In this document: positions 1-64,000 of the stretch, in pieces
Numbering within the stretch: the first letter of the stretch is position 1
Layout: each line of letters opens with the position of its first letter
Source of the DNA: Amycolatopsis alkalitolerans
Lineage (GTDB): Bacteria; Actinomycetota; Actinomycetes; Mycobacteriales; Pseudonocardiaceae
Direction: 5' to 3'
Length of the DNA stretch: 64,000 nt
Assembly: GCF_006152065.1 (NCBI RefSeq)
Contig: NZ_VDFW01000011.1
Location: forward strand, 62,001-126,000
Notes under the pieces: model-generated
The model's input: only the letters and a program-made list of their open reading frames with translations
Database searches by the model: none
What the model was told of the DNA's origin: nothing
Program-made: the position numbers and the translations under genes

Positions 1-432
1 CTCGACGGCAAGCTCGCCCGCTGGCTCGACCAGATGAGCCGGCTGGGCCAGCTGCTCGACCCCGCCGCCGACCGGCTCTACATCGGCGCGACCCTGATCG
101 CCTTCCTCGTCCGCGGCATCATCCCGTGGTGGATCTTCGCCCCGCTGGTGCTGCGCGAGCTGGTGGTCGGGGTGTGCATCCTCGCCTTGCGCCGCAACGG
201 GTTCGCCCCGCCCGACGTGACCTACGTCGGCAAGGCCGCGACGTTCGTGCTGATGTACGCCTTCCCCTTCCTGCTGCTCACCCAGGGCGGCTCCGCGGTG
301 GCCGCGGTCGCCCGACCCATCGCCTACGCGTTCCTCGCCTGGGGCTGCGTCCTCTACGTGTGGTCGGGCGCGCTCTACCTCATCCAGACGATCTCGGCCA
401 TCCGGGGTGCCGAGCGCCCGCGCGGGATGTAA
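1..432 (+). CDS. CDP-alcohol phosphatidyltransferase, 3' part (5' end outside window)
   Basis: Integral membrane enzyme that transfers a phosphatidyl group from CDP-diacylglycerol to an alcohol in phospholipid synthesis. The open frame enters from the window edge, so the start is missing. The complete family signature DG-x2-AR-x8-G-x3-D-x3-D lies in the first 23 visible codons (DGKLAR, then G, D and D). Hydrophobic segments follow at about residues 25-60, 75-95 and 105-130. The position just before gcvH-garA matches M. tuberculosis pgsA2 (Rv1822), where a few genes lie between. The acceptor alcohol cannot be read from this fragment. Confidence 0.88.
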   Translation, partial: LDGKLARWLDQMSRLGQLLDPAADRLYIGATLIAFLVRGIIPWWIFAPLVLRELVVGVCILALRRNGFAPPDVTYVGKAATFVLMYAFPFLLLTQGGSAVAAVARPIAYAFLAWGCVLYVWSGALYLIQTISAIRGAERPRGM

Positions 433-489
433 GACTGCCGCGAGCGATTCTCGCGAGACCCGCGAACCAGGCAAGAAAGGGGACCGACG

Positions 490-873
490 TTGTCCACTCC
501 AGAAGAGTTGCGCTACACCGAAGAGCACGAGTGGGTGGCCACCGGCTCCGGCGGCGCGGTCCGGGTGGGGATCACCGACTACGCGCAGGACCAGCTGGGC
601 GACGTGGTGTTCGTGGACCTGCCCGAGGTGGGCAAGCGGGTCAGCGCGGGCGAGACCTTCGGCGAGGTCGAGTCGACCAAGAGTGTTTCGGAGCTGTTCG
701 CCCCCCTCGACGGCGAGGTCGCCGCGGTCAACAGCGCGGTCGTCGACGCCCCGGAGCTGATCAACAGCGACCCGTACGGCGAGGGCTGGCTCATCGAGAT
801 CAGGATCGCGGACGCGAGCGCCGTCGACGCCCTGCTCGATTCCGGGGCCTACCAGGCGCTCACCGCGGGTTGA
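490..873 (+). CDS. gcvH: Glycine cleavage system H protein
   Basis: Lipoyl carrier of the glycine cleavage complex; it shuttles the aminomethyl group between GcvP, GcvT and Lpd in the cytoplasm. 127 aa, the usual length. The lipoylation site is Lys64 in the conserved context ESTKSVSE. The TTG start is preceded by a purine-rich Shine-Dalgarno (aagaaagggg). It heads gcvH-garA-ftsR, the order of M. tuberculosis Rv1826-Rv1828. Neither gcvP nor gcvT is in the window, although a glycine riboswitch sits 3 kb downstream. Confidence 0.97.
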   Translation: MSTPEELRYTEEHEWVATGSGGAVRVGITDYAQDQLGDVVFVDLPEVGKRVSAGETFGEVESTKSVSELFAPLDGEVAAVNSAVVDAPELINSDPYGEGWLIEIRIADASAVDALLDSGAYQALTAG

Positions 874-981
874 GGGCCGGTGCCGACAGGGGAGCCCCGG
901 GGGCTGCGACCGATCAGGCACGGTACGTTGGCAGCACATGTTCTCAGGCAGGCGAACACTTCAGTGGTGAGGAGAGCTCAG

Positions 982-1446
982 GTGAGCACGAACGACGGGC
1001 CCGGCGTTCCCCCGGAGCAGTCTCCGGAGCGGACCTCGGTCTTCCGGGCCGATTTCCTGGCGGACGCCGAAGGTCAGGAGCCCGCAGCTCCCGAGCCCTC
1101 GGTCGCCGGTGTCGACGCGCTGCCGGCCGGTTCGGCACTGCTGGTCGTCAAGCGGGGCCCCAACGCGGGCTCCCGGTTCCTGCTGGACCGCGACACCACC
1201 AGCGCGGGGCGGCACCCCGACAGTGACATCTTCCTCGACGACGTCACGGTTTCGCGGCGCCACGCGGAGTTCCGGCGCGAGGGCGGCGAGTTCGTGGTGA
1301 TCGACGTCGGCAGCCTCAACGGCACCTACGTCAACCGCGAGCCGGTGGACCAGGCCGTCCTCGCCGGCGGTGACGAGGTGCAGATCGGCAAGTTCCGCCT
1401 GGTCTTCCTGACCGGCCCGGGGCAGGGGAGCCAGGGGGCACAGTGA
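982..1446 (+). CDS. garA: FHA-domain metabolic regulator GarA/OdhI
   Basis: Phospho-switch protein. In relatives the unphosphorylated form binds 2-oxoglutarate decarboxylase/dehydrogenase and glutamate dehydrogenase, and PknB or PknG phosphorylation of an N-terminal threonine turns it off. 154 aa. The FHA domain covers about residues 55-140 with the phosphothreonine-binding elements GRHPDSD, SRRHAEF and GSLNGTYV. The N-terminal motif reads ERTSVFRADF, whereas M. tuberculosis GarA has ETTSVFRADF, so the first of the two regulatory threonines is arginine here. GTG 982 is chosen because GGAGAG lies at 971-976; an upstream in-frame start at 880 has no support. Its stop overlaps the ftsR start (GTGA). 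Confidence 0.95.
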   Translation: MSTNDGPGVPPEQSPERTSVFRADFLADAEGQEPAAPEPSVAGVDALPAGSALLVVKRGPNAGSRFLLDRDTTSAGRHPDSDIFLDDVTVSRRHAEFRREGGEFVVIDVGSLNGTYVNREPVDQAVLAGGDEVQIGKFRLVFLTGPGQGSQGAQ

Positions 1447-2198
1447 CGGCTGCCGGGCGGCCACAGCGCGATGGGTTGAGCATCGGGGCCGTGCTGGCGC
1501 AGCTGCGCGGCGACTTCCCCGACGTGACCATCTCCAAGATCAGGTTCCTCGAGTCGGAGGGACTGGTGCAGCCCGGCCGCACGCGGTCGGGCTACCGCCA
1601 GTTCGCCCCGGCGGACGTCGAGCGCCTGCGGTTCGTGCTGTCCGCCCAGCGGGATCACTACCTGCCGCTGAAGGTGATCAAGGAGCAGCTCGATGCCGCG
1701 GACCGCGGCGCGGGCGAGCACGAGGCCACCGGGCCCCGGCTGCCTCGCAAGCTCGTGTCGCTTTCGTCCCGTTCCGGCGATGGGTTCGACGGGCTGCCCT
1801 TGGCCGGGGATTTCGCGCCGGGCCGCGAGGTCCGGCTCACCCAGGAGGAACTGCTGGCCGAAGCCGGCATCGACGAGCGCACCCTGGGCGAGCTGGAGCA
1901 GTACGGGCTCGTCCGGCCGGGGGCCGCCGGGTTCTACGACCCGGACGCGGTGCTGGTGGCCCGCACGGTGCGGGCGATGACCGAGTTCGGCATCGAACCG
2001 CGGCACCTGCGGGCGTTCCGGGCCTCGGCCGACCGTGAGGTCGGTCTGCTAGAACAGATCGTGACCCCGGTGTCCCGGCATCGTGACACCGACGCGAAGG
2101 CGCGCGCCGACGAAATGGTGCGGGAGCTGGCGGCGCTGTCGGTCACCTTGCATACGTTGCTGGTCAAGGCCGGTATCCGGGGCGTGACCGGCGGCTGA
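1443..2198 (+). CDS. ftsR: MerR-family regulator FtsR
   Basis: MerR-type transcription regulator matching M. tuberculosis Rv1828 and Corynebacterium FtsR, which activates ftsZ. 251 aa. The N-terminal winged-helix region (about residues 10-75) contains the FLESEGLVQPGRTRSGYR wing motif. A second MerR-like helical region at about 130-200 (LTQEELLAEAGIDE) is typical of this subfamily, which lacks an effector cysteine cluster. The GTG start overlaps the garA stop by 4 bp, so translation is coupled. Gene order and sequence agree; the ftsZ target is family knowledge, not shown here. Confidence 0.9.
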   Translation: MTAAGRPQRDGLSIGAVLAQLRGDFPDVTISKIRFLESEGLVQPGRTRSGYRQFAPADVERLRFVLSAQRDHYLPLKVIKEQLDAADRGAGEHEATGPRLPRKLVSLSSRSGDGFDGLPLAGDFAPGREVRLTQEELLAEAGIDERTLGELEQYGLVRPGAAGFYDPDAVLVARTVRAMTEFGIEPRHLRAFRASADREVGLLEQIVTPVSRHRDTDAKARADEMVRELAALSVTLHTLLVKAGIRGVTGG

Positions 2199-2426
2199 GG
2201 CTGCCCCGCGCCTCGTTGCCGGTCGGTAATGACACAGTTTCATGACTCTGCCTATCGCCTCGGATGCCGTACGGTTGGTTATGAGTTGCCGGACAGCGGA
2301 CGTGCGCCAGTCAACACGCCGAACAAGCGAGCACAGCGCCCGGACGGCGAGTAGCGTCGATGACATCGACGCGGGATCGTCGAGGCGGCGTTGCAGCCCG
2401 CGCACAGGAGAGGGAGGCGAAGTCCG

Positions 2427-2900
2427 ATGAGCGAGATGCGCGTCGTCGGCGTGCGGGTCGAGCTGCCCGCGAATCAGCCGATCTTGCTGCTGCGGGAGAC
2501 CGAGGGCGAGCGGTACCTCCCGATCTGGATCGGGTCCGTGGAGGCCACCGCCATCGCGCTGGAGCAACAGGGCGTGCGGCCGGCCCGGCCGCTGACGCAC
2601 GATCTGCTCAAAGAGGTCATCGGGGCGCTGGGCCGCGAGCTGGAACAGGTCGTGATCACGGATCTGCGCGAGGGCACGTTCTTCGCCGAGCTCGTTTTCG
2701 ACGGCGACATCCGCGTGTCGGCGCGGCCGAGCGATTCGGTCGCGCTCGCACTGCGCGTCGGGGTGCCGATCCACGCGGTCGACTCGGTGCTCGAAGAGGC
2801 CGGGCTGATCATCCCGGACGAGCAGGAGGACGAGGTCGAGAAGTTCCGCGAGTTCCTCGACTCGGTCTCGCCCGAAGACTTCCGCGGCGCGGACACCTGA
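2427..2900 (+). CDS. Bifunctional nuclease family protein (DUF151)
   Basis: 157 aa single-domain protein of the DUF151 family, whose plant members have RNase and DNase activity; the bacterial role is unsettled. It matches Rv1829 in position and pattern: the opening MRVVGVRVELPANQPILLL, then IWIGSVEATAIA and SDSVALALRVGVPI. ATG 2427 follows AGGGAGG at 2411-2417; an earlier in-frame start at 2391 has no Shine-Dalgarno. It is separated from ftsR by 228 bp, so it probably has its own promoter. An acidic tail (EDEVEKFREFLD) ends the protein. Confidence 0.9.
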   Translation: MSEMRVVGVRVELPANQPILLLRETEGERYLPIWIGSVEATAIALEQQGVRPARPLTHDLLKEVIGALGRELEQVVITDLREGTFFAELVFDGDIRVSARPSDSVALALRVGVPIHAVDSVLEEAGLIIPDEQEDEVEKFREFLDSVSPEDFRGADT

Positions 2901-2921
2901 GGCGAGCGGTTGGGGTGAGGT

Positions 2922-3029
2922 GTGTCCGCGGAAAGCGCGGACCTGGCTCGCCTCAGCGTGTTCCTTGGGGGTCGAACCCCCAAACCCCCGCCAGGGGGCG
3001 AGCCCCCTGGACCCCCCGCCGTGGTTGCG
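2922..3029 (+). repeat. Double-hairpin intergenic repeat, copy 1
   Basis: About 108 bp starting 21 bp after the DUF151 stop. It has two adjacent perfect hairpins: 2967-2981 (gggggt/accccc, 3-nt loop) and 2991-3010 (ccaggggg/ccccctgg, loop cgag). A second copy with the same layout and flanks lies at 3836-3947. It may act as a terminator or an RNA-stability element. There is no poly-T tail, so the role is inferred. Confidence 0.8.
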
Positions 3030-3096
3030 TTGATGACAGGGCTTATGGGCGTTGCATCAAGCCTCGATAACGGGTCGAGGCTGCCCGCGCGTCGCG

Positions 3097-3137
3097 TTGA
3101 CCACCGGGGCCCGCACGCTTACCGTCAAAGGCGGTAA
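3097..3137 (+). promoter_or_regulatory. Promoter and dyad upstream of merR
   Basis: TTGACC (3097-3102), a 17-nt spacer and TACCGT (3120-3125) form a good vegetative promoter pointing at the merR gene. The inverted repeat ttaccg-N7-cggtaa (3119-3137) overlaps the -10 box and the expected start site, so it could be an autoregulatory operator. The untranslated leader would be about 125 nt. The rest of the 2901-3258 gap holds only the repeat. Confidence 0.6.
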
Positions 3138-3258
3138 ATCGCCAAGATGTGATTCTCCCTGTCGGGTCACGTCGCGGGCGATGGCGCTGGCAGGGGTTCC
3201 GGTCCCGGAGCCCCGGTGCGTGGTTCGACCGGCCCCGGCCGGGCGAGGGGAGGCTTGC

Positions 3259-3825
3259 GTGGTCGACGATAGGCCGGTCAAGGCAGTCGACGGTGAGCAG
3301 GGTGAACTGTTCCCTGACTCGTCACTGCCTGATGAGCTGGTCGGTTACCGGGGGCCCGCGGCCTGCCAGATCGCCGGCATCACCTACCGGCAGCTCGACT
3401 ACTGGGCCCGCACGAAGCTCGTCGCCCCCAGCATCCGCACCGCGCACGGCTCCGGTTCGCAGCGGCTGTACTCGTTCAAGGACATCCTCGCGCTGAAGAT
3501 CGTGAAGCGCTTGCTCGACACCGGGGTGTCGCTGCAGAACATCCGCGTCGCGGTCGACCACCTGCGGGCCCGCGGCGTCGCGGACCTGGCGAAGGTGACG
3601 CTCGTATCGGACGGTACCACGGTCTACGAGTGCACCTCGCCCGAGGAGATCGTCGACCTGCTCCAGGGCGGGCAGGGCGTGTTCGGCATCGCGGTCAAGG
3701 TCCCGATGCAGGAGATCAGCGGCACGATCCACGAGTTCCCGGCCGAACGCGCCGACGGCGGCGAGATCGAGGCCGTCATCCCCGACGAGCTCAGCCAGCG
3801 GCGCAACGCCCGCCGTACGGGCTGA
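3259..3825 (+). CDS. MerR-family transcriptional regulator (Rv1830-like)
   Basis: 188 aa DNA-binding regulator. The winged-helix DNA-binding domain (about residues 30-100) contains AGITYRQLDYWARTKLV, GSGSQRLYSFKDILALKIV and RLLDTGVSLQNIR; the C-terminal half has no recognised effector motif. It corresponds in position to M. tuberculosis Rv1830, a MerR-like gene between DUF151 and gcvB. GTG 3259 is preceded by GAGGGGAGG at 3245-3253; the frame is open further upstream but without a start signal. It is bracketed on both sides by the same double-hairpin repeat. Targets are unknown. Confidence 0.88.
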   Translation: MVDDRPVKAVDGEQGELFPDSSLPDELVGYRGPAACQIAGITYRQLDYWARTKLVAPSIRTAHGSGSQRLYSFKDILALKIVKRLLDTGVSLQNIRVAVDHLRARGVADLAKVTLVSDGTTVYECTSPEEIVDLLQGGQGVFGIAVKVPMQEISGTIHEFPAERADGGEIEAVIPDELSQRRNARRTG

Positions 3826-3835
3826 GCCGGGCGAA

Positions 3836-3947
3836 GTCTGTTCGCGGAAAGCGCTCACCTGGGCTCACCCCTCGTGTCTTCTGGGGGTCGAACCCCCAGA
3901 CCCCCGCCAGGGGGCAAGCCCCCTGGACCCCCTTCCAGTGGTTGCGT
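3836..3947 (+). repeat. Double-hairpin intergenic repeat, copy 2
   Basis: Second copy of the element at 2922-3029, same orientation, beginning 10 bp after the merR stop. Hairpins are at 3883-3897 (gggggt/accccc, same loop) and 3907-3926 (ccaggggg/ccccctgg, loop caag). Shared flanks include cgcggaaagcgc on the left and gtggttgcgt on the right. Both copies sit directly downstream of stop codons. Confidence 0.8.
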
Positions 3948-3987
3948 AGGCGAGGTCATCTCGCTTCGTTAGGTGGTGAGCCCCCGA

Positions 3988-4015
3988 TTGTGCCGCGGTT
4001 ACCGTCAGGTAGGCT
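3988..4015 (+). promoter_or_regulatory. Promoter of the glycine riboswitch transcript
   Basis: TTGTGC (3988-3993), 16-nt spacer, TAGGCT (4010-4015). The predicted start near 4022 falls just before the first aptamer. The strength is unknown, but the placement fits a riboswitch leader. Confidence 0.5.
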
Positions 4016-4031
4016 GGCTTCGCAGTCGCCG

Positions 4032-4245
4032 AAGCCGTGCGGGAGAGACCGAGCCCCAACCCGGGCCCGGCGCCGAAGGAGCAAGTCCTCCCCGGAACCT
4101 CTCAGGCACCCGGACCGCGCGGACGAGACGCCTCTGGAAAGCGGGTCCAGGCCACAACCCGGTGACCCCGCCGACGGTGCAAACCCGGATCAACACCCGG
4201 GTGAACCTCTCAGGCGCCCCAAGGGCATGGACAGAGTGGGGAGGG
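4032..4245 (+). ncRNA. Tandem glycine riboswitch (gcvT element), no gene downstream
   Basis: Two glycine aptamers in series. Aptamer 1 shows gcgggagaga (about 4039-4048), gccgaaggagcaa (4072-4084), aacctctcaggc (4096-4107) and the closing cctctggaaagcgg. Aptamer 2 shows gccgacggtgcaaac (4170-4184), gaacctctcaggcg (4202-4215) and ggacagagtgggga near 4229-4242. These are the conserved blocks of the gcvT family, with the linker expected of a tandem switch. Such switches normally control gcvP or gcvT on the same strand. Here a terminator follows at once and the next gene is on the opposite strand. Confidence 0.9.
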
Positions 4246-4275
4246 CCCGGACGCCGAACGGTGCCCGGGCCCTTT
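4242..4275 (+). terminator. Terminator after the glycine riboswitch
   Basis: Stem agggcccgg (4242-4250) and ccgggccct (4265-4273), 14-nt loop, then TTT. It overlaps the end of aptamer 2, as an expression-platform terminator should. It also lies directly beyond the stop codon of the opposing NTF2-like gene, so it could terminate both transcripts. Confidence 0.75.
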
Positions 4276-4277
4276 GC

Positions 4278-4637
4278 TCAGCCGGGCATCTTGTCGAGAA
4301 AGCCCAGCACCTGCTTGATCTTCCCGCCCTCGGCTCGGACCGCGTCGAACCCGATAGCCACCGGCTCGGCGCCCTCAGGACCGAGATGCCAGGTGAACCG
4401 CGCGATATCGTGATGCCCGTCGACGGCACCGCCGAGGGTGAACCGCAGGCCCGCGAACTGCTGCTGCGCCCCGGCGATGAACCCGTCGATCCCGTCGTGG
4501 CCGGCGACCGCGGCGAGCGGATCCGTATAGCTGGCGTCCTCGGCAAACACCTCCTCGACCAGACCCCGGCGCTTCGCCGGGTCGGTCTCGTTCCACGCGT
4601 CGAGGTAGCGGTGCGCCAGGGCGGTGAACTCGGTCAT
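4278..4637 (-). CDS. NTF2/SnoaL-like small protein
   Basis: 119 aa protein of the NTF2-like (SnoaL) alpha+beta barrel superfamily. Members include polyketide cyclases, hydratases and binding proteins of unknown role. Visible signs are the N-terminal helix LAHRYLDAWNETD, the strand AEDASYTDPLA, and the repeated small-molecule barrel pattern ending VLGFLDKMPG. ATG 4637 is chosen because AAGGAGAA precedes it; the frame extends upstream to 4691 without support. It is transcribed away from the XRE regulator at 4758, which probably controls it. The substrate is unknown. Confidence 0.8.
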   Translation of the reverse strand: MTEFTALAHRYLDAWNETDPAKRRGLVEEVFAEDASYTDPLAAVAGHDGIDGFIAGAQQQFAGLRFTLGGAVDGHHDIARFTWHLGPEGAEPVAIGFDAVRAEGGKIKQVLGFLDKMPG

Positions 4638-4705
4638 CGTGTTCTCCTTGAGCCGTAACGGAAGCTGACGGGAGCAACTCTCGCGGGCCACCGCGCACGC
4701 TGTCG

Positions 4706-4722
4706 ATTACGCGAGAGGTAAT
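4706..4722. promoter_or_regulatory. Candidate operator between NTF2-like and XRE genes
   Basis: Inverted repeat attac-N7-gtaat, the only clear dyad in an AT-rich spot of this GC-rich intergenic region besides ggcgcc-N8-ggcgcc at 4723-4742. It sits upstream of both divergent genes and near the -35 region of the XRE gene. Confidence 0.4.
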
Positions 4723-4757
4723 GGCGCCGCCGCACCGGCGCCCGTAGCGTCTGGACC

Positions 4758-5564
4758 GTGACGACCATCCAGCGCCCGGTGGGCGAGCTGATCCGGCGGT
4801 GGCGCGAGCGGCGGCGCATCAGCCAGCTCGACCTCGCGATCTCGGCCGAGATCTCCACCCGTCACCTGAGCTTCGTCGAGACCGGGCGCGCCAATCCCAG
4901 CCGCGAGATGGTGCTGCGGCTCGGCGAACATCTCGACGTGCCGCTGCGGGAACGCAACCAGCTGCTGCTCGCCGCCGGGTACGCGCCGGCGTACTCGGAG
5001 AGCAGGCTTGACGATCCCGAGCTCGCCATCGCCCGCGACGCGGTGCGCCGGGTGTTGGCGGGGCACGAGCCGTACCCGGCCGTCGTCGTCGACCGGTACT
5101 GGAATCTGGTGGACGGCAACACGAGTGTCGGGCTGCTGACCGAGGGGGTGGCGCCGGACCTGCTCGCGCCGCCCGCGAACGTCCTGCGGCTCGCGTTGCA
5201 CCCCGACGGGATGGCGCCGCGGATCCGCAACCTGGGGGAGTGGCGCGCGGATCTGCTCGGCCGGTTGCGGCGGCAGGTCGAGATGACCGGTGACCCCGAG
5301 CTGGACCGGCTCCTCGACGAGGTCCGCGAGTATCCGGGCGACGAGCCGGAGGCCGGATTTCCCCGCCGTGGCGACATTTTCGTGCCGCTTCGGCTCTGCC
5401 ACGAGGGGACCGAGCTGTCGTTCTTCTCCACGATCGCCACGTTCGGCACGCCCGTCGAGATCACGTTGTCGGAGCTGGCGATCGAGTCCTTCTACCCGGC
5501 GGACGACGCGACCGGCGAGTACGTGCGGCGGCTCGCGGCGGCACGTGGCACGATCGGCGCATGA
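4758..5564 (+). CDS. XRE-family regulator with MmyB-like ligand-binding domain
   Basis: 268 aa. An N-terminal helix-turn-helix (about residues 8-65: LIRRWRERRRISQLDLA, STRHLSFVETGRANPSREM) is followed by an MmyB-type PAS-like domain (about 100-260) with VVVDRYWNLVDGN, the segment that binds small ligands or fatty acids in characterised members. A TAGCGT box at 4745-4750 lies 7 nt before GTG 4758 and there is no Shine-Dalgarno, so the mRNA is probably leaderless. Its stop overlaps the aldo/keto reductase start by 4 bp (ATGA), tying regulator and enzyme into one transcript. Confidence 0.88.
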   Translation: MTTIQRPVGELIRRWRERRRISQLDLAISAEISTRHLSFVETGRANPSREMVLRLGEHLDVPLRERNQLLLAAGYAPAYSESRLDDPELAIARDAVRRVLAGHEPYPAVVVDRYWNLVDGNTSVGLLTEGVAPDLLAPPANVLRLALHPDGMAPRIRNLGEWRADLLGRLRRQVEMTGDPELDRLLDEVREYPGDEPEAGFPRRGDIFVPLRLCHEGTELSFFSTIATFGTPVEITLSELAIESFYPADDATGEYVRRLAAARGTIGA

Positions 5565-6400
5565 CCGACCGGGTGCGGGCGTCCCGCATGACACAGCTCA
5601 ACAACGGTGTCTCGATCCCGCAGCTGGGCTTCGGCGTGTACCAGGTCCCGCCTGCCGACACCGCGAATGTGGTCCAGACCGCGCTGGAGACCGGTTACCG
5701 CGCCATCGACACCGCCGCGCTCTACGGCAACGAGGCGGGGGTCGGCGAGGCGATCCGGGCGGCCGGGCTCTTGCGCGAGGAGCTGTTCATCACGACGAAA
5801 CTGTGGAACCGCGACCAGGGCTACGACCGGGCCCTGCGCGCGTTCGACAAGAGCATGGCCAAGCTCGGGCTGGACCAGCTGGACCTCTACCTGATCCACT
5901 GGCCGGCCCCGGGGCGCGACGCATATGTCGACTCGTGGCGCGCGCTGGAGAAGCTGTATGCCGATGGCCGCGTGCGTGCGATCGGCGTGTCGAACTTCCA
6001 TGTGCCGCACCTGCGGCGGCTGTTCGACGAGACGGAGATCGTGCCGGCGGTCAACCAGATCGAACTGCACCCGAACCTGCCGCAGGCCGGGCTGCGGACC
6101 TTTCATGCCGGGCATGGGATCGTGACCGAGGCGTGGAGCCCGCTCGCGCGGGGTGGGGTGCTGCGGGAGCCGCTGATCACCGGGCTGTCGGCCAAGTACG
6201 GCAAGACGCCGGCGCAGATCGTGCTGCGGTGGCATCTGCAGCTGGGAAACGTGGTGATCCCGAAGTCGGTCACGCCCGCGCGTATCCGGGAGAACTTCGA
6301 CGTGTTCGACTTCGAACTCGCGCCCGACGACCTGCTCACGATCGGCGAACTGGACAACGGCAGGCGGACCGGCCCCGATCCGGATACGTTGGAGGCCTAG
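5561..6400 (+). CDS. Aldo/keto reductase (AKR5-like)
   Basis: 279 aa NADPH-dependent oxidoreductase with a (beta/alpha)8 barrel; it reduces aldehydes or ketones such as 2,5-diketogluconate in related proteins. The catalytic tetrad is visible as Asp and Tyr in AIDTAALYGNE, Lys in TTKLW and His in LIHWP. The cofactor loop reads IPKSVTPARIRENFDVFDF. The ATG at 5561 overlaps the XRE stop; ATG 5588 (MTQLNNGV) is a plausible shorter start. The real substrate is not known. Its stop codon shares the palindrome CTAG (6397-6400) with the stop of the opposing gene. Confidence 0.93.
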   Translation: MTDRVRASRMTQLNNGVSIPQLGFGVYQVPPADTANVVQTALETGYRAIDTAALYGNEAGVGEAIRAAGLLREELFITTKLWNRDQGYDRALRAFDKSMAKLGLDQLDLYLIHWPAPGRDAYVDSWRALEKLYADGRVRAIGVSNFHVPHLRRLFDETEIVPAVNQIELHPNLPQAGLRTFHAGHGIVTEAWSPLARGGVLREPLITGLSAKYGKTPAQIVLRWHLQLGNVVIPKSVTPARIRENFDVFDFELAPDDLLTIGELDNGRRTGPDPDTLEA

Positions 6401-7824
6401 TTCGAGGTCAGGCCGGCGGCTTTGAAGTCCGCCTGCTGCTGCGGTTCGCGGAGGTAGTCGCGGAACACCTGTGCGGCGCGGGCCTGCACCTCGTCCACCG
6501 TGTTACCGGCGAGGCCGAGGAACGGGTAGTCGGCGGACGGCGCGGACGCGACCGACTCCGCGGGGGAGCCGACCATGCCGGGCTGCGTGGTCACGAGCCG
6601 GCTGACCCAGTACGAGTTCTCCGGCACCCAGGCCGCGGGGAGACCGCCGATCGTGCTCAGATCGGATTTCCCGGTGAGCGCGTCGAGCACCTGCTGCGAG
6701 GGGATCGCGCGGACTTCGACGTGCACGCAGTGCGCGTGGACGACCGTATTGGCGTTGTTCCAGCGGGTCGCGGCCGCGCTGACCGGTTTCTGCGCGGTCG
6801 GGGTGACCACGACCGAGAGCGTGGAGTTGCCGTCGGTGCAGGCGTTGGCCTGGGCTTCGGCGCGGCTGTTGAGCACGTTGTTGGCCCAGCCCCACGCGAG
6901 CACGCCGACCACCAGGAGTATGGCGAACACCCCGGCGAAGATGGGCCATTTCGCGACCCGCCGCCGGCCGGCGACCTTCCCCATGGCGCGGTGCGTGCCG
7001 GTGCCGGTCGACCGGCCCTCCGTGGCGGGCCTGGCGTCCGACTTGGCGGCCGTGGAGGCGGCCGGAGCGGGTTTGCTCACGGGCCGGTGACCGCCGGTGG
7101 CGGATGCGCGCTCCTCGCTGATCCGGAAGCCGCCCGTGGATCTGGCCCTGCCGACGGGACGATGGCTGCCGGTGGAGGTGGCGCGGCCGTCGGGGACGGC
7201 GGGTTGGTTGCCGGTGGAGGTGGTGCGGTAGGCGCCGCTGGTGGTCGAGGGGCCTTCGGTGACCGCGCGCTGGCTGCCTGTCGAACCCGCGCGATCTTCG
7301 CCAGCCGGGTAAGCGCCGCTTCCGGTGGTGCCGGGCACCGGTCTGAAGCCGCCGGTGGCGCTTGCGCGGCCGTCACCCGTCACCGGCTCGTGGCTGCCCG
7401 TCGAGCTCGCGCGGAAGCCGCCGCTCGCGGCCGCGCGTGCCTCGGGCACGGGTCTGAAGCCGCCGGTCGAGTTCGCGGGGGGCTCGGGGTCGTCTTCGGC
7501 GAAGGCGCGGAACCCCAGTCCATCGTGGACCACGGGATGGGCACCGCTGCTGGTGATCGGGTCGGGGCGGCGGAGACCGGCGGTCGTGCGGTGGGCGTTC
7601 GTGGGGTCTTCGCCCGGCAGGACATTCGCGGGGCGGGGCAGGCCGGCCGTGGTCCGGTTGTCGGGAAGAGGGATCACCTTCGTGTGGTCTTCGGCCGGCG
7701 CGGAGCGCCGCGGACCGTAGCGCAGCGGGGTCGGGGGCCCCACGCGGTTCACCGGGCGCCGGGCTTCGTGCGATCGCTCAGAGAGGCGAGGAGCGGGATC
7801 GTCGTCCCGGCTGTGACGCCCCAT
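6397..7824 (-). CDS. Repeat-rich single-pass membrane protein with substrate-binding-like domain
   Basis: 475 aa. Residues 1-290 are Pro/Gly/Ser/Arg-rich and look disordered; between about 119 and 248 at least ten degenerate units of the type STGGFRPV or STGSHRPV recur every 12-18 residues. A single transmembrane helix covers about 293-313 (WPIFAGVFAILLVVGVLAWG). The outer part (about 325-475) starts like an actinobacterial solute-binding domain (STLSVVVTPTAQKPV) and ends like one (FRDYLREPQQQADFKAAGL), but at about 150 residues it is shorter than a full domain. An AAGGGAA motif precedes ATG 7824. The function is unknown; surface anchoring or sensing is a guess. Confidence 0.78.
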   Translation of the reverse strand: MGRHSRDDDPAPRLSERSHEARRPVNRVGPPTPLRYGPRRSAPAEDHTKVIPLPDNRTTAGLPRPANVLPGEDPTNAHRTTAGLRRPDPITSSGAHPVVHDGLGFRAFAEDDPEPPANSTGGFRPVPEARAAASGGFRASSTGSHEPVTGDGRASATGGFRPVPGTTGSGAYPAGEDRAGSTGSQRAVTEGPSTTSGAYRTTSTGNQPAVPDGRATSTGSHRPVGRARSTGGFRISEERASATGGHRPVSKPAPAASTAAKSDARPATEGRSTGTGTHRAMGKVAGRRRVAKWPIFAGVFAILLVVGVLAWGWANNVLNSRAEAQANACTDGNSTLSVVVTPTAQKPVSAAATRWNNANTVVHAHCVHVEVRAIPSQQVLDALTGKSDLSTIGGLPAAWVPENSYWVSRLVTTQPGMVGSPAESVASAPSADYPFLGLAGNTVDEVQARAAQVFRDYLREPQQQADFKAAGLTSN

Positions 7825-7841
7825 CGGGTGTTCCCTTCAAC

Positions 7842-7894
7842 TGTACGTACATCGTCGGCAAACGCGTTCACCCTAACAGGGGTAGAGCGTTAGG
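7842..7894. promoter_or_regulatory. Two palindromes upstream of the repeat-rich membrane protein
   Basis: The perfect palindrome tgtacgtaca (7842-7851) lies in the leader, and the inverted repeat cctaac-N11-gttagg (7872-7894) lies further up. Both stand in the 107-bp gap before ATG 7824 on the minus strand. They could be regulator sites; no regulator is next door. Confidence 0.3.
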
Positions 7895-7931
7895 AAAATG
7901 TGATCGTGCGGCCAATTTCTAAAACACAGGG

Positions 7932-8810
7932 TCACAGGCGAAGGGACAGCAAATAATCGCACTGTGCAATCAGCCGGTCGCGCAGCGGGGCCGCCTGGCG
8001 GGCGAACTCCGCTTGGCGGCGAGCGTACTCCGCGCGCCCCGCGGGCGTTTCGATGCGTACCGGCCGGTGCCCGAACGCCGAAAGATCGTACGGGCTCGCG
8101 CACATGTCCAGCTCGCGAATCCGGACGGCCAGTTCGAAACAGTCCGCGATCAGCTCGGCCGGGACGAACGGGTCGAGCTTGTAACAAGCCTTGTACAGAT
8201 CCATGTTCGCATGCAGGCAGCCCGGCTGCTCCAGTTCGGGCTGCGTCGCGCGGGTGGGCTGCAGCGCGTTGCGCGGGCGCGCCGGGGCGGTGAAGAACCG
8301 GAACGCGTCGTAGTGCCCGCAGCGGACCTCGAGCGACTCGACGACCTCGTCGGTCCCGGCGCTACCGAGGCGCAACGGCAGCTGGTTGTGCCGGACCTGG
8401 CCCGGATCCTGCCGGTAGACCATGGCCCACTCGTGCAGTCCGAAGCAGCTCAGCCGCGGCGCGCGGCTTGCCGTCTTCTCCAGCAGGGCAAGGAAATACC
8501 GGGCGGTTTGCGCCTTCTTCCCGGTGAACGCCGCAGGGTCGAGCAGCACCCCGCCGCCGGCCTCGACGTAACCGGGGCGCGCCAGGAACCGCCGCGCCTC
8601 GTCGCCGCCGAGTACGACGCCGGGACCGGGCTGCCAGCGTTCGAGATGGGCCGGGCGGAACGAGTAGTACTGGAACAGGAAGTCGAGCACCGGATGCTTC
8701 TCGCCACGCGAGCGGCGGTCGGCGTACGGCCCGGTCCAGGGGCGCACGCGCCGCTGGTGCGCTCGCTCGCGCGCGGTCCATTCCCCAGGCCCCAGCATGG
8801 TTTCCATCAT
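7932..8810 (-). CDS. Conserved actinobacterial protein, often named 3-methyladenine DNA glycosylase
   Basis: 292 aa cytoplasmic protein. Homologues in actinobacteria carry the name 3-methyladenine DNA glycosylase, but I see no helix-hairpin-helix or AAG-type active-site motif, so the enzyme name is unproven. Conserved-looking blocks are HPVLDFLFQYYSFRPAHLERW, FGLHEWAMVY, CGHYDAFRFF and the His/Cys-containing CLHANMDLYK. ATG 8810 overlaps the stop of the upstream CNNM gene (ATGA) and has no Shine-Dalgarno, so it is read by coupling. It is the last gene of a three-gene operon. Confidence 0.8.
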   Translation of the reverse strand: MMETMLGPGEWTARERAHQRRVRPWTGPYADRRSRGEKHPVLDFLFQYYSFRPAHLERWQPGPGVVLGGDEARRFLARPGYVEAGGGVLLDPAAFTGKKAQTARYFLALLEKTASRAPRLSCFGLHEWAMVYRQDPGQVRHNQLPLRLGSAGTDEVVESLEVRCGHYDAFRFFTAPARPRNALQPTRATQPELEQPGCLHANMDLYKACYKLDPFVPAELIADCFELAVRIRELDMCASPYDLSAFGHRPVRIETPAGRAEYARRQAEFARQAAPLRDRLIAQCDYLLSLRL

Positions 8811-9850
8811 GCCGCGACGTGCGTGCCGTCCCGCACCGTGCCCACGTACTCCTCGACGAGATCCTCCAACGCGACGACGCCGACCGCGCGCCCGTCCGGA
8901 TTGAGCACGCGAGCCAGATGCGTGCCCTCCTTGCGCATCGCCGACAGCGCGGCATCGAGCCGGGCGGCCACCGGCAGATCGGTGAGCGCGCGGACCTTGC
9001 TCGCCGGGATGGTCGCCCCCGGCGCCTCGCCGATCTGGTCGAGTACGTCTTTCACGTGCAGGTAGCCGATCAGCTCCCCGGCCGGGGAGCACAGCGGGTA
9101 ACGCGAAAAGCCGGTCTCCGACACCGCCTTCTCGATCTCGCCGACGGTCGGCGCGGGGGAGAGCGTGGTGAGATTCGCCAGCGGCACCAGCACGTCCCCG
9201 ACGGTCTTCGCCACCGAAGACAGCGTCTGGCTCAGCCGCTCGTGCTCGGACTGTTCGAGCAGGCCCTCGCGCCGGGACTCGCTCAGCAGTTCGGCGAGCT
9301 CGGCGGAGGTGTAGGCCGTTTCCAGCTCGTCCTTCGGCTCGACCTTCACCAGGCGCAGCAGGGAGTTCGCGAGGACGTTCAGCAGCCAGATGAACGGGTT
9401 CGCGACCTTCACCCACGCGACGTGCACCGGCACGAGCCACAGCGCGAGCCGTTCCGGATCGGCGATCGCGAGGTTCTTCGGCACCATCTCGCCGATCAGC
9501 ACGTGCAGGATCGTGATGAACGCGAGCGCGATCGCGAACGAGATCGGGCGCACCAGCACGTCCGGGATGCGCAGCAGGTCGAAGAACGCGCCGAGCCGGT
9601 GCGCCACCGCCGGTTCGCCGAGACGGCCCAGCAGCAGCGAGCAGATCGTGATGCCCAGCTGGGCGCCGGCGAGCATGAGCGAGACGTGCCTGCTCGCGTT
9701 GATCACGATCCTCGCCCTGGCCTTGCCCCGCTCGAGCAGCGCTTCGAGCCGGTCTCGCCGGGACGAGATGAGCGTGAACTCCGCACCGACGAAGAACGCG
9801 TTCGCCAGCAACAGGAGCACGACGAGGAACACGGCGAGCCAGTCGTTCAT
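8807..9850 (-). CDS. CNNM/CorC-family membrane protein with CBS pair (second copy)
   Basis: 347 aa. The N-terminal CNNM (DUF21) membrane domain covers about residues 1-190 with the signature ANAFFVGAEFTLISSRRDRLE, and a CBS pair follows (about 200-335, SETGFSRYPL and EDLVEEYVG). The family is linked to Mg2+/Co2+ transport or efflux; older names are hemolysin C or CorC. Unlike the neighbour it lacks the extra C-terminal CorC_HlyC domain. Its ATG overlaps the stop of the upstream paralogue and its stop overlaps the next start, so all three genes are coupled. Confidence 0.92.
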   Translation of the reverse strand: MNDWLAVFLVVLLLLANAFFVGAEFTLISSRRDRLEALLERGKARARIVINASRHVSLMLAGAQLGITICSLLLGRLGEPAVAHRLGAFFDLLRIPDVLVRPISFAIALAFITILHVLIGEMVPKNLAIADPERLALWLVPVHVAWVKVANPFIWLLNVLANSLLRLVKVEPKDELETAYTSAELAELLSESRREGLLEQSEHERLSQTLSSVAKTVGDVLVPLANLTTLSPAPTVGEIEKAVSETGFSRYPLCSPAGELIGYLHVKDVLDQIGEAPGATIPASKVRALTDLPVAARLDAALSAMRKEGTHLARVLNPDGRAVGVVALEDLVEEYVGTVRDGTHVAA

Positions 9851-11172
9851 CGGGCCCCCTCCGCGCCGAGCCGGTGCACGCTCAGCTCGGCGATACGGCG
9901 GCGGTCCATCGTCACCACGGCCAGGTGCCAGCCGTCGATCTGGATACCGTCGCCGGGCTCCGGGATCCTGCCCAGCTGTTCGAGCATGAGCCCGGCGATC
10001 GTCTCGTAGTCGCCTTCCGGCATCCGGAAACCGGTCAGCTCGCGGACCTCGTCGGGCCGCAGCTGGCCGGACACCAGCCAGGTGTCGGTGTCGAGCCGCT
10101 GCGAGGCGGGCGCTTCACCCACGTCGTGCTCGTCGCGGACGTCACCGATGATCTCCTCGACGACGTCCTCGAGCGTCACCAGCCCCGCCGTGCCGCCGTA
10201 CTCGTCGACGACCATCGCCATCTGGAACCGGGAGTCGCGCAGGCGGGAGAGGAGCGTGTCGCCGGGCAGGGATTCCGGCACCGTGGGCACCGGCCGCATC
10301 ACCGAGCCGAGCCGGACCGCGTCGCGTTCGGCGGCCGGGACCACGAACGCCTGCTTGACGTGCACCGCGCCCTGCACGTCGTCGAGATCCTCGCGGTAGA
10401 CCGGGAATCGCGAGAACCCGGTCCGCCGGGCGAGCGCGATGAGGTCGGTGATGGTCTCGTCGGCGGTCAGCGACTCGATCTGCACGCGCGGGGTCATCAG
10501 CTCGTCCGCGGTGCGGCCGCCGAAGCGCAGCGACTTGTCCAGCAGTTCCGCGGTCGAGGTGTCGAGCGTGCCGCTTTCCGCGCTGGAGCGCACGATCGAG
10601 CCGAGTTCCTGCGGGGAGCGCGCCGAGCGCAGCTCCTCCTGCGGCTGCACCCCGAACTTGCGGACGACCCAGTTCGCGCTGTTGTTCATCAGTGCCACGA
10701 GCCAGCGGAACAGCGCCGAGAACCGCGAGTGGTACCCCATGACCGCGCGCGCGGTCTTCAGCGGGCGGGCGACCGCGAGGTTCTTCGGCACCATCTCGCC
10801 GAGGATCATCGACAGCATCGTGGCCAGCAGCAGCGCGATGACCACCGAGGCGCCTTCGGCCACCGGCAGGGAAAACCCGATCGCGGTGAGCACCGGGCGC
10901 ACGAGCCGCCCGATGAGCGGTTCGGCCAGATACCCGGTGACCAGCGTGGTCAGCGTGATCGCGACCTGGGCGCCGGAGAGCTGGTAGGACAGGTGCTGGT
11001 GGGCCTTGCGGACGATCTTCGACCGGCGGTCACCGACCTGGCGGACGTTCGCCTCGACCGTGCTGCGGTCGAGCGCGGTCAGCGAGAACTCCGCCGCGAC
11101 GGCCAGGCCGGTGCCGGCGGTCAGCAGCAGGAAGCCCAGCACGCCGAGGACCGACCACAGAACATCCATCAC
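9847..11172 (-). CDS. CNNM/CorC-family membrane protein with CBS pair and CorC domain
   Basis: 441 aa. CNNM membrane domain (about 1-200, VAAEFSLTALDRSTVEA), CBS pair (about 215-335, RTGFSRFPVY, VDEYGGTAGLVTLEDVVEEIIGD) and a C-terminal CorC_HlyC domain (about 355-435, DYETIAGLMLEQLGRIPEPGD) that resembles the FAD-fold end of transporter-associated proteins. It is the first gene of the operon that contains its shorter paralogue and the glycosylase-like gene. The two CNNM proteins may form a heterodimer, an inference from coupling and domain difference. The start is ATG 11172 or the next codon. The 174-bp region upstream shows no clear signal. Confidence 0.93.
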   Translation of the reverse strand: MMDVLWSVLGVLGFLLLTAGTGLAVAAEFSLTALDRSTVEANVRQVGDRRSKIVRKAHQHLSYQLSGAQVAITLTTLVTGYLAEPLIGRLVRPVLTAIGFSLPVAEGASVVIALLLATMLSMILGEMVPKNLAVARPLKTARAVMGYHSRFSALFRWLVALMNNSANWVVRKFGVQPQEELRSARSPQELGSIVRSSAESGTLDTSTAELLDKSLRFGGRTADELMTPRVQIESLTADETITDLIALARRTGFSRFPVYREDLDDVQGAVHVKQAFVVPAAERDAVRLGSVMRPVPTVPESLPGDTLLSRLRDSRFQMAMVVDEYGGTAGLVTLEDVVEEIIGDVRDEHDVGEAPASQRLDTDTWLVSGQLRPDEVRELTGFRMPEGDYETIAGLMLEQLGRIPEPGDGIQIDGWHLAVVTMDRRRIAELSVHRLGAEGAR

Positions 11173-11346
11173 CGCACCCCCGCCAGGCCCGGACCGGGAT
11201 GGTGATCGTCGGATGAGCCGGGCTCGTCACCCGGCTCGGTACTGTCACTCGGTGATTGCGCGTCGCGCACGGAAAAGGGTCACTCCTCGGCAAAACGGAT
11301 GCGGTGGCGACCATGATACCGGCCGAAGCGGTGACCTGCGGCGGGG

Positions 11347-11916
11347 CTATTCGCCGGGATTCCGTCCGGTGAGCCCGAGCAGGCGCCCGGCGGCGGAGGC
11401 GGATCCCGGAACCGCGACCGGCGGGGCGAAGATGCCGATGCCCTGCCAGGCCTCGATCTGCGGGCCCAGCACCGTCAGCAGCGTCTCGGCGACCTCGGGT
11501 GCGATCGGTTGCGCGGCGCCGATGCCCCGTGCCAGATCCCACGCGTGCACGGCGAGGTCGAGCGTCATTTGCCAGCCGTAGTCGGTCGCGTCGTCGTCAC
11601 CGTAGGACAGGTGCACTTGCCGGTCCGTCGCGCCGGGCTCGGTCCACGCCCGCCGGGCTGCGGCCGACGCGGTTTCCCAGACGGCGACGGGAGCGGAGCC
11701 GAGCACGTCGCCGTCGTAGCGGTCACCGACCTCGGCCAGGGTCTGCCCGGCGAGCAGGTGCGGCACCCACAGTTGCTCGGACACGAGATGGTTGACCAGG
11801 TCCCGTACGGTCCACTCGGAGCAGGGCGTGGCCGCGTCCCACTGGTCGTCCTTGATCTGATGGATGGTGTCGTCGAACTCTCGCAGCGCTTCCCCATGGG
11901 CGTCGAGGAGATTCAT
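11347..11916 (-). CDS. TIGR03086/DinB-like putative mycothiol-associated protein
   Basis: 189 aa four-helix protein of the maleylpyruvate-isomerase N-terminal / DinB superfamily, often mycothiol-dependent and metal-binding. The metal-site histidines appear as NHLVSEQ (about residue 43) and in TLDLAVHAWDLARGIG (about 137-152), with the typical CSEWTVRDLVNHL motif. It starts 9 bp after the stop of the AcnR-type gene, so the two are probably co-transcribed. Mycothiol synthesis is supported in this genome by mshC. The reaction is unknown. Confidence 0.85.
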   Translation of the reverse strand: MNLLDAHGEALREFDDTIHQIKDDQWDAATPCSEWTVRDLVNHLVSEQLWVPHLLAGQTLAEVGDRYDGDVLGSAPVAVWETASAAARRAWTEPGATDRQVHLSYGDDDATDYGWQMTLDLAVHAWDLARGIGAAQPIAPEVAETLLTVLGPQIEAWQGIGIFAPPVAVPGSASAAGRLLGLTGRNPGE

Positions 11917-11925
11917 GACTCCTTT

Positions 11926-12516
11926 CTACTCCACGGCAGCACGAATCCTGTGCCTGCGCACGCTTTCTTCGACGAGATCGAGGACCGGGCCGAGGTTCTC
12001 CGCCGGCAGCCCCATCGCCAGGTGCGACACGAGCCCTTCGAGCACCAGTTCCAGATACGAGGTCAGGACGTCCACGTCGACGTCGTCGCGCAGGTTGCCC
12101 GCCTCGCGCTGGCGCAGCAGGCGCTGGCGCGTCGCGAGGGTGAGCTGCTGCGAGCGCTCGGCCCAGCGGGCGCGGAACTCCGGGTCGGTGCGCAGCCGGC
12201 GCGAGACCTCGAGCCGGGTGCCCAGCCAGTCGGCCGGGTGCTCACTGCCGCCGGCCAGCAGGTCGCGCATGACCTGCACGAGACCCTGCGCGGCCACGAC
12301 GTCGGCCATCCGCGCCGCGTCCTCCTCCGCGAGGGCGAGGAACAGCGACTCCTTGTCGCGGAAATGGTGGAAGATCGCGCCACGGGACAGGCCGGTCGCT
12401 TCCTCCAGGCGCCGGACCGTGGCACCCTCGTATCCGTACCGGGCGAAGCAGACGCGTGAGCCGTCGAGGATCTGGCGCCTTCGTGCGTCGAGATGATCCT
12501 GGCTGACCCTGGGCAT
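11926..12516 (-). CDS. acnR: TetR-family repressor of aconitase type (AcnR-like)
   Basis: 196 aa TetR regulator. The helix-turn-helix region (about residues 12-58) reads YGYEGATVRRLEEATGLSR followed by GAIFHHFRDKESLFLALAEEDAARMA, nearly the sequence of Corynebacterium AcnR, which represses aconitase. The remainder (RTDPEFRARW, LELVLEGLVSHLA) also fits AcnR rather than a generic TetR. In corynebacteria and mycobacteria acnR lies beside acn; here aconitase is about 12 kb away. An AcnR-type operator lies 38 bp upstream of the start. ATG 12516 is the first sensible start. The name rests on recalled similarity, not a search. Confidence 0.83.
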   Translation of the reverse strand: MPRVSQDHLDARRRQILDGSRVCFARYGYEGATVRRLEEATGLSRGAIFHHFRDKESLFLALAEEDAARMADVVAAQGLVQVMRDLLAGGSEHPADWLGTRLEVSRRLRTDPEFRARWAERSQQLTLATRQRLLRQREAGNLRDDVDVDVLTSYLELVLEGLVSHLAMGLPAENLGPVLDLVEESVRRHRIRAAVE

Positions 12517-12553
12517 TCCCAGATCCTGTCACCCGGGGTAGTTCTTACGCAAT

Positions 12554-12569
12554 CCGTACGTACGTACTG
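12554..12569. promoter_or_regulatory. AcnR-type operator between acnR and egtA
   Basis: The complement of this 16-mer is cagtacgtacgtacgg. It agrees with the corynebacterial AcnR box CAGNAC-N3-CGTACTG at 11 of 12 defined positions. It lies 38 bp before acnR and about 100 bp before egtA, in the divergent region, so autorepression is the natural reading. Confidence 0.65.
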
Positions 12570-12585
12570 TGGCGCTCCCGGGATC

Positions 12586-12614
12586 CTGAAAATGTCGTAC
12601 CGCCCGTGTAGCGT
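12586..12614 (+). promoter_or_regulatory. Putative egt operon promoter
   Basis: CTGAAA (12586-12591), 17-nt spacer, TAGCGT (12609-12614), giving a start near 12621 and a leader of about 32 nt before egtA. The -35 box is weak. It is 17 bp from the AcnR-type operator, which would sit just upstream of RNA polymerase. Confidence 0.4.
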
Positions 12615-12652
12615 CCGAAGCCAGGTGCTCCACCGACTGGAACAGGTGTGAC

Positions 12653-13915
12653 ATGACTGCGGTTCGCCACGTCGCGGGCCAAGCCGGGGGTGCGAGCCGG
12701 GTGGCCGCGAAGGTCGTCTCGGATCGTGCCGCCGGTGAGGCTTACGTCGCGTCGGTGTGCTTCAAACACGGCCCACCACGGTTGCTGGGTGTGGAAGTCG
12801 AGTACACCGTGCACTACGCCGAAGACCCCCGAAGACCACTGAACCCCCGACATCTGGCCCGTGCGCTGGGCCCCCACGCCCCGCGCACCCTCGTTCCCGA
12901 CAGTCCCGCGCAAGCACTTCCCGCCGGTTCCCCGCTCACTCTCGAACCGGGGGGACAGGTGGAGATCTCCGCGCTGCCGCAGGAATCCCTGCGTGAGCTC
13001 GAGCGCGTGGTCTCCGCCGATCTCACTTATCTGACCGATCTGCTCGCCCGCGCCGGGTTCGCCCTCGGCGAAACGGGCATCGATCCTCATCGCCCACCGA
13101 CCCGGCTGCTGACCACGGAGCGTTACGCGACCATGGAGCGCCGGTTCGCGCCGATGGGCCCCGGCGGGGTCACGATGATGTGCAGCACCGCGGGGTTGCA
13201 GGTCTGTGTGGACAGCGGCGAGGAGGGCGGGCTGGCGCAGCGATGGGCGGCGGTGCACGCGCTCGGCCCGCCGTTGCTCGCGATCTTCGCCAATTCGCGG
13301 TATCACGCGGGCAGGGACACCGGCTTCGCGTCGGCGCGCTGGCACGCGGTGCTCGGCACCGAGCGCGCCCGTACGTTCGCCGCGGGGCCCACGGCCGATC
13401 CGCCGGCCGGCTGGGCGAGCCGGATCATGGACACCCCGCTGATGCTGGTCCGCCGCGAGGACGCGCCGTGGGACGCGCCCGACGGGCTCACGTTCGCGGA
13501 CTGGGTGGCCGGGCGGGGCGCCGCCGGGCTGCTCGACCCGCCCACGGAGGCGGATCTGGCCTATCACCTCACCACGATGTTCACCCCGGTGCGGCCGCAC
13601 GGCTACCTCGAGGTGCGTTATCTCGACGCGCAGCCGAGGGGCCGCTGGCTGTATCCCGTGGCACTGCTGAGCGCACTGCTCGCCGATCCGTCCACTGTGG
13701 ACGAGGTGCTGGCGGTGTGCGAGCCCGTGCTCGGCGCGTGGGAGCGCGCCGCCCGCGCCGGGCTCGCCGACGAGCGGATCGCCGCGGTGGCAAGGAAAGT
13801 GGCGGACCTGGGCTGCGGCGCGCTGCCGGCCACGGGCCTGCCGGGCGAAAGGATCGACGAGATCGGCGAAGGCGTGCAGCGGCTGGTGCACGCCGGGAGG
13901 GGAAGATCGACGTGA
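12653..13915 (+). CDS. egtA: Glutamate-cysteine ligase EgtA (ergothioneine pathway)
   Basis: 420 aa ATP-dependent ligase of the GCS2 family that makes gamma-glutamylcysteine, the sulfur donor for EgtB. Visible motifs are LGVEVEYTV (substrate-binding Glu region), MCSTAGLQVCVD, and PHGYLEVRYLDAQP near the C-terminus. ATG 12653 begins the four-gene egt operon, with egtB overlapping by 4 bp. Length and motifs match mycobacterial EgtA (Rv3704c). Confidence 0.94.
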   Translation: MTAVRHVAGQAGGASRVAAKVVSDRAAGEAYVASVCFKHGPPRLLGVEVEYTVHYAEDPRRPLNPRHLARALGPHAPRTLVPDSPAQALPAGSPLTLEPGGQVEISALPQESLRELERVVSADLTYLTDLLARAGFALGETGIDPHRPPTRLLTTERYATMERRFAPMGPGGVTMMCSTAGLQVCVDSGEEGGLAQRWAAVHALGPPLLAIFANSRYHAGRDTGFASARWHAVLGTERARTFAAGPTADPPAGWASRIMDTPLMLVRREDAPWDAPDGLTFADWVAGRGAAGLLDPPTEADLAYHLTTMFTPVRPHGYLEVRYLDAQPRGRWLYPVALLSALLADPSTVDEVLAVCEPVLGAWERAARAGLADERIAAVARKVADLGCGALPATGLPGERIDEIGEGVQRLVHAGRGRST

Positions 13916-15258
13916 CCGGCTTTCTGACCGAGACCCCCAGCGTCTTCCAGGAGAAGGCGCCAGCGCAGCTGCGCGAGCACGCGGCGGCCGCGCTGACCAG
14001 AGCGCGGCGGCGCAGCACCACGCTCACCGACGCGGTCGGCGATGAGGATCTGGTGCGCCAGCATTCCAAGCTCATGTCCCCGCTGGTATGGGATCTCGCC
14101 CATATCGGCAGCCAGGAGGAGCTGTGGCTGGTGCGGGACGTCGGCGGGCGGGAGCCGCTGCGTCCCGACATCGACGACTTGTACGACGCGTTCCAGCATC
14201 CGCGCGCCGACCGGCCGTCGCTGCCGTTGCTCGGGCCCGCCGAGGCCCGCAGGTACGTCGGCGAGGTGCGCGCGAAGGCCTTCGAGGTGCTCGAACACGC
14301 GCCGCTGGAAGGCCGGCGGCTCACCGAGTCGGCGTTCGCCTTCGGCATGATCACCCAGCACGAGCAGCAGCACGACGAGACGATGCTGGCCACGCACCAG
14401 TTGCGCCGGGGTGAGCCGGTGCTGCACGCGCCGGCCGCGCCGGGCGCGCGCGGCGGGCCGCTGCCCGCCGAGGTGCTGGTGCCGGGCGGGCCGTTCCTGA
14501 TGGGCACGAGCGTCGAGCCGTGGGCGCTGGACAACGAGCGCCCGGCGCACGAGAAGCACGTGGACGCGTTCTTCATCGACACCACCCCGGTCACCAACGG
14601 CGAGTTCATCGAGTTCCTCGAGTCCGGCGGCTACGACCAGCGGCAGTGGTGGAGCGAACGCGGCTGGGAGTACCGGATGGCGCACGACATCACCGCGCCC
14701 CGGTTCTGGCGGCGCGAGTCCCGCGGCTGGTGGCGTACCCGGTTCGGGGCCGACGAACGCGTGCCGGCCGATCAGCCGGTGGTGCACGTGTCGTTCTACG
14801 AGGCCGAAGCCTATGCGGCGTGGGCGGGCAAGCGGCTGCCCACCGAGGCCGAATGGGAGAAGGCCGCCCGGTTCGACCCGGCCACCGGCCGGTCGCGCCG
14901 TTACCCGTGGGGCGACGAGGAGCCCGCGCCCGAGCACGCGAATCTCGGGCAGGCGCACCTGAGCCCGGCGGCGGCCGGGGCGTATCCGGCCGGCGCTTCG
15001 GCGCTGGGCGTGCACCAGTTGATCGGGGACGTGTGGGAGTGGACGAGCACGGACTTCCACGGGTACCCGGGGTTCGCCGCCTTCCCGTACCGCGAGTACT
15101 CGGAGGTGTTCTTCGGCCCGGAGTACAAGGTGCTGCGCGGCGGTTCGTTCGGCACCGACGCGGCCGCGATCCGCGGCACGTTCCGCAACTGGGACTTCCC
15201 GGTCAGGCGCCAGATCTTCTCAGGCTTCCGCTGCGCGAGGGACGGCGACGGTGTGTAG
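13912..15258 (+). CDS. egtB: Ergothioneine synthase EgtB (iron sulfoxide synthase)
   Basis: 448 aa non-haem iron enzyme that joins gamma-glutamylcysteine to hercynine with O2. An N-terminal DinB-like domain (about 10-170) carries the iron histidines: one in DLAHIGSQEE and two in QHEQQHDE. A C-terminal formylglycine-generating/sulfatase-modifying domain (about 185-445) contains PVTNGEFIEFLESGGY, GKRLPTEAEWEKAAR, WEWTSTDF and LRGGSFGT. GTG 13912 overlaps the egtA stop (GTGA) and follows GGGAGGGGA. The open frame further upstream is a shadow of egtA. Its last 8 bp overlap egtC. Confidence 0.96.
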   Translation: MTGFLTETPSVFQEKAPAQLREHAAAALTRARRRSTTLTDAVGDEDLVRQHSKLMSPLVWDLAHIGSQEELWLVRDVGGREPLRPDIDDLYDAFQHPRADRPSLPLLGPAEARRYVGEVRAKAFEVLEHAPLEGRRLTESAFAFGMITQHEQQHDETMLATHQLRRGEPVLHAPAAPGARGGPLPAEVLVPGGPFLMGTSVEPWALDNERPAHEKHVDAFFIDTTPVTNGEFIEFLESGGYDQRQWWSERGWEYRMAHDITAPRFWRRESRGWWRTRFGADERVPADQPVVHVSFYEAEAYAAWAGKRLPTEAEWEKAARFDPATGRSRRYPWGDEEPAPEHANLGQAHLSPAAAGAYPAGASALGVHQLIGDVWEWTSTDFHGYPGFAAFPYREYSEVFFGPEYKVLRGGSFGTDAAAIRGTFRNWDFPVRRQIFSGFRCARDGDGV

Positions 15259-16009
15259 GCATCTGGGATATCTGGGCCCGCCGGCGTCCCCGGCCGGGCT
15301 GGTGTTCGGCGCACCGCATTCCCTGCTGCACCAGTCCTACGCGCCCGCGGACATGCGCGGCGGCGGCTCGGTGAACGCCGACGGCTTCGGGATGGCCTGG
15401 TACACCGGTGATTCCCCGGTCCGGTACCGGCGCGCCGGTCCGATCTGGACGGATCAGGACGCGCCGGTGCTTGCCCGATCGGTGCGCACGGGCGCGTTCG
15501 TGGCGGCGGTGCGCAACGGCACCCCCGGTATGCCGGCCACCGAGGCCGCGGTCGCGCCGTTCGTGGACGGACGCTGGTCGTTCAGCCACAACGGGATGGT
15601 GACCGGCTGGCCCGGCTCGCTGGCCGAGCTCGCCGGGAAGCTGCCGGCCGCCGACCTGCTCACGCTCGAGGCGCCCACGGATTCCGCCGTGCTGTGGGCC
15701 CTGCTGCGCGAGCGGCTGCGCGCCGGGGAGGATCCGGTGCGCGCCAGTGCCGAGCTGATCACGAAGGTCGAGTCCGCCGCCCCCGGCTCGCGGCTCAACC
15801 TCCTGCTGACCGACGGCGAAACCCTGGTGGCCACCGCGTGGACGCATGCGCTGTCGCTGCGCGAAAGCGGCGGAGCCGTCGTGGTCGCGTCCGAACCCAC
15901 CGACACGGCGCCGGGCTGGGTGCCGGTGCCGGACCGGCATGCCGTCGTCGCGCGAGGCGGCCCGGCCGAGATCATTCCCCTCGAAGCTGATCGGAGTGCC
16001 CGCTCATGA
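15251..16009 (+). CDS. egtC: Gamma-glutamyl hercynylcysteine sulfoxide hydrolase EgtC
   Basis: 252 aa class-II glutamine amidotransferase-like (Ntn) hydrolase that removes glutamate from the EgtB product. The catalytic Cys2 follows the initiator (MCRHLGYLG), with NADGFGMAWY and SFSHNGMVTGW as substrate-site motifs. The GTG start lies inside the end of egtB, an 8-bp overlap indicating coupling. The 3' end overlaps egtD by 4 bp. Confidence 0.95.
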   Translation: MCRHLGYLGPPASPAGLVFGAPHSLLHQSYAPADMRGGGSVNADGFGMAWYTGDSPVRYRRAGPIWTDQDAPVLARSVRTGAFVAAVRNGTPGMPATEAAVAPFVDGRWSFSHNGMVTGWPGSLAELAGKLPAADLLTLEAPTDSAVLWALLRERLRAGEDPVRASAELITKVESAAPGSRLNLLLTDGETLVATAWTHALSLRESGGAVVVASEPTDTAPGWVPVPDRHAVVARGGPAEIIPLEADRSARS

Positions 16010-16995
16010 CCGAGCCCGAGCTCGATGTCCACAGTGAACCCGGCGACCTGACCGAAGCGCTGCGCACGGACGTCCGGTCCGGTTTCTCGGCGGCGCAGAA
16101 ATGGTTGCCCGCCAAGTGGTTCTACGACGCCCGCGGCAGCGAGCTGTTCGAGGAGATCACCAGGCTGCCCGAGTACTACCCGACCAGGGCCGAGCGCGAG
16201 ACGCTCGACCGCGAGGCCGCCGAGATCGCCCGCGTGACCGGCGCGCGGACCCTGGTCGAACTGGGCTCGGGGTCGAGCGAGAAGACGCGCCTGCTGCTCG
16301 ACGGGCTGCGCGCGTACGGCACGCTGAAGACGTTCGTGCCGCTCGACGTGTCCCCGGCGGCGCTCACTGAAGCGGTCAAGGCGATCCAGGCGGAGTATCC
16401 GGGTCTGGACGTGCGCGGGGTCGTCGGCGACTTCACCGAGCACCTCGGCCTGCTGCCGGGCCAGCCGCCACGGATCGTGGCCTTCCTCGGCGGCACGATC
16501 GGCAACTTCCTGCCCGCGGACCGGCTCAAGTTCCTGCGCTCGGTCCGGGACGTGCTCACCGCGGGGGAGTGGCTGCTGCTCGGCACGGACCTGGTCAAGG
16601 ACGCGGGCACGCTCATGCGCGCCTATGACGACGCGGCCGGGGTCACGGCCCAGTTCAACCTGAACATGCTCCGCGTGGTCAACCGGGTGCTGGGCGCGGA
16701 CTTCGAACCGGGCCGGTTCGCGCATGAGTCCTATTGGGACGCCGAGCACGAGTGGATCGAGATGCGGCTGCGGGCCCGCGAGGACATGACCGTGCACATC
16801 CCGGGCGCCGCTATCGACGTGCGCTTCGACGAAGGCGAGTACATCCGCACGGAGATCTCCGCGAAGTTCCGTCCCGCCGGGGTCGCCGCGGAGCTCGCGG
16901 AGAGCGGGTTCACGCTGGAGCGCTGGTGGACCGACGGGCAGAACCGGTTCGGGGTGTCCCTCGCCAAGGCCGCCGGGGACGAAATGATCGAATAG
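16006..16995 (+). CDS. egtD: Histidine N-alpha-methyltransferase EgtD
   Basis: 329 aa SAM-dependent enzyme that trimethylates histidine to hercynine, the first committed step to ergothioneine. Motifs: KWFYDARGSELFEEITRLPEYY (substrate region), LVELGSGSSEKTRLLL (SAM motif I), PLDVSPAAL, FLGGTIGNF and LLGTDLVKD. ATG 16006 overlaps the egtC stop (ATGA). The order egtA-B-C-D is standard, but no egtE-like PLP lyase follows in the window. Confidence 0.97.
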   Translation: MTEPELDVHSEPGDLTEALRTDVRSGFSAAQKWLPAKWFYDARGSELFEEITRLPEYYPTRAERETLDREAAEIARVTGARTLVELGSGSSEKTRLLLDGLRAYGTLKTFVPLDVSPAALTEAVKAIQAEYPGLDVRGVVGDFTEHLGLLPGQPPRIVAFLGGTIGNFLPADRLKFLRSVRDVLTAGEWLLLGTDLVKDAGTLMRAYDDAAGVTAQFNLNMLRVVNRVLGADFEPGRFAHESYWDAEHEWIEMRLRAREDMTVHIPGAAIDVRFDEGEYIRTEISAKFRPAGVAAELAESGFTLERWWTDGQNRFGVSLAKAAGDEMIE

Positions 16996-16999
16996 GACA

Positions 17000-17467
17000 G
17001 TGAATCCTCTGAGGCGGGCTGCCCGCTGGCTGGGCTCCCGGCGCTGGTTCATGCGCGCGGCGAGGGCGGTGCCCTGGATCGACAAGCGCCTGTACCGGTA
17101 CTCCGGCGGCCGCGTGTCGCTGCTCGGGATCGCCACGTTGCCCTCGATGCGACTCACCACCGTCGGCCGCAGGAGCGGGCTGCGGCGCACGGTGAACCTG
17201 CTGTACTTCCCGCGTGGGGACGAGTTCGTGCTGGTCGGCTCCAACTGGGGGCGGACGCGTGACCCGGGCTGGGCGCACAATCTGCGCGCCCAGCCCAAGG
17301 CGGTCGTCGAGATCCGGCGGCGGGAGATCCCGGTGGTGGCGACGGAGATGACCGGGGAGCGGTACCCGGCCCTGTGGCGTGAGGTGCTCGCGTTCTGGCC
17401 GGGCTATGCCATGGAGCGAGCGGAGGCCGGCCGGGAGCTGCCGCTGTTCGTCCTCGCCAGGCGGTGA
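17000..17467 (+). CDS. Deazaflavin (F420)-dependent nitroreductase-family protein
   Basis: 155 aa Ddn/FDOR split-beta-barrel family, which uses reduced F420 to reduce quinones or nitro compounds. Characteristic blocks are LTTVGRRSGLRRTVNLLYF, VGSNWGRTRDPGWAHNLRAQPKAVVEI and the C-terminal YPALWREVLAFWPGYAMERAEAGRELPLFVL. GTG 17000 is 4 bp after the egtD stop, so it is probably part of the egt transcript. A link to ergothioneine is suggested only by position. It stands where egtE is found in some genomes but belongs to a different fold. Confidence 0.88.
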   Translation: MNPLRRAARWLGSRRWFMRAARAVPWIDKRLYRYSGGRVSLLGIATLPSMRLTTVGRRSGLRRTVNLLYFPRGDEFVLVGSNWGRTRDPGWAHNLRAQPKAVVEIRRREIPVVATEMTGERYPALWREVLAFWPGYAMERAEAGRELPLFVLARR

Positions 17468-17471
17468 CACG

Positions 17472-17687
17472 TCACCAGGTCGCGGCGAGGCGGCGCCGGA
17501 CCCAGACCGGCCACAGCGGCCGTGCCTTCCGGATCTCCCGGTCGCAGATCCGGCTGCGCCACAACTCGTCCCGGATGACCCGGGCCGACGCGCCTTTCCA
17601 GGTGCCGAATTCGACGATGTGCCCGGGTACGGGCCGGGCCAGCGAGACGGTGAGTTCGAGCACCTGCGCCCGCGAAGGGTAGGTCAC
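17472..17687 (-). pseudogene. Remnant of a SAM-dependent methyltransferase
   Basis: 71 codons from GTG. The first part (QVLELTVSLARPVPG, then HIVEFGTWKGASARVI) resembles the N-terminus and SAM motif of TylF-like or other class I methyltransferases. After WRSRI the similarity stops and a basic tail leads to a stop. A real enzyme would need about 150 more residues, and no other minus-strand frame continues it. I read it as a decayed fragment, but a small intact protein is possible. Confidence 0.4.
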
Positions 17688-17697
17688 GCGACATCGG

Positions 17698-17949
17698 CGT
17701 GCTCGAGCGGCCGGGGGGCGAGCTCGAGGTGAGCCCGCCGCCGGAGATCTTCGCCGCCCAGGAGCACACTTTTTCGGCTATGAGGCCAAATGCGGCGATA
17801 CCAAGACGGTGCTCCAGGTACCGGCCGAAGTGGACGCGGCGGTCACCGAACAGCTCGGGCGGGCCGCGGGGCTGGGCTATCCCGCGCTGCTGGACATCCT
17901 GATCGACACGGCGCTACAGGCCGCCGGAAGTCCGGTATATCCGGTTTAG
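17698..17949 (+). other. Open but unrecognised stretch before efeO
   Basis: One plus-strand frame ending at TAG 17947-17949 encodes a plausible-looking segment (AKCGDTKTVLQVPAEVDAAV, then LGRAAGLGYPALLDILIDTAL) but has no convincing start or Shine-Dalgarno. I recognise no family. It may be the tail of a lost gene, like the methyltransferase remnant next to it. Together these fill most of the 17468-18081 gap. Confidence 0.25.
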
Positions 17950-17961
17950 ACCGAGATGCGA

Positions 17962-18041
17962 GTAACTTCGCGTGAACACTCGCTGAACCTCTCCGCCGGT
18001 CTCTTCAGTGCGGTCTGAAGTTCACCTCCGCCGCTTACGCT
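17962..18041 (+). promoter_or_regulatory. Direct repeats and dyad upstream of efeO (candidate PHO box and promoter)
   Basis: Three units with an exact 11-bp period lie at 17963-17966, 17973-17977 and 17984-17988 (gtaac, tgaac, tgaac on this strand; GTTCA-type on the other), the layout of actinobacterial PhoP boxes. GTTCACC also occurs at 18020-18026. A dyad cttcag-N6-ctgaag covers 18003-18020. TACGCT (18036-18041) is a possible -10 box, 40 nt before GTG 18082. Factor identity is inferred. Confidence 0.45.
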
Positions 18042-18081
18042 CCGCTGGCAGTCTTCAGCCATTCGAGGGATAAGGGGCACA

Positions 18082-19248
18082 GTGTCGCGCTGGGTTTGGG
18101 GCGTGGTGCTCGCTGTGGTGGTGATCGGTGCGGGCACCGGCGTGGCGGTCTGGCGCACCACTTCGACGACGACGGCGGCCGGTGATCCGGTCATCACGAT
18201 CTCGCGGTCGTCGTGCGGGCAGGGGTGGACCGATCCGAAACCGGGCCCGCAGACCTTCCAGGTCCGCAACACCGGTGCGGTGACCGCGGAGGCCGATCTC
18301 GTCGATCCGGCGACCGGCACCGTCTTCGGCGAGGTCGAGGGCATCGGGCCCGGCACGACCCGGACGATGGAGGTCACCCTCGGCAACGGGACCTACGCCT
18401 TCCGCTGCACACCGGAGGAAACCGAGCCGATCACCGGCCCCAGCGTCACGATCACCGGCGGCACCGACCGCTCCGGCCCGGCCGTCGTCCCGGTCACCCG
18501 CAATGATCTGCTCGGGCCTTCGCGCGACTACCAGAACTACGTGTCGGCCGGACTCGGCACGCTGGCAGGAGAAACGGACGCGCTCGCCGGCGCCGTGCAC
18601 TCGCAGGACCGCGCCGCCGCCGAAGCGGCTTGGCTCACCGCGCACCTGACCTACGAGCGGCTCGGCGCCGCCTACGCCGCCTTCGGTGACTCCGACCGCG
18701 CCATCAACGGCACGGCCGACGGCCTGCCCGGCGGTACCGCCGATCCCGGGTTCACCGGTTTCCACCGCCTCGAGTACGGCCTGTGGCGCGGCGAAGGCAT
18801 GCCCGCGCTGGGCGCCGTCGCCGACCGGCTCGACACCGACGTGCACACGCTGCGCGACGGCTTCGGCCAGCTGCAGATCGACCCGAACGAGTTGGGCCTG
18901 CGGGCCCACGAGATCCTGGAGAACACCCTGCAGTTCGAACTCACCGGGCACACCGACTACGGCAGCGGCACGAACCTCGCGACCGCCGAGGCGAACCTCG
19001 ACGGCACCCGCGAGGTGCTCAACGTCCTGCGCCCCTTGCTGGCGACCCGGCTGCCGATGTCCGATGTGGACAAATGGCTCGACCGCACGGACAAGGCGCT
19101 GCGCTCGGCGCAGAAGCCCGGCGGAAGCTGGACCCCGGTCACGCAGCTGAGCAGGACGCAGCACGAGCAGATCGACGGTGCGGTCAGCGAACTCGTCGAG
19201 CGCCTGGCCCCGATCGCCGCGATCACCGAGCCGAGGCGGGTTTCGTGA
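18082..19248 (+). CDS. efeO: EfeO-type iron uptake protein (cupredoxin + M75 imelysin-like)
   Basis: 388 aa envelope protein of the EfeUOB system. An N-terminal membrane anchor or signal (about 4-25, [20 protein letters not shown]) precedes a cupredoxin-like domain (about 35-125) and an M75 domain (about 140-380) with the HxxE motif in [10 protein letters not shown] and [14 protein letters not shown]. It binds Fe(II)/Fe(III) and passes iron to the permease EfeU. efeU is not adjacent. GTG 18082 follows ataaggggcac. It overlaps efeB by 4 bp. Confidence 0.92.
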
Positions 19249-20429
19249 CCGTCCGCCGTCGCTCCTTCCTGCGTGGCGCGGTGCTCGGCGCCGGCGCGAC
19301 CGCGGCCGTCGCGGGCACCGGCGCGGCCGCCGCGGACACGGAGAACCTGCCGTTCCACGGCATGCACCAGGCCGGCATCGTGCGCACCCCGCCCCCGCAG
19401 TCCATTGTGGCCTCGTTCGACGCCATCGCCGAGAACCGGGCCGAGCTCACGGATCTGTTGCGCGCCATCACCGATCGCGCCCGGTTCCTGACCACCGGCG
19501 GCTCGCCGCCCGCGGTCGGGATCACCGCGCCGCCCGCGGACTCCGGGGTGCTCGGGCCCACGGTCCCGGCCGACGGCCTCACCGTCACCCTCGGCGTCGG
19601 GGCATCGTTGTTCGACGACCGCTACGGCCTCGCCGGCCGCAAACCGGCCAAGCTGACCGCGATGCGCACGTTCCCCAACGACGCCCTCGATCCCGCGCAG
19701 TGCCACGGCGACCTGAGCCTGGTCGTGGCCGGGGGTCACCCGGACACCGTCGTGCACGCCCTGCGTGACATCACCCGCGCGACCCGCGGCGGTATGCAAC
19801 TTCGCTGGCGTATCAACGGGTTCGGCTCGCCGCCGCGGCCACAGGGCACTCCGCGCAACCTGATGGGCTTCAAGGACGGCATCGCCAACCCCTCCGGTGC
19901 CGACCTCGACCGGCTCGTCTGGGCCGGAGGCGGTGGCGAGCCCGCGTGGACAGCGGGCGGCAGCTACCAGGTGATCCGGCTGATCCGGATGCTTGTCGAG
20001 TTCTGGGACCGCGTGTCGGTGAACGAACAGGAGAACATCTTCGGCCGCCGCCGCGACAGCGGAGCTCCGCTCGACGGTATGCACGAGAACGACATCCCGC
20101 AGTACGCGCAAGATCCCATCGGCACCGTCATCCCGCTCACCAGCCATATCCGGCTGGCCAACCCGCGCACGCGGGCGACCGATTCGAGCCGGATCCTGCG
20201 CCGCGCGTGCAACTACGACCGCGGCGTCGACACCAACGGGAACCTCGACATGGGGCTGATCTTCATGTGTTACCAGCAGGACGTGGCGCGCCAGTTCGAA
20301 GCCGTGCAGACGCGGCTGATCGGCGAGCCGCTCGTCGACTACATCTCGCCGTTCGGCGGCGGGTACTTCTTCGCACTGCCCGGCGTGTCCGGGCCCGATG
20401 ACCACTTCGGCCGGGCGCTGGTCGCCTGA
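19245..20429 (+). CDS. efeB: DyP-type peroxidase EfeB, Tat-exported
   Basis: 394 aa haem peroxidase, thought to oxidise Fe(II) or act on haem outside the membrane in the Efe system. The N-terminus has a twin-arginine signal ([21 protein letters not shown]). The DyP motif GxxDG appears as GFKDGIANP, and the proximal region includes [11 protein letters not shown] and [11 protein letters not shown] 19245 overlaps the efeO stop (GTGA); the longer upstream frame is a shadow of efeO. The phosphoesterase follows 39 bp later. Confidence 0.94.
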
Positions 20430-20468
20430 CCGGAGGGGATCCGCTCCCACCATCAGTAGGAGGACACT

Positions 20469-22109
20469 GTGGACAGAGCTTCCGGCGTCAAGCGCCGTAA
20501 GCGAATGCTGCTCGGCGGCGGCGCGGCCGCCGTCGTGGCAGGGGTGGCCATCGCCGTCACCACGACGGTCGGCGGCGCCGATGCGCAACCGCTGCAGCCG
20601 AAGCACGCCGACGGGCTGAACACGGCGACACCGATCAAGCACGTCGTGGTGATCTTCGGCGAGAACGTCTCGTTCGACCACTACTTCGGCACGTACCCGA
20701 ACGCGGCCAACACCGACGGCACGCCGTTCACCGCGGCGAAGGGTACGCCGCACGTCGATGGGCTGACGCCGAAGCTGCTCAACAACAACCCGAACGCCTA
20801 CAACCCGAAGCGGCTGTCCCCCAGCCAGGCGCTCACCTGCGACCAGAACCACAACTACAACAAGGAACAGCTGGCGTTCGACGGCGGCAAGATGGACAAG
20901 TTCGTCGAGAACACCGAGACGGACAAGTGCACCGGGCAGCCCGTCCTGTTCGGCGAGCCGGGCCTGGTCATGGACTACTACGACGGCAACACCGTCACCG
21001 GGCTGTGGAACTACGCTCAGCACTACGCGATGAGCGACAACTCCTTCGACACCCAGTTCGGCCCGTCCACCCCGGGCGCGCTCAACCTGATCTCCGGTCA
21101 GACCCACGGCGCGCAGGCCGTCACCTCGGTGACCAACCAGCCGACCTCGGACTCGTACGTGGTGAAGTCGCCCGACGCGAACGGCATCGGGACCGACGCC
21201 ACCGACTCCGACCCGGCGTGGGACGACTGCTCGGACAACAACCACACCTCCACCGACAACCTCCTGGCCATGCACGGCACCAACATCGGTGACCTGCTCA
21301 ACGCCAAGGACGTGACGTGGGGCTGGTTCGAGGGCGGCTTCCGGCCGACCGGCAACGCCAACGGGTACGCGGTGTGCGGGCAGAGCCACACCAACGTCGG
21401 CGGCAACAAGTCGGTGGACTACATCCCGCACCACGAGCCGTTCCAGTACTACAAGTCGACGGCCAACCCGAAGCACCTGCCGCCGAGCTCGGTGGCCGCG
21501 ATCGGGCAGACCGACCAGGCCAATCACCAGTACGACACCAGCGACTTCGACGCCGCGCTGAAGGCGGGGAACATGCCCGCGGTCAGCTTCCTGAAGGCCC
21601 CGGCCTACCAGGACGGGCACGCGGGTTACTCCGACCCGCTGGACGAGCAGCAGTTCGTGGTGAAGGAGATCAACGCGATCCAGCACTCCAAGGACTGGGC
21701 CTCGACCGCGATCGTGGTGGCCTATGACGACTCCGACGGCTGGTACGACCACGTCGACTCGAAGATCGTCAACGGCTCTCACGACCCGACGCAGGACTCC
21801 GCGGTGTGCAGCTCGGTCAAGAAGACCCTGGGCGGCTACAACGACCGCTGCGGCTACGGTCCGCGGCAGCCGCTGATGGTGATCTCGCCGTTCGCCAAGA
21901 CGAACTTCGTCGACCACACCCTGACCGACCAGACCTCGCCGCTGAAGCTGATCGAGGACAACTGGTTCACCGGGGGCATCGGCGGCGGGTCGTACGACGC
22001 GATCGCCGGTGGGCTGTGGAACATGCTGGACTTCCGCGGGCGTCCCGCGCCCGCCGTCCAGCTCGACCCGAAGACCGGCGCCGTCATGAACGGCGGTCAC
22101 GAGCACTGA
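20469..22109 (+). CDS. Secreted phosphoesterase (phospholipase C / acid phosphatase family)
   Basis: 546 aa. Signal-like N-terminus (KRRKRMLLGGGAAAVVAG), then the alkaline-phosphatase-fold phosphoesterase domain: VVVIFGENVSFDHYFGTYPN (metal and nucleophile region), NSFDTQFGPSTPGALNLISG, VVAYDDSDGWYDHV and RQPLMVISPFAK. It probably releases phosphate from phospholipids or phosphoesters outside the cell. GTG 20469 has TAGGAGG just upstream. It shares a transcript with efeO-efeB, judging by the short gap, and ends at a strong terminator. The exact substrate is unknown. Confidence 0.9.
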   Translation: MDRASGVKRRKRMLLGGGAAAVVAGVAIAVTTTVGGADAQPLQPKHADGLNTATPIKHVVVIFGENVSFDHYFGTYPNAANTDGTPFTAAKGTPHVDGLTPKLLNNNPNAYNPKRLSPSQALTCDQNHNYNKEQLAFDGGKMDKFVENTETDKCTGQPVLFGEPGLVMDYYDGNTVTGLWNYAQHYAMSDNSFDTQFGPSTPGALNLISGQTHGAQAVTSVTNQPTSDSYVVKSPDANGIGTDATDSDPAWDDCSDNNHTSTDNLLAMHGTNIGDLLNAKDVTWGWFEGGFRPTGNANGYAVCGQSHTNVGGNKSVDYIPHHEPFQYYKSTANPKHLPPSSVAAIGQTDQANHQYDTSDFDAALKAGNMPAVSFLKAPAYQDGHAGYSDPLDEQQFVVKEINAIQHSKDWASTAIVVAYDDSDGWYDHVDSKIVNGSHDPTQDSAVCSSVKKTLGGYNDRCGYGPRQPLMVISPFAKTNFVDHTLTDQTSPLKLIEDNWFTGGIGGGSYDAIAGGLWNMLDFRGRPAPAVQLDPKTGAVMNGGHEH

Positions 22110-22124
22110 CCGGTTGCTAGACCG

Positions 22125-22164
22125 GAAAGCGCTCCCTCACCTTTCTGCGTGGGGGAGCGCTTTC
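22125..22164. terminator. Strong hairpin terminator between phosphoesterase and vapC
   Basis: Arms 22125-22140 and 22149-22164 (gaaagcgctccctcac / gtgggggagcgctttc) pair over 16 bp with one G-U, 8-nt loop. It lies between convergent genes and can serve both. Confidence 0.85.
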
Positions 22165-22177
22165 TCTTGCCGGGCGT

Positions 22178-22576
22178 TCAGGGCGTGATTCCGGTGACCC
22201 CGGGGAGCTGCCCGAATCGTGCTTTGGCGTCGAGCGAAACGACGGTTCGGCCGGTCTCGGCCGCGTGCGCGGCGATGATCAGGTCGTGGGCGCCGCGCGG
22301 CGTGCCCGCGCGGCGCACGTGGGCGATGAGCTGGGCGTGGCAAGCGGCTGTCCGCCGGCCGTAGTCCAGGATTGCGACGTCCGCCAGGAGCAAGTCCAGT
22401 CTGCGTGCCCGTGCGGCAGCCCGTTGCTGGGTGTCGGCGAGTTCGATCCCCACCCGGAACTCGGCCACGGTCACCGCCGCGACGGCGAGTTCGTCGTCGT
22501 CGAAGATCGTCCTGTCGATCGTTCCGCGCTCGTAGGCGATCAGGACTCCCGTGTCGAGGATCAGGCTTCGGCCCAC
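22178..22576 (-). CDS. vapC: VapC-family toxin (PIN-domain ribonuclease)
   Basis: 132 aa PIN domain; toxins of this type cleave tRNA or rRNA. The acidic active-site set is visible: Asp in LILDTGVLI, Glu in VTVAEFRVG, Asp in GAHDLIIAAHA and Asp in VSLDAKARF. It starts inside the last codons of the antitoxin gene (16-bp overlap), so the antitoxin is made first. Confidence 0.9.
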   Translation of the reverse strand: MGRSLILDTGVLIAYERGTIDRTIFDDDELAVAAVTVAEFRVGIELADTQQRAAARARRLDLLLADVAILDYGRRTAACHAQLIAHVRRAGTPRGAHDLIIAAHAAETGRTVVSLDAKARFGQLPGVTGITP

Positions 22577-22824
22577 GGATCCCCCGTCTCATCGGAAACG
22601 AGCGCCAGCGCGCCGGCGATGTCGGACTCGTAGTCGTCGTCGAACGGCGGTACATCGCCGTTCTCCAGAGCGAGCCGCACGTCACGGCCCGTTCGTCGCG
22701 GTGCCGGCGCGACCGTCGCCACCGTGCGACCGTGCCGCACGATGGTGATGGTTTCCCCGTGCTCGGCGCGGTCGAGTACGGCGGAGAAGTTCCGAGAGGC
22801 CTCGGCGGCCGTCATCGTCGTCAT
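22561..22824 (-). CDS. Phd/YefM-type antitoxin of the VapC pair
   Basis: 87 aa. The N-terminal Phd fold reads MTAAEASRNFSAVLDRAEHG then ETITIVRHGRTVATVAP; the acidic C-terminus (FDDDYESDIAGAL) would wrap the toxin. A TATTCT box lies 6 nt upstream of ATG 22824 with no Shine-Dalgarno, so it is probably leaderless. A perfect palindrome covers that box and is the likely autorepression site. Confidence 0.9.
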   Translation of the reverse strand: MTTMTAAEASRNFSAVLDRAEHGETITIVRHGRTVATVAPAPRRTGRDVRLALENGDVPPFDDDYESDIAGALALVSDETGDPWAEA

Positions 22825-22825
22825 G

Positions 22826-22844
22826 GATTCAGAATATCTGAATC
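22826..22844. promoter_or_regulatory. Operator of the toxin-antitoxin operon
   Basis: Perfect inverted repeat gattcaga-ATA-tctgaatc, directly upstream of the antitoxin start and covering the -10 box TATTCT (22836-22831, minus strand). The AT-rich palindrome stands out from its GC-rich surroundings. Confidence 0.7.
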
Positions 22845-22860
22845 GCGAGGGCGGTGCCGG

Positions 22861-23625
22861 TCAGTTCCCGTGCGGATCGGCGGCGTTGAGGGTCGCGACC
22901 GCCTGGTCGTAGTCGCCGCGGACTTCGCTGTAGCGGAGGAACTTGACCCGCTCGACCTGGATCTCCTTCGCGTCCGGCTGGGTTTCGAGCAGGGCGATGA
23001 CCTCGGCCGTGAAATCCTCCAGCGGCATCGCGAACTCGCTCTCCTCCTGCCCGGGCAGCAGCGCGGTGCGCACGGCCGGCGGCACCAGTTCGGTGACGCG
23101 CACCGAGGTGTCCGCCAGTTGCAGCCGCAGCGATTCGCTCAGCAGGTGGATCCCGGCCTTCGTCGCGTTGTAGCTCGGGGTGACCTTGAGCGGGGTGAAC
23201 GCGAGCCCCGACGACACGGTGACGATCGTGGCGTCCGGCCGCGCGCGCAGGTGCTCGATGAACGCCGCGATGAGGCGGATCGGGCCGAGCAGGTTGGTCG
23301 TCACGACCGACTCCGCCGAGGTGAGGAACGACTCGGGCGTATGCCAGTCCTCGACCTTCATGATCCCCGCCATCGCGACGAGCACGTTGAGGTCCGGGTG
23401 CCGGGCCAGCACCTCCTTCGCGGCCGCCTCGATGCTCACCGGGTCCGCGGTGTCGATCCGCACCGTGTCGATGCCCGGATGCTCGGCCGCGATCCGCTCG
23501 AGCAGTTCGGTGCGCCGCCCGCCGACGATGACGGTGTTGCCCTTGTCCTTCAGCGCGAGTGCCAGCGCCAGCCCGATACCGCTCGTCGATCCGGGGATGA
23601 AGATGGTGTTGCCGGAAATGTTCAT
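22861..23625 (-). CDS. Short-chain dehydrogenase (DltE-like)
   Basis: 254 aa NAD(P)-dependent oxidoreductase. Cofactor motif GSTSGIGLALA, NAG-equivalent AMAGIMKV, catalytic Ser in VTVSSGLAF and Tyr-x3-Lys in SYNATKAG. DltE is only the name of the closest subfamily; no teichoic-acid genes are near. ATG 23625 has GAAGG upstream; the frame extends to 23871 without support. It is divergent from the XRE regulator at 23729, its probable controller. Confidence 0.92.
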   Translation of the reverse strand: MNISGNTIFIPGSTSGIGLALALALKDKGNTVIVGGRRTELLERIAAEHPGIDTVRIDTADPVSIEAAAKEVLARHPDLNVLVAMAGIMKVEDWHTPESFLTSAESVVTTNLLGPIRLIAAFIEHLRARPDATIVTVSSGLAFTPLKVTPSYNATKAGIHLLSESLRLQLADTSVRVTELVPPAVRTALLPGQEESEFAMPLEDFTAEVIALLETQPDAKEIQVERVKFLRYSEVRGDYDQAVATLNAADPHGN

Positions 23626-23728
23626 GCCTTCACGATGCCGCTTCGCACCGGGGGGAGTGCAGAGTCGGCTTGTCGGGGGATCGGCGATCCCTGGTTCGGC
23701 CGGCGCGGTTTCGCGGATAATCGCGGGT

Positions 23729-24568
23729 ATGGATCGTGTCGCATTGGCGGACTTCCTGCGCCACCGCCGGGAGACGCTCCGGCCGGAGGACCTCGGCCTT
23801 CCCGAGGGCGCGCGGCGCCGGGCCACCGGCCTGCGGCGCGAGGAGGTCGCGGCGCTGGCCGGGATGTCCACCGACTACTACACGCGGCTCGAGCAGCAGC
23901 GCTCCCCGCGCCCGAGTGAGCAGATGCTCGCGTCGCTCGCGCGGGCGCTGCGGCTGACCCGTGACGAGCGCGACTACCTGTTCCGTGCCGCGGGGCACGA
24001 GATCCCGTCGCACCTGTCCGCCGCGACGCACGTCGCCCCCGCCTTGCGGCGCGTCCTCGACTGTTTCACCAGCACGCCGGCGCTGATCATCTCCACATTG
24101 GACGAGACGCTGGCGCAGAACAGGATGGCCGAGGCGCTGTTCGGCGACCAGGCGCACCGCACCGGTCTCGCGCGCAGCGGGATCTACCGGTGGTTCACCG
24201 ATCCGGCGGCACGGCGGTGCTATCCCGAAGCCGACCACGCCCGGCATAGCCGCGCCCAGGTCGCGAACCTGCGCGCGGCGTACGGCGCCATGGGTGCCCG
24301 GTCGAAGGCCGGCGAGCTGGTCAAGGCGCTGTGGAAGGCCAGCCCGGAGTTCGCCGGACTGTGGGAACGGCAGGAGGTCGCGCGCCGCTTCGAAGACCAC
24401 AAGGTCCTGCTGCATCCCGAACTCGGCGCGATCGAGGTCGACTGCCAGGTGCTGTTCACCGAGGACGGCTCGCAGGCCCTGCTCGTGCTCACCGCGCCGC
24501 CGCGCACCGAGGGCTTCGAGAAGCTCCAGCTGCTCGAAGCCCTCGCGAACGAGCGCGTCGCCGGATGA
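23729..24568 (+). CDS. XRE-family regulator with MmyB-like domain
   Basis: 279 aa. HTH region (about 5-70): LADFLRHRRETLRPEDLGLP and RRRATGLRREEVAALAGMST with DYYTRLEQQRSPRPSEQ, the standard actinobacterial form. The MmyB-like domain follows (about 105-270). The sequence GATAAT lies 7 nt before ATG 23729 and there is no Shine-Dalgarno, so the mRNA is probably leaderless. It is divergent from the SDR gene. The stop lies 7 bp from the end of the convergent acn gene. Confidence 0.88.
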   Translation: MDRVALADFLRHRRETLRPEDLGLPEGARRRATGLRREEVAALAGMSTDYYTRLEQQRSPRPSEQMLASLARALRLTRDERDYLFRAAGHEIPSHLSAATHVAPALRRVLDCFTSTPALIISTLDETLAQNRMAEALFGDQAHRTGLARSGIYRWFTDPAARRCYPEADHARHSRAQVANLRAAYGAMGARSKAGELVKALWKASPEFAGLWERQEVARRFEDHKVLLHPELGAIEVDCQVLFTEDGSQALLVLTAPPRTEGFEKLQLLEALANERVAG

Positions 24569-24575
24569 CCGCGGC

Positions 24576-27515
<2,940 letters not shown>

Positions 27516-27526
27516 CTACCAGCTAA

Positions 27527-27555
27527 ACAGTACGCTTGTCCTTTTTTGCGGGCAA
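27527..27555 (-). promoter_or_regulatory. acn promoter with AcnR-type operator
   Basis: On the minus strand TTGCCC (27555-27550), 17-nt spacer, TACTGT (27532-27527). The 16-mer cagtacgcttgtcctt (27528-27543, plus strand) matches the AcnR box CAGNAC-N3-CGTACTG at 9 of 12 defined positions and covers the -10 box, where a repressor would act. The leader to GTG 27386 is about 135 nt. The rest of the 386-bp gap towards the RipA-like gene shows no further clear element. Confidence 0.6.
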
Positions 27556-27772
27556 GCGTGACCTGCATGACCTGCCTGGCCAGCCCCGCGGTGACCGCGG
27601 CCGTGAGAATCGATCCCCCTTCCCCGAAATCGCCCGGCGACAGGACGCCGCATCAGGTGAAAGGGGTCCCCCAGACGGGGAATTGTTGCGAACGAGAATC
27701 AAGTTTTCGATGGTGTTCGTGATACTGCTGTGACGGAAGTGTGGGGAGTTGTGCCTGGTCCGGAGGTGGCGC

Positions 27773-29095
27773 GTGAAGACGAAGCGTGAGCGGGTGTCCC
27801 GCTGGGCGGTCGTCGGCGCGTGGGCGCTGGCCGCCACCTTCGGGGTCGCGGGCACGGCCGCCGCGGTACCGCCCCCGCCGCCCAATCCCAGCGACTCCGA
27901 GATCAGCTCGAGCCAGACACAGGCCAACGCGAAGGCGAACGAGGTCGGCCAGCTCACCAACCAGCTCGCCCAGGCCGAAACCCGGCTCAGCGACCTGGCC
28001 GACCAGGTCGAGCTGAAGGAGGAACAGGCCAACAAGGCCCTGGTCGACCAGCAGACCGCCGAGGACGCGGCGAGCCAGGCGCAGGCGGACGCCGACGCCG
28101 CGCGCCGCGAGTCCGATGCCGCCGCGCAGCAGATAGAGGTCGCCCGCAAGCAGCTCGACGACTTCATCGCCGGCAGCTTCCAGCAGGGCAGCACGATGGG
28201 TTCGATCTCGGCCTACCTCACCTCCCGCAGCCCGCAGGATCTGCTCGCCCGGGCGCAGCTGCTGTCCTCGGTCAGCGGCAGCCAGCTCAACGCGCTCCAG
28301 CTGATGGAGCAGGCCCAGACCGACAAGTCCAACAAGGACGCCGCCGCGCGTGCCGCGCTCGAGGTCGCACAGCAGAAGCAGGCCGCGGCCGAGGCGGCGA
28401 AGCGCACGGCCGACGCCGCGCGGGCGGCCGCCGTGCAGGCACAGCAGAGCCAGGCTGCGCAGAACGCGACGCTGGAAGCGGACAAGAACAGCGTCGAGCA
28501 GCAGCTCTACGCGGCCCAGCAACGTGTCGCGGGTCTGCAGGGGCAGCGTCAGCGCTACCAGGACTGGCTCGCGCAGAAGCAGCGTGAGGACGAGCAGCGC
28601 GCGCAGCAGGCGGCACTCACCGCGAGCAAGGGCGGGGGCGGTGGAGGGGCCGCGCCGCCGCCCAGCGGATCCACGTCGTCGCTCATCGACCGGGTCATCG
28701 CCCGCGCCATGTCGCAGCTCGGGGTGACCTACGCGTGGGGCGGCGGCAATGCCTACGGCCCCACCCGCGGGATCCACGACGGCGGGGTGGCCGACGCGTA
28801 CGGCGACTACCGCAAGATCGGTTTCGACTGCTCCGGGCTGATGATCTACGCCTACGGGGGTGTGGTCTCGCTGCCGCACTACAGCGGCTACCAGTACACC
28901 GCCGGCCGCCATGTCCCGCTGTCGCAGATGCGCCGGGGTGACCTGCTGTTCTGGGGTAGCAGCGACATCCACCACGTCGCGCTGTACCTCGGCAACGGCA
29001 TGATGATCGAGGCGCCGGAGTCCGGCATGGTCGTGCGCGTGACCCCGGTGCGCTACGGCGACATCCTGCCCTACGCCACACGCCTCGTGGGTTAG
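27773..29095 (+). CDS. Secreted NlpC/P60 peptidoglycan endopeptidase (RipA-like)
   Basis: 440 aa. Signal peptide (about 10-35), long coiled-coil region (about 45-285, rich in Gln/Ala heptads such as QTQANAKANEVGQLTNQL), Gly/Pro linker, then an NlpC/P60 domain (about 315-440). Catalytic Cys is in IGFDCSGLM, His in DIHHVALYLG. The coiled coil probably blocks the catalytic cleft until processed, as in RipA. It precedes the MoxR block like Rv1477. GTG 27773 follows CGGAGG at 27761-27766; GTG 27749 is a weaker alternative. Confidence 0.93.
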   Translation: MKTKRERVSRWAVVGAWALAATFGVAGTAAAVPPPPPNPSDSEISSSQTQANAKANEVGQLTNQLAQAETRLSDLADQVELKEEQANKALVDQQTAEDAASQAQADADAARRESDAAAQQIEVARKQLDDFIAGSFQQGSTMGSISAYLTSRSPQDLLARAQLLSSVSGSQLNALQLMEQAQTDKSNKDAAARAALEVAQQKQAAAEAAKRTADAARAAAVQAQQSQAAQNATLEADKNSVEQQLYAAQQRVAGLQGQRQRYQDWLAQKQREDEQRAQQAALTASKGGGGGGAAPPPSGSTSSLIDRVIARAMSQLGVTYAWGGGNAYGPTRGIHDGGVADAYGDYRKIGFDCSGLMIYAYGGVVSLPHYSGYQYTAGRHVPLSQMRRGDLLFWGSSDIHHVALYLGNGMMIEAPESGMVVRVTPVRYGDILPYATRLVG

Positions 29096-29104
29096 CCTGG
29101 GGTT

Positions 29105-29686
29105 GTGACCGAACTCGCCGGCATCGTGCTCGCCGGGGGTGCCGCGCGGCGGCTGTCCGGTGTGGACAAGCCGATGCTCCAGATCGGCGGGAAACCCTTG
29201 CTGCGCAGGGCAATCGACGCGCTCGAAGGCGCCGATCCGCTCGTCGTGGTTGGTCCCGAGCGCGCCGGGGTGACCGGGGTCCGTTGGGCGCGCGAGGACC
29301 CGCCCGGCGGGGGACCGGTCGCGGCGCTCGCGGCCGGGCTCGCGGTCGTGGACGCGGCCGCGTGGGTGGCCGTGCTGGCCGGTGACCTCGCGGCGATCCG
29401 CAAGTCCACGGTGGACAGACTGCGTGCCGCGGTGGGCAGTGCCGACGGCGCCACCCTCGTCGACGGCGAAGGCAGACCGCAGTGGCTGATCGGCGTCTGG
29501 CGGACCGGACGATTGCGCGCCGTGCTGCCCGCCGAACCCGCGAACGCCTCGCTGCGCAAGGTGCTCGGCGCGCTCGAGGTGGTGCGCGTGCCGGAGGTGG
29601 CGGGGGAGAGCGCGGACGTCGACACGCCCGAAGATCGACTCCGGTATTCGGCAAGCTCACAGCCCTCATACCGGCCGTGGGGTTGA
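29105..29686 (+). CDS. mobA: Molybdenum cofactor guanylyltransferase
   Basis: 193 aa enzyme that couples GMP to molybdopterin. The nucleotide motif is LAGGAARRLSGVDKPML; further on LAGDLAAIRKSTVDRLRAAV holds the Asp of the metal site. TAGCCT at 29093-29098 lies 6 nt before the GTG start, inside the end of the RipA-like gene, so it is probably leaderless with its own promoter. It sits where M. tuberculosis has ripB between ripA and moxR1. Confidence 0.88.
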   Translation: MTELAGIVLAGGAARRLSGVDKPMLQIGGKPLLRRAIDALEGADPLVVVGPERAGVTGVRWAREDPPGGGPVAALAAGLAVVDAAAWVAVLAGDLAAIRKSTVDRLRAAVGSADGATLVDGEGRPQWLIGVWRTGRLRAVLPAEPANASLRKVLGALEVVRVPEVAGESADVDTPEDRLRYSASSQPSYRPWG

Positions 29687-29736
29687 CTCGCGATACGGTC
29701 GCAGACGGGATGAGCGAACGTATCGAGGAGGGAACC

Positions 29737-30792
29737 GTGACCGAGCCCGCCTACGGCGAGGGCGCGAACGGCCAGCAGGGCGCGACCCCGGCCAGTGATG
29801 GTCAGTTGCTCGAACGCACCGTGTTCGAGGTCAAGCGGGTGATCGTCGGGCAGGACAGGCTCGTCGAGCGGCTGCTCGTGGGCTTGCTGGCCAAGGGACA
29901 CCTGCTGCTGGAGGGCGTGCCCGGGGTCGCGAAGACCCTCGCGGTGGAGACGTTCGCGCGCGTGGTCGGCGGCACGTTCTCGCGCGTGCAGTTCACCCCG
30001 GATCTGGTCCCCGCGGACATCCTCGGCACCCGGATCTACCGGCAGGGCAGCGAGCGGTTCGACGTCGAACTCGGCCCGGTGGTGGCGAACTTCGTGCTCG
30101 CCGACGAGATCAACCGCGCCCCGGCCAAGGTGCAGTCGGCGATGCTCGAGGTGATGGCCGAGCGGCACCTGTCGATCGGCGGCAAGACCTTCCCGATGCC
30201 CGACCCGTTCCTCGTGCTCGCCACCCAGAACCCGATCGAGAACGAGGGTGTGTACCCGCTGCCGGAGGCGCAGCGCGACCGGTTCCTGTTCAAGATCGTG
30301 GTCGACTACCCCACGGCCGAGGAAGAGCGCGAGATCATCTACCGGATGGGCGTCACCCCGCCCGAACCGAACGAGGTGCTCAGCCCGGGCGAGCTGGTGC
30401 GGCTGCAGGGCGTGGCCTCGACGGTGTTCGTGCATCACGCGCTCGTCGACTACGTGGTGCGGCTCGTGCTCACCACGCGTACCCCGGGCGAGCACGGCCT
30501 GACCGACGTCGCGGGCTGGGTGTCCTACGGGGCCTCGCCCCGCGCGAGCCTCGGCATCATCGCCGCCGCGCGGGCGCTCGCCCTCGTGCGCGGGCGCGAC
30601 TACGTGCTGCCGCAGGACGTCGTCGACGTCGTGCCCGACGTGCTGCGGCACAGGCTGGTGCTGTCCTACGACGCGCTCGCCGACGCGGTCCCGCTCGACC
30701 ACATCATCAACCGGGTGCTGCAGACCGTGCCGCTGCCCCAGGTCTCGGCCCGTCCCGCGCCGGGGCAGCCCGTGGGAGCCGCGGGTTACTAG
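29737..30792 (+). CDS. MoxR-family AAA+ ATPase
   Basis: 351 aa chaperone-like ATPase. Walker A GVPGVAKT, Walker B VLADEIN, sensor region ATQNPIENEGVYPLPEAQRDRFL. MoxR proteins act with VWA proteins in assembling or activating envelope or metal-containing complexes. GTG 29737 follows GAGGAGGGA; ATG 29710 is in frame and possible. Its last base overlaps the DUF58 start, and the MoxR-DUF58-VWA order equals Rv1479-Rv1481. Confidence 0.94.
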   Translation: MTEPAYGEGANGQQGATPASDGQLLERTVFEVKRVIVGQDRLVERLLVGLLAKGHLLLEGVPGVAKTLAVETFARVVGGTFSRVQFTPDLVPADILGTRIYRQGSERFDVELGPVVANFVLADEINRAPAKVQSAMLEVMAERHLSIGGKTFPMPDPFLVLATQNPIENEGVYPLPEAQRDRFLFKIVVDYPTAEEEREIIYRMGVTPPEPNEVLSPGELVRLQGVASTVFVHHALVDYVVRLVLTTRTPGEHGLTDVAGWVSYGASPRASLGIIAAARALALVRGRDYVLPQDVVDVVPDVLRHRLVLSYDALADAVPLDHIINRVLQTVPLPQVSARPAPGQPVGAAGY

Positions 30793-31730
30793 TGGCTGAC
30801 AAGGACAAGCGGCCCGGGTGGGCGCCGCCGATCCTGCGCGGCGACCGGCTGGAGGCGGGCCTGCGCACGCTGGAGCTGGAGGTGCGGCGCCGGCTCGACG
30901 GGCTCCTGCAGGGCAACCACCTCGGCCTCGTGCCGGGGCCGGGGTCCGAACCGGGGGAGGCGCGGCCGTACCAGCCGGGCGACGACGTCCGCCGGATGGA
31001 CTGGGCCGTCACGGCCCGCACCACCGTGCCGCATATCCGCGAAACCGTGGCCGACCGCGAACTGGAGACGTGGGTGGCCGCGGATCTGTCCGCGAGCCTC
31101 GACTTCGGCACCGCGCTGTGTGAGAAGCGGGATCTCGCGGTGTGCGCCGTCGCCGCGATCGCTTACCTCACCGGCGGTGGCGGGAACCGGCTCGGCGCGA
31201 TCCTCGCCAACGGCGCCGAGACCGTCCGGGTGCCGGCCCGCGGTGGCCGCGCGCACGCGCGTGGCCTGCTGCGGAAGCTCGCCGAAATGCCGCGCGCCGC
31301 CGAGGGCACTCGTGGGGATCTGGCCGCGCTGCTGGAACAGCTGCGGCGCCCGCCGAGGCGGCGCGGGCTCGCCGTGGTGGTGTCGGACTTCCTGGGCGGG
31401 ATGGACTGGGAGCGGCCGCTGCGCGGCCTTTCCGCGCGGCACGAGCTGATCGCGATCGAGGTGCTCGACCCGCGCGACGTCGATCTGCCGGAGGTGGGCA
31501 CGATCGTGCTGGCCGACCCGGAGACCGGCAGGCAGCGCGAGGTGCACGCGTCGGCCCTGCTGCGCCGCGAGTTCGCGGCCGCGGCGCAGGCCCACCGCGA
31601 GCAGGTGGCGCGCGCGCTGCGGCAGGCGGGGGCGGCGCACCTGGTGCTGCGCACCGATTCCGACTGGATCGCGGACACCGTCCGCTTCGTCGTGGCCCGC
31701 AAGCGCCGCTGGTCAGGAGGCGCCGCGTGA
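30792..31730 (+). CDS. DUF58 domain protein of the MoxR system
   Basis: 312 aa. The DUF58 signature (about residues 45-130) includes GSEPGEARPYQPGDDVRRMDW and a VWA-like fold with DLSASLDFG. The partner of MoxR, Rv1480 in M. tuberculosis, was reported to affect growth and cell shape. The GTG start shares a base with the moxR stop TAG; the end overlaps the VWA start (GTGA). No transmembrane segment is visible, so it is cytoplasmic or membrane-associated. Confidence 0.93.
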   Translation: MADKDKRPGWAPPILRGDRLEAGLRTLELEVRRRLDGLLQGNHLGLVPGPGSEPGEARPYQPGDDVRRMDWAVTARTTVPHIRETVADRELETWVAADLSASLDFGTALCEKRDLAVCAVAAIAYLTGGGGNRLGAILANGAETVRVPARGGRAHARGLLRKLAEMPRAAEGTRGDLAALLEQLRRPPRRRGLAVVVSDFLGGMDWERPLRGLSARHELIAIEVLDPRDVDLPEVGTIVLADPETGRQREVHASALLRREFAAAAQAHREQVARALRQAGAAHLVLRTDSDWIADTVRFVVARKRRWSGGAA

Positions 31731-32707
31731 GTCTCGCCGGGTTCAGCGCCCCGTGGTGGTTCCTGCTGCTGCTCGTGGTCGCGGCGGTCGTCGTCGGCTA
31801 CGTGCTCGCGCAGCGCGCCCGCCGCAAGCGCACCATGCGGTTTTCGAACCTGGCGCTGCTGGAGAAGGTGGCGCCGCGGGCGCAGGGCTGGCCGCGGCAT
31901 GTGCCGGCGGCTCTGCTGATCGTGTCGCTCCTCCTGCTCACCGTCGCACTGGCGGGCCCGACAGCCGAGCAGAAGGTGCCGCGGAACCGGGCGACCGTGA
32001 TGCTCGTGATCGACGTTTCGCTGTCGATGGAGGCCACCGACGTCAAACCGTCGCGCCTGAAGGCGGCCCAGGACGCGGCGACGCAGTTCGCGCAGGGACT
32101 CACCCCCGGCATCAACCTGGGGCTAGTCTCCTTCGCCGGGACGGCGACCGTGCTCGTCGCGCCCACCACCGAGCGGCAGAGCGTGGTCAACGCGATCGGC
32201 AACCTCAAGCTGGCGCAGTCCACGGCGACCGGCGAGGGGATCTACGCGGCGCTGCAAGCGATTTCCGGCTTCTCGGCGGTCGTCGGCGGCGCGCAGGGGC
32301 CACCGCCGGCCCGGATCGTGCTGATGAGTGACGGCAAGCAGACCGTGCCGGAGGACCTCTACGCCCCGCGCGGCGCGTTCACCGCCGCCGGGGAGGCGAA
32401 GAAGGAGCACGTCCCGATCTCGACGATCTCGTTCGGCACCAGCCATGGCACCGTCGTGATCGCCGGCCGTGAGGTCCCGGTGGACGTCGACGACGGTTCG
32501 CTGCAGGAGGTCGCGAGACTTTCCGGTGGGGACTTCTACCGGGCGGGTTCGGCCGAACAGCTCAAGGAGGTCTATTCGGACCTCGGCGAGCAGATCGGCT
32601 ACGAGATCAAGAAGGCCGACGCGAGCCGCCCGTGGGTCGTCCTCGGCACCTTGTCCCTCATCGCCGCCGCCGGCGGTGCGCTGTTCCTCGGCCAGCGCCT
32701 GCCCTAA
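31727..32707 (+). CDS. VWA-domain membrane protein (BatA-like, Rv1481-like)
   Basis: 326 aa. Two N-terminal transmembrane segments (about 8-27 and 58-76), a periplasm-side von Willebrand A domain (about 87-285) with a complete MIDAS DxSxS (VIDVSLSMEATD) and SDGKQT, and a C-terminal helix (about 305-322). It completes the MoxR-DUF58-VWA set. GTG 31727 overlaps the DUF58 stop. The open frame upstream is a shadow of DUF58. Confidence 0.93.
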   Translation: MSLAGFSAPWWFLLLLVVAAVVVGYVLAQRARRKRTMRFSNLALLEKVAPRAQGWPRHVPAALLIVSLLLLTVALAGPTAEQKVPRNRATVMLVIDVSLSMEATDVKPSRLKAAQDAATQFAQGLTPGINLGLVSFAGTATVLVAPTTERQSVVNAIGNLKLAQSTATGEGIYAALQAISGFSAVVGGAQGPPPARIVLMSDGKQTVPEDLYAPRGAFTAAGEAKKEHVPISTISFGTSHGTVVIAGREVPVDVDDGSLQEVARLSGGDFYRAGSAEQLKEVYSDLGEQIGYEIKKADASRPWVVLGTLSLIAAAGGALFLGQRLP

Positions 32708-32903
32708 CCTGGGCCGATGGTGGGACGGCCAGTACGCCACCCACCCGGAGTTGCGCCCGGTGTACGACAAGCTCGTCACCCTGGCCGCGGCGCTGGACGG
32801 AGTCGAGGTGGGCGCACGGGCTGCGCCTCGACGGGGTCGAACCGTCCGGACGGTGGGGTCCGCGAAACCCCTGCGGGACGACCCGATGACAGCAAATCTC
32901 TAG
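32708..32903 (+). pseudogene. Possible remnant of a DUF5655/DUF4287-like gene
   Basis: The frame ending at TAG 32901-32903 contains RWWDGQYATHPELRPVYDKL then VTLAAALDGVEVGARAAP, which resembles the start of small DUF5655-type proteins. There is no start codon in that frame after the VWA stop, and similarity ends within 40 residues. I read it as decayed. Nothing else is seen between 32708 and 32958. Confidence 0.33.
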
Positions 32904-32958
32904 GCCGCCGGCCTCGCGCCCGACCACCGGCCCCTGATCAGCGCGCTTCGCGCGGCTG

Positions 32959-33417
32959 TCACAACCGGAAATCGTGCTGGCGCCAGGCCTCGTAGATCGC
33001 GATCGAGGCCGTGTTCGCGAGGTTCAGTGACCGTGAACCCGGTCGCATGGGCAGCCGCACGCGTTTGGTGATCTGCGGTGCGTCCAGCACGTCCTCGGGC
33101 AGGCCCACCGACTCCGGGCCGAACAGCAGCACGTCTCCGGGCTGGTAGGCGACATCGGTGTAGCGGTGCTCACCGCGGGCGCTGAACGCGTATACGTTCG
33201 CCGGCAGCAGCGCGACCCACGCGGCGGCCAGGTCGGGATGCACCCGCACGTGCGCGAGATCGTGATAATCGAGCCCGGCGCGCCGCAGATGCTTGTCCTC
33301 GAAGGCGAATCCCAGCGGCTCCACCAGATGCAGCTCGACCCCGGTGTTCGCGGACAGCCGGATCGCGTTGCCCGTGTTGGGCGGAATCTCCGGCCGGTAG
33401 AAGACTATCCGGAACAT
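32959..33417 (-). CDS. trmL: tRNA (cytidine/uridine-34 2'-O)-methyltransferase
   Basis: 152 aa SpoU-family (SPOUT knot) enzyme that methylates the wobble ribose of tRNA-Leu. Motif 1 NTGNAIRLSANTG, motif 2 LLFGPESVGLP, motif 3 RSLNLANTASIAIYEAWRQ. TACGAT lies 7 nt upstream of ATG 33417 with no Shine-Dalgarno, so it is probably leaderless. It is a stand-alone gene, convergent with nothing nearby. Confidence 0.93.
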   Translation of the reverse strand: MFRIVFYRPEIPPNTGNAIRLSANTGVELHLVEPLGFAFEDKHLRRAGLDYHDLAHVRVHPDLAAAWVALLPANVYAFSARGEHRYTDVAYQPGDVLLFGPESVGLPEDVLDAPQITKRVRLPMRPGSRSLNLANTASIAIYEAWRQHDFRL

Positions 33418-33552
33418 CCTGAAGATCGTATTCCCTTCGCCGGAAGTTCGGCCATCGGTGGCAAGCCGGGCATTTTCACCTTTGCGCCTCCCGAGAGGCC
33501 CATCATCCCACCGCTGGAGGACCTCCCGCGGCCGCGCCCCTCGAACAGGCGT

Positions 33553-33972
33553 TCAGGCGGGCGGAAGGCGGGCCGCGAGTTTCTCGCGGACGTCGTCCGG
33601 CGGAGCCGCCTTCGTGAGGGTCTCGGTGCCGACGAAGACGTAGCGGTTCGTGCCGGTGGTCAGCGTCTGATCGCCGCGCACCACCGTGAACCCGAGGATG
33701 AACGACGTCGTGCCCAGATGGTCCAGGGTGACCTCGACGACCAGCCGGTCGCCGGGGTGGCCTGGCGCGTGGTAGCGCAGGTTCGCCTCGGCGACCACGG
33801 CGTCCACCTTGCGCGCGAGCAGGTAGTCGTAGGAGCCGAAGATCTCGTCGAAGAACTCGAACGATGCCATGTCGAAGTAGGCCAGGTAGTTGGCGTTGAA
33901 CACGATGCCCTGCGGATCGCATTCGTGATAGCGCACGCGCAGCGGCATCCGCACGATCGGTGTCCTCATCAT
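33553..33972 (-). CDS. Hotdog-fold acyl-CoA thioesterase (YbgC/4-HBT type)
   Basis: 139 aa. The 4-hydroxybenzoyl-CoA thioesterase signature with catalytic Asp reads RYHECDPQGIVFNANYLAYF, followed by the hotdog helix EFFDEIFGSYDYLL. It hydrolyses acyl-CoA thioesters; the acyl chain is unknown. It is divergent from fabG-inhA, so a role in fatty-acid metabolism is plausible. ATG 33972 or 33969. Confidence 0.9.
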   Translation of the reverse strand: MMRTPIVRMPLRVRYHECDPQGIVFNANYLAYFDMASFEFFDEIFGSYDYLLARKVDAVVAEANLRYHAPGHPGDRLVVEVTLDHLGTTSFILGFTVVRGDQTLTTGTNRYVFVGTETLTKAAPPDDVREKLAARLPPA

Positions 33973-33988
33973 GCCTACCGGAGGGTAG

Positions 33989-34771
<783 letters not shown>

Positions 34772-34797
34772 TTTTCCCACGGTAGAAAGGACTCGTC

Positions 34798-35565
34798 TTG
34801 CCCGGACTGCTCGAAGGTAAGCGGCTGCTGATCACCGGGGTGATCACCGACGCCTCCATCGCGTTCCACGCCGCCAAGGTCGCCCAGGAGCAGGGCGCGA
34901 AGGTGGTGCTGACCGGTTTCGGCCGGATGTCGCTCGTCGAGCGCATCGCCAAGCGGCTGCCCGAGCCGGCCCCGGTGGTCGAACTGGACGTGCAGAACCC
35001 CGGGCACCTGGACACGCTCGCGGACCGCGTGCGCGAGCACGTCGACGGCCTCGACGGGGTGCTGCACGCGATCGCGTTCGCGCCGCAGACCTGCCTCGGC
35101 GCGCCGTTCCTCGACGCGCCGAAGGAGGACGTGTCGGTCGCGGTGCAGGTTTCGGCGTTCTCGTTCAAATCCCTCGCGACCGCGGTGCTGCCGCTGCTGG
35201 CGCCGGGCGCCTCGGTGGTGGGCCTCGACTTCGACGCGCGCGTCGCGTGGCCCGCCTACAACTGGATGGGCGTGGCGAAGGCGGCGCTCGAGTCGGTGAA
35301 CCGGTACCTCGCGCGCGAGCTGGGGCCGCACGGGATCCGGGTGAACCTCGTGTCGGCGGGCCCGCTCAAGACGATGGCCGCGAAGTCGATCCCCGGGTTC
35401 GGCGAGCTCGAAGGCGGCTGGGGCGACCGCGCGCCGCTGGGCTGGCAGGCCGAGGATCCGACGGCGGTGGCGAAGTCGATCTGCGCGGTCCTCTCGGACT
35501 GGCTGCCCGCCACCACGGGCTCGATGATCTGGGTCGACGGCGGCGTACACGCCCTCGGCATGTGA
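34798..35565 (+). CDS. inhA: Enoyl-ACP reductase InhA/FabI
   Basis: 255 aa NADH-dependent enzyme, last step of FAS-II elongation and the isoniazid/ethionamide target in mycobacteria. [20 protein letters not shown] (NADH site), HAIAFAPQT, and catalytic Tyr-x6-Lys in [27 protein letters not shown] corresponds to the substrate-gating region. TTG 34798 follows GGTAGAAAGGA. An inverted-repeat pair after the stop probably ends the transcript. Confidence 0.96.
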
Positions 35566-35566
35566 C

Positions 35567-35623
35567 ATGCCGTGAGGGACCCCCTCATGCCTATATGTGC
35601 CGTGAGGGGGTCCCTCACGGCAT
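35567..35623. repeat. Inverted pair of gtgaggg palindromes (after inhA)
   Basis: Unit 1 (35567-35590) contains cgtgagggaccccctca; unit 2 (35598-35623) contains its reverse complement and is a perfect hairpin tgccgtgaggg-GGT-ccctcacggca. A related pair lies at 56762-56814 in the opposite arrangement. It may act as a terminator for inhA. Confidence 0.8.
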
Positions 35624-35651
35624 TCCAATGAGGGTGGGCGAGGATGGGGCA

Positions 35652-36674
35652 GTGGGCTATCAAGCGTTGTTGTGGCTGTCCTTCGGCGGGCCTGAGGGGC
35701 CGGACGAGGTCATGCCGTTCCTGGAGAACGTGACGCGCGGGCGGGGCGTGCCGCCGGAGCGGCTCGCCGAGGTCGCCGTGCACTACCAGCATTTCGGCGG
35801 GGTCTCGCCGATCAACCGGCTCAACCGCGAGGCCATCGCCGCGGTCGAGAAGGAACTCGCCGCGCAGGGCATCGACCTGCCCGTCTACTTCGGCAACCGC
35901 AACTGGCAGCCCCTGGCCGAGGACGCCGTCGCGCGGATGGCCGCCGACGGGGTCCGCCGCGCGCTGGTGTTCCCGACGAGCGCGTACGGCGGCTACTCCG
36001 CCTGCCGCCAGTACGACGAGGACATCGAGCGCGTCCGCGCCGCAGTCGGAGAGAACGCGCCGGAGCTGACGAAACTGCGCCAGTTCTTCGACCACCCGCT
36101 GTTCGTCTCCGCCTTCGCCGACGCGTTGCGCACCGCCCACGACGGCCTCGCAAACGCCCGCACGGTCTTCACCGCGCACTCGGTACCCGAAAGCGCCGAC
36201 CAGGCATCGGGCCCACCCGGCGAAGGCGGCCGGCGCTATTCGCGGCAGATCGCCGAGGCGGCACGCCTGGTCGCGGCCGACGCGGGGGTCACCGAGTACG
36301 ACGTGGTGTGGCAGTCCCGCTCCGGCCCCGCGCGGATTCCCTGGCTGGAGCCGGACATCGTGGACCATATCGACGCGTTGCACGCCCAGGGCGTCAAGGC
36401 GGTCGTGGCGTGCCCGGTCGGGTTCGTCTCCGACCACCTCGAGGTGATCTGGGACCTGGACAACGAGGCCGCCGGGCGTGCCGCGGAACACGGCATGGGC
36501 TTCGCCCGCGCGGCGACGCCGAACGCGGACCCGCGGTTCGCGGAACTGGTCGTGGAACTGGTGCGCGAGCACATCGCGGGCGCCCGAGCGCGCAAGCTCT
36601 CGGATTTCCCGGCGGCGGGCTGCACCGTCAACGGCGCGCCCTGCGCTACTGGATGTTGTCAGCCTGCTCGCTGA
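35652..36674 (+). CDS. hemH: Ferrochelatase (coproporphyrin type expected)
   Basis: 340 aa enzyme inserting Fe(II) into the porphyrin; actinobacterial members act on coproporphyrin [21 protein letters not shown] (N-terminal signature), [23 protein letters not shown] (metal-site His) and [20 protein letters not shown] (metal-site Glu). The C-terminal [14 protein letters not shown] carries the cysteines of the [2Fe-2S] cluster seen in actinobacterial enzymes. GTG 35652 is chosen over ATG 35628 by homologue length. The last 29 bp overlap the opposing gene. Confidence 0.94.
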
Positions 36675-37485
36675 ACTGGCGCACAGCCTCGTTCACCGCG
36701 GCGTAGCGGGCCATCCGGACCGCGTTTCCCAGCGGGCGCAAGGCGTCCGCGCGCAGGACGGCGGCCGAGGCGGACAGCGCGCCGCCCGGCTCGTCGATTT
36801 CCGCGACGGCCAGGATCGCGCCGACCTCCTCGGCGCGTTGCAGCACCCGCAAGGCCCGGCCCGGCGTCCCCGCCGGCCAATCCGGGCGCGGCCGGGCCCG
36901 CAGCCACGCGGACAGCTCCGCCCGCACACCAGGGCGGTCCTTCGCGACGTCCAGCGCCTGCAATGCACCCGCCGAGTCGCGGATCGTGTCGGTCAGGCCG
37001 TGCTCGGCCTCGGCCAGCCCCACGTACTCGGGCGTGACCGAAGTGTCCACTTTGTACGCCGACCAGCGCACCAGCCCCTCGGCGATGGTCTGCGGAACCA
37101 GGCCGAAACGCAGCGCCGGCAACAACATCGCCTCGCCCGCGCGCAGCGCCGCATCGGTGAACGAGCCACCGCCACCGAGCCCGCGCACGTCCCCGGGCAC
37201 CGGCAGCACGAGCCTCGTCTCGGCGGCGCCGCGCGCACGCAGTGCCGCCAGCAGTTGCACGGGCGTCGCGGGGAAGTCACCGGCGAGGGGAAGGTCCAGC
37301 CCGACCGCGGCTTCCGCGTCACCGGCGACGACCTCATGCGCCTCGCCCCAGGCGAGCAGGGCGTCGAGCACGTCGTCCGGCGCGGCGGCACCGGAAAGCC
37401 ACGCCGAGGTCCACACGGTCAGGGTCGCACTGGGACAGCACACGGCTATCCAGAATACCCGCGTCCCGTGCTGGAGCTGCTCCAC
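36646..37485 (-). CDS. Conserved actinobacterial protein (Rv1486c-like)
   Basis: 279 aa, function unknown. It occupies the place of M. tuberculosis Rv1486c beside ferrochelatase. Recognisable features are an Ala-rich helical character, the segment [20 protein letters not shown] and a C-terminal helix [20 protein letters not shown]. No cofactor motif or membrane span is seen. GTG 37485 ([12 protein letters not shown]) is a guess by content; the frame is open to 37554. Its 3' end overlaps hemH tail to tail. Confidence 0.75.
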
Positions 37486-37522
37486 ATCGACGATCCGGCC
37501 GCGCGGGGTTAGCTTCGTAGGG

Positions 37523-38920
37523 GTGAACCCCGTACCCGAACACCTGCCCCGCACCGCGGGACACCTGCGCGCGGCCGGTTACCTCCCGCGCGGGATCAAG
37601 ACCGAAATCCACGACAACCTGCTCGCCGCCCTGCGTGCCGGCCGGAACCCGTGGCCGGGCATCGTCGGGTTCGACCGGACGGTCCTGCCGCAGTTCGAGC
37701 GCGCGCTGCTGGCCGGTCACGACGTCGTGCTGCTCGGCGAGCGCGGCCAGGGCAAGACCCGGTTGCTGCGCACGCTCGCCGGCCTGCTCGACGAGTGGAC
37801 GCCGGTGATCGAGGGCAGCGAGCTGGCCGAACATCCGCTGGACCCGATCACCCCGGCGTCGATCCGGCGCGCCGCCGAGCTCGGTGACGAACTGCCGGTC
37901 ACCTGGCTGCACCGAGGCGAGCGCTACACCGAGAAGCTGGCCACCCCGGATACGAGCGTCGGCGACCTGATCGGCGACGTGGACCCGGTGAAGGTCGCCG
38001 AGGGCCGCAGCCTCGGCGATCCCGAGACCATCCACTTCGGACTCGTGCCGAGGGCGCACCGCGGGATCGTGGCGATCAACGAGCTGCCCGACCTCGCGGA
38101 GCGCATCCAGGTCGCGCTGCTGAACGTGATGGAGGAGCGCGACATCCAGGTCCGCGGTTACACGCTGCGCCTGCCGCTGGACGTGCTCATGGTCGCCACC
38201 GCGAACCCCGAGGACTACACCAACCGCGGCCGGATCATCACCCCGCTCAAGGACCGCTTCGGCGCGGAGATCCGCACGCACTACCCGCTGGACGTGGCCG
38301 CCGAGGTCGACGTGGTGCGCCAGGAGTCGCATCTGGTGGCCGAGGTCGGTGAGCCGCTTTTGGAGGTGCTCGCCCGCTTTGTCCGGAACCTGCGCGAGTC
38401 GAGCGTGATCGACCAACGCTCGGGCGTGTCGGCCCGGTTCGCCGTGGCGGCAGCCGAAACCGTCGCGGCCGCCGCGTTGCGGCGTTCGGCACTGACGGGC
38501 GAGCAGCCCGCGGTGGCGCGCCCGGTCGACCTCGATGCGGTGCCGGCGGTGCTGCGCGGCAAGGTCGAGTTCGAGCCCGGCGAGGAGGGCCGCGAGCACG
38601 AGCAGCTCGTGCACCTGCTGCGCCGCGCGATCGCGGAGACCGCGCGGGACCGGTTCGGCGGGCTGAACCTGCGGCCGCTCGTGGAGGCCGTCGCGGACGG
38701 GCATCTCGTCGCCACCGGCGAGAAGGTCCCGGGTGCCGACGTGCTCGCCGCGCTGCCGGAACTGCCGGTCCTGCACGAGGTCGCCGCGCGGGCGGGCGTG
38801 TCCGCCAGCGATTCCCCGGGCCGGATCGCGGCGGCGGTCGAGCTCGCGCTGGAGTCGCTGTACCTGGCGCGTCAGCTGGCGAAGGACTCCGACGACGCGA
38901 CGTCGGTGTACGGGCCGTGA
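37523..38920 (+). CDS. Magnesium-chelatase-like AAA+ ATPase (Rv0958-like)
   Basis: 465 aa. Walker A GERGQGKT, Walker B GIVAINELPD, sensor 1 VATANPEDYTNRGRIITPLKDR. It resembles ChlI-type AAA+ proteins but the organism has no chlorophyll pathway; the partner is the VWA protein encoded next (4-bp overlap). TAGCTT at 37510-37515 lies 7 nt before GTG 37523 with no Shine-Dalgarno, so it is probably leaderless. Its job is likely chaperone or metal-insertion work on an unknown client. Confidence 0.9.
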   Translation: MNPVPEHLPRTAGHLRAAGYLPRGIKTEIHDNLLAALRAGRNPWPGIVGFDRTVLPQFERALLAGHDVVLLGERGQGKTRLLRTLAGLLDEWTPVIEGSELAEHPLDPITPASIRRAAELGDELPVTWLHRGERYTEKLATPDTSVGDLIGDVDPVKVAEGRSLGDPETIHFGLVPRAHRGIVAINELPDLAERIQVALLNVMEERDIQVRGYTLRLPLDVLMVATANPEDYTNRGRIITPLKDRFGAEIRTHYPLDVAAEVDVVRQESHLVAEVGEPLLEVLARFVRNLRESSVIDQRSGVSARFAVAAAETVAAAALRRSALTGEQPAVARPVDLDAVPAVLRGKVEFEPGEEGREHEQLVHLLRRAIAETARDRFGGLNLRPLVEAVADGHLVATGEKVPGADVLAALPELPVLHEVAARAGVSASDSPGRIAAAVELALESLYLARQLAKDSDDATSVYGP

Positions 38921-40875
38921 CCACCCCCGAGAGCTACTCGTACGGCCCATGGCACGAGGGGCCGGACCCGCTCGCGCCGCCGATCGACCTGCGTGACGCG
39001 CTGGACGAGATCGGGCAGGACGTGATGGGCGGCTCGTCGCCGCGCTCGGCGCTCGAAGAGCTGCTGCGGCGCGGCACCCGGGACACCACCGGGCTGGACG
39101 AGCTCACGCGGCGGGTCTGGCAGCGGCGTTCGGAAATCCAGCGCCGCAACAACCTCGACGGCACGCTGCGGGAGATCCGGCGGCTGCTGGACGAGGCACT
39201 GCAGGAGGAGCGCAGCGCGCTGTTCCCCGACCCGTCCGACGACGCGCGCCTGCAGGAGGCCGAGCTGGACGCGCTGCCGCCCGGCACCGCCGCCGCCGTG
39301 CGCGAGCTGGCGGACTACCAGTGGCGGTCGGAGCAGGCGCGGGAGAACTACGAGAAGATCCAGGATCTGCTGGGCCGCGAGATGCTCGAATCGCGGTTCG
39401 AGGGCATGAAGGAGGCGTTGCAGAACACCAGCCCCGAGGACGTCGAGCGGGTCAACCAGATGCTGTCGGACCTCAACGCGCTGCTGGACGCCTACGCGCG
39501 CGGCACCGACGACATCCAGGACCGGTTCGAGGAGTTCATGCGGCGCCACGGCGAGTTCTTCCCGGAGAACCCGCAGACCGTCGAGGAGCTGATCGACGCG
39601 CTCGCCGCCCGCGCGGCCGCCGCGCAGCGGATGATGAACTCGATGAGCGAGGAGCAGCGGGATGAGCTGATGAGCCTCGCGCAGCAAGCCTTCGGTGGCC
39701 CGCGTATCGCCCAACAGCTGTCCAATTTGGATGCTCAGTTGCGGTCGCTGCGGCCGGGGGAGGACTGGACGTCCTCGGCGCGGATGCGCGGCCGCAACCC
39801 GCTGGGCATGGGCGAAGGCGCGCAGGCGATGCAGGAGCTCGCGGAGCTCGACGCCCTCGCCGAGCAGCTCGGGCAGTCCTATCCGGGCGCGCGCCTGGAA
39901 GACATCGACATGGAGGCGCTGGAACAGCAGCTGGGCAAGGACGCGGGTGTGGACGCGCGCCGGTTGTCGGAGCTGGAACGGGAACTGCGCCGCCAGGGGC
40001 TGTTCGAACGGGCGCCGGACGGGTCGCTTCGGTTGTCTCCCAAGGCTTTGCGACGGCTCGGCGAGACGGTGCTCGCGGACGTGGTGAACGGGCTGCGCGG
40101 TAAGACCGGGCAGCGCGAGCAGGAGTCGGCAGGCGCGGCGGGTGAGCCGACGGGGGCGAGCAGGCCGTGGCAGTTCGGCGACATGCAGCCGTGGGACACC
40201 TCGCGGACGGTGCGCAACGCGGTGCTGCGCACGGCTTCCGTGGGTGGGCGCGGCGCAGTAAGGCTTGACGTGTCCGATGTGGAGGTCGTGGAGACCGAGC
40301 ACCGGTCGCGCGCCGCGGTGGCGCTGCTGGTGGACACGTCGTGGTCGATGATCACCGAAGGCCGGTGGCTGCCGATGAAGCGCACGGCGCTCGCGCTGCA
40401 CCAGCTGATCTCGACGCGGTTCCGCAACGACGCGCTACAGCTGATCACGTTCGGCCGCTACGCCGCCCCGGTGGAGCTGGCGGAGCTGGTAGGCCTCGAA
40501 GGCGCGTGGGAGCAGGGCACGAACGCGCATCACGCGCTGCTGCTCGCGGGCCGGCACCTGCGGCGGCATCCCGACGCGCAGCCGGTGGTGCTGATGGTCA
40601 CCGACGGCGAGCCGACCGCGCACCTGGAACCGGACGGCGAGGCGGTGTTCGACTACCCGCCCCAGCCGCAGACGCTGTACAAGACGGTGTCCGAAGTGGA
40701 CAGACTGGCGAAGCTGGGCGCGTCGGTCACGGTGTTCCGCCTCGGCGACGACCCGCGGCTGGAGGAGTTCGTCGATCTGCTGGCCCGCCGCTCCGGCGGC
40801 CGAGTCGTCGCCCCGGACCTGGACGGCCTAGGCGCGGCAGTGGTCGGCGACTACCTCCGCACCCGCCGCCGCTGA
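38917..40875 (+). CDS. VWA-domain partner of the ChlI-like ATPase (Rv0959-like)
   Basis: 652 aa. The N-terminal two thirds (about 1-440) are charged and helical with coiled-coil tendency (ERELRRQGLFERAPDG, SDLNALLDAYARGTDD). The C-terminal VWA domain (about 465-640) has an intact MIDAS DTSWSM and MVTDGEPTAHL. No signal or membrane segment, so cytoplasmic. The ATG overlaps the ATPase stop. Similar in logic to ChlI-ChlD and MoxR-VWA pairs. Confidence 0.9.
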   Translation: MTTPESYSYGPWHEGPDPLAPPIDLRDALDEIGQDVMGGSSPRSALEELLRRGTRDTTGLDELTRRVWQRRSEIQRRNNLDGTLREIRRLLDEALQEERSALFPDPSDDARLQEAELDALPPGTAAAVRELADYQWRSEQARENYEKIQDLLGREMLESRFEGMKEALQNTSPEDVERVNQMLSDLNALLDAYARGTDDIQDRFEEFMRRHGEFFPENPQTVEELIDALAARAAAAQRMMNSMSEEQRDELMSLAQQAFGGPRIAQQLSNLDAQLRSLRPGEDWTSSARMRGRNPLGMGEGAQAMQELAELDALAEQLGQSYPGARLEDIDMEALEQQLGKDAGVDARRLSELERELRRQGLFERAPDGSLRLSPKALRRLGETVLADVVNGLRGKTGQREQESAGAAGEPTGASRPWQFGDMQPWDTSRTVRNAVLRTASVGGRGAVRLDVSDVEVVETEHRSRAAVALLVDTSWSMITEGRWLPMKRTALALHQLISTRFRNDALQLITFGRYAAPVELAELVGLEGAWEQGTNAHHALLLAGRHLRRHPDAQPVVLMVTDGEPTAHLEPDGEAVFDYPPQPQTLYKTVSEVDRLAKLGASVTVFRLGDDPRLEEFVDLLARRSGGRVVAPDLDGLGAAVVGDYLRTRRR

Positions 40876-40879
40876 GTCC

Positions 40880-40973
40880 GGCGTGTTTGCCGCCTGCGCG
40901 GGCGTGTTGGCCGCCCACGTCGGCGTGTTGGCCGCCCGCGCGGCAAAATCACCGTCGCCGAGAGCAAACACGC
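40880..40973. repeat. Three 21-bp tandem repeats bounded by an inverted repeat
   Basis: Units begin ggcgtgtt at 40880, 40901 and 40922 with a 21-bp step (ggcgtgttggccgcccacgt and variants). The outer arms gcgtgtttgc (40881-40890) and gcaaacacgc (40964-40973) are perfect complements. It fills the gap between two convergent genes. Possible terminator or mobile repeat. Confidence 0.65.
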
Positions 40974-40976
40974 GCG

Positions 40977-42296
40977 CTAACGCGCCGTCACCGAGATCCG
41001 GGCGCCGCGGGCGGGAACCATGGTGATGTGCCGCGGGCGCGAGCCCTCGGGGCGGGTCCGGTCGGGGGACAGGCGATAGCGCGACAGCACCGCCTGCAGC
41101 ACGATAGTCGCCTCCAGCAAGGAGAATCCCGCGCCGAGGCAGCGCCGCACCCCGCCGCCGAACGGGAACCAGCTGCCCGCCGCCGGGCCACCGTCGGTGA
41201 GGAACCGCTCGGGCCGGAACGCGTCCGGCTCCGGATGGTGCCCGGCGTCGGCGTGCACCATCGCGATCGACGGCATCACGGTGACCCCGGCCGGGAGCCG
41301 GTAGCCGCCGATCTCGACGTCCTCGGTGAGCCTGCGCGCCACCTCGGAGATCACCGGGTGCAGCCGCATCGCTTCCTTCGCCACGGCTTCGAGGTACTTC
41401 TCGTCGCCCTCGTCCGCCGCCGTCAGCGCGGCCTCGAGCCGGACCGGATCGCGGGAGAGCTCATGGAACGCCCAGGCCAGCGACGTCGCGGTGGTCTCGT
41501 GACCGGCCAGCAGCAGCGTGATCAGCTGGTCGCGCAGCTCGGCGTCGGAGAGCCGGTCGTCGTCGGCGGGCACGGTCAGCAGCCGGGACAGCACGTCGGT
41601 GCGCTCGGCCAGATCCGGCGCCGCCCGCCGCTCGGCGATCTCGGCGTACACCAGGTCGTCCACCCGGTCCTGCCGCTCTTTCGACCGCTTCCACGGGCCG
41701 AAGCGCCGCAGCTTCTCGTTGTGGAAGCCGAAGAGATCGAGCACACCGATGTCGACCGCGTTGGTCAGCAGCCGGCGCAGCTGGTCGAGCCGCGGCCCCT
41801 CGGCGACGCCGAACACGACGCGCAGGATGATCTCCAGCGCGAGCTCCTGCATCCGTCCGTGCGAGCGGAAGACCTGCCCGGACGGCCAGCGGGAGACCTC
41901 CCGCTCGGCCAGCTCGGTGATCATGTCGCGGTAGCCGCGCAGCGCGGCCCCGTGGAAGGCGGGCATCAGCAGCTTCCGCGCCCGACGGTGGACGTCCTTG
42001 TCGGTGAGCAGCACCGAATGCTCGCCCATGATGGGCTTGAGGATGACGTTGCCCTCGCCGGCGTGGAAGGTCGTGACCGGACCGCTGAACACGGTCTTGA
42101 TGTGCTCGAGATCGGCGAGCTGGATCGCCTGACGGTTGGGGTAGAGCCGCAGCGTGAACACATCGCCGTAGCGGCGGCGTAACACCGGCAGCAGGCGGTG
42201 GCGGAAGTTCGCGAACAGCAGGGTCTGCACCAGTGGCGGCAGTTTCGGGCCCGGCGGCAGCGAAGTCGTGGGGACGCGGGACAGCGTGCTCGTCAT
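40977..42296 (-). CDS. Cytochrome P450
   Basis: 439 aa monooxygenase. I-helix LLLAGHETTATSLAW with the oxygen-activating Thr, K-helix EAMRLHP (ExxR), haem loop FPFGGGVRRCLGAGFSLLE with the Cys ligand. The sequence resembles the CYP102/CYP4-like bacterial group more than the antibiotic-type CYP105/107. No ferredoxin is adjacent. Divergent from a TetR gene with a shared palindrome, so probably repressed by it. Substrate unknown. Confidence 0.94.
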   Translation of the reverse strand: MTSTLSRVPTTSLPPGPKLPPLVQTLLFANFRHRLLPVLRRRYGDVFTLRLYPNRQAIQLADLEHIKTVFSGPVTTFHAGEGNVILKPIMGEHSVLLTDKDVHRRARKLLMPAFHGAALRGYRDMITELAEREVSRWPSGQVFRSHGRMQELALEIILRVVFGVAEGPRLDQLRRLLTNAVDIGVLDLFGFHNEKLRRFGPWKRSKERQDRVDDLVYAEIAERRAAPDLAERTDVLSRLLTVPADDDRLSDAELRDQLITLLLAGHETTATSLAWAFHELSRDPVRLEAALTAADEGDEKYLEAVAKEAMRLHPVISEVARRLTEDVEIGGYRLPAGVTVMPSIAMVHADAGHHPEPDAFRPERFLTDGGPAAGSWFPFGGGVRRCLGAGFSLLEATIVLQAVLSRYRLSPDRTRPEGSRPRHITMVPARGARISVTAR

Positions 42297-42328
42297 GCCG
42301 GACCTCCCTCGTGCGGTCTACGGCCCAG

Positions 42329-42344
42329 TTATACGCGCGTGTAA
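42329..42344. promoter_or_regulatory. Palindromic operator between P450 and TetR genes
   Basis: 16-mer ttatacgcgcgtgtaa, a palindrome with one mismatched pair, 32 bp before the P450 ATG and 29 bp before the TetR GTG. Size and symmetry suit a TetR dimer. Confidence 0.65.
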
Positions 42345-42373
42345 GTGACCATGTCCAGAGATAACCTGCTGTT

Positions 42374-42970
42374 GTGGGTCATCGCGAACAACTGCTCACG
42401 GCGGCGAGGCGGCTGCTGGAGGAGAAGGGCTACGCGCACATCACCACGCGCGACCTGGTCGCCGCCTCGGGCACGAACCTGCACTCGATCGGCTACCACT
42501 TCGGTTCGAAAGCCGGGCTGCTCAACGCGGCGATCGGGGAGGTCTTCGAGCAGTGGACCGACCAGCTGGCCGCGATCGCGATGGCCGACCCGGCCGCGAC
42601 CCCCGTCGAACGCGGTCGGCGGGCGTGGGCGGCGATGCTGGACAGCCTGCCCTCGACGCGCGACCTCCTGCTGTCCTATGTAGAGGCTCTCGCGCAGGCT
42701 GAGCGCACGGTGTCGCTGCGGGAGCAGTTCGCCGAGCAGTACCGGCGCTGCCGGGGGAAGGTGGCGGGGCTCGTGGCGGAGTCGCTCGGCGACGGGGTCG
42801 ATCCGGCCGACCGCCGCTGCCAGGCGGTGGCCAGCTTCGTGATCGCGATCTGCGACGGGCTTTCGGTCCAATGGCTGCTCGACCCGGACGGAGCACCGAC
42901 GTCGGAGGAGCTCACCGAGGGTTTGGCCGCGATGTGGTCGGCGTCGTTTCCTCACCCGATCGGTCGATGA
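42374..42970 (+). CDS. TetR-family regulator of the P450 gene
   Basis: 198 aa. HTH (about 5-52): LLTAARRLLEEKGYAHITTR, DLVAASGTNLHSIGYHFGSK. The C-terminal domain (about 75-185) is a helical ligand-binding fold (RDLLLSYVEALAQAE). TAACCT at 42362-42367 lies 6 nt before GTG 42374 with no Shine-Dalgarno: probably leaderless. The divergent P450 and shared palindrome identify the likely target; the ligand is unknown. Confidence 0.9.
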   Translation: MGHREQLLTAARRLLEEKGYAHITTRDLVAASGTNLHSIGYHFGSKAGLLNAAIGEVFEQWTDQLAAIAMADPAATPVERGRRAWAAMLDSLPSTRDLLLSYVEALAQAERTVSLREQFAEQYRRCRGKVAGLVAESLGDGVDPADRRCQAVASFVIAICDGLSVQWLLDPDGAPTSEELTEGLAAMWSASFPHPIGR

Positions 42971-43019
42971 TCGGTCCGTCAAGCGGCCGTTCGGGCGATC
43001 GTGATCTAGCGTTCGGGCC

Positions 43020-43736
43020 GTGGCCTTGATCTTGAAGCGGGTTGCGGCGCTGGTCGCGGTCGCGATCGGCGCGACGCTGGCGGTGCCGTGGGCGGCACAG
43101 GCGGACCCCGCGCCGCTCGCGGGCTTCGACATCAGCGCTTCCCAGGGCGTGCCGGACCTCGCGGCGGCGAAGGCGCACGGCGCCGTGTTCGCGTTCGTCA
43201 AGGACACCGCCGGCGTCGCCTACGTCAACCCGGACTACCTGAACCAGTTCCGCGCGGTGAAGGCCGCCGGGCTCATCCGTGGTTCGTACCACTACGCCCG
43301 GCCGGACAAGTCGAGCGGCGCGGAGCAAGCGGTCTACCTGCACGACCACGACGGCAAGTGGTTCTCCGACGGGATGAGCCTGCCGCCCGCGCTGGACATG
43401 GAGGACACTCCGGGCGCGCCGCCGTGCTACGACATGCCGCCGCAGGCGATGGTGGCGTGGATCCAGGACTTCAGCACCACCCTCGCGCGGCTGACCGGGC
43501 ACAATCCGATCATCTACACCTCGACGCGCTGGTGGAAGGCGTGCACGGGCAACAGCACCGCGTTCGCGGGCGACCATGTGCTCTGGCTGGCGCGCTACAA
43601 CAGCGAGATGGGCGAACTGCCGGGCGGCTGGCGTGCCGGGTTCTGGCAGTCCGCGGTGAACGGTCCGCTGCCGGGCAACCAGGACTCGTACTTCGGTGAT
43701 CTCGGCCAGTTGCGGGGGCTCACGACTGGCGGCTGA
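43020..43736 (+). CDS. Secreted GH25 lysozyme
   Basis: 238 aa muramidase. Signal peptide (about 1-28, ending WAAQADPAP), then a GH25 barrel with the first catalytic Asp in [11 protein letters not shown] and the central acid pair in [26 protein letters not shown] and FWQSAVNG near the C-terminus also fit. TAGCGT at 43007-43012 lies 7 nt before GTG 43020: probably leaderless. No cell-wall binding repeats follow the catalytic domain. Confidence 0.92.
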
Positions 43737-43794
43737 GTATCGCGCGTCCCACCAACCGGGAGGTCACGTCCAGACGCGGCTTAGGGTGGAGGGT

Positions 43795-45033
43795 ATGCGC
43801 ACTTGGTCTTCGGTTTCCCTGCCCCGTGTTCCGGGCACGCCGCGCCCGCTGCGGCTGTTCGACACCTCGACCGGGCAGGTTCGCCCGACCGCACCGGGCA
43901 CCACCGCGCGGATGTACGTGTGCGGCATCACCCCGTACGACGCCACACACCTCGGGCATGCCGCGACGTACCTGGCGTTCGACCTGGTCAACCGGGTGTG
44001 GCAGGACAACGGGCACGAGATCCACTACGTGCAGAACGTGACCGACATCGACGAGCCGCTGCTGGAGCGCGCCGAGCGCGACCACGACGACTGGGTCGTG
44101 CTGGGCCTGCGCGAAACGGCGCTGTTCCGCGAGGACATGGAGGCGCTGCGCGTGCTGCCGCCGCGCGAGTTCGTCGGCGCGGTCGAGAGCATTCCCGAGA
44201 TCGTCGAGGTGATCGCCAAGCTGCTCGCCGACGGCGCCGCCTACCGGGCCGAAGATCCGGAATATCCGGACATCTACTTCGATCATGCCGCGACCGGGCG
44301 TTTCGGCTACGAGTCGAACTACGACGGGCCGACCATGTCGCGCTTCTTCGCCGAACGCGGCGGCGACCCGGACCGGCCCGGTAAGCGGCACCCGCTCGAC
44401 GCGTTGCTGTGGCGCTGCGCGCGGCCGGGCGAGCCGTCGTGGGATTCGGAACTGGGGGCCGGGCGCCCCGGGTGGCATATCGAGTGCAGCGCGATCGCGG
44501 TGAACCGGCTCGGTATGGCCTTCGACGTGCAGGGCGGTGGTTCGGACCTGATCTTCCCGCACCACGAGTACAGCGCCGCGCATGCCGAAGCGCTCGCGGG
44601 CACGCATCCGTTCGCGCGGCATTACGTGCACGCGGGCATGATCGGCCTGCACGGCGAGAAGATGTCGAAATCGCGCGGGAACCTGGTGTTCGTCTCGCGA
44701 CTGCGCGCCGACGGGGTCGACACCGGCGCGATCCGGCTCGCCCTGTTCGCCGCGCACTACCGGAGCGACCGCGCGTGGACCGACGCGCTGCTGACCGAGG
44801 CCCAAGACCGGCTGCTGCGCTGGCGGGCGGCGTTCGCGCTGCCCGCGGGTCCGGCGGCGGACGGCACGGTGGCGCGGCTGCGGGACCACCTCGCGGACGA
44901 CCTCGACACCCCGGGTGCGCTCGCGGCCGTGGACGCGTGGGTCGCGGAAGCCTTCCAGCACAAGGGAACGGAGTCCGAAGCCCCCGCCGCCGTCCGCACC
45001 GCCGTCGACGCCCTTCTAGGCGTGGCCCTCTAA
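43795..45033 (+). CDS. mshC: Mycothiol ligase MshC
   Basis: 412 aa ATP-dependent ligase joining cysteine to GlcN-inositol in mycothiol synthesis; a cysteinyl-tRNA synthetase paralogue. HIGH-like [19 protein letters not shown], zinc-site Cys in [10 protein letters not shown] and in [15 protein letters not shown] in [21 protein letters not shown] at 43782-43787 lies 7 nt before ATG 43795; GGAGGG lies in between, so either leaderless or very short-leadered. M. tuberculosis mshC (Rv2130c) is similarly near metH and hisG. Confidence 0.96.
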
Positions 45034-45050
45034 CACCGCCCCCGAGATGG

Positions 45051-46625
45051 TCAGGCGGGGGCGGGGGTGAGGTGGAGGCGCGAGCCTTGCCAGGAGCGGC
45101 GGAGCCAGCGGTCGTGGGAGGCGACGACGACCGCGCCGGGGGCGGTGTCGAGGGCGGCGAACAGTTCTTCGGCCAGGGTGAGCGAGATGTGGTTCGTCGG
45201 TTCGTCGAGCAGCAGCACGTCCGGCGGGCGGGCGACGAGGATCGCCAGCGCCAGCCGGCGCCGTTGCCCGACCGACAATGCCCCCGCCGGGCGGTCGAGG
45301 TCGCGAGGCTGGAGCAGGCCCAGCTGATCCAGCGGCACGGCGGGATCCGCGGCCGCGTAGAGCTGCCGGGGTGTGCGTGCCGGGTCGGGCAGGACGACGT
45401 CCTGTTCGAGCAGCCCGACGCGAATCCCGCGCCGCCGGTGCACGGCGCCGGCCGCCGGGGCCAGCCCGCCCGCGAGCACGGTGAGCAAAGTGGACTTCCC
45501 GGCGCCGTTCCCGCCGGTGACCAGCAACCGCGCGGTTTCCGGGACGTCGAGGTGTCCGATGTGGAGCCTGCCGGGCACGTGCACGTCCCGCAGTGACAGG
45601 GCGAGCTCACCGGCGCCCGGCCGCCGGGTCAGTGTGGCGGCGAAACGCAGCGGAGCGGGCGGTTTGCGGACCTGGGTGCGGCTCAGCTCGTCGAGGCGCT
45701 GCTGGGCGTTGCGCACGCGCCGGGCAACCTGCTTCTGCACGCGGGCGCCTTTGAAGCTGTAGATGAACTTGTCGTTGTCCCTGGGGCCACGGTTGTGCGC
45801 GACATTCCGCGCGGTCGCCGTGACCACTTCGCGAAGCTGCTGGAGTTCCTCCTGCTCCTCGGCGTAGCGCTGTTCCCACCGCGCCCGCTCCGCGCGCTTC
45901 TGCACCAGGTACGCCGAGTACGCGCCGCCGTAGCGGGTGGGTCCGCCCAGCGCCGGGTCGAGGTCGACGATGTCGGTGCACACCGCGTCGAGGAACACGC
46001 GATCGTGTGAGGACAGCACCACGATCCCGCTCAGCGACGACAGGTGCCGCTCCAGGAACTCCATGCCGGCGTCGTCGAGATGGTTGGTGGGTTCGTCGAG
46101 CAGGAGCGTTTCCGGTTGCCGGACGAGCAGCGCGGCGAGCCCGAGCCGCGAGCGCTCGCCGCCGGACAGGGTGTCCAGGCGCCGGTCCAGCCCGATCTTC
46201 CCGAGGCCGAGACCGGCGCGGACGAGCTCCGCACGGCGGTCGGCGTCCCACAGGTCATGCGCCTGGGCCCACTCCAGCACCTGCCCGTACTCGGTCATCG
46301 CCGCCGGGTCCTCGGCCATGCGGGCGGCGAGGTCGTCGAGCCGCGCGGCGGCGGCCCGGATCTCGGCCAGCGCGTCGTCCAGCACGTCGGAAACGGTCGC
46401 GTCGCCGGGGAACGGCAGCTCCTGGAGGAGGAACCCGACGTCCTGGCCGGGCTCGACGGTGCCGGCCAGGGGTTCTTCGAGCCCGGCGAGCAGGCGCAGC
46501 AAGGTGGTTTTCCCGGCGCCGTTCTCGCCGACGAGCCCTATCCGGCGGCCGGGGCTCGCGGTGAACGACAGCCCGTCGAAGACGACGCGGTCGCGGTAGG
46601 AGAAGACGAGATCAAGTGCGCGCAT
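45051..46625 (-). CDS. ABC-F ATPase, probable antibiotic-resistance type
   Basis: 524 aa soluble protein with two ABC cassettes and no membrane domain. Cassette 1: Walker A GENGAGKTT, signature LSGGERSRLGLA, Walker B LLLDEPTNHLDD. Linker about 235-320 (charged coiled coil, VAHNRGPRDNDKFIYSFKGA). Cassette 2: GGNGAGKST, LSVGQRRRLALA, LLLDEPTNHIS. ABC-F proteins bind the ribosomal E site and displace drugs. The LSVGQ variant and linker resemble producer-type proteins such as OleB or TlrC. Divergent from an ArsR-MFS pair. The drug is unknown. Confidence 0.9.
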   Translation of the reverse strand: MRALDLVFSYRDRVVFDGLSFTASPGRRIGLVGENGAGKTTLLRLLAGLEEPLAGTVEPGQDVGFLLQELPFPGDATVSDVLDDALAEIRAAAARLDDLAARMAEDPAAMTEYGQVLEWAQAHDLWDADRRAELVRAGLGLGKIGLDRRLDTLSGGERSRLGLAALLVRQPETLLLDEPTNHLDDAGMEFLERHLSSLSGIVVLSSHDRVFLDAVCTDIVDLDPALGGPTRYGGAYSAYLVQKRAERARWEQRYAEEQEELQQLREVVTATARNVAHNRGPRDNDKFIYSFKGARVQKQVARRVRNAQQRLDELSRTQVRKPPAPLRFAATLTRRPGAGELALSLRDVHVPGRLHIGHLDVPETARLLVTGGNGAGKSTLLTVLAGGLAPAAGAVHRRRGIRVGLLEQDVVLPDPARTPRQLYAAADPAVPLDQLGLLQPRDLDRPAGALSVGQRRRLALAILVARPPDVLLLDEPTNHISLTLAEELFAALDTAPGAVVVASHDRWLRRSWQGSRLHLTPAPA

Positions 46626-46651
46626 GAAGACATCCCGGGAGAACGCAGGAA

Positions 46652-46703
46652 CCCCGCCGGGCGGTGCCTCGGGCGCGGGGAGGGCAGGACGTCAGTTCTT
46701 CAT
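46652..46703 (-). promoter_or_regulatory. Leader of the ABC-F gene: tiny ORF and hairpin
   Basis: On the minus strand a four-codon ORF (Met-Lys-Asn-stop, 46703-46692) is followed by a GC-rich hairpin with arms ccccgc/gcgggg (46680-46652), 26 bp before the ABC-F ATG. The layout recalls drug-sensing attenuators of ABC-F genes, but the ORF has only a weak ribosome site and the hairpin no T-run. Confidence 0.3.
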
Positions 46704-46747
46704 CGCCTGGCCAGGCTATCGCGGCACGCAACCGGTTTTTCGGCGGC

Positions 46748-46806
46748 TTGACCGGACCGGCCGCGTCTGCAACTCTGAAAGAATTCTTTCGAAAGAGTTC
46801 TTTCAG
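46748..46806 (+). promoter_or_regulatory. ArsR operator and promoter
   Basis: Two abutting 14-bp sites, gaaagaattctttc (46777-46790, perfect palindrome) and gaaagagttctttc (46791-46804), together form a 32-bp near-palindrome (46775-46806). TTGACC (46748-46753), 17-nt spacer and AACTCT (46771-46776) form the promoter; the start site would be inside the operator. Repression of arsR-MFS is therefore likely. Confidence 0.75.
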
Positions 46807-46818
46807 ATTGGGGAGACC

Positions 46819-47394
46819 ATGGCCCAGCTGCCGCCACGGAGGCGGATCAAGGACGCGGAGCTGATGCGAGCGCTCGCGCACCCATTGCGCGCGTCGCTGC
46901 TGAGTTACCTGATGGCCGCCGGCCCGCGCACCGCGAGTGAGTGCGCGACGGCGGTGGATTCCTCGGCGTCCAACTGCAGCTGGCATCTGCGCCAGCTCGC
47001 GCAGTGGGGCCTGGTCGAACGCGTCGAGGCGACCGACGGGCGGGAGCACCCGTGGCGCGCGATGCCCGTGGGCCTCGACTTCGGCGAGCCCGGCGAGTCC
47101 CATGAACGCAAGGCACTGGCCGGAACCTGGCTGCGGGAAGACGAGGTCCTCGCGCAGCGCTACCTCGACACCGCCGACGACATCGAACCGGAGTGGCGGC
47201 AGGCAGCCGCCGTGAACACCTACGCCCTGCGGATCACACCGGAAGAGCTGGAAGAGCTGAACGCCGCCATCGACGCCCTGGTCCGGCCGTATGTCGCGCC
47301 CATCCGGGCAGACGCGCCGCCGGAGGCCGAACCGGTGCACGCGAGCTGGCGCGCCTTCCTGCGTATCGAGGCCGACGGGAGACCGAGCGCGTGA
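46819..47394 (+). CDS. ArsR-family winged-helix regulator
   Basis: 191 aa. The winged-helix domain (about 8-90) reads MRALAHPLRASLLSYLMAAG, ASECATAVDSSASNCSWHLR, QLAQWGLVERV. No metal-binding cysteine motif, so it probably senses an organic compound or acts as a simple repressor. ATG 46819 is preceded by GGGGAG. The gene overlaps the MFS start (GTGA). The two-site operator stands directly upstream. Confidence 0.92.
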   Translation: MAQLPPRRRIKDAELMRALAHPLRASLLSYLMAAGPRTASECATAVDSSASNCSWHLRQLAQWGLVERVEATDGREHPWRAMPVGLDFGEPGESHERKALAGTWLREDEVLAQRYLDTADDIEPEWRQAAAVNTYALRITPEELEELNAAIDALVRPYVAPIRADAPPEAEPVHASWRAFLRIEADGRPSA

Positions 47395-48602
47395 CAAGCC
47401 CGCTGCGGGACAGGGCCTTCGCGCGCCTGTGGGTCGCGGGCCTGTTCGCCGAGACAGCCGAGTGGATGCTGCAGGTCGCGGTACCGGTGTTCATCTACCA
47501 GGCCACCGGCTCGGCCGGCTCGACCGCGCTCACCATGATCGCCGGTGTCCTGCCGATCGTGCTGCTCAGCCCGGTCGCCGGGCACGTGGCCGACCGCTGC
47601 GACCGCCGCCTGCTGCTGTGCGCGGTGTGCTTCGCGCAGGCCGCCGTCGCGCTCCCGCTGCTGGCCGCCCGCGGGCCGCTGATCTACCTGGTGATGATCG
47701 CCCAGTCCGCGCTGGCGTCACTGTTCGAACCGGCACGCAACGCGCTCGTGCCCGCACTCGTCGGCACCGACCTGGTCACCGCGGCGAACGGCCTGATGGG
47801 CATGAACAGCAGCGTCGCCCGGTTCGCCGGCAGCTCACTCGGCGGCGTGGTGCTCGGCTTCGCGGGACTTGGCTGGGTCGTCGGCTGCTACCTGGCGATG
47901 CTCACACTCGCGGGCCTCCTGCTGGCGCCGCGCTTCACCGCGGTGACGCGCGGGGAGCGGGCGAACCACGGGTGGTTCGGCGGTTTCGGCCACAGCCCGG
48001 TGCTGCGGGTGACCGCGTTGACGGCGGCGTTGATGTCCGTGGCGCAGGGCATGTTCCTGGTGCTGTTCGTGGTGTTCGTGACCGGTCCGCTCGGCGGCGG
48101 TGAGGCCGAGGTTGGGCTGCTGCGCGGGGTGCAGGCGATCGGCGGGTTCGCCGCCGGGTTCGCGGTGGCCACCGTCGCGCGCCGGGTCCTGCCCGCGCAC
48201 CTGCTCGGCTGGGGCGCGGTCGTGCTGGGTCTCGTGTCGCTGGTCATCTGGAACGGGCCGGTCGTCACGGGCGCGCTCGGCGTCTACATCGGACTGTTCA
48301 GCGCCGTCGGCGCGCCCGGTGCGGTGACCGGGGCAGGCCTGTTCTCGGTGGTGCAGCAGGAAACCGGGCCGGACCGGCTGGGCCGCGTGTCGAGCACGTT
48401 CTTCGCGGGCATGGCCGCCTTCCAGGCGCTCGGCATGCTCGCGGCCGGTGCGCTCGTGGGGCGCATCGGGCTGACGAGCCTGCTGGACGCCCAATCGGCC
48501 CTGTATGTGGCCGCCGGTCTGGTCACGCTGGCCGGGCTGCGGCGGCGCCTGGCTACGGTTGAACCGTGCCCAGCCTCTACGCCACCAGCGACCTCCACGT
48601 GA
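47391..48602 (+). CDS. MFS efflux transporter
   Basis: 403 aa, about 12 hydrophobic segments. The MFS motif A equivalent GHVADRCDRRLLL follows the second helix; SSVARFAGSSLGGVVLGFAG is typical of MFS_3-type drug exporters. It is co-transcribed with the ArsR gene (4-bp overlap). With the divergent ABC-F it makes a plausible drug-defence module: export plus ribosome protection. The last 37 bp overlap the next gene. Confidence 0.88.
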   Translation: MTSPLRDRAFARLWVAGLFAETAEWMLQVAVPVFIYQATGSAGSTALTMIAGVLPIVLLSPVAGHVADRCDRRLLLCAVCFAQAAVALPLLAARGPLIYLVMIAQSALASLFEPARNALVPALVGTDLVTAANGLMGMNSSVARFAGSSLGGVVLGFAGLGWVVGCYLAMLTLAGLLLAPRFTAVTRGERANHGWFGGFGHSPVLRVTALTAALMSVAQGMFLVLFVVFVTGPLGGGEAEVGLLRGVQAIGGFAAGFAVATVARRVLPAHLLGWGAVVLGLVSLVIWNGPVVTGALGVYIGLFSAVGAPGAVTGAGLFSVVQQETGPDRLGRVSSTFFAGMAAFQALGMLAAGALVGRIGLTSLLDAQSALYVAAGLVTLAGLRRRLATVEPCPASTPPATST

Positions 48603-49390
48603 CCCACCGCGGCAACGAGCCGCTGCTCGACCACGTCCGCCCTGAGTCCGGTGAGGACTGGCTCCTGGTGGCGGGCGACGTCGCCGAACGGATCGAGTCG
48701 ATCGTCGAGACCCTGAGCACGCTGCGAGAACGGTTCGCCGAGGTGGTGTGGGTGCCGGGTAACCACGACCTGTGGACCACCGGGCGCGACGACCTGGCGC
48801 TGCGTGGTGAGGAGCGCTACCGGCATCTGGTCGGGCGCTGCCGCGAGATCGGCGTCCTGACCCCGGAGGACGAGTACCCGGTGTGGGAGCACGCCGGGCG
48901 CCCGCTGACGATCGCGCCGATGTTCCTGCTCTACGACTACAGCTGGCGCACCCGCGAGGCCGAGGACATCCCCCTCGAGCACGCGCTGGAGCAGGCGCGC
49001 GAGGCCGGGGTCGTGTGCACCGACGAGTTCTTCCTGCACCCCGACCCGTACCCGTCGCGTCAGGACTGGTGCGCCGAGCGGCTCAAGATCACCGAGGCGC
49101 GCCTCGCCGCGATCCCCGGGGAACACGGCACCGTCCTGCTTTCGCACTGGCCGCTGCACCGCCACCCGACCGCGCCCCTGTACTGGCCTGAGTTCGCGAT
49201 GTGGTGCGGCACCACGCGGACCGCCGACTGGCATCTGCGGTACCGCGCGGAGGTCGCGGTGTTCGGGCACCTGCACATCCCGCGCACGACCCACGCGGAC
49301 GGCGTGCGGTTCGAGGAGGTCTCGCTCGGCTACCCGCGTGAATGGCGCAAGCGCGCCCGCGGGCCGGTGCCGCTGCGGAAGATCCTGTGA
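48566..49390 (+). CDS. Calcineurin-like metallophosphoesterase
   Basis: 274 aa with the full set of metal motifs: SDLHVTH, LVAGDVAE, WVPGNHDLW, LLSHWPLHRHP, VFGHLHIPR. Similar proteins in mycobacteria (Rv2795c-like) sit beside pptT; no phosphopantetheinyl transferase is here. TACGGT lies 6 nt before GTG 48566 inside the MFS coding end, so it may have its own leaderless promoter. Substrate unknown. The 3' end overlaps the opposing MFS gene by 61 bp. Confidence 0.9.
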   Translation: MPSLYATSDLHVTHRGNEPLLDHVRPESGEDWLLVAGDVAERIESIVETLSTLRERFAEVVWVPGNHDLWTTGRDDLALRGEERYRHLVGRCREIGVLTPEDEYPVWEHAGRPLTIAPMFLLYDYSWRTREAEDIPLEHALEQAREAGVVCTDEFFLHPDPYPSRQDWCAERLKITEARLAAIPGEHGTVLLSHWPLHRHPTAPLYWPEFAMWCGTTRTADWHLRYRAEVAVFGHLHIPRTTHADGVRFEEVSLGYPREWRKRARGPVPLRKIL

Positions 49391-50472
49391 GCCAGCAGGG
49401 AAGTGGTCACCGCGAGCAGGGCGCCGGGCACCAGGAAGCCCAGCGCCGCGCTGTGGTGGTACAGCGCGGTGAACGCCGCCGGTGACACGGACATCCCGAG
49501 GAACCGGAGCGCCGTCACGACCGAGATCGCGCCGCCACCGCCGCCGTTGCCGAGCACGAGCGCGTTGATGCCGACCAGGATCAGTTGCCCGCAGACACCC
49601 CCGGCTGCCCACGCCACGACGACCAGCGGGAGTGTGCCCACGACGCCGATCGCGCCCACGGCGACCGCGCCGAGCAGCAACCCCAGGGTGATCGCGAGGC
49701 GTGGTCCGTACCGGTCGGAGACCGTACCGGCCAGTCGCGCCGCGACGAATCCGGCGATCCCGAACGCGGTCAGCACCAGGCCGCGCTCGCCCGGCCCGAG
49801 GGAGAACGCGTCGTCCACCCGGAACGCGACGAGGAACGGCAGCCCGGCGAGGCACGCCCAGGCGAGGAACATCACGAACCCGGACCACATCACGACCGGC
49901 CGCCACGCGTCGCGCAGCCGTGGCGGCCGGTCCGGGACGTGCTCGTCGGGCGGCAGCGGGCTCGCCGTCAGTGCGGTGGCGACCGCCGCCAGCCCGGCGA
50001 ACGCCCAGCGCCACGAGCCTTCCGCGGCCAGGCCGCCGATCAGCGGGGCGGAGGTCTGGCCGATGGACTGCACCGCGCCGTAGAGCCCGAGCGTGCGGCC
50101 GAGCCGCTCGTTCGGCGTGACCGACGCGAGCTTCGTGAGCAGCAGCGGCGTGGTGAACGCGTTCGCCACCCCCTGCAGCCCGCGGCTGGCCTGGAACAGC
50201 CAGAACCACGGCGCGATCACGGCGAGCACCGCGACCACGGCGTACCCCGCGTACGCGGCACGGAGCGTGCGCATCGGGCCCCAGCGTTCGCCGAGCGTGC
50301 CGGACACGAGCATGAACAGTGCGAACGGCACCAGGTACGCGGTCAGCGAAGTCGCGGCGGTGCTCTGCGAAATGCCGAACGTCGTGCCGAGCTCCGGCAG
50401 CATCGAGGCCACCACACCAGCGCCGAACGGGCCGAGCAGACCGCCGACGTACAGTGCGGCGGCGGATCTCAC
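49330..50472 (-). CDS. MFS transporter
   Basis: 380 aa, about 12 hydrophobic helices. The motif GTLGERWGPMRTLRAAY and the central GTVSDRYGPRLAITLG match motif A of drug/metabolite MFS exporters (YnfM-like). The GTG start overlaps the PAC2 stop (GTGA), so it is coupled to PAC2. The last 61 bp lie opposite the end of the metallophosphoesterase gene. Substrate unknown. Confidence 0.86.
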   Translation of the reverse strand: MRSAAALYVGGLLGPFGAGVVASMLPELGTTFGISQSTAATSLTAYLVPFALFMLVSGTLGERWGPMRTLRAAYAGYAVVAVLAVIAPWFWLFQASRGLQGVANAFTTPLLLTKLASVTPNERLGRTLGLYGAVQSIGQTSAPLIGGLAAEGSWRWAFAGLAAVATALTASPLPPDEHVPDRPPRLRDAWRPVVMWSGFVMFLAWACLAGLPFLVAFRVDDAFSLGPGERGLVLTAFGIAGFVAARLAGTVSDRYGPRLAITLGLLLGAVAVGAIGVVGTLPLVVVAWAAGGVCGQLILVGINALVLGNGGGGGAISVVTALRFLGMSVSPAAFTALYHHSAALGFLVPGALLAVTTSLLAHRIFRSGTGPRARLRHSRG

Positions 50473-51383
50473 CGGGGACCCGGCCCCGGACCCTCCTGAC
50501 CCGGCCGGCGGCGCCGCAGGTAGCGCTCGAACTCGGCCGCGATCTTGTCCCCGCTGGACTCGTCGACCGACATCTCGACCTCGGCGTCCCCGCGCTCCTC
50601 CAGCGTGCGGACGTAGTCGGAGATCTCCTCGTCCTCCTCGGCCATCTCCGTCACCGTGCGCTGCCACTCCTCGGCCTGCTCGGGCAGGGCGCCGAGTGGC
50701 ACCTCGACGTCGAGGACGTCCTCGAGCTTGTGCAGCAACGCCAGGCTCGCCTTCGGCGACGGTGGTTGGGAGACGTAATGCGGGACCGCCGCCCAGATCG
50801 AGACCGCCGGGATCCCGGCCTGCACGCAGAAGTCCTGCAGGACGCCCGTGATGCCGGTGGGTCCCTGGTAGCGGCTGCGCTCGAGGCCGAACCGCTGGGC
50901 GGCCTCGGCGTCGTAGGCCGTGCCGGTCACCGGGACCGGGCGGGTGTGCGGGGTGTCGGCCAGCAGCGCGCCGAGAGTCACCACGGTCGACACGTCGAGT
51001 TGCATGATGTGTTCGAGGAGCTCTTCGCAGAACTTGCGCCAGCGCATGTTCGGCTCCGGGCCCTGTACGAGCACGACGTCGTGGTCGTAGCCCGGCGGCC
51101 GGCAGATGGACAGGCGGGTGGTCGGCCACTCGACCCGCCGGGTCACCCCGTCCACCATGCGGACGGTCGGGCGGCTCACCTGGAAGTCGTAGTAGTCGTC
51201 CGGGCTGACTTCGGCGAGGGGTTTCGCGTCCCAGCTCAGTTGCAGGTGCTCGACCGCCATACTGGCTGCGTCACCTGCGTCGTTCCAGCCCTCGAAGGCG
51301 ACGACCATGACCGGGCGGGTCGCGTCGCCGGAGGCTTCGGGGCTGGCGGCTGGGTGCTGCTGGGCGTCGGCTGGGTCACTCAC
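50469..51383 (-). CDS. PAC2-family protein (proteasome assembly chaperone fold)
   Basis: 304 aa. PAC2 signature at the N-terminus (VVAFEGWNDAGDAASMAVEH) with VSRPTVRMVDGVTRRVEWP, PEPNMRWRKFCEELL, and IWAAVPHYVSQPPSPKASLALL. The C-terminus is acidic (EEDEEISDYVRTLEERGD). Actinobacteria have proteasomes, but a chaperone role for this branch is unproven. TAGGCT lies 6 nt upstream of GTG 51383: probably leaderless. Divergent from metH over only 51 bp; M. tuberculosis Rv2125 has the same neighbour. Confidence 0.9.
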   Translation of the reverse strand: MSDPADAQQHPAASPEASGDATRPVMVVAFEGWNDAGDAASMAVEHLQLSWDAKPLAEVSPDDYYDFQVSRPTVRMVDGVTRRVEWPTTRLSICRPPGYDHDVVLVQGPEPNMRWRKFCEELLEHIMQLDVSTVVTLGALLADTPHTRPVPVTGTAYDAEAAQRFGLERSRYQGPTGITGVLQDFCVQAGIPAVSIWAAVPHYVSQPPSPKASLALLHKLEDVLDVEVPLGALPEQAEEWQRTVTEMAEEDEEISDYVRTLEERGDAEVEMSVDESSGDKIAAEFERYLRRRRPGQEGPGPGPR

Positions 51384-51389
51384 CCGACC

Positions 51390-51427
51390 AGCCTACGACC
51401 CGTGCTCCCTGCGTGAGACCGTAGCCT
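51390..51427. promoter_or_regulatory. Compact divergent promoter region of PAC2 and metH
   Basis: TAGGCT on the minus strand (51395-51390) is 6 nt from the PAC2 GTG; TAGCCT on the plus strand (51422-51427) is 7 nt from the metH ATG. The -10 boxes are 26 bp apart, so the two promoters overlap and polymerases should compete. No cobalamin riboswitch fits in this 51-bp gap. Confidence 0.55.
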
Positions 51428-51434
51428 GGACGAC

Positions 51435-54400
51435 ATGCCGGATCGCCTGACGTCGCCACTGCTGGACATCCTCGCCCGCCGTGTCGTGGTCGCCGACGGC
51501 GCGATGGGCACCGCCCTGCAGGCGCACGATCTGTCGCTGGACGACTTCGCCGGCCTGGAGGGCTGCAACGAGATCCTGAACGTGACCCGGCCGGACGTGG
51601 TTCGCGGCATCCACCGCGGCTACCTGGAGGCGGGCGCGGACGCGATCGAGACGAACACGTTCGGGGCGAACTGGGCGAATCTCGGCGAGTACGGGATCGC
51701 GGACCGGATCACCGAACTGGCCGAGGCGGGTGCCCGGCTGGCGCGGGAGACGGCCGACGAGTTCGGGGAGCGGTTCGTCCTGGGCTCGGTGGGCCCGGGC
51801 ACGAAGCTGCCGACGCTCGGGCACGCTCCGTACGAGACGTTGAGGGACGCGTACGTCGAGCAGGTGCGGGGGCTGCTGGCGGGCGGGGTGGACGCGGTGC
51901 TCGTCGAGACCACCCAGGACATCCTGCAGACGAAGGCGTCGATCGTGGCCGCGCACCGCGCGATGGCGGCCGAGGGCCGCCGGGTGCCGGTGATCGCGTC
52001 CATCACGGTGGAGACGACCGGGACGATGCTGCTGGGCACCGAGGTCGGTGCCGCGCTCGCCGCGCTGGAACCGCTGGGGATCGACCTGATCGGGCTGAAC
52101 TGCGCGACCGGCCCCGAGCAGATGAGCGAGCATCTGCGCACGTTGTCGAAGTCGGCCCGGGTGCCGCTGTCGGTGATGCCGAACGCGGGACTGCCCGAAC
52201 TGGGCCCGGACGGCGCGGTGTACCCGCTGTCCCCGGAAGGGCTCGCCGAGGCGCTGAGCGGCTTCGTGCGGGAGTTCGGCGTCGGTCTGGTCGGCGGGTG
52301 CTGCGGCACCACCGGGGAGCACATCCGGCAACTCGCGGAGGCCGTGCGCGGCGCCGAACGGCGGGAACGGGAGCCGCATCCGGAGCCCGGGGTGTCCTCG
52401 CTGTACCAGGCGGTGCCGTTCGCGCAGGACGCGTCCGTGCTGATGGTGGGGGAGCGCACCAACGCGAACGGGTCGAAGAAGTTCCGCGAAGCGATGCTCG
52501 AGGGCCGCTACGAAGACTGCGTGGAGATCGCCCGGGAGCAGACTCGCGACGGCGCCCACCTGCTCGACCTGTGCGTGGACTACGTCGGCCGGGACGGCAC
52601 GGTGGACATGGGCGAACTCGCCGGCCGGCTGGCGACCGCGTCGACGTTGCCGATCATGCTGGACTCGACCGAGCCCGCGGTGCTCAAGGCCGGTCTGGAA
52701 CGCCTCGGCGGCCGGTGCGCGATCAACTCGGTCAACTACGAGGACGGCGACGGGCCGGACTCGCGCTTCCAGCGCGTGATGAGCCTGGCGCGCGAGCACG
52801 GCGCGTCGGTGGTCGCGCTGTGCATCGACGAGGACGGGCAGGCCCGCACCGCGGAGTGGAAGGTGCGGGTCGCCACGCGCCTGATCGAGGACCTCACCGC
52901 GAACTGGGGGATGCGGGTCTCCGACATCATCGTGGACTGCCTGACCTTCCCGGTCTCCACCGGTCAGGAGGAGACCCGCCGCGACGCGCTGGAAACGATC
53001 GACGCGATCCGGGAGCTCAAGCGACGCTATCCGGAGGTCCAGACCACTCTCGGGGTATCGAACGTCTCCTTCGGACTCAACGCCGCCGCCCGCCAGGTGC
53101 TGAACTCGGTGTTCCTGCACGAGGCGGTGCAGGCCGGGCTGACCACGGCGATCGTGCACGCGTCGAAGATCCTGCCGATGGCGCGGATTCCCGAGGAGCA
53201 GCGGGAAGTCGCGCTGGATCTGGTCTATGACCGGCGCCGCGAGGGCTACGACCCGCTGCAGCGGTTGATGGCCCTGTTCGAGGGCGTCTCGGCCGCTTCG
53301 TCGAAGGCGTCCCGCGCGGAGGAACTGGCGAGGCTGCCGCTGTTCGAGCGGCTGGAGCGCCGGATCGTGGACGGGGAACGCACCGGGCTCGAGGCGGATC
53401 TGGACGCGGCGACGACCGAGAAGCCTCCGCTGGACATCATCAACGACACACTGCTGTCGGGGATGAAGACCGTCGGTGAGCTGTTCGGGTCGGGGCAGAT
53501 GCAGTTGCCCTTCGTGCTGCAGTCCGCCGAGGTCATGAAGGCGGCCGTGGCGTACCTGGAACCGCAGATGGAAAAGGACGATTCCGGCGGCAAGGGCCGG
53601 ATCGTGCTGGCCACGGTCAAGGGCGACGTGCACGACATCGGCAAGAACCTGGTCGACATCATCCTGTCGAACAACGGCTACGAGGTCGTCAACCTGGGCA
53701 TCAAGCAGCCGGTCACCACGATCCTCGACGCCGCGGCGGAGAAGCGGGCGGACGCGATCGGGATGTCCGGGCTGCTGGTCAAATCCACGGTGATCATGAA
53801 GGAGAACCTGGAGGAGATGAACTCGCGCGGCGTGGCGGACCGCTGGCCCGTGCTGCTCGGCGGCGCCGCGCTGACCCGCTCGTACGTGGAGAACGACCTC
53901 GCCGAGTTGTATCACGGCGACGTGCACTACGCCCGGGACGCGTTCGAGGGCCTGCACCTGATGGACCGGCTGATGGCGATCCGCCGCGGTGAAGCCCCCG
54001 CCGCCGACCCGGAGGCGGAGGCGAAGCGCGCCGAGCGCAAGGCCCGGCGGGAGCGTTCCCTGCGGATCGCCGAAGCCCGTAAGGCCGCCGCCGAACCCGT
54101 CGAGATGCCCGCCCGGTCGGATGTGGCCACGGACGTGCCGGTGCCGTCGCCTCCGTTCTGGGGCACCCGGGTCGTCAAGGGCATCCCGGTCGCGGACTAC
54201 GCCACCTACCTCGACGAACGCGCCACCTTCCTCGGCCAGTGGGGGCTGCGCGGCGCCAAGGGCGGCACCGGCCCCAGCTACGAGGAACTGGTCGAGACCG
54301 AGGGCCGCCCGCGGCTGCGGTACTGGCTCGATCGGCTCGCCACCGACGGGATCCTCGCCCACGCCGCGCTCGTCTACGGCTACTTTCCCGCCGTCGCCGA

Positions 54401-54935
54401 GGGCGATGACCTGGTGGTGCTCACCGAGGACGGTGCCGAGCGGTGCCGGTTCACCTTCCCCCGCCAGAAACGCGACCGCCACCTGTGCCTCGCCGACTTC
54501 TTCCGGCCCCGCGAGTCCGGCGAGACCGATGTGCTGCCGCTCACCCTGGTGACGATGGGCCAGCCGATCGCGGACTACGCGAACGATCTGTTCGCGGCGA
54601 ACGCCTACCGGGACTACCTCGAAGTGCACGGGCTGTCCGTGCAGCTGACGGAGGCGCTGGCCGAGTACTGGCACCGGCGGATCCGCGAAGAACTCGTGAT
54701 CAGCGACGCCGACCCCGAGCGGATCGAGGACTACTTCAAGCTCGCCTATCGCGGTGCCCGCTTCTCCCTCGGCTACGGCGCCTGCCCGGACCTCGAGGAT
54801 CGCACCAAGATCATCGAACTCCTCGAGCCCGGGCGCATCGGCGTCAAACTGTCCGAAGAGTTCCAGCTCCATCCCGAGCAGTCGACCGACGCCATCGTCT
54901 GCCACCACCCCGAAGCCAAGTACTTCAACGCATGA
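51435..54935 (+). CDS. metH: Cobalamin-dependent methionine synthase
   Basis: 1166 aa four-module enzyme. Homocysteine domain (about 10-310) with zinc cysteines in GLNCATGP and GGCCGTTGEH; pterin-binding domain (about 330-600, GERTNANGSKKFREAML); B12 cap and Rossmann domains (about 630-860) with DVHDIGKNLV, whose His is the cobalt ligand; AdoMet activation domain (about 930-1160) with ARFSLGYGACPDLEDR. A proline/charged linker joins the last two. ATG 51435 with TAGCCT 7 nt upstream: probably leaderless. The stop overlaps the HAD start. Confidence 0.97.
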   Translation: MPDRLTSPLLDILARRVVVADGAMGTALQAHDLSLDDFAGLEGCNEILNVTRPDVVRGIHRGYLEAGADAIETNTFGANWANLGEYGIADRITELAEAGARLARETADEFGERFVLGSVGPGTKLPTLGHAPYETLRDAYVEQVRGLLAGGVDAVLVETTQDILQTKASIVAAHRAMAAEGRRVPVIASITVETTGTMLLGTEVGAALAALEPLGIDLIGLNCATGPEQMSEHLRTLSKSARVPLSVMPNAGLPELGPDGAVYPLSPEGLAEALSGFVREFGVGLVGGCCGTTGEHIRQLAEAVRGAERREREPHPEPGVSSLYQAVPFAQDASVLMVGERTNANGSKKFREAMLEGRYEDCVEIAREQTRDGAHLLDLCVDYVGRDGTVDMGELAGRLATASTLPIMLDSTEPAVLKAGLERLGGRCAINSVNYEDGDGPDSRFQRVMSLAREHGASVVALCIDEDGQARTAEWKVRVATRLIEDLTANWGMRVSDIIVDCLTFPVSTGQEETRRDALETIDAIRELKRRYPEVQTTLGVSNVSFGLNAAARQVLNSVFLHEAVQAGLTTAIVHASKILPMARIPEEQREVALDLVYDRRREGYDPLQRLMALFEGVSAASSKASRAEELARLPLFERLERRIVDGERTGLEADLDAATTEKPPLDIINDTLLSGMKTVGELFGSGQMQLPFVLQSAEVMKAAVAYLEPQMEKDDSGGKGRIVLATVKGDVHDIGKNLVDIILSNNGYEVVNLGIKQPVTTILDAAAEKRADAIGMSGLLVKSTVIMKENLEEMNSRGVADRWPVLLGGAALTRSYVENDLAELYHGDVHYARDAFEGLHLMDRLMAIRRGEAPAADPEAEAKRAERKARRERSLRIAEARKAAAEPVEMPARSDVATDVPVPSPPFWGTRVVKGIPVADYATYLDERATFLGQWGLRGAKGGTGPSYEELVETEGRPRLRYWLDRLATDGILAHAALVYGYFPAVAEGDDLVVLTEDGAERCRFTFPRQKRDRHLCLADFFRPRESGETDVLPLTLVTMGQPIADYANDLFAANAYRDYLEVHGLSVQLTEALAEYWHRRIREELVISDADPERIEDYFKLAYRGARFSLGYGACPDLEDRTKIIELLEPGRIGVKLSEEFQLHPEQSTDAIVCHHPEAKYFNA

Positions 54936-55603
54936 GGAGCACCGTGGACGGCGTGCTGTGGGATATGGACGGCACCCTGGTCGACTCGGAGAAGCTGTGG
55001 GACGTCGCGCTCTACGAGGCGGCGGAGTGGCTCGGCGGCCGACTCAGCGAGCGGCAGCGGATGACCCTGGTCGGCTCGAACATGGACGCCACCGCCGCTT
55101 ACCTGCTCGAGGTCACCGGGCACGAGGTCACCGCGGCGAAGACCGAATCCACCGGCGTGTGGATCCGCGAGCGCACGGCGCGGCTGTTCGACGACGCCCT
55201 GCCGTGGCGGCCCGGCGCCCGCGAGGCGCTGGCCGCCGTCCGTGCCGAAGGGCTGCCCTCGGCGCTGGTCACCTCCACCGAACGTTCGCTCACCGAACTC
55301 GCGCTCAACACGATCGGCCGCGAGTTCTTCGACGTCACGGTGTGCGGCGACGAGGTGGACGGGCTGAACAAACCCCATCCCGAGCCGTACCGGCGGGCCG
55401 CCCGGCTGCTGGGGCTGGACCCGGCGTGCTGCGTCGCCGTCGAGGACTCCGTGCCCGGCGCCGAGTCCGCCGAGGCCGCCGGCTGCGTCGTGCTCGTCGT
55501 CCCGAACGACGTGCCGGTCGCGCCGGGGGAGCGGCGGGTGTTCCGCGACTCCCTCGTGGGGATCGACGCCGAGGCGCTTGCCGCGATCTTCCACACCGCG
55601 TGA
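54932..55603 (+). CDS. HAD-superfamily phosphatase
   Basis: 223 aa. HAD motif I DMDGTLVDSE, motif II SALVTSTER, motif III Lys in NKPHPEPY and motif IV VAVEDSVPGAESAEAAG; cap domain about 20-85. A small-molecule phosphatase of the beta-phosphoglucomutase-like class; substrate unknown. The ATG overlaps the metH stop (ATGA). Longer upstream frames are shadows of metH. Confidence 0.92.
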   Translation: MRSTVDGVLWDMDGTLVDSEKLWDVALYEAAEWLGGRLSERQRMTLVGSNMDATAAYLLEVTGHEVTAAKTESTGVWIRERTARLFDDALPWRPGAREALAAVRAEGLPSALVTSTERSLTELALNTIGREFFDVTVCGDEVDGLNKPHPEPYRRAARLLGLDPACCVAVEDSVPGAESAEAAGCVVLVVPNDVPVAPGERRVFRDSLVGIDAEALAAIFHTA

Positions 55604-55639
55604 CCCCCGCGCGCGACCGGATGGAAGGATCTACAGACC

Positions 55640-55903
55640 GTGAAGACCTTCGATGAGCTGTTCGCCGAGCTGACCGAGCGCGCGCGGACCCGGCCCGCCG
55701 GGTCCGGCACCGTCACCGCACTCGACGCCGGCGTGCACGCACAGGGCAAGAAGGTGCTCGAAGAGGCCGGTGAGGTCTGGATCGCGGCGGAGCACGAATC
55801 GGACGATCGGCTCGCGGAGGAGATCTCCCAGCTGCTCTACCGCGTGCAGGTACTGATGCTCGGCCGCGGGCTGAGTACCGAGGACGTCTACCGCTATTTG
55901 TGA
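55640..55903 (+). CDS. hisE: Phosphoribosyl-ATP pyrophosphatase
   Basis: 87 aa all-helical enzyme, second step of histidine synthesis. The MazG-like motif is [17 protein letters not shown] with [18 protein letters not shown]. The GTG start follows GGAAGGAT about 17 nt upstream. It precedes hisG by 12 bp as in M. tuberculosis Rv2122c-Rv2121c; the other his genes are elsewhere. Confidence 0.96.
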
Positions 55904-55915
55904 GGAGTGAAGGTC

Positions 55916-56758
55916 ATGCTGCGGGTCGCGGTACCGAACAAGGGCGCGCTGGCGGAGCCGGCGTCGGAGATGCTCGGCGAGGCGGGCTACCGCCGCCGCC
56001 ATGACCGCGACCTGACCGTGCTCGACCATGCCAACGAGGTCGAGTTCTTCTTCCTGCGCCCCAAGGACATCCCGATCTACGTCGGCAGCGGCGAACTGGA
56101 TCTCGGCATCACCGGCCGCGATCTCGCGATCGACTCGGGCGCGCAGGTCGAGGAAACCCTCGCGCTCGGCTTCGGCGCGTCCACGTTCCGGTACGCCGCC
56201 CCCGCCGGTCAGGACTGGAAGCCGGCCGACCTCGCCGGCAAGCGCGTGGCCACGTCCTTCCCGAACCTGGTGCGTGCGGACCTGGCGGGGCACGGGGTCG
56301 AGGCCGAGGTGATCCGGCTCGACGGCGCCGTGGAGATCTCCGTGCAGCTCGGGGTGGCCGACGCGATCGCCGACGTCGTGGAGACCGGGCGCTCGCTCCG
56401 CCAGCACAGCCTGGTGGCGTTCGGCGACCCGATCTGCGTGTCCGAGGCGGTACTCGTGCAGCGCGCCGGGGCGCCGGCGTCGAAGGCGAAGTCGCAGCTC
56501 ACCGCGCGGCTGCAGGGCGTGGTGTTCGCGCAGCAGTACATGATGCTCGACTACGACTGCCCGCGGACGCTGCTGGAGAAGGCGGTCGCCATCACGCCGG
56601 GCGTGGAGTCGCCGACGGTCGCGCCGCTCGCCGACGACGGCTGGGTCGCGGTCCGGGCGATGGTGCCGCGCAAGGAGGTCAACCGCGTCATGGACGAACT
56701 GGCCGAGGCCGGCGCCAAGGCGGTGCTGGCCTCCGACATCCGCTCCTGCCGCCTGTGA
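55916..56758 (+). CDS. hisG: ATP phosphoribosyltransferase (long form)
   Basis: 280 aa first enzyme of histidine synthesis, feedback-inhibited by histidine through its C-terminal ACT-like domain. [19 protein letters not shown] (N-terminal), [34 protein letters not shown] (PRPP-binding loop) and the regulatory end [20 protein letters not shown] 55916 matches homologue N-termini; GTG 55907 is an alternative. A hairpin repeat pair follows the stop. Confidence 0.97.
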
Positions 56759-56761
56759 CGG

Positions 56762-56814
56762 TGCCGTGAGGGGGTCCCTCATGGCGCATACGGCCGTGAG
56801 GGACCCCCTCACGG
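56762..56814. repeat. Inverted pair of gtgaggg palindromes (after hisG)
   Basis: Unit 1 (56762-56785) carries tgccgtgagggggtccctca; unit 2 (56794-56814) is a perfect hairpin ccgtgaggg-ACC-ccctcacgg. Same family as 35567-35623 with the two units in the opposite order. It lies 4 bp after the hisG stop and 2 bp before the end of the convergent SDR gene, a likely bidirectional terminator. Confidence 0.8.
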
Positions 56815-56815
56815 T

Positions 56816-57640
56816 TCAGCGCTTGCCGTGCGCGGCGACGGAGAGTTCTTCCCAGGCACGCCATTCCGCGAGCCGGGACTCGTAGTCGGCGGTGGCGATG
56901 CTCAGCGGGCCGTCACCGAAGAACACCCGCAGCGGCGGGTTCTCGGCGTCGACGATCTCGAGCACGGCCGCCCCCGTGGCGAGCGGGTCGCCCGGCGTCG
57001 CGACACGGGCCCGGCGCTGCTCGGCCGCGCGCTCGCGCACCGGCTCGTAGTCCGGCAGGGGCGTGGCGTGCTTCGCCGACGGGCCGCCCCAGTCGGTGGA
57101 GTAACCGGCCGGCTCGATGAGCGTGACCTTGATCCCGAAGTACCCGACCTCCTGCGCGAGCGACTGGCTGAACGCCTCCAGCGCCCACTTCGAGGCGTTG
57201 TAGATCCCGATGTTCGAGAACGCCGAGATCCCGCCGATCGAGGAGACCTGCAGGAGGTGCCCCGAGCGCTGGGCACGCAGGATCGGCAGCGCCGCCTGTG
57301 TGATCCACAGCGCGCCGAACACGTTCGTCTCGAACTGCGCGCGAACCTCCTCTTCGGACAGTTCCTCGATCATGCCGAACTGGCCGTAGCCCGCGTTGTT
57401 GACGACTACATCGAGACGGCCGAAGTGCTTCGCCGCCTGCTCGACCGCGGCGAAGTCGGCCGCGCGGTCGTTCACGTCGAGCCGCAGGGGCAGCAGGGCA
57501 TCGCCGAAACGCTCGCGCAGATCATCCAGCGCCGAAAGGTTCCGGGCGGTCGCGGCGACCTTGTCGCCGCGCTCCAGCGCGGCGATCGTCCACTCGCGAC
57601 CGAATCCCTTGGATGCGCCGGTGATGAACCAGACCTTCAT
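56816..57640 (-). CDS. Short-chain dehydrogenase/reductase
   Basis: 274 aa NAD(P)-dependent enzyme. FITGASKGFGREWTIAAL (cofactor), NNAGYGQFGMIEEL, catalytic Ser in QVSSIGGISAF and Tyr-x3-Lys in YNASKWALEAFSQSLA; EPAGYSTDWGG after the active site. ATG 57640 has AAGGGAA upstream and overlaps the stop of the XRE gene (ATGA), so regulator and enzyme are on one transcript. Substrate unknown. Confidence 0.93.
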   Translation of the reverse strand: MKVWFITGASKGFGREWTIAALERGDKVAATARNLSALDDLRERFGDALLPLRLDVNDRAADFAAVEQAAKHFGRLDVVVNNAGYGQFGMIEELSEEEVRAQFETNVFGALWITQAALPILRAQRSGHLLQVSSIGGISAFSNIGIYNASKWALEAFSQSLAQEVGYFGIKVTLIEPAGYSTDWGGPSAKHATPLPDYEPVRERAAEQRRARVATPGDPLATGAAVLEIVDAENPPLRVFFGDGPLSIATADYESRLAEWRAWEELSVAAHGKR

Positions 57641-58494
57641 GAATTCCCTTTCCCAGTACGGGTTTCCGTATGCCATTCGGCCGGCTCGGCGCTGAGCCTG
57701 CCCAGGAGGGTGAGCCCGTCCGCGCTCGGGCTACCCGGTTCGGCGCTGTAGACGAACAGCTGCTGCCCGGGGGCGTTCGTCACGCTCAGCGCCTGTGCAT
57801 GCACCTCCAGCTCGCCGACCAGCGGATGCCGGAACCGCTTGCGCTCGGCCCGGCGCGGCCGCACCTCGTGCCGCGCCCAGTACGACGCGAACGCCGGGCT
57901 GCGCACCGTCAGCTCACCGACCACTTCGGACACTCGCGGATCGTCGTGGAACGGCGCGGACGCGGCACGCAGGCTCGCGACCGTGCTGCGGGCCACCGAA
58001 TCCCAGTCCAGGTAGAACTCGACCGCGGCCGGGTCGAGGAACACCATCCGGGCAAGGTTGTCGAACCGGGCGAACCCGGCGTACAGCGCGGTCGACAGCG
58101 AGTTGGCGGCCAGGACGTCGAGCGCGGGCCCGAGTACCGTCGCGGGCGCGTGGATGAAATGCTCCATGAGCGTCCGCAACTCGGGGTCCACTGTGGGCGG
58201 CGACACGCGGGTCGCCACCTGCGGGGCGGGCATCGCGAGCCGGAACAGGTGGGTCGCGCCGTCCTCGTCGAGGCGCAGCGCGCGGGCGATCGCGTCGAGC
58301 ACCTGATCCGAGGGATGCCGCTCCCGGCCCTGTTCGAGCCGGATGTAGTAGTCGGTGCTCACCCCGGCCAGCAGCGCGACCTCCTCGCGGCGCAGCCCCG
58401 GCACCCGGCGCTCGCCGTCCCCGGGCAGCCCCGCCTGCCGGGGCGAGACCAGATCGCGGCGGGCGCGGAGGAATTCACCGAGCTCGTTGTCCAT
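57637..58494 (-). CDS. XRE-family regulator with MmyB-like domain
   Basis: 285 aa. HTH (about 5-65): LGEFLRARRDLVSPRQAGLP, RVPGLRREEVALLAGVSTDY, YIRLEQGRERHPSDQ. The MmyB-like domain spans about 105-275 (LGPALDVLAANSLSTALYAG). TACGTT lies 7 nt before ATG 58494 with no Shine-Dalgarno: probably leaderless. It precedes and overlaps the SDR gene, the third XRE-oxidoreductase pair in the window. The frame runs far upstream as a shadow. Confidence 0.88.
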   Translation of the reverse strand: MDNELGEFLRARRDLVSPRQAGLPGDGERRVPGLRREEVALLAGVSTDYYIRLEQGRERHPSDQVLDAIARALRLDEDGATHLFRLAMPAPQVATRVSPPTVDPELRTLMEHFIHAPATVLGPALDVLAANSLSTALYAGFARFDNLARMVFLDPAAVEFYLDWDSVARSTVASLRAASAPFHDDPRVSEVVGELTVRSPAFASYWARHEVRPRRAERKRFRHPLVGELEVHAQALSVTNAPGQQLFVYSAEPGSPSADGLTLLGRLSAEPAEWHTETRTGKGNS

Positions 58495-58556
58495 ACCTTC
58501 GAACGTAACCGCCCGCGGCCCGCGCCGCCTGGGTGCGCCGCACCCACCCGGCCCGC

Positions 58557-59486
58557 TCAGCCGCGCGGGCGCTTGGGGAGCAGGTCGTAGAGCTTCTTGC
58601 GGGCGCCGGTGTCGTTCTCGTTGCGGGTCTGGGCGACCGAGGTGATGAAGTCCTCGAACACGAACTCGTCCGCTACCGGGACCGGGACCGGGGCGGGGCT
58701 GCTCGTGAGGTACCCGTCGAGGATCCCGGCGATCTCCCGGAAGGCCGCCGCCTGGGTGGTCTCCGGGGCGAAGGTCGTGACCGGCATGCCGTGCGCGGCG
58801 GCCTCGTTCATCACGACCCCGAGCGGTACGTGCGGAAGCAGCGGGTACCCGAAGTTCTCCAGTTCCCGCAGTGCCTCCGTCGCGTACGTCGACATGGGAC
58901 GCCGGTAGAGCCCCGGCACCACGCCGAAGTACGGGATCGCCTCGCGGTCGACGGCCTGCTGCACGTACGCGAGCTGGTCGTTGAGCAGGCGCAGCGCGCG
59001 GATGCTCGTCCTGTCCGGCTGGACCGGCACCAGGATCCCGTGCGTCGCGGCGAGCGCGTTGTTGGTCAGCACGTCGAGCGCGGGCGGGCAGTCGATGAGC
59101 ACGTGGTCGTAGTTGGCGAACTGGATGACGCGGGCGAGCTGCCAGCCGGGCACGCGGAAGCCGTCGAGCCGGCGGATGAGGTCGAACATCCCCGGCGAGG
59201 TGGGGATTACGTCGAACGCGCCGCCCGGGCCGATGGTGCTGCGCGGATGGGAGACCACCAGCTCCTCGACCGAGCCCTTCCACGTCTTGGTCAGCGCCTT
59301 GGCCAGGCTCGGCGCCTCGGCGGGCGCCTCGGGCAGGCCGAGCATCTCGGTGGTCGCGTGGCCCTGCGGGTCGAGGTCGATCAGCAGCACCCGCCGGCCA
59401 CGTTCGGCGAGCGCCGCCGCGGCGCCGACGGTCAGCGCGGTCTTGCCGACGCCGCCTTTCTGGTTGACCACCGAGGTGATCTGCAC
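58557..59486 (-). CDS. ParA/Soj-family ATPase without ParB partner
   Basis: 309 aa. Deviant Walker A KGGVGKTALTVGAAAAL, Walker A' and B regions LLIDLDPQGHATTEML and VLIDCPPALDVLT. ParA-like ATPases position DNA or protein cargo; no parB or parS is seen nearby, so it is not the chromosomal parA. GTG 59486 (VQITSVVNQKGG) has CAGGAG upstream; the frame is open to 59537. The C-terminal Pro/Val stretch and basic end (KKLYDLLPKRPRG) are unusual. Cargo unknown. Confidence 0.9.
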   Translation of the reverse strand: MQITSVVNQKGGVGKTALTVGAAAALAERGRRVLLIDLDPQGHATTEMLGLPEAPAEAPSLAKALTKTWKGSVEELVVSHPRSTIGPGGAFDVIPTSPGMFDLIRRLDGFRVPGWQLARVIQFANYDHVLIDCPPALDVLTNNALAATHGILVPVQPDRTSIRALRLLNDQLAYVQQAVDREAIPYFGVVPGLYRRPMSTYATEALRELENFGYPLLPHVPLGVVMNEAAAHGMPVTTFAPETTQAAAFREIAGILDGYLTSSPAPVPVPVADEFVFEDFITSVAQTRNENDTGARKKLYDLLPKRPRG

Positions 59487-59571
59487 TCGAGCGCTCCTGA
59501 GGATCGTCGTTGCGGCCAGGTTAGTCGATCTCGCCAATCCGTCGGGGGACCTGCCGCGGCCGTGTGTCCGG

Positions 59572-60369
59572 TCAGCGCGGGCGGACCATCAGCGCCTGCG
59601 CGCCGAAACCGACCGGCCCCTCGAGATCGCGAAGCGTACTCGCCGCCGTGCCGACGCCGCCGGGGCCGACCGTGGTGGCCGCGTCGAGGCCGATCCACTC
59701 GCCCTGCGGCGGGCGTTGCACATGCACCGTCAGCTCGCTGTTGATGAACCACCACCGGCGTGGGTCGAGGAAGCTCGATGCGCCGTTGCCCGAGTCAGCC
59801 ACCGCGAACAGCCGCTGCATCGGGGTGGCCTCCTCGCCGTCCACAAGCGCCACCCGCTGCCGCCCCCACAATGCGGCCGGGCCCGGCACCTCCAAACCAC
59901 CCGAGACCGAACGCCATTCGACCGCGTCGAGATAGCCCGCCCGGCCACCCTCGTCGCTCAGCCAGCTCTCCGGCCAGTTCGACGGCGGGCAGTCCTCGGG
60001 CTTGGGCCAGCCGCCGCTGGGCAGGTTCGCGACGCCGGGACTTTCGGTGCGGATCAGCCGCCAGGCCGAGGCACGGGCGACGGTCCTCGCGCCCGCGCTG
60101 AGCTCGGCGACGAGCAGCTCGACCGAGCGGCCCGGCCGGTCGATCCGCGCCGCCACGCGCAACTCGGTCAGCGGGGCCGGGCCGAGGATCTCGACCGTGA
60201 CCCGGGCCAGCTCGCTCTCACGTTCGGCCGGGAGCTCTTCCAGCGCCCGGGCGAGCAGCGACGACGGCGGGCCGAAATGCTGGGCGCCGGGCGTCCAGGG
60301 CCCGGCCGTATGCACGGTGGGCTGGAACCTGTTTTCGCCCAGCGGAAGGTAGAAAGCGCTTTCAGACAT
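59572..60369 (-). CDS. Thioesterase-superfamily (double hotdog) protein
   Basis: 265 aa TesB-like acyl-CoA thioesterase family. FQPTVHTAGPWTPGAQHFGP at the N-terminus, GPPSSLLARALEE and the second hotdog ending RRWWFINSELTVHVQRPPQG with WIGLDAATTVGPGGVG. It starts 2 bp after the RecB-type gene stop, so it is co-transcribed with it; no functional link is obvious. Substrate unknown. Confidence 0.88.
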   Translation of the reverse strand: MSESAFYLPLGENRFQPTVHTAGPWTPGAQHFGPPSSLLARALEELPAERESELARVTVEILGPAPLTELRVAARIDRPGRSVELLVAELSAGARTVARASAWRLIRTESPGVANLPSGGWPKPEDCPPSNWPESWLSDEGGRAGYLDAVEWRSVSGGLEVPGPAALWGRQRVALVDGEEATPMQRLFAVADSGNGASSFLDPRRWWFINSELTVHVQRPPQGEWIGLDAATTVGPGGVGTAASTLRDLEGPVGFGAQALMVRPR

Positions 60370-60371
60370 GG

Positions 60372-63394
<3,023 letters not shown>

Positions 63395-63396
63395 CC

Positions 63397-63426
63397 ATGA
63401 AGGCCCCGGCTGCCCGGGGCCTTCAT
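63397..63426. terminator. Bidirectional terminator after trmI
   Basis: Perfect 13-bp stem atgaaggccccgg / ccggggccttcat with a 4-nt loop (ctgc), between the trmI stop and the end of the convergent gene. Confidence 0.85.
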
Positions 63427-63436
63427 ACTCAGCCGG

Positions 63437-64000
63437 TCAGCTGGTCTTGTCGCCCGCGTAGCACCAGACCCCGCCTTCGAACTTGAGCCCGATCTGGAAG
63501 TCCTTGGTGCCGGCGGGGCCCTTCGCGGTGGCCGGGACGAACGCGATGTCGCCGGTCTTGTCGGCCGTGCCGTTGATGGTCACCGTGATGCCCTGCGGGA
63601 TGTCCGGCGCCTTCTGGCCCGTGCTCAGGCACACCGTGTCCTGCAGGGCCTGCCGGTCGGCGTTGTCGTAGGCCTGTGCCACCGCGTTGGCCGTGGCCTC
63701 CGGGGTCGACTTGCCGCCGACCGCCGGGGTGCCACTCGACCCCGAAGCGCTGGGCGGCCGGCTGGAACTGGACTTGCCCGTCGCGGGTGCCTTCTGGCTC
63801 ACGGGCGGCGGGGCCGCGGTGGCGCCGGACTTGTTGTCGTTGCCGGTCAGCAGGATCAGCGCGGTCACCCCGCCGCCGACCAGCACGACCACGGCCGCGA
63901 CGATGCCGATGATCATCCCGGTCTTCTTCTTCGGCGGCTCGCCGCCGGGGAACTGCCCGTAGCCGCCGAACTGCTGCGTGGGCCCGTCCGGGTAGCCGGG
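63437..64000 (-). CDS. Membrane-anchored or secreted protein, 5' end outside window
   Basis: At least 187 residues; the start lies beyond the edge. A Gly/Pro/Gln-rich cytoplasmic part (QQFGGYGQFPGGEPPKKKTG) is followed by one membrane helix (MIIGIVAAVVVLVGGGVTALILL), a Ser/Thr/Pro linker and a small outer domain (about the last 90 residues) with two cysteines (VCLSTG and WCYAGD) that could form a disulfide. The layout resembles DUF4333/DUF4878-like proteins. An internal ATG at 63916 would lose the cytoplasmic part. Confidence 0.75.
   Translation of the reverse strand, partial: PGYPDGPTQQFGGYGQFPGGEPPKKKTGMIIGIVAAVVVLVGGGVTALILLTGNDNKSGATAAPPPVSQKAPATGKSSSSRPPSASGSSGTPAVGGKSTPEATANAVAQAYDNADRQALQDTVCLSTGQKAPDIPQGITVTINGTADKTGDIAFVPATAKGPAGTKDFQIGLKFEGGVWCYAGDKTS

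Follow-up and report, generated by a model that had tools for sequence, protein, structure and literature searches.

Riboswitch RNAs that act in trans include SreA and SreB of Listeria and the B12 riboswitch small RNAs EutX and Rli55, and the ligands of these examples are SAM or B12. Such RNAs are rare and act on distant mRNAs or proteins, according to an excerpt of a review (PMC7266159) that cites Loh 2009, DebRoy 2014 and Mellin 2014. Short riboswitch RNAs are also formed in Sinorhizobium meliloti, where the small RNAs RZ, RA1 and RA2, detected by Northern blots, result from termination at the metZ and metA riboswitches before a living gene (excerpt of PMC9373788). In the extracts available from three further papers, glycine riboswitches appear with the genes that they regulate: they precede gcvT-gcvH and gcvP in Streptomyces lividans (PMC8079986), in Streptococcus agalactiae one lies upstream of a living transporter gene (PMC4448216), and a 2025 survey of contiguous riboswitches treats them together with their regulated genes (PMC12452182). 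No orphan, trans-acting or stand-alone glycine riboswitch was found in the titles and opening lines of abstracts, a partial coverage that is no proof of absence. Judged likewise by titles and the beginnings of abstracts, none of the papers found on Amycolatopsis RNA-seq, small RNAs or riboswitches concerns such a switch, and no paper on an Amycolatopsis glycine riboswitch was found.

The tandem glycine riboswitch described here lies in a 64,000-nucleotide stretch of the Amycolatopsis alkalitolerans genome (the window), behind a gene encoding a MerR-family regulator, and has no gcvP gene behind it. That the switch has stayed intact across the genus after deletion of gcvP suggests that it is now a small RNA in its own right, probably a free-standing, glycine-sensing RNA of about 250 nucleotides that ends at the hairpin behind aptamer 2 and acts in trans. 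Like SreA, SreB, EutX and Rli55, it would carry a metabolite aptamer in a short RNA, here a putative transcript with a likely action in trans; it differs from them in that the ligand would be glycine rather than SAM or B12 and in having arisen by deletion of the regulated gene. With RZ, RA1 and RA2 it would share the form of a short riboswitch RNA ending at a terminator (here a putative transcript and a candidate hairpin), but the regulated gene still lies behind the switch in those cases, and those RNAs were detected on Northern blots.

The two intact glycine aptamers proposed in an earlier note on this DNA were confirmed by covariance search, each scoring above the Rfam gathering threshold for RF00504 of 32 bits, which was applied per aptamer (Table 1). 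A covariance scan of the whole window listed aptamer 1 alone, as the two matches overlap by 4 bases and only the best of the clan was kept. The switch is present at the MerR site in all 19 genomes of the window's genus, and its tandem aptamers have the conserved core and paired helices of RF00504, with 89.8% of cells forming standard pairs across these relatives; a few pairs of the model are not formed (in helix 4, and single pairs in helices 5 and 7). Judged by sequence and structure, the orphan is a member of RF00504, but it fails in the cis control of a neighbouring glycine gene: no match to gcvP lies directly behind the switch in any of the 19 genomes.

The earlier note had also placed a promoter at 3988-4015 and a terminator at 4242-4275. 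The TANNNT box is kept in all 19 genomes (18 by pattern search, with G003, which the pattern missed, added from the alignment), while the -35 candidate, TTGTGC at 3988, is weak and a sigma-70 promoter scan flagged none at the riboswitch site. The terminator-like hairpin is likewise kept in all 19 genomes and covaries; in the window it is GC-rich, with 12 pairs and one internal mismatch, and is followed by a weak T tail (4 T in 8). A terminator scan at the riboswitch site left it unflagged, and a U-tract (at least 5 T in 8) was found behind the hairpin in only 3 of the 19 genomes. Intrinsic terminators with poor U-tracts have been described in actinomycetes. The assignment of a putative promoter and terminator is based on comparison, not on consensus scans. 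The predicted fold of the putative transcript of about 250 nucleotides is no more stable than those of shuffled sequences (z -1.38).

Table 1. Features of the orphan riboswitch locus, in coordinates of the window
Feature	Position	Strand	Evidence and remarks
gcvH, still in place	490..873	+	PF01597
MerR-family gene preceding the riboswitch, synteny anchor	3259..3825	+	PF13411
-10 box TAGGCT (TANNNT)	4010..4015	+	TANNNT at near-equal distance from the riboswitch in 19/19 genomes of the genus
Putative free-standing transcript, ~250 nt	4022..4275	+	inferred from -10 box and hairpin
Glycine riboswitch aptamer 1	4030..4127	+	RF00504, 55.3 bits, E 1.2e-08
Glycine riboswitch aptamer 2	4124..4244	+	RF00504, 47.1 bits
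Terminator-like hairpin behind aptamer 2	4243..4272	+	10-14 pairs, 19/19 genomes, compensatory changes
Convergent SnoaL_2 gene	4278..4637	-	PF12680, 50.1 bits; at the site in 16/19 genomes of the genus

Among the matches listed, those to the MerR-family gene cover 120 of 120 family genomes, belonging to 46 genera. Two sets of loci anchored on this gene were compared: a family set of 60 (one locus per genus for the 45 other genera, plus 15 further loci) and a named set of 80 actinobacterial loci, which partly overlap (the same contigs recur, for example at L143, L152 and L207), so that their counts are not independent. The order MerR - riboswitch - gcvP was found in 46 of the 60 family loci, some with at least 1 kb between the MerR gene and the switch, and in 75 of the 80 named loci. 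These counts point to gcvP behind this switch as most likely the ancestral state. The other family loci have gcvP without the switch (two, L077 and L122), neither gcvP nor the switch (11, in the five other genera g15, g25, g33, g41 and g44), or the switch without gcvP (one, in G027 of genus g10). Among the other named loci, two have the switch alone (A. thermalba and A. deserti) and two have neither (Prauserella endophytica and A. antarctica); L213 is cut by a contig end. L077 was counted as lacking the switch since the pattern match lay inside gcvP and RF00504 found none in the genome. This genome, G020, with gcvP behind the MerR gene and no switch, belongs to genus g3, of which all four genomes (G020, G065, G096 and G117) are without an RF00504 match among the matches listed. 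One locus of a record titled Kitasatospora arboriphila (L202) has MerR - riboswitch - gcvP as in the Mycobacteriales records, and is possibly foreign DNA or a mixed assembly.

Genus g16, as well as A. thailandensis and A. roodepoortensis (L139 and L142), has the gene order of the window with gcvP in place. All four g16 loci have MerR - riboswitch - gcvP, and the three that are not cut by a contig end continue with SnoaL, XRE regulator and aldo-keto reductase genes. An assembly error at the site, raised in the earlier note, is very unlikely because 18 further genomes of the genus also have the MerR gene and the switch without gcvP; with 19 of 19 genomes in agreement, both this explanation and a very recent loss of gcvP were rejected. 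In a nucleotide tree of merR, which is built on one short gene and has no support values shown, the window's genus (g1) forms one clade and g10 is placed beside a g21 genome. Because of this placement, the orphaning in g10 looks independent of that in the window's genus. The wider proposal, of a stand-alone, trans-acting, glycine-sensing RNA throughout the genus, together with another orphaning that seems to have taken place separately in the single g10 genome, is advanced tentatively as a possibility.

The only gcvP found in the genome of the window is on another contig, C30, in a gcvP-gcvT-sdaA operon behind a tandem glycine riboswitch of its own; a genome search with GcvP gave no gcvP still located behind the orphan switch. 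With this GcvP as the query, a search of 34 genomes found one copy, of the operon type, in each of the 9 genomes of the window's genus tested. Two kinds of GcvP are present in g16 (4 of 4 genomes) and g21 (2 of 2), one 78-82% identical to the query and the other, at the MerR site, 65-71% identical; genera g10, g15, g25, g33, g41 and g44 have the first kind only (78-81%). Two of the four g16 genomes have a GcvP copy that is fragmented or truncated at a contig end, and the copy in G010 has two stops within the match. The earlier suggestion that gcvP was lost or moved while the switch persists is supported both by the g16 order, in which gcvP is in place, and by the remaining GcvP, which is of the other type and encoded in an operon elsewhere. 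The second gcvP operon would have made the gcvP at the MerR site redundant.

In the operon on contig C30 (L054), the open gcvP reading frame extends into the 3' strand of P1 of aptamer 2 (ATGACAGAGGGGGAG), so that the operon copy may have its start codon within the riboswitch. In 3 of the 19 genomes of the genus, G007 (L063), G016 (L073) and G018, there is a third tandem glycine riboswitch. In L063 and L073 it is located at about 2000-5300 in switch orientation; in L063 it precedes genes for gcvH, serine hydroxymethyltransferase and serine dehydratase, and the arrangement in L073 is similar.

Comparison within the genus supports the view that selection preserved the orphan switch as the genus diversified. 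Both aptamers were listed by genome search in 14 of the 19 genomes and the first only in G005, G006, G010, G014 and G016, for which searches of the whole locus again gave aptamer 1 alone; all five align through both aptamers, and aptamer 2 of G005, searched by itself, scored 47.0 bits. The core motifs of the aptamers are intact in all 19 genomes save for one change in one motif (G010). The mean pairwise identity of the orphan switch is 0.838, versus 0.647 at fourfold sites of merR, in 18 genomes (G006, with an incomplete merR match, was left out); in the same 18 genomes the gcvP-linked operon copy is the more conserved, at 0.887. Pairs with changes on both sides number 11, divided between the hairpin (six) and the aptamers (five), and none of 500 shuffles reached this count; the count of further pair types was reached by 40 of 500. 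One column of the hairpin has G-C, C-G and A-U exchange, with similar exchanges at other columns, and most core aptamer pairs never vary and so are uninformative for covariation. Sliding the partners lowers the proportion of standard pairs to at most 52.6%, in a test that leans towards structure since the structure was derived from one of the sequences.

In favour of a decaying relic that has survived by chance since the loss of gcvP are the lower conservation of the orphan relative to the gcvP-linked copies and the core motif change of G010. Such a relic is nevertheless very unlikely, given that the switch is kept in all 19 genomes, has the 11 pairs changed on both sides and exceeds the fourfold sites by far in identity, and that in other lineages the switch was lost together with gcvP; because 11 of the 60 family loci are without both, keeping the switch is not the default. 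Selection on the hairpin alone, as a terminator between the MerR gene and the convergent gene, would account for a hairpin that covaries and is kept in all 19 genomes, but explains neither why the aptamer cores are nearly invariant nor why the -10 box is kept, and is highly improbable. The loop CACAAC in the P2 extension of aptamer 2 occurs without change in 16 of the 19 orphans, while the surrounding stem varies. This loop was considered as an orphan-specific seed loop and rejected, as near relatives that bear gcvP carry similar loops; no seed is claimed.

The orphan shares with the gcvP-linked RF00504 switches behind MerR the same aptamer pair and place, a closely similar P1 block and, often, the aptamer-2 hairpin; it differs from them in the lack of gcvP, in a hairpin more stable than 43 of 46, and in a P1-competing strand that is weaker on average. 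The expression platforms were compared with those of 59 loci (the 60 family loci minus the orphan L084), 13 of which are not switch-gcvP loci; those with a tail unmatched by the pattern were left out, so that 46 of the 59 gave values for the hairpin and 36 or 45 for P1 competition. Hairpin energies, computed with the closing pair enforced, have a median of -23.4 kcal/mol in the 19 orphans (-20.7 to -27.9) versus -11.0 kcal/mol in the 46 gcvP-linked switches (-5.5 to -24.2; p 4e-9), three of which fall within the stability range of the orphans. In the gcvP-linked relatives, base pairing is predicted between the 3' flank of P1 and sequence behind the hairpin. It is strongest in g16 (-14.1 to -16.9 kcal/mol, 4 of 4 loci) and would compete with the glycine-bound form of P1. 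The predicted pairing in the 19 orphans amounts to -4.5 to -10.6 kcal/mol (median -8.0, versus -10.3 in 45 gcvP-linked loci; p 0.0035), and another comparison of the P1-competing strand, with 36 gcvP-linked loci, gave p 0.008. A clean loss of the P1-competing strand in the orphans was rejected, there being only a modest shift of medians. Because the orphan hairpin is more stable and the predicted P1-competing pairing weaker, the platform is read as having shifted from switching towards providing a fixed 3' end.

Domain matches confirmed the gene neighbourhood reported earlier for the window, with an opposite-strand gene next, a plus-strand XRE gene after it and gcvH upstream. Only 5 bases separate the hairpin from the convergent SnoaL_2 gene, the product of which we take to have an NTF2-like fold. 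On the plus strand the next gene begins at 4758; its product is a regulator of the XRE type that has an MmyB-like ligand-binding domain. Directly behind the orphan switch there is a convergent gene in 17 of the 19 genomes of the genus and an aldo-keto reductase gene in two, and an XRE gene is found downstream on the same strand in 16. Three genomes (G009, G010 and G011) are without a SnoaL gene at the site but keep the aptamers, the TANNNT box and the hairpin. The aldo-keto reductase gene comes next in G009 and G010, and in G009 its open reading frame starts a short distance past the hairpin. Behind the switch of G011, the recognisable genes occupy the opposite strand over about 6 kb, no match to the XRE regulator or the aldo-keto reductase was found there, and the plus-strand reading frames, which overlap minus-strand genes, were judged not to be genes.

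Two readings in which the switch acts on its neighbours in cis bear on this arrangement. The first, offered in the earlier note, is that glycine binding gives read-through and thereby an RNA antisense to the convergent SnoaL gene; this gene lies a short way past the hairpin in 16 of 19 genomes, and several orphans also have a predicted alternative pairing of the P1 flank with sequence behind the hairpin. This reading is unlikely, since the hairpin is stable in all 19 genomes, no SnoaL match was found behind the orphan switch of g10, and the three genomes without the SnoaL gene keep the rest. The second, that read-through lets the switch control a same-strand gene further on (the XRE regulator or the aldo-keto reductase), is quite unlikely: the same-strand XRE genes and the position of the aldo-keto reductase frame in G009 would suit it, but in the window the XRE gene starts about 480 bases on, past the opposite-strand gene, neither gene was matched behind the switch in G011, and the next plus-strand gene varies while the switch is constant. 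Because G009, G010 and G011 keep the switch, the box and the hairpin, antisense control of the SnoaL gene and cis control of the XRE gene were both rejected as the common reason for retention.

We infer that, of the options in the earlier note, the one that remains and fits best is that the switch makes an independent RNA. In the course of events proposed for this free-standing RNA, the ancestor would have carried gcvP twice, at the MerR site and in the gcvP-gcvT-sdaA operon, with a separate tandem glycine riboswitch before each copy. In the line leading to the window's genus, the gcvP at the MerR site would have been deleted together with the far half of the expression platform, as synteny supports, and the riboswitch, the promoter box and the aptamer-2 hairpin would have been retained by selection during divergence of the genus, as the comparison of genomes supports. 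By computed energies, the hairpin is now much more stable than those of most gcvP-linked relatives and the P1-competing strand is weaker than in the closest of them. The RNA would act in trans on an RNA or a protein, and glycine would alter its shape, stability or availability.

Should this RNA be transcribed and bind glycine, it would represent a glycine riboswitch that has no associated gene. The family provides a natural experiment in how a cis riboswitch could become a regulatory RNA of its own, with a before-state in g16 (the switch with gcvP and a second gcvP operon), an after-state in the window's genus, and controls of full loss in g15, g25, g33, g41 and g44. These states are found side by side in one family, and therefore the steps are comparable and testable.

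The MerR gene of the window is also flanked by a GC-rich repeat of 32 bp (GGGGGTCGAACCCCCA...), at 2967-2998 and 3883-3914. With up to 2 mismatches allowed, the reversed control sequence gave no copies in the genome and the repeat itself gave nine.
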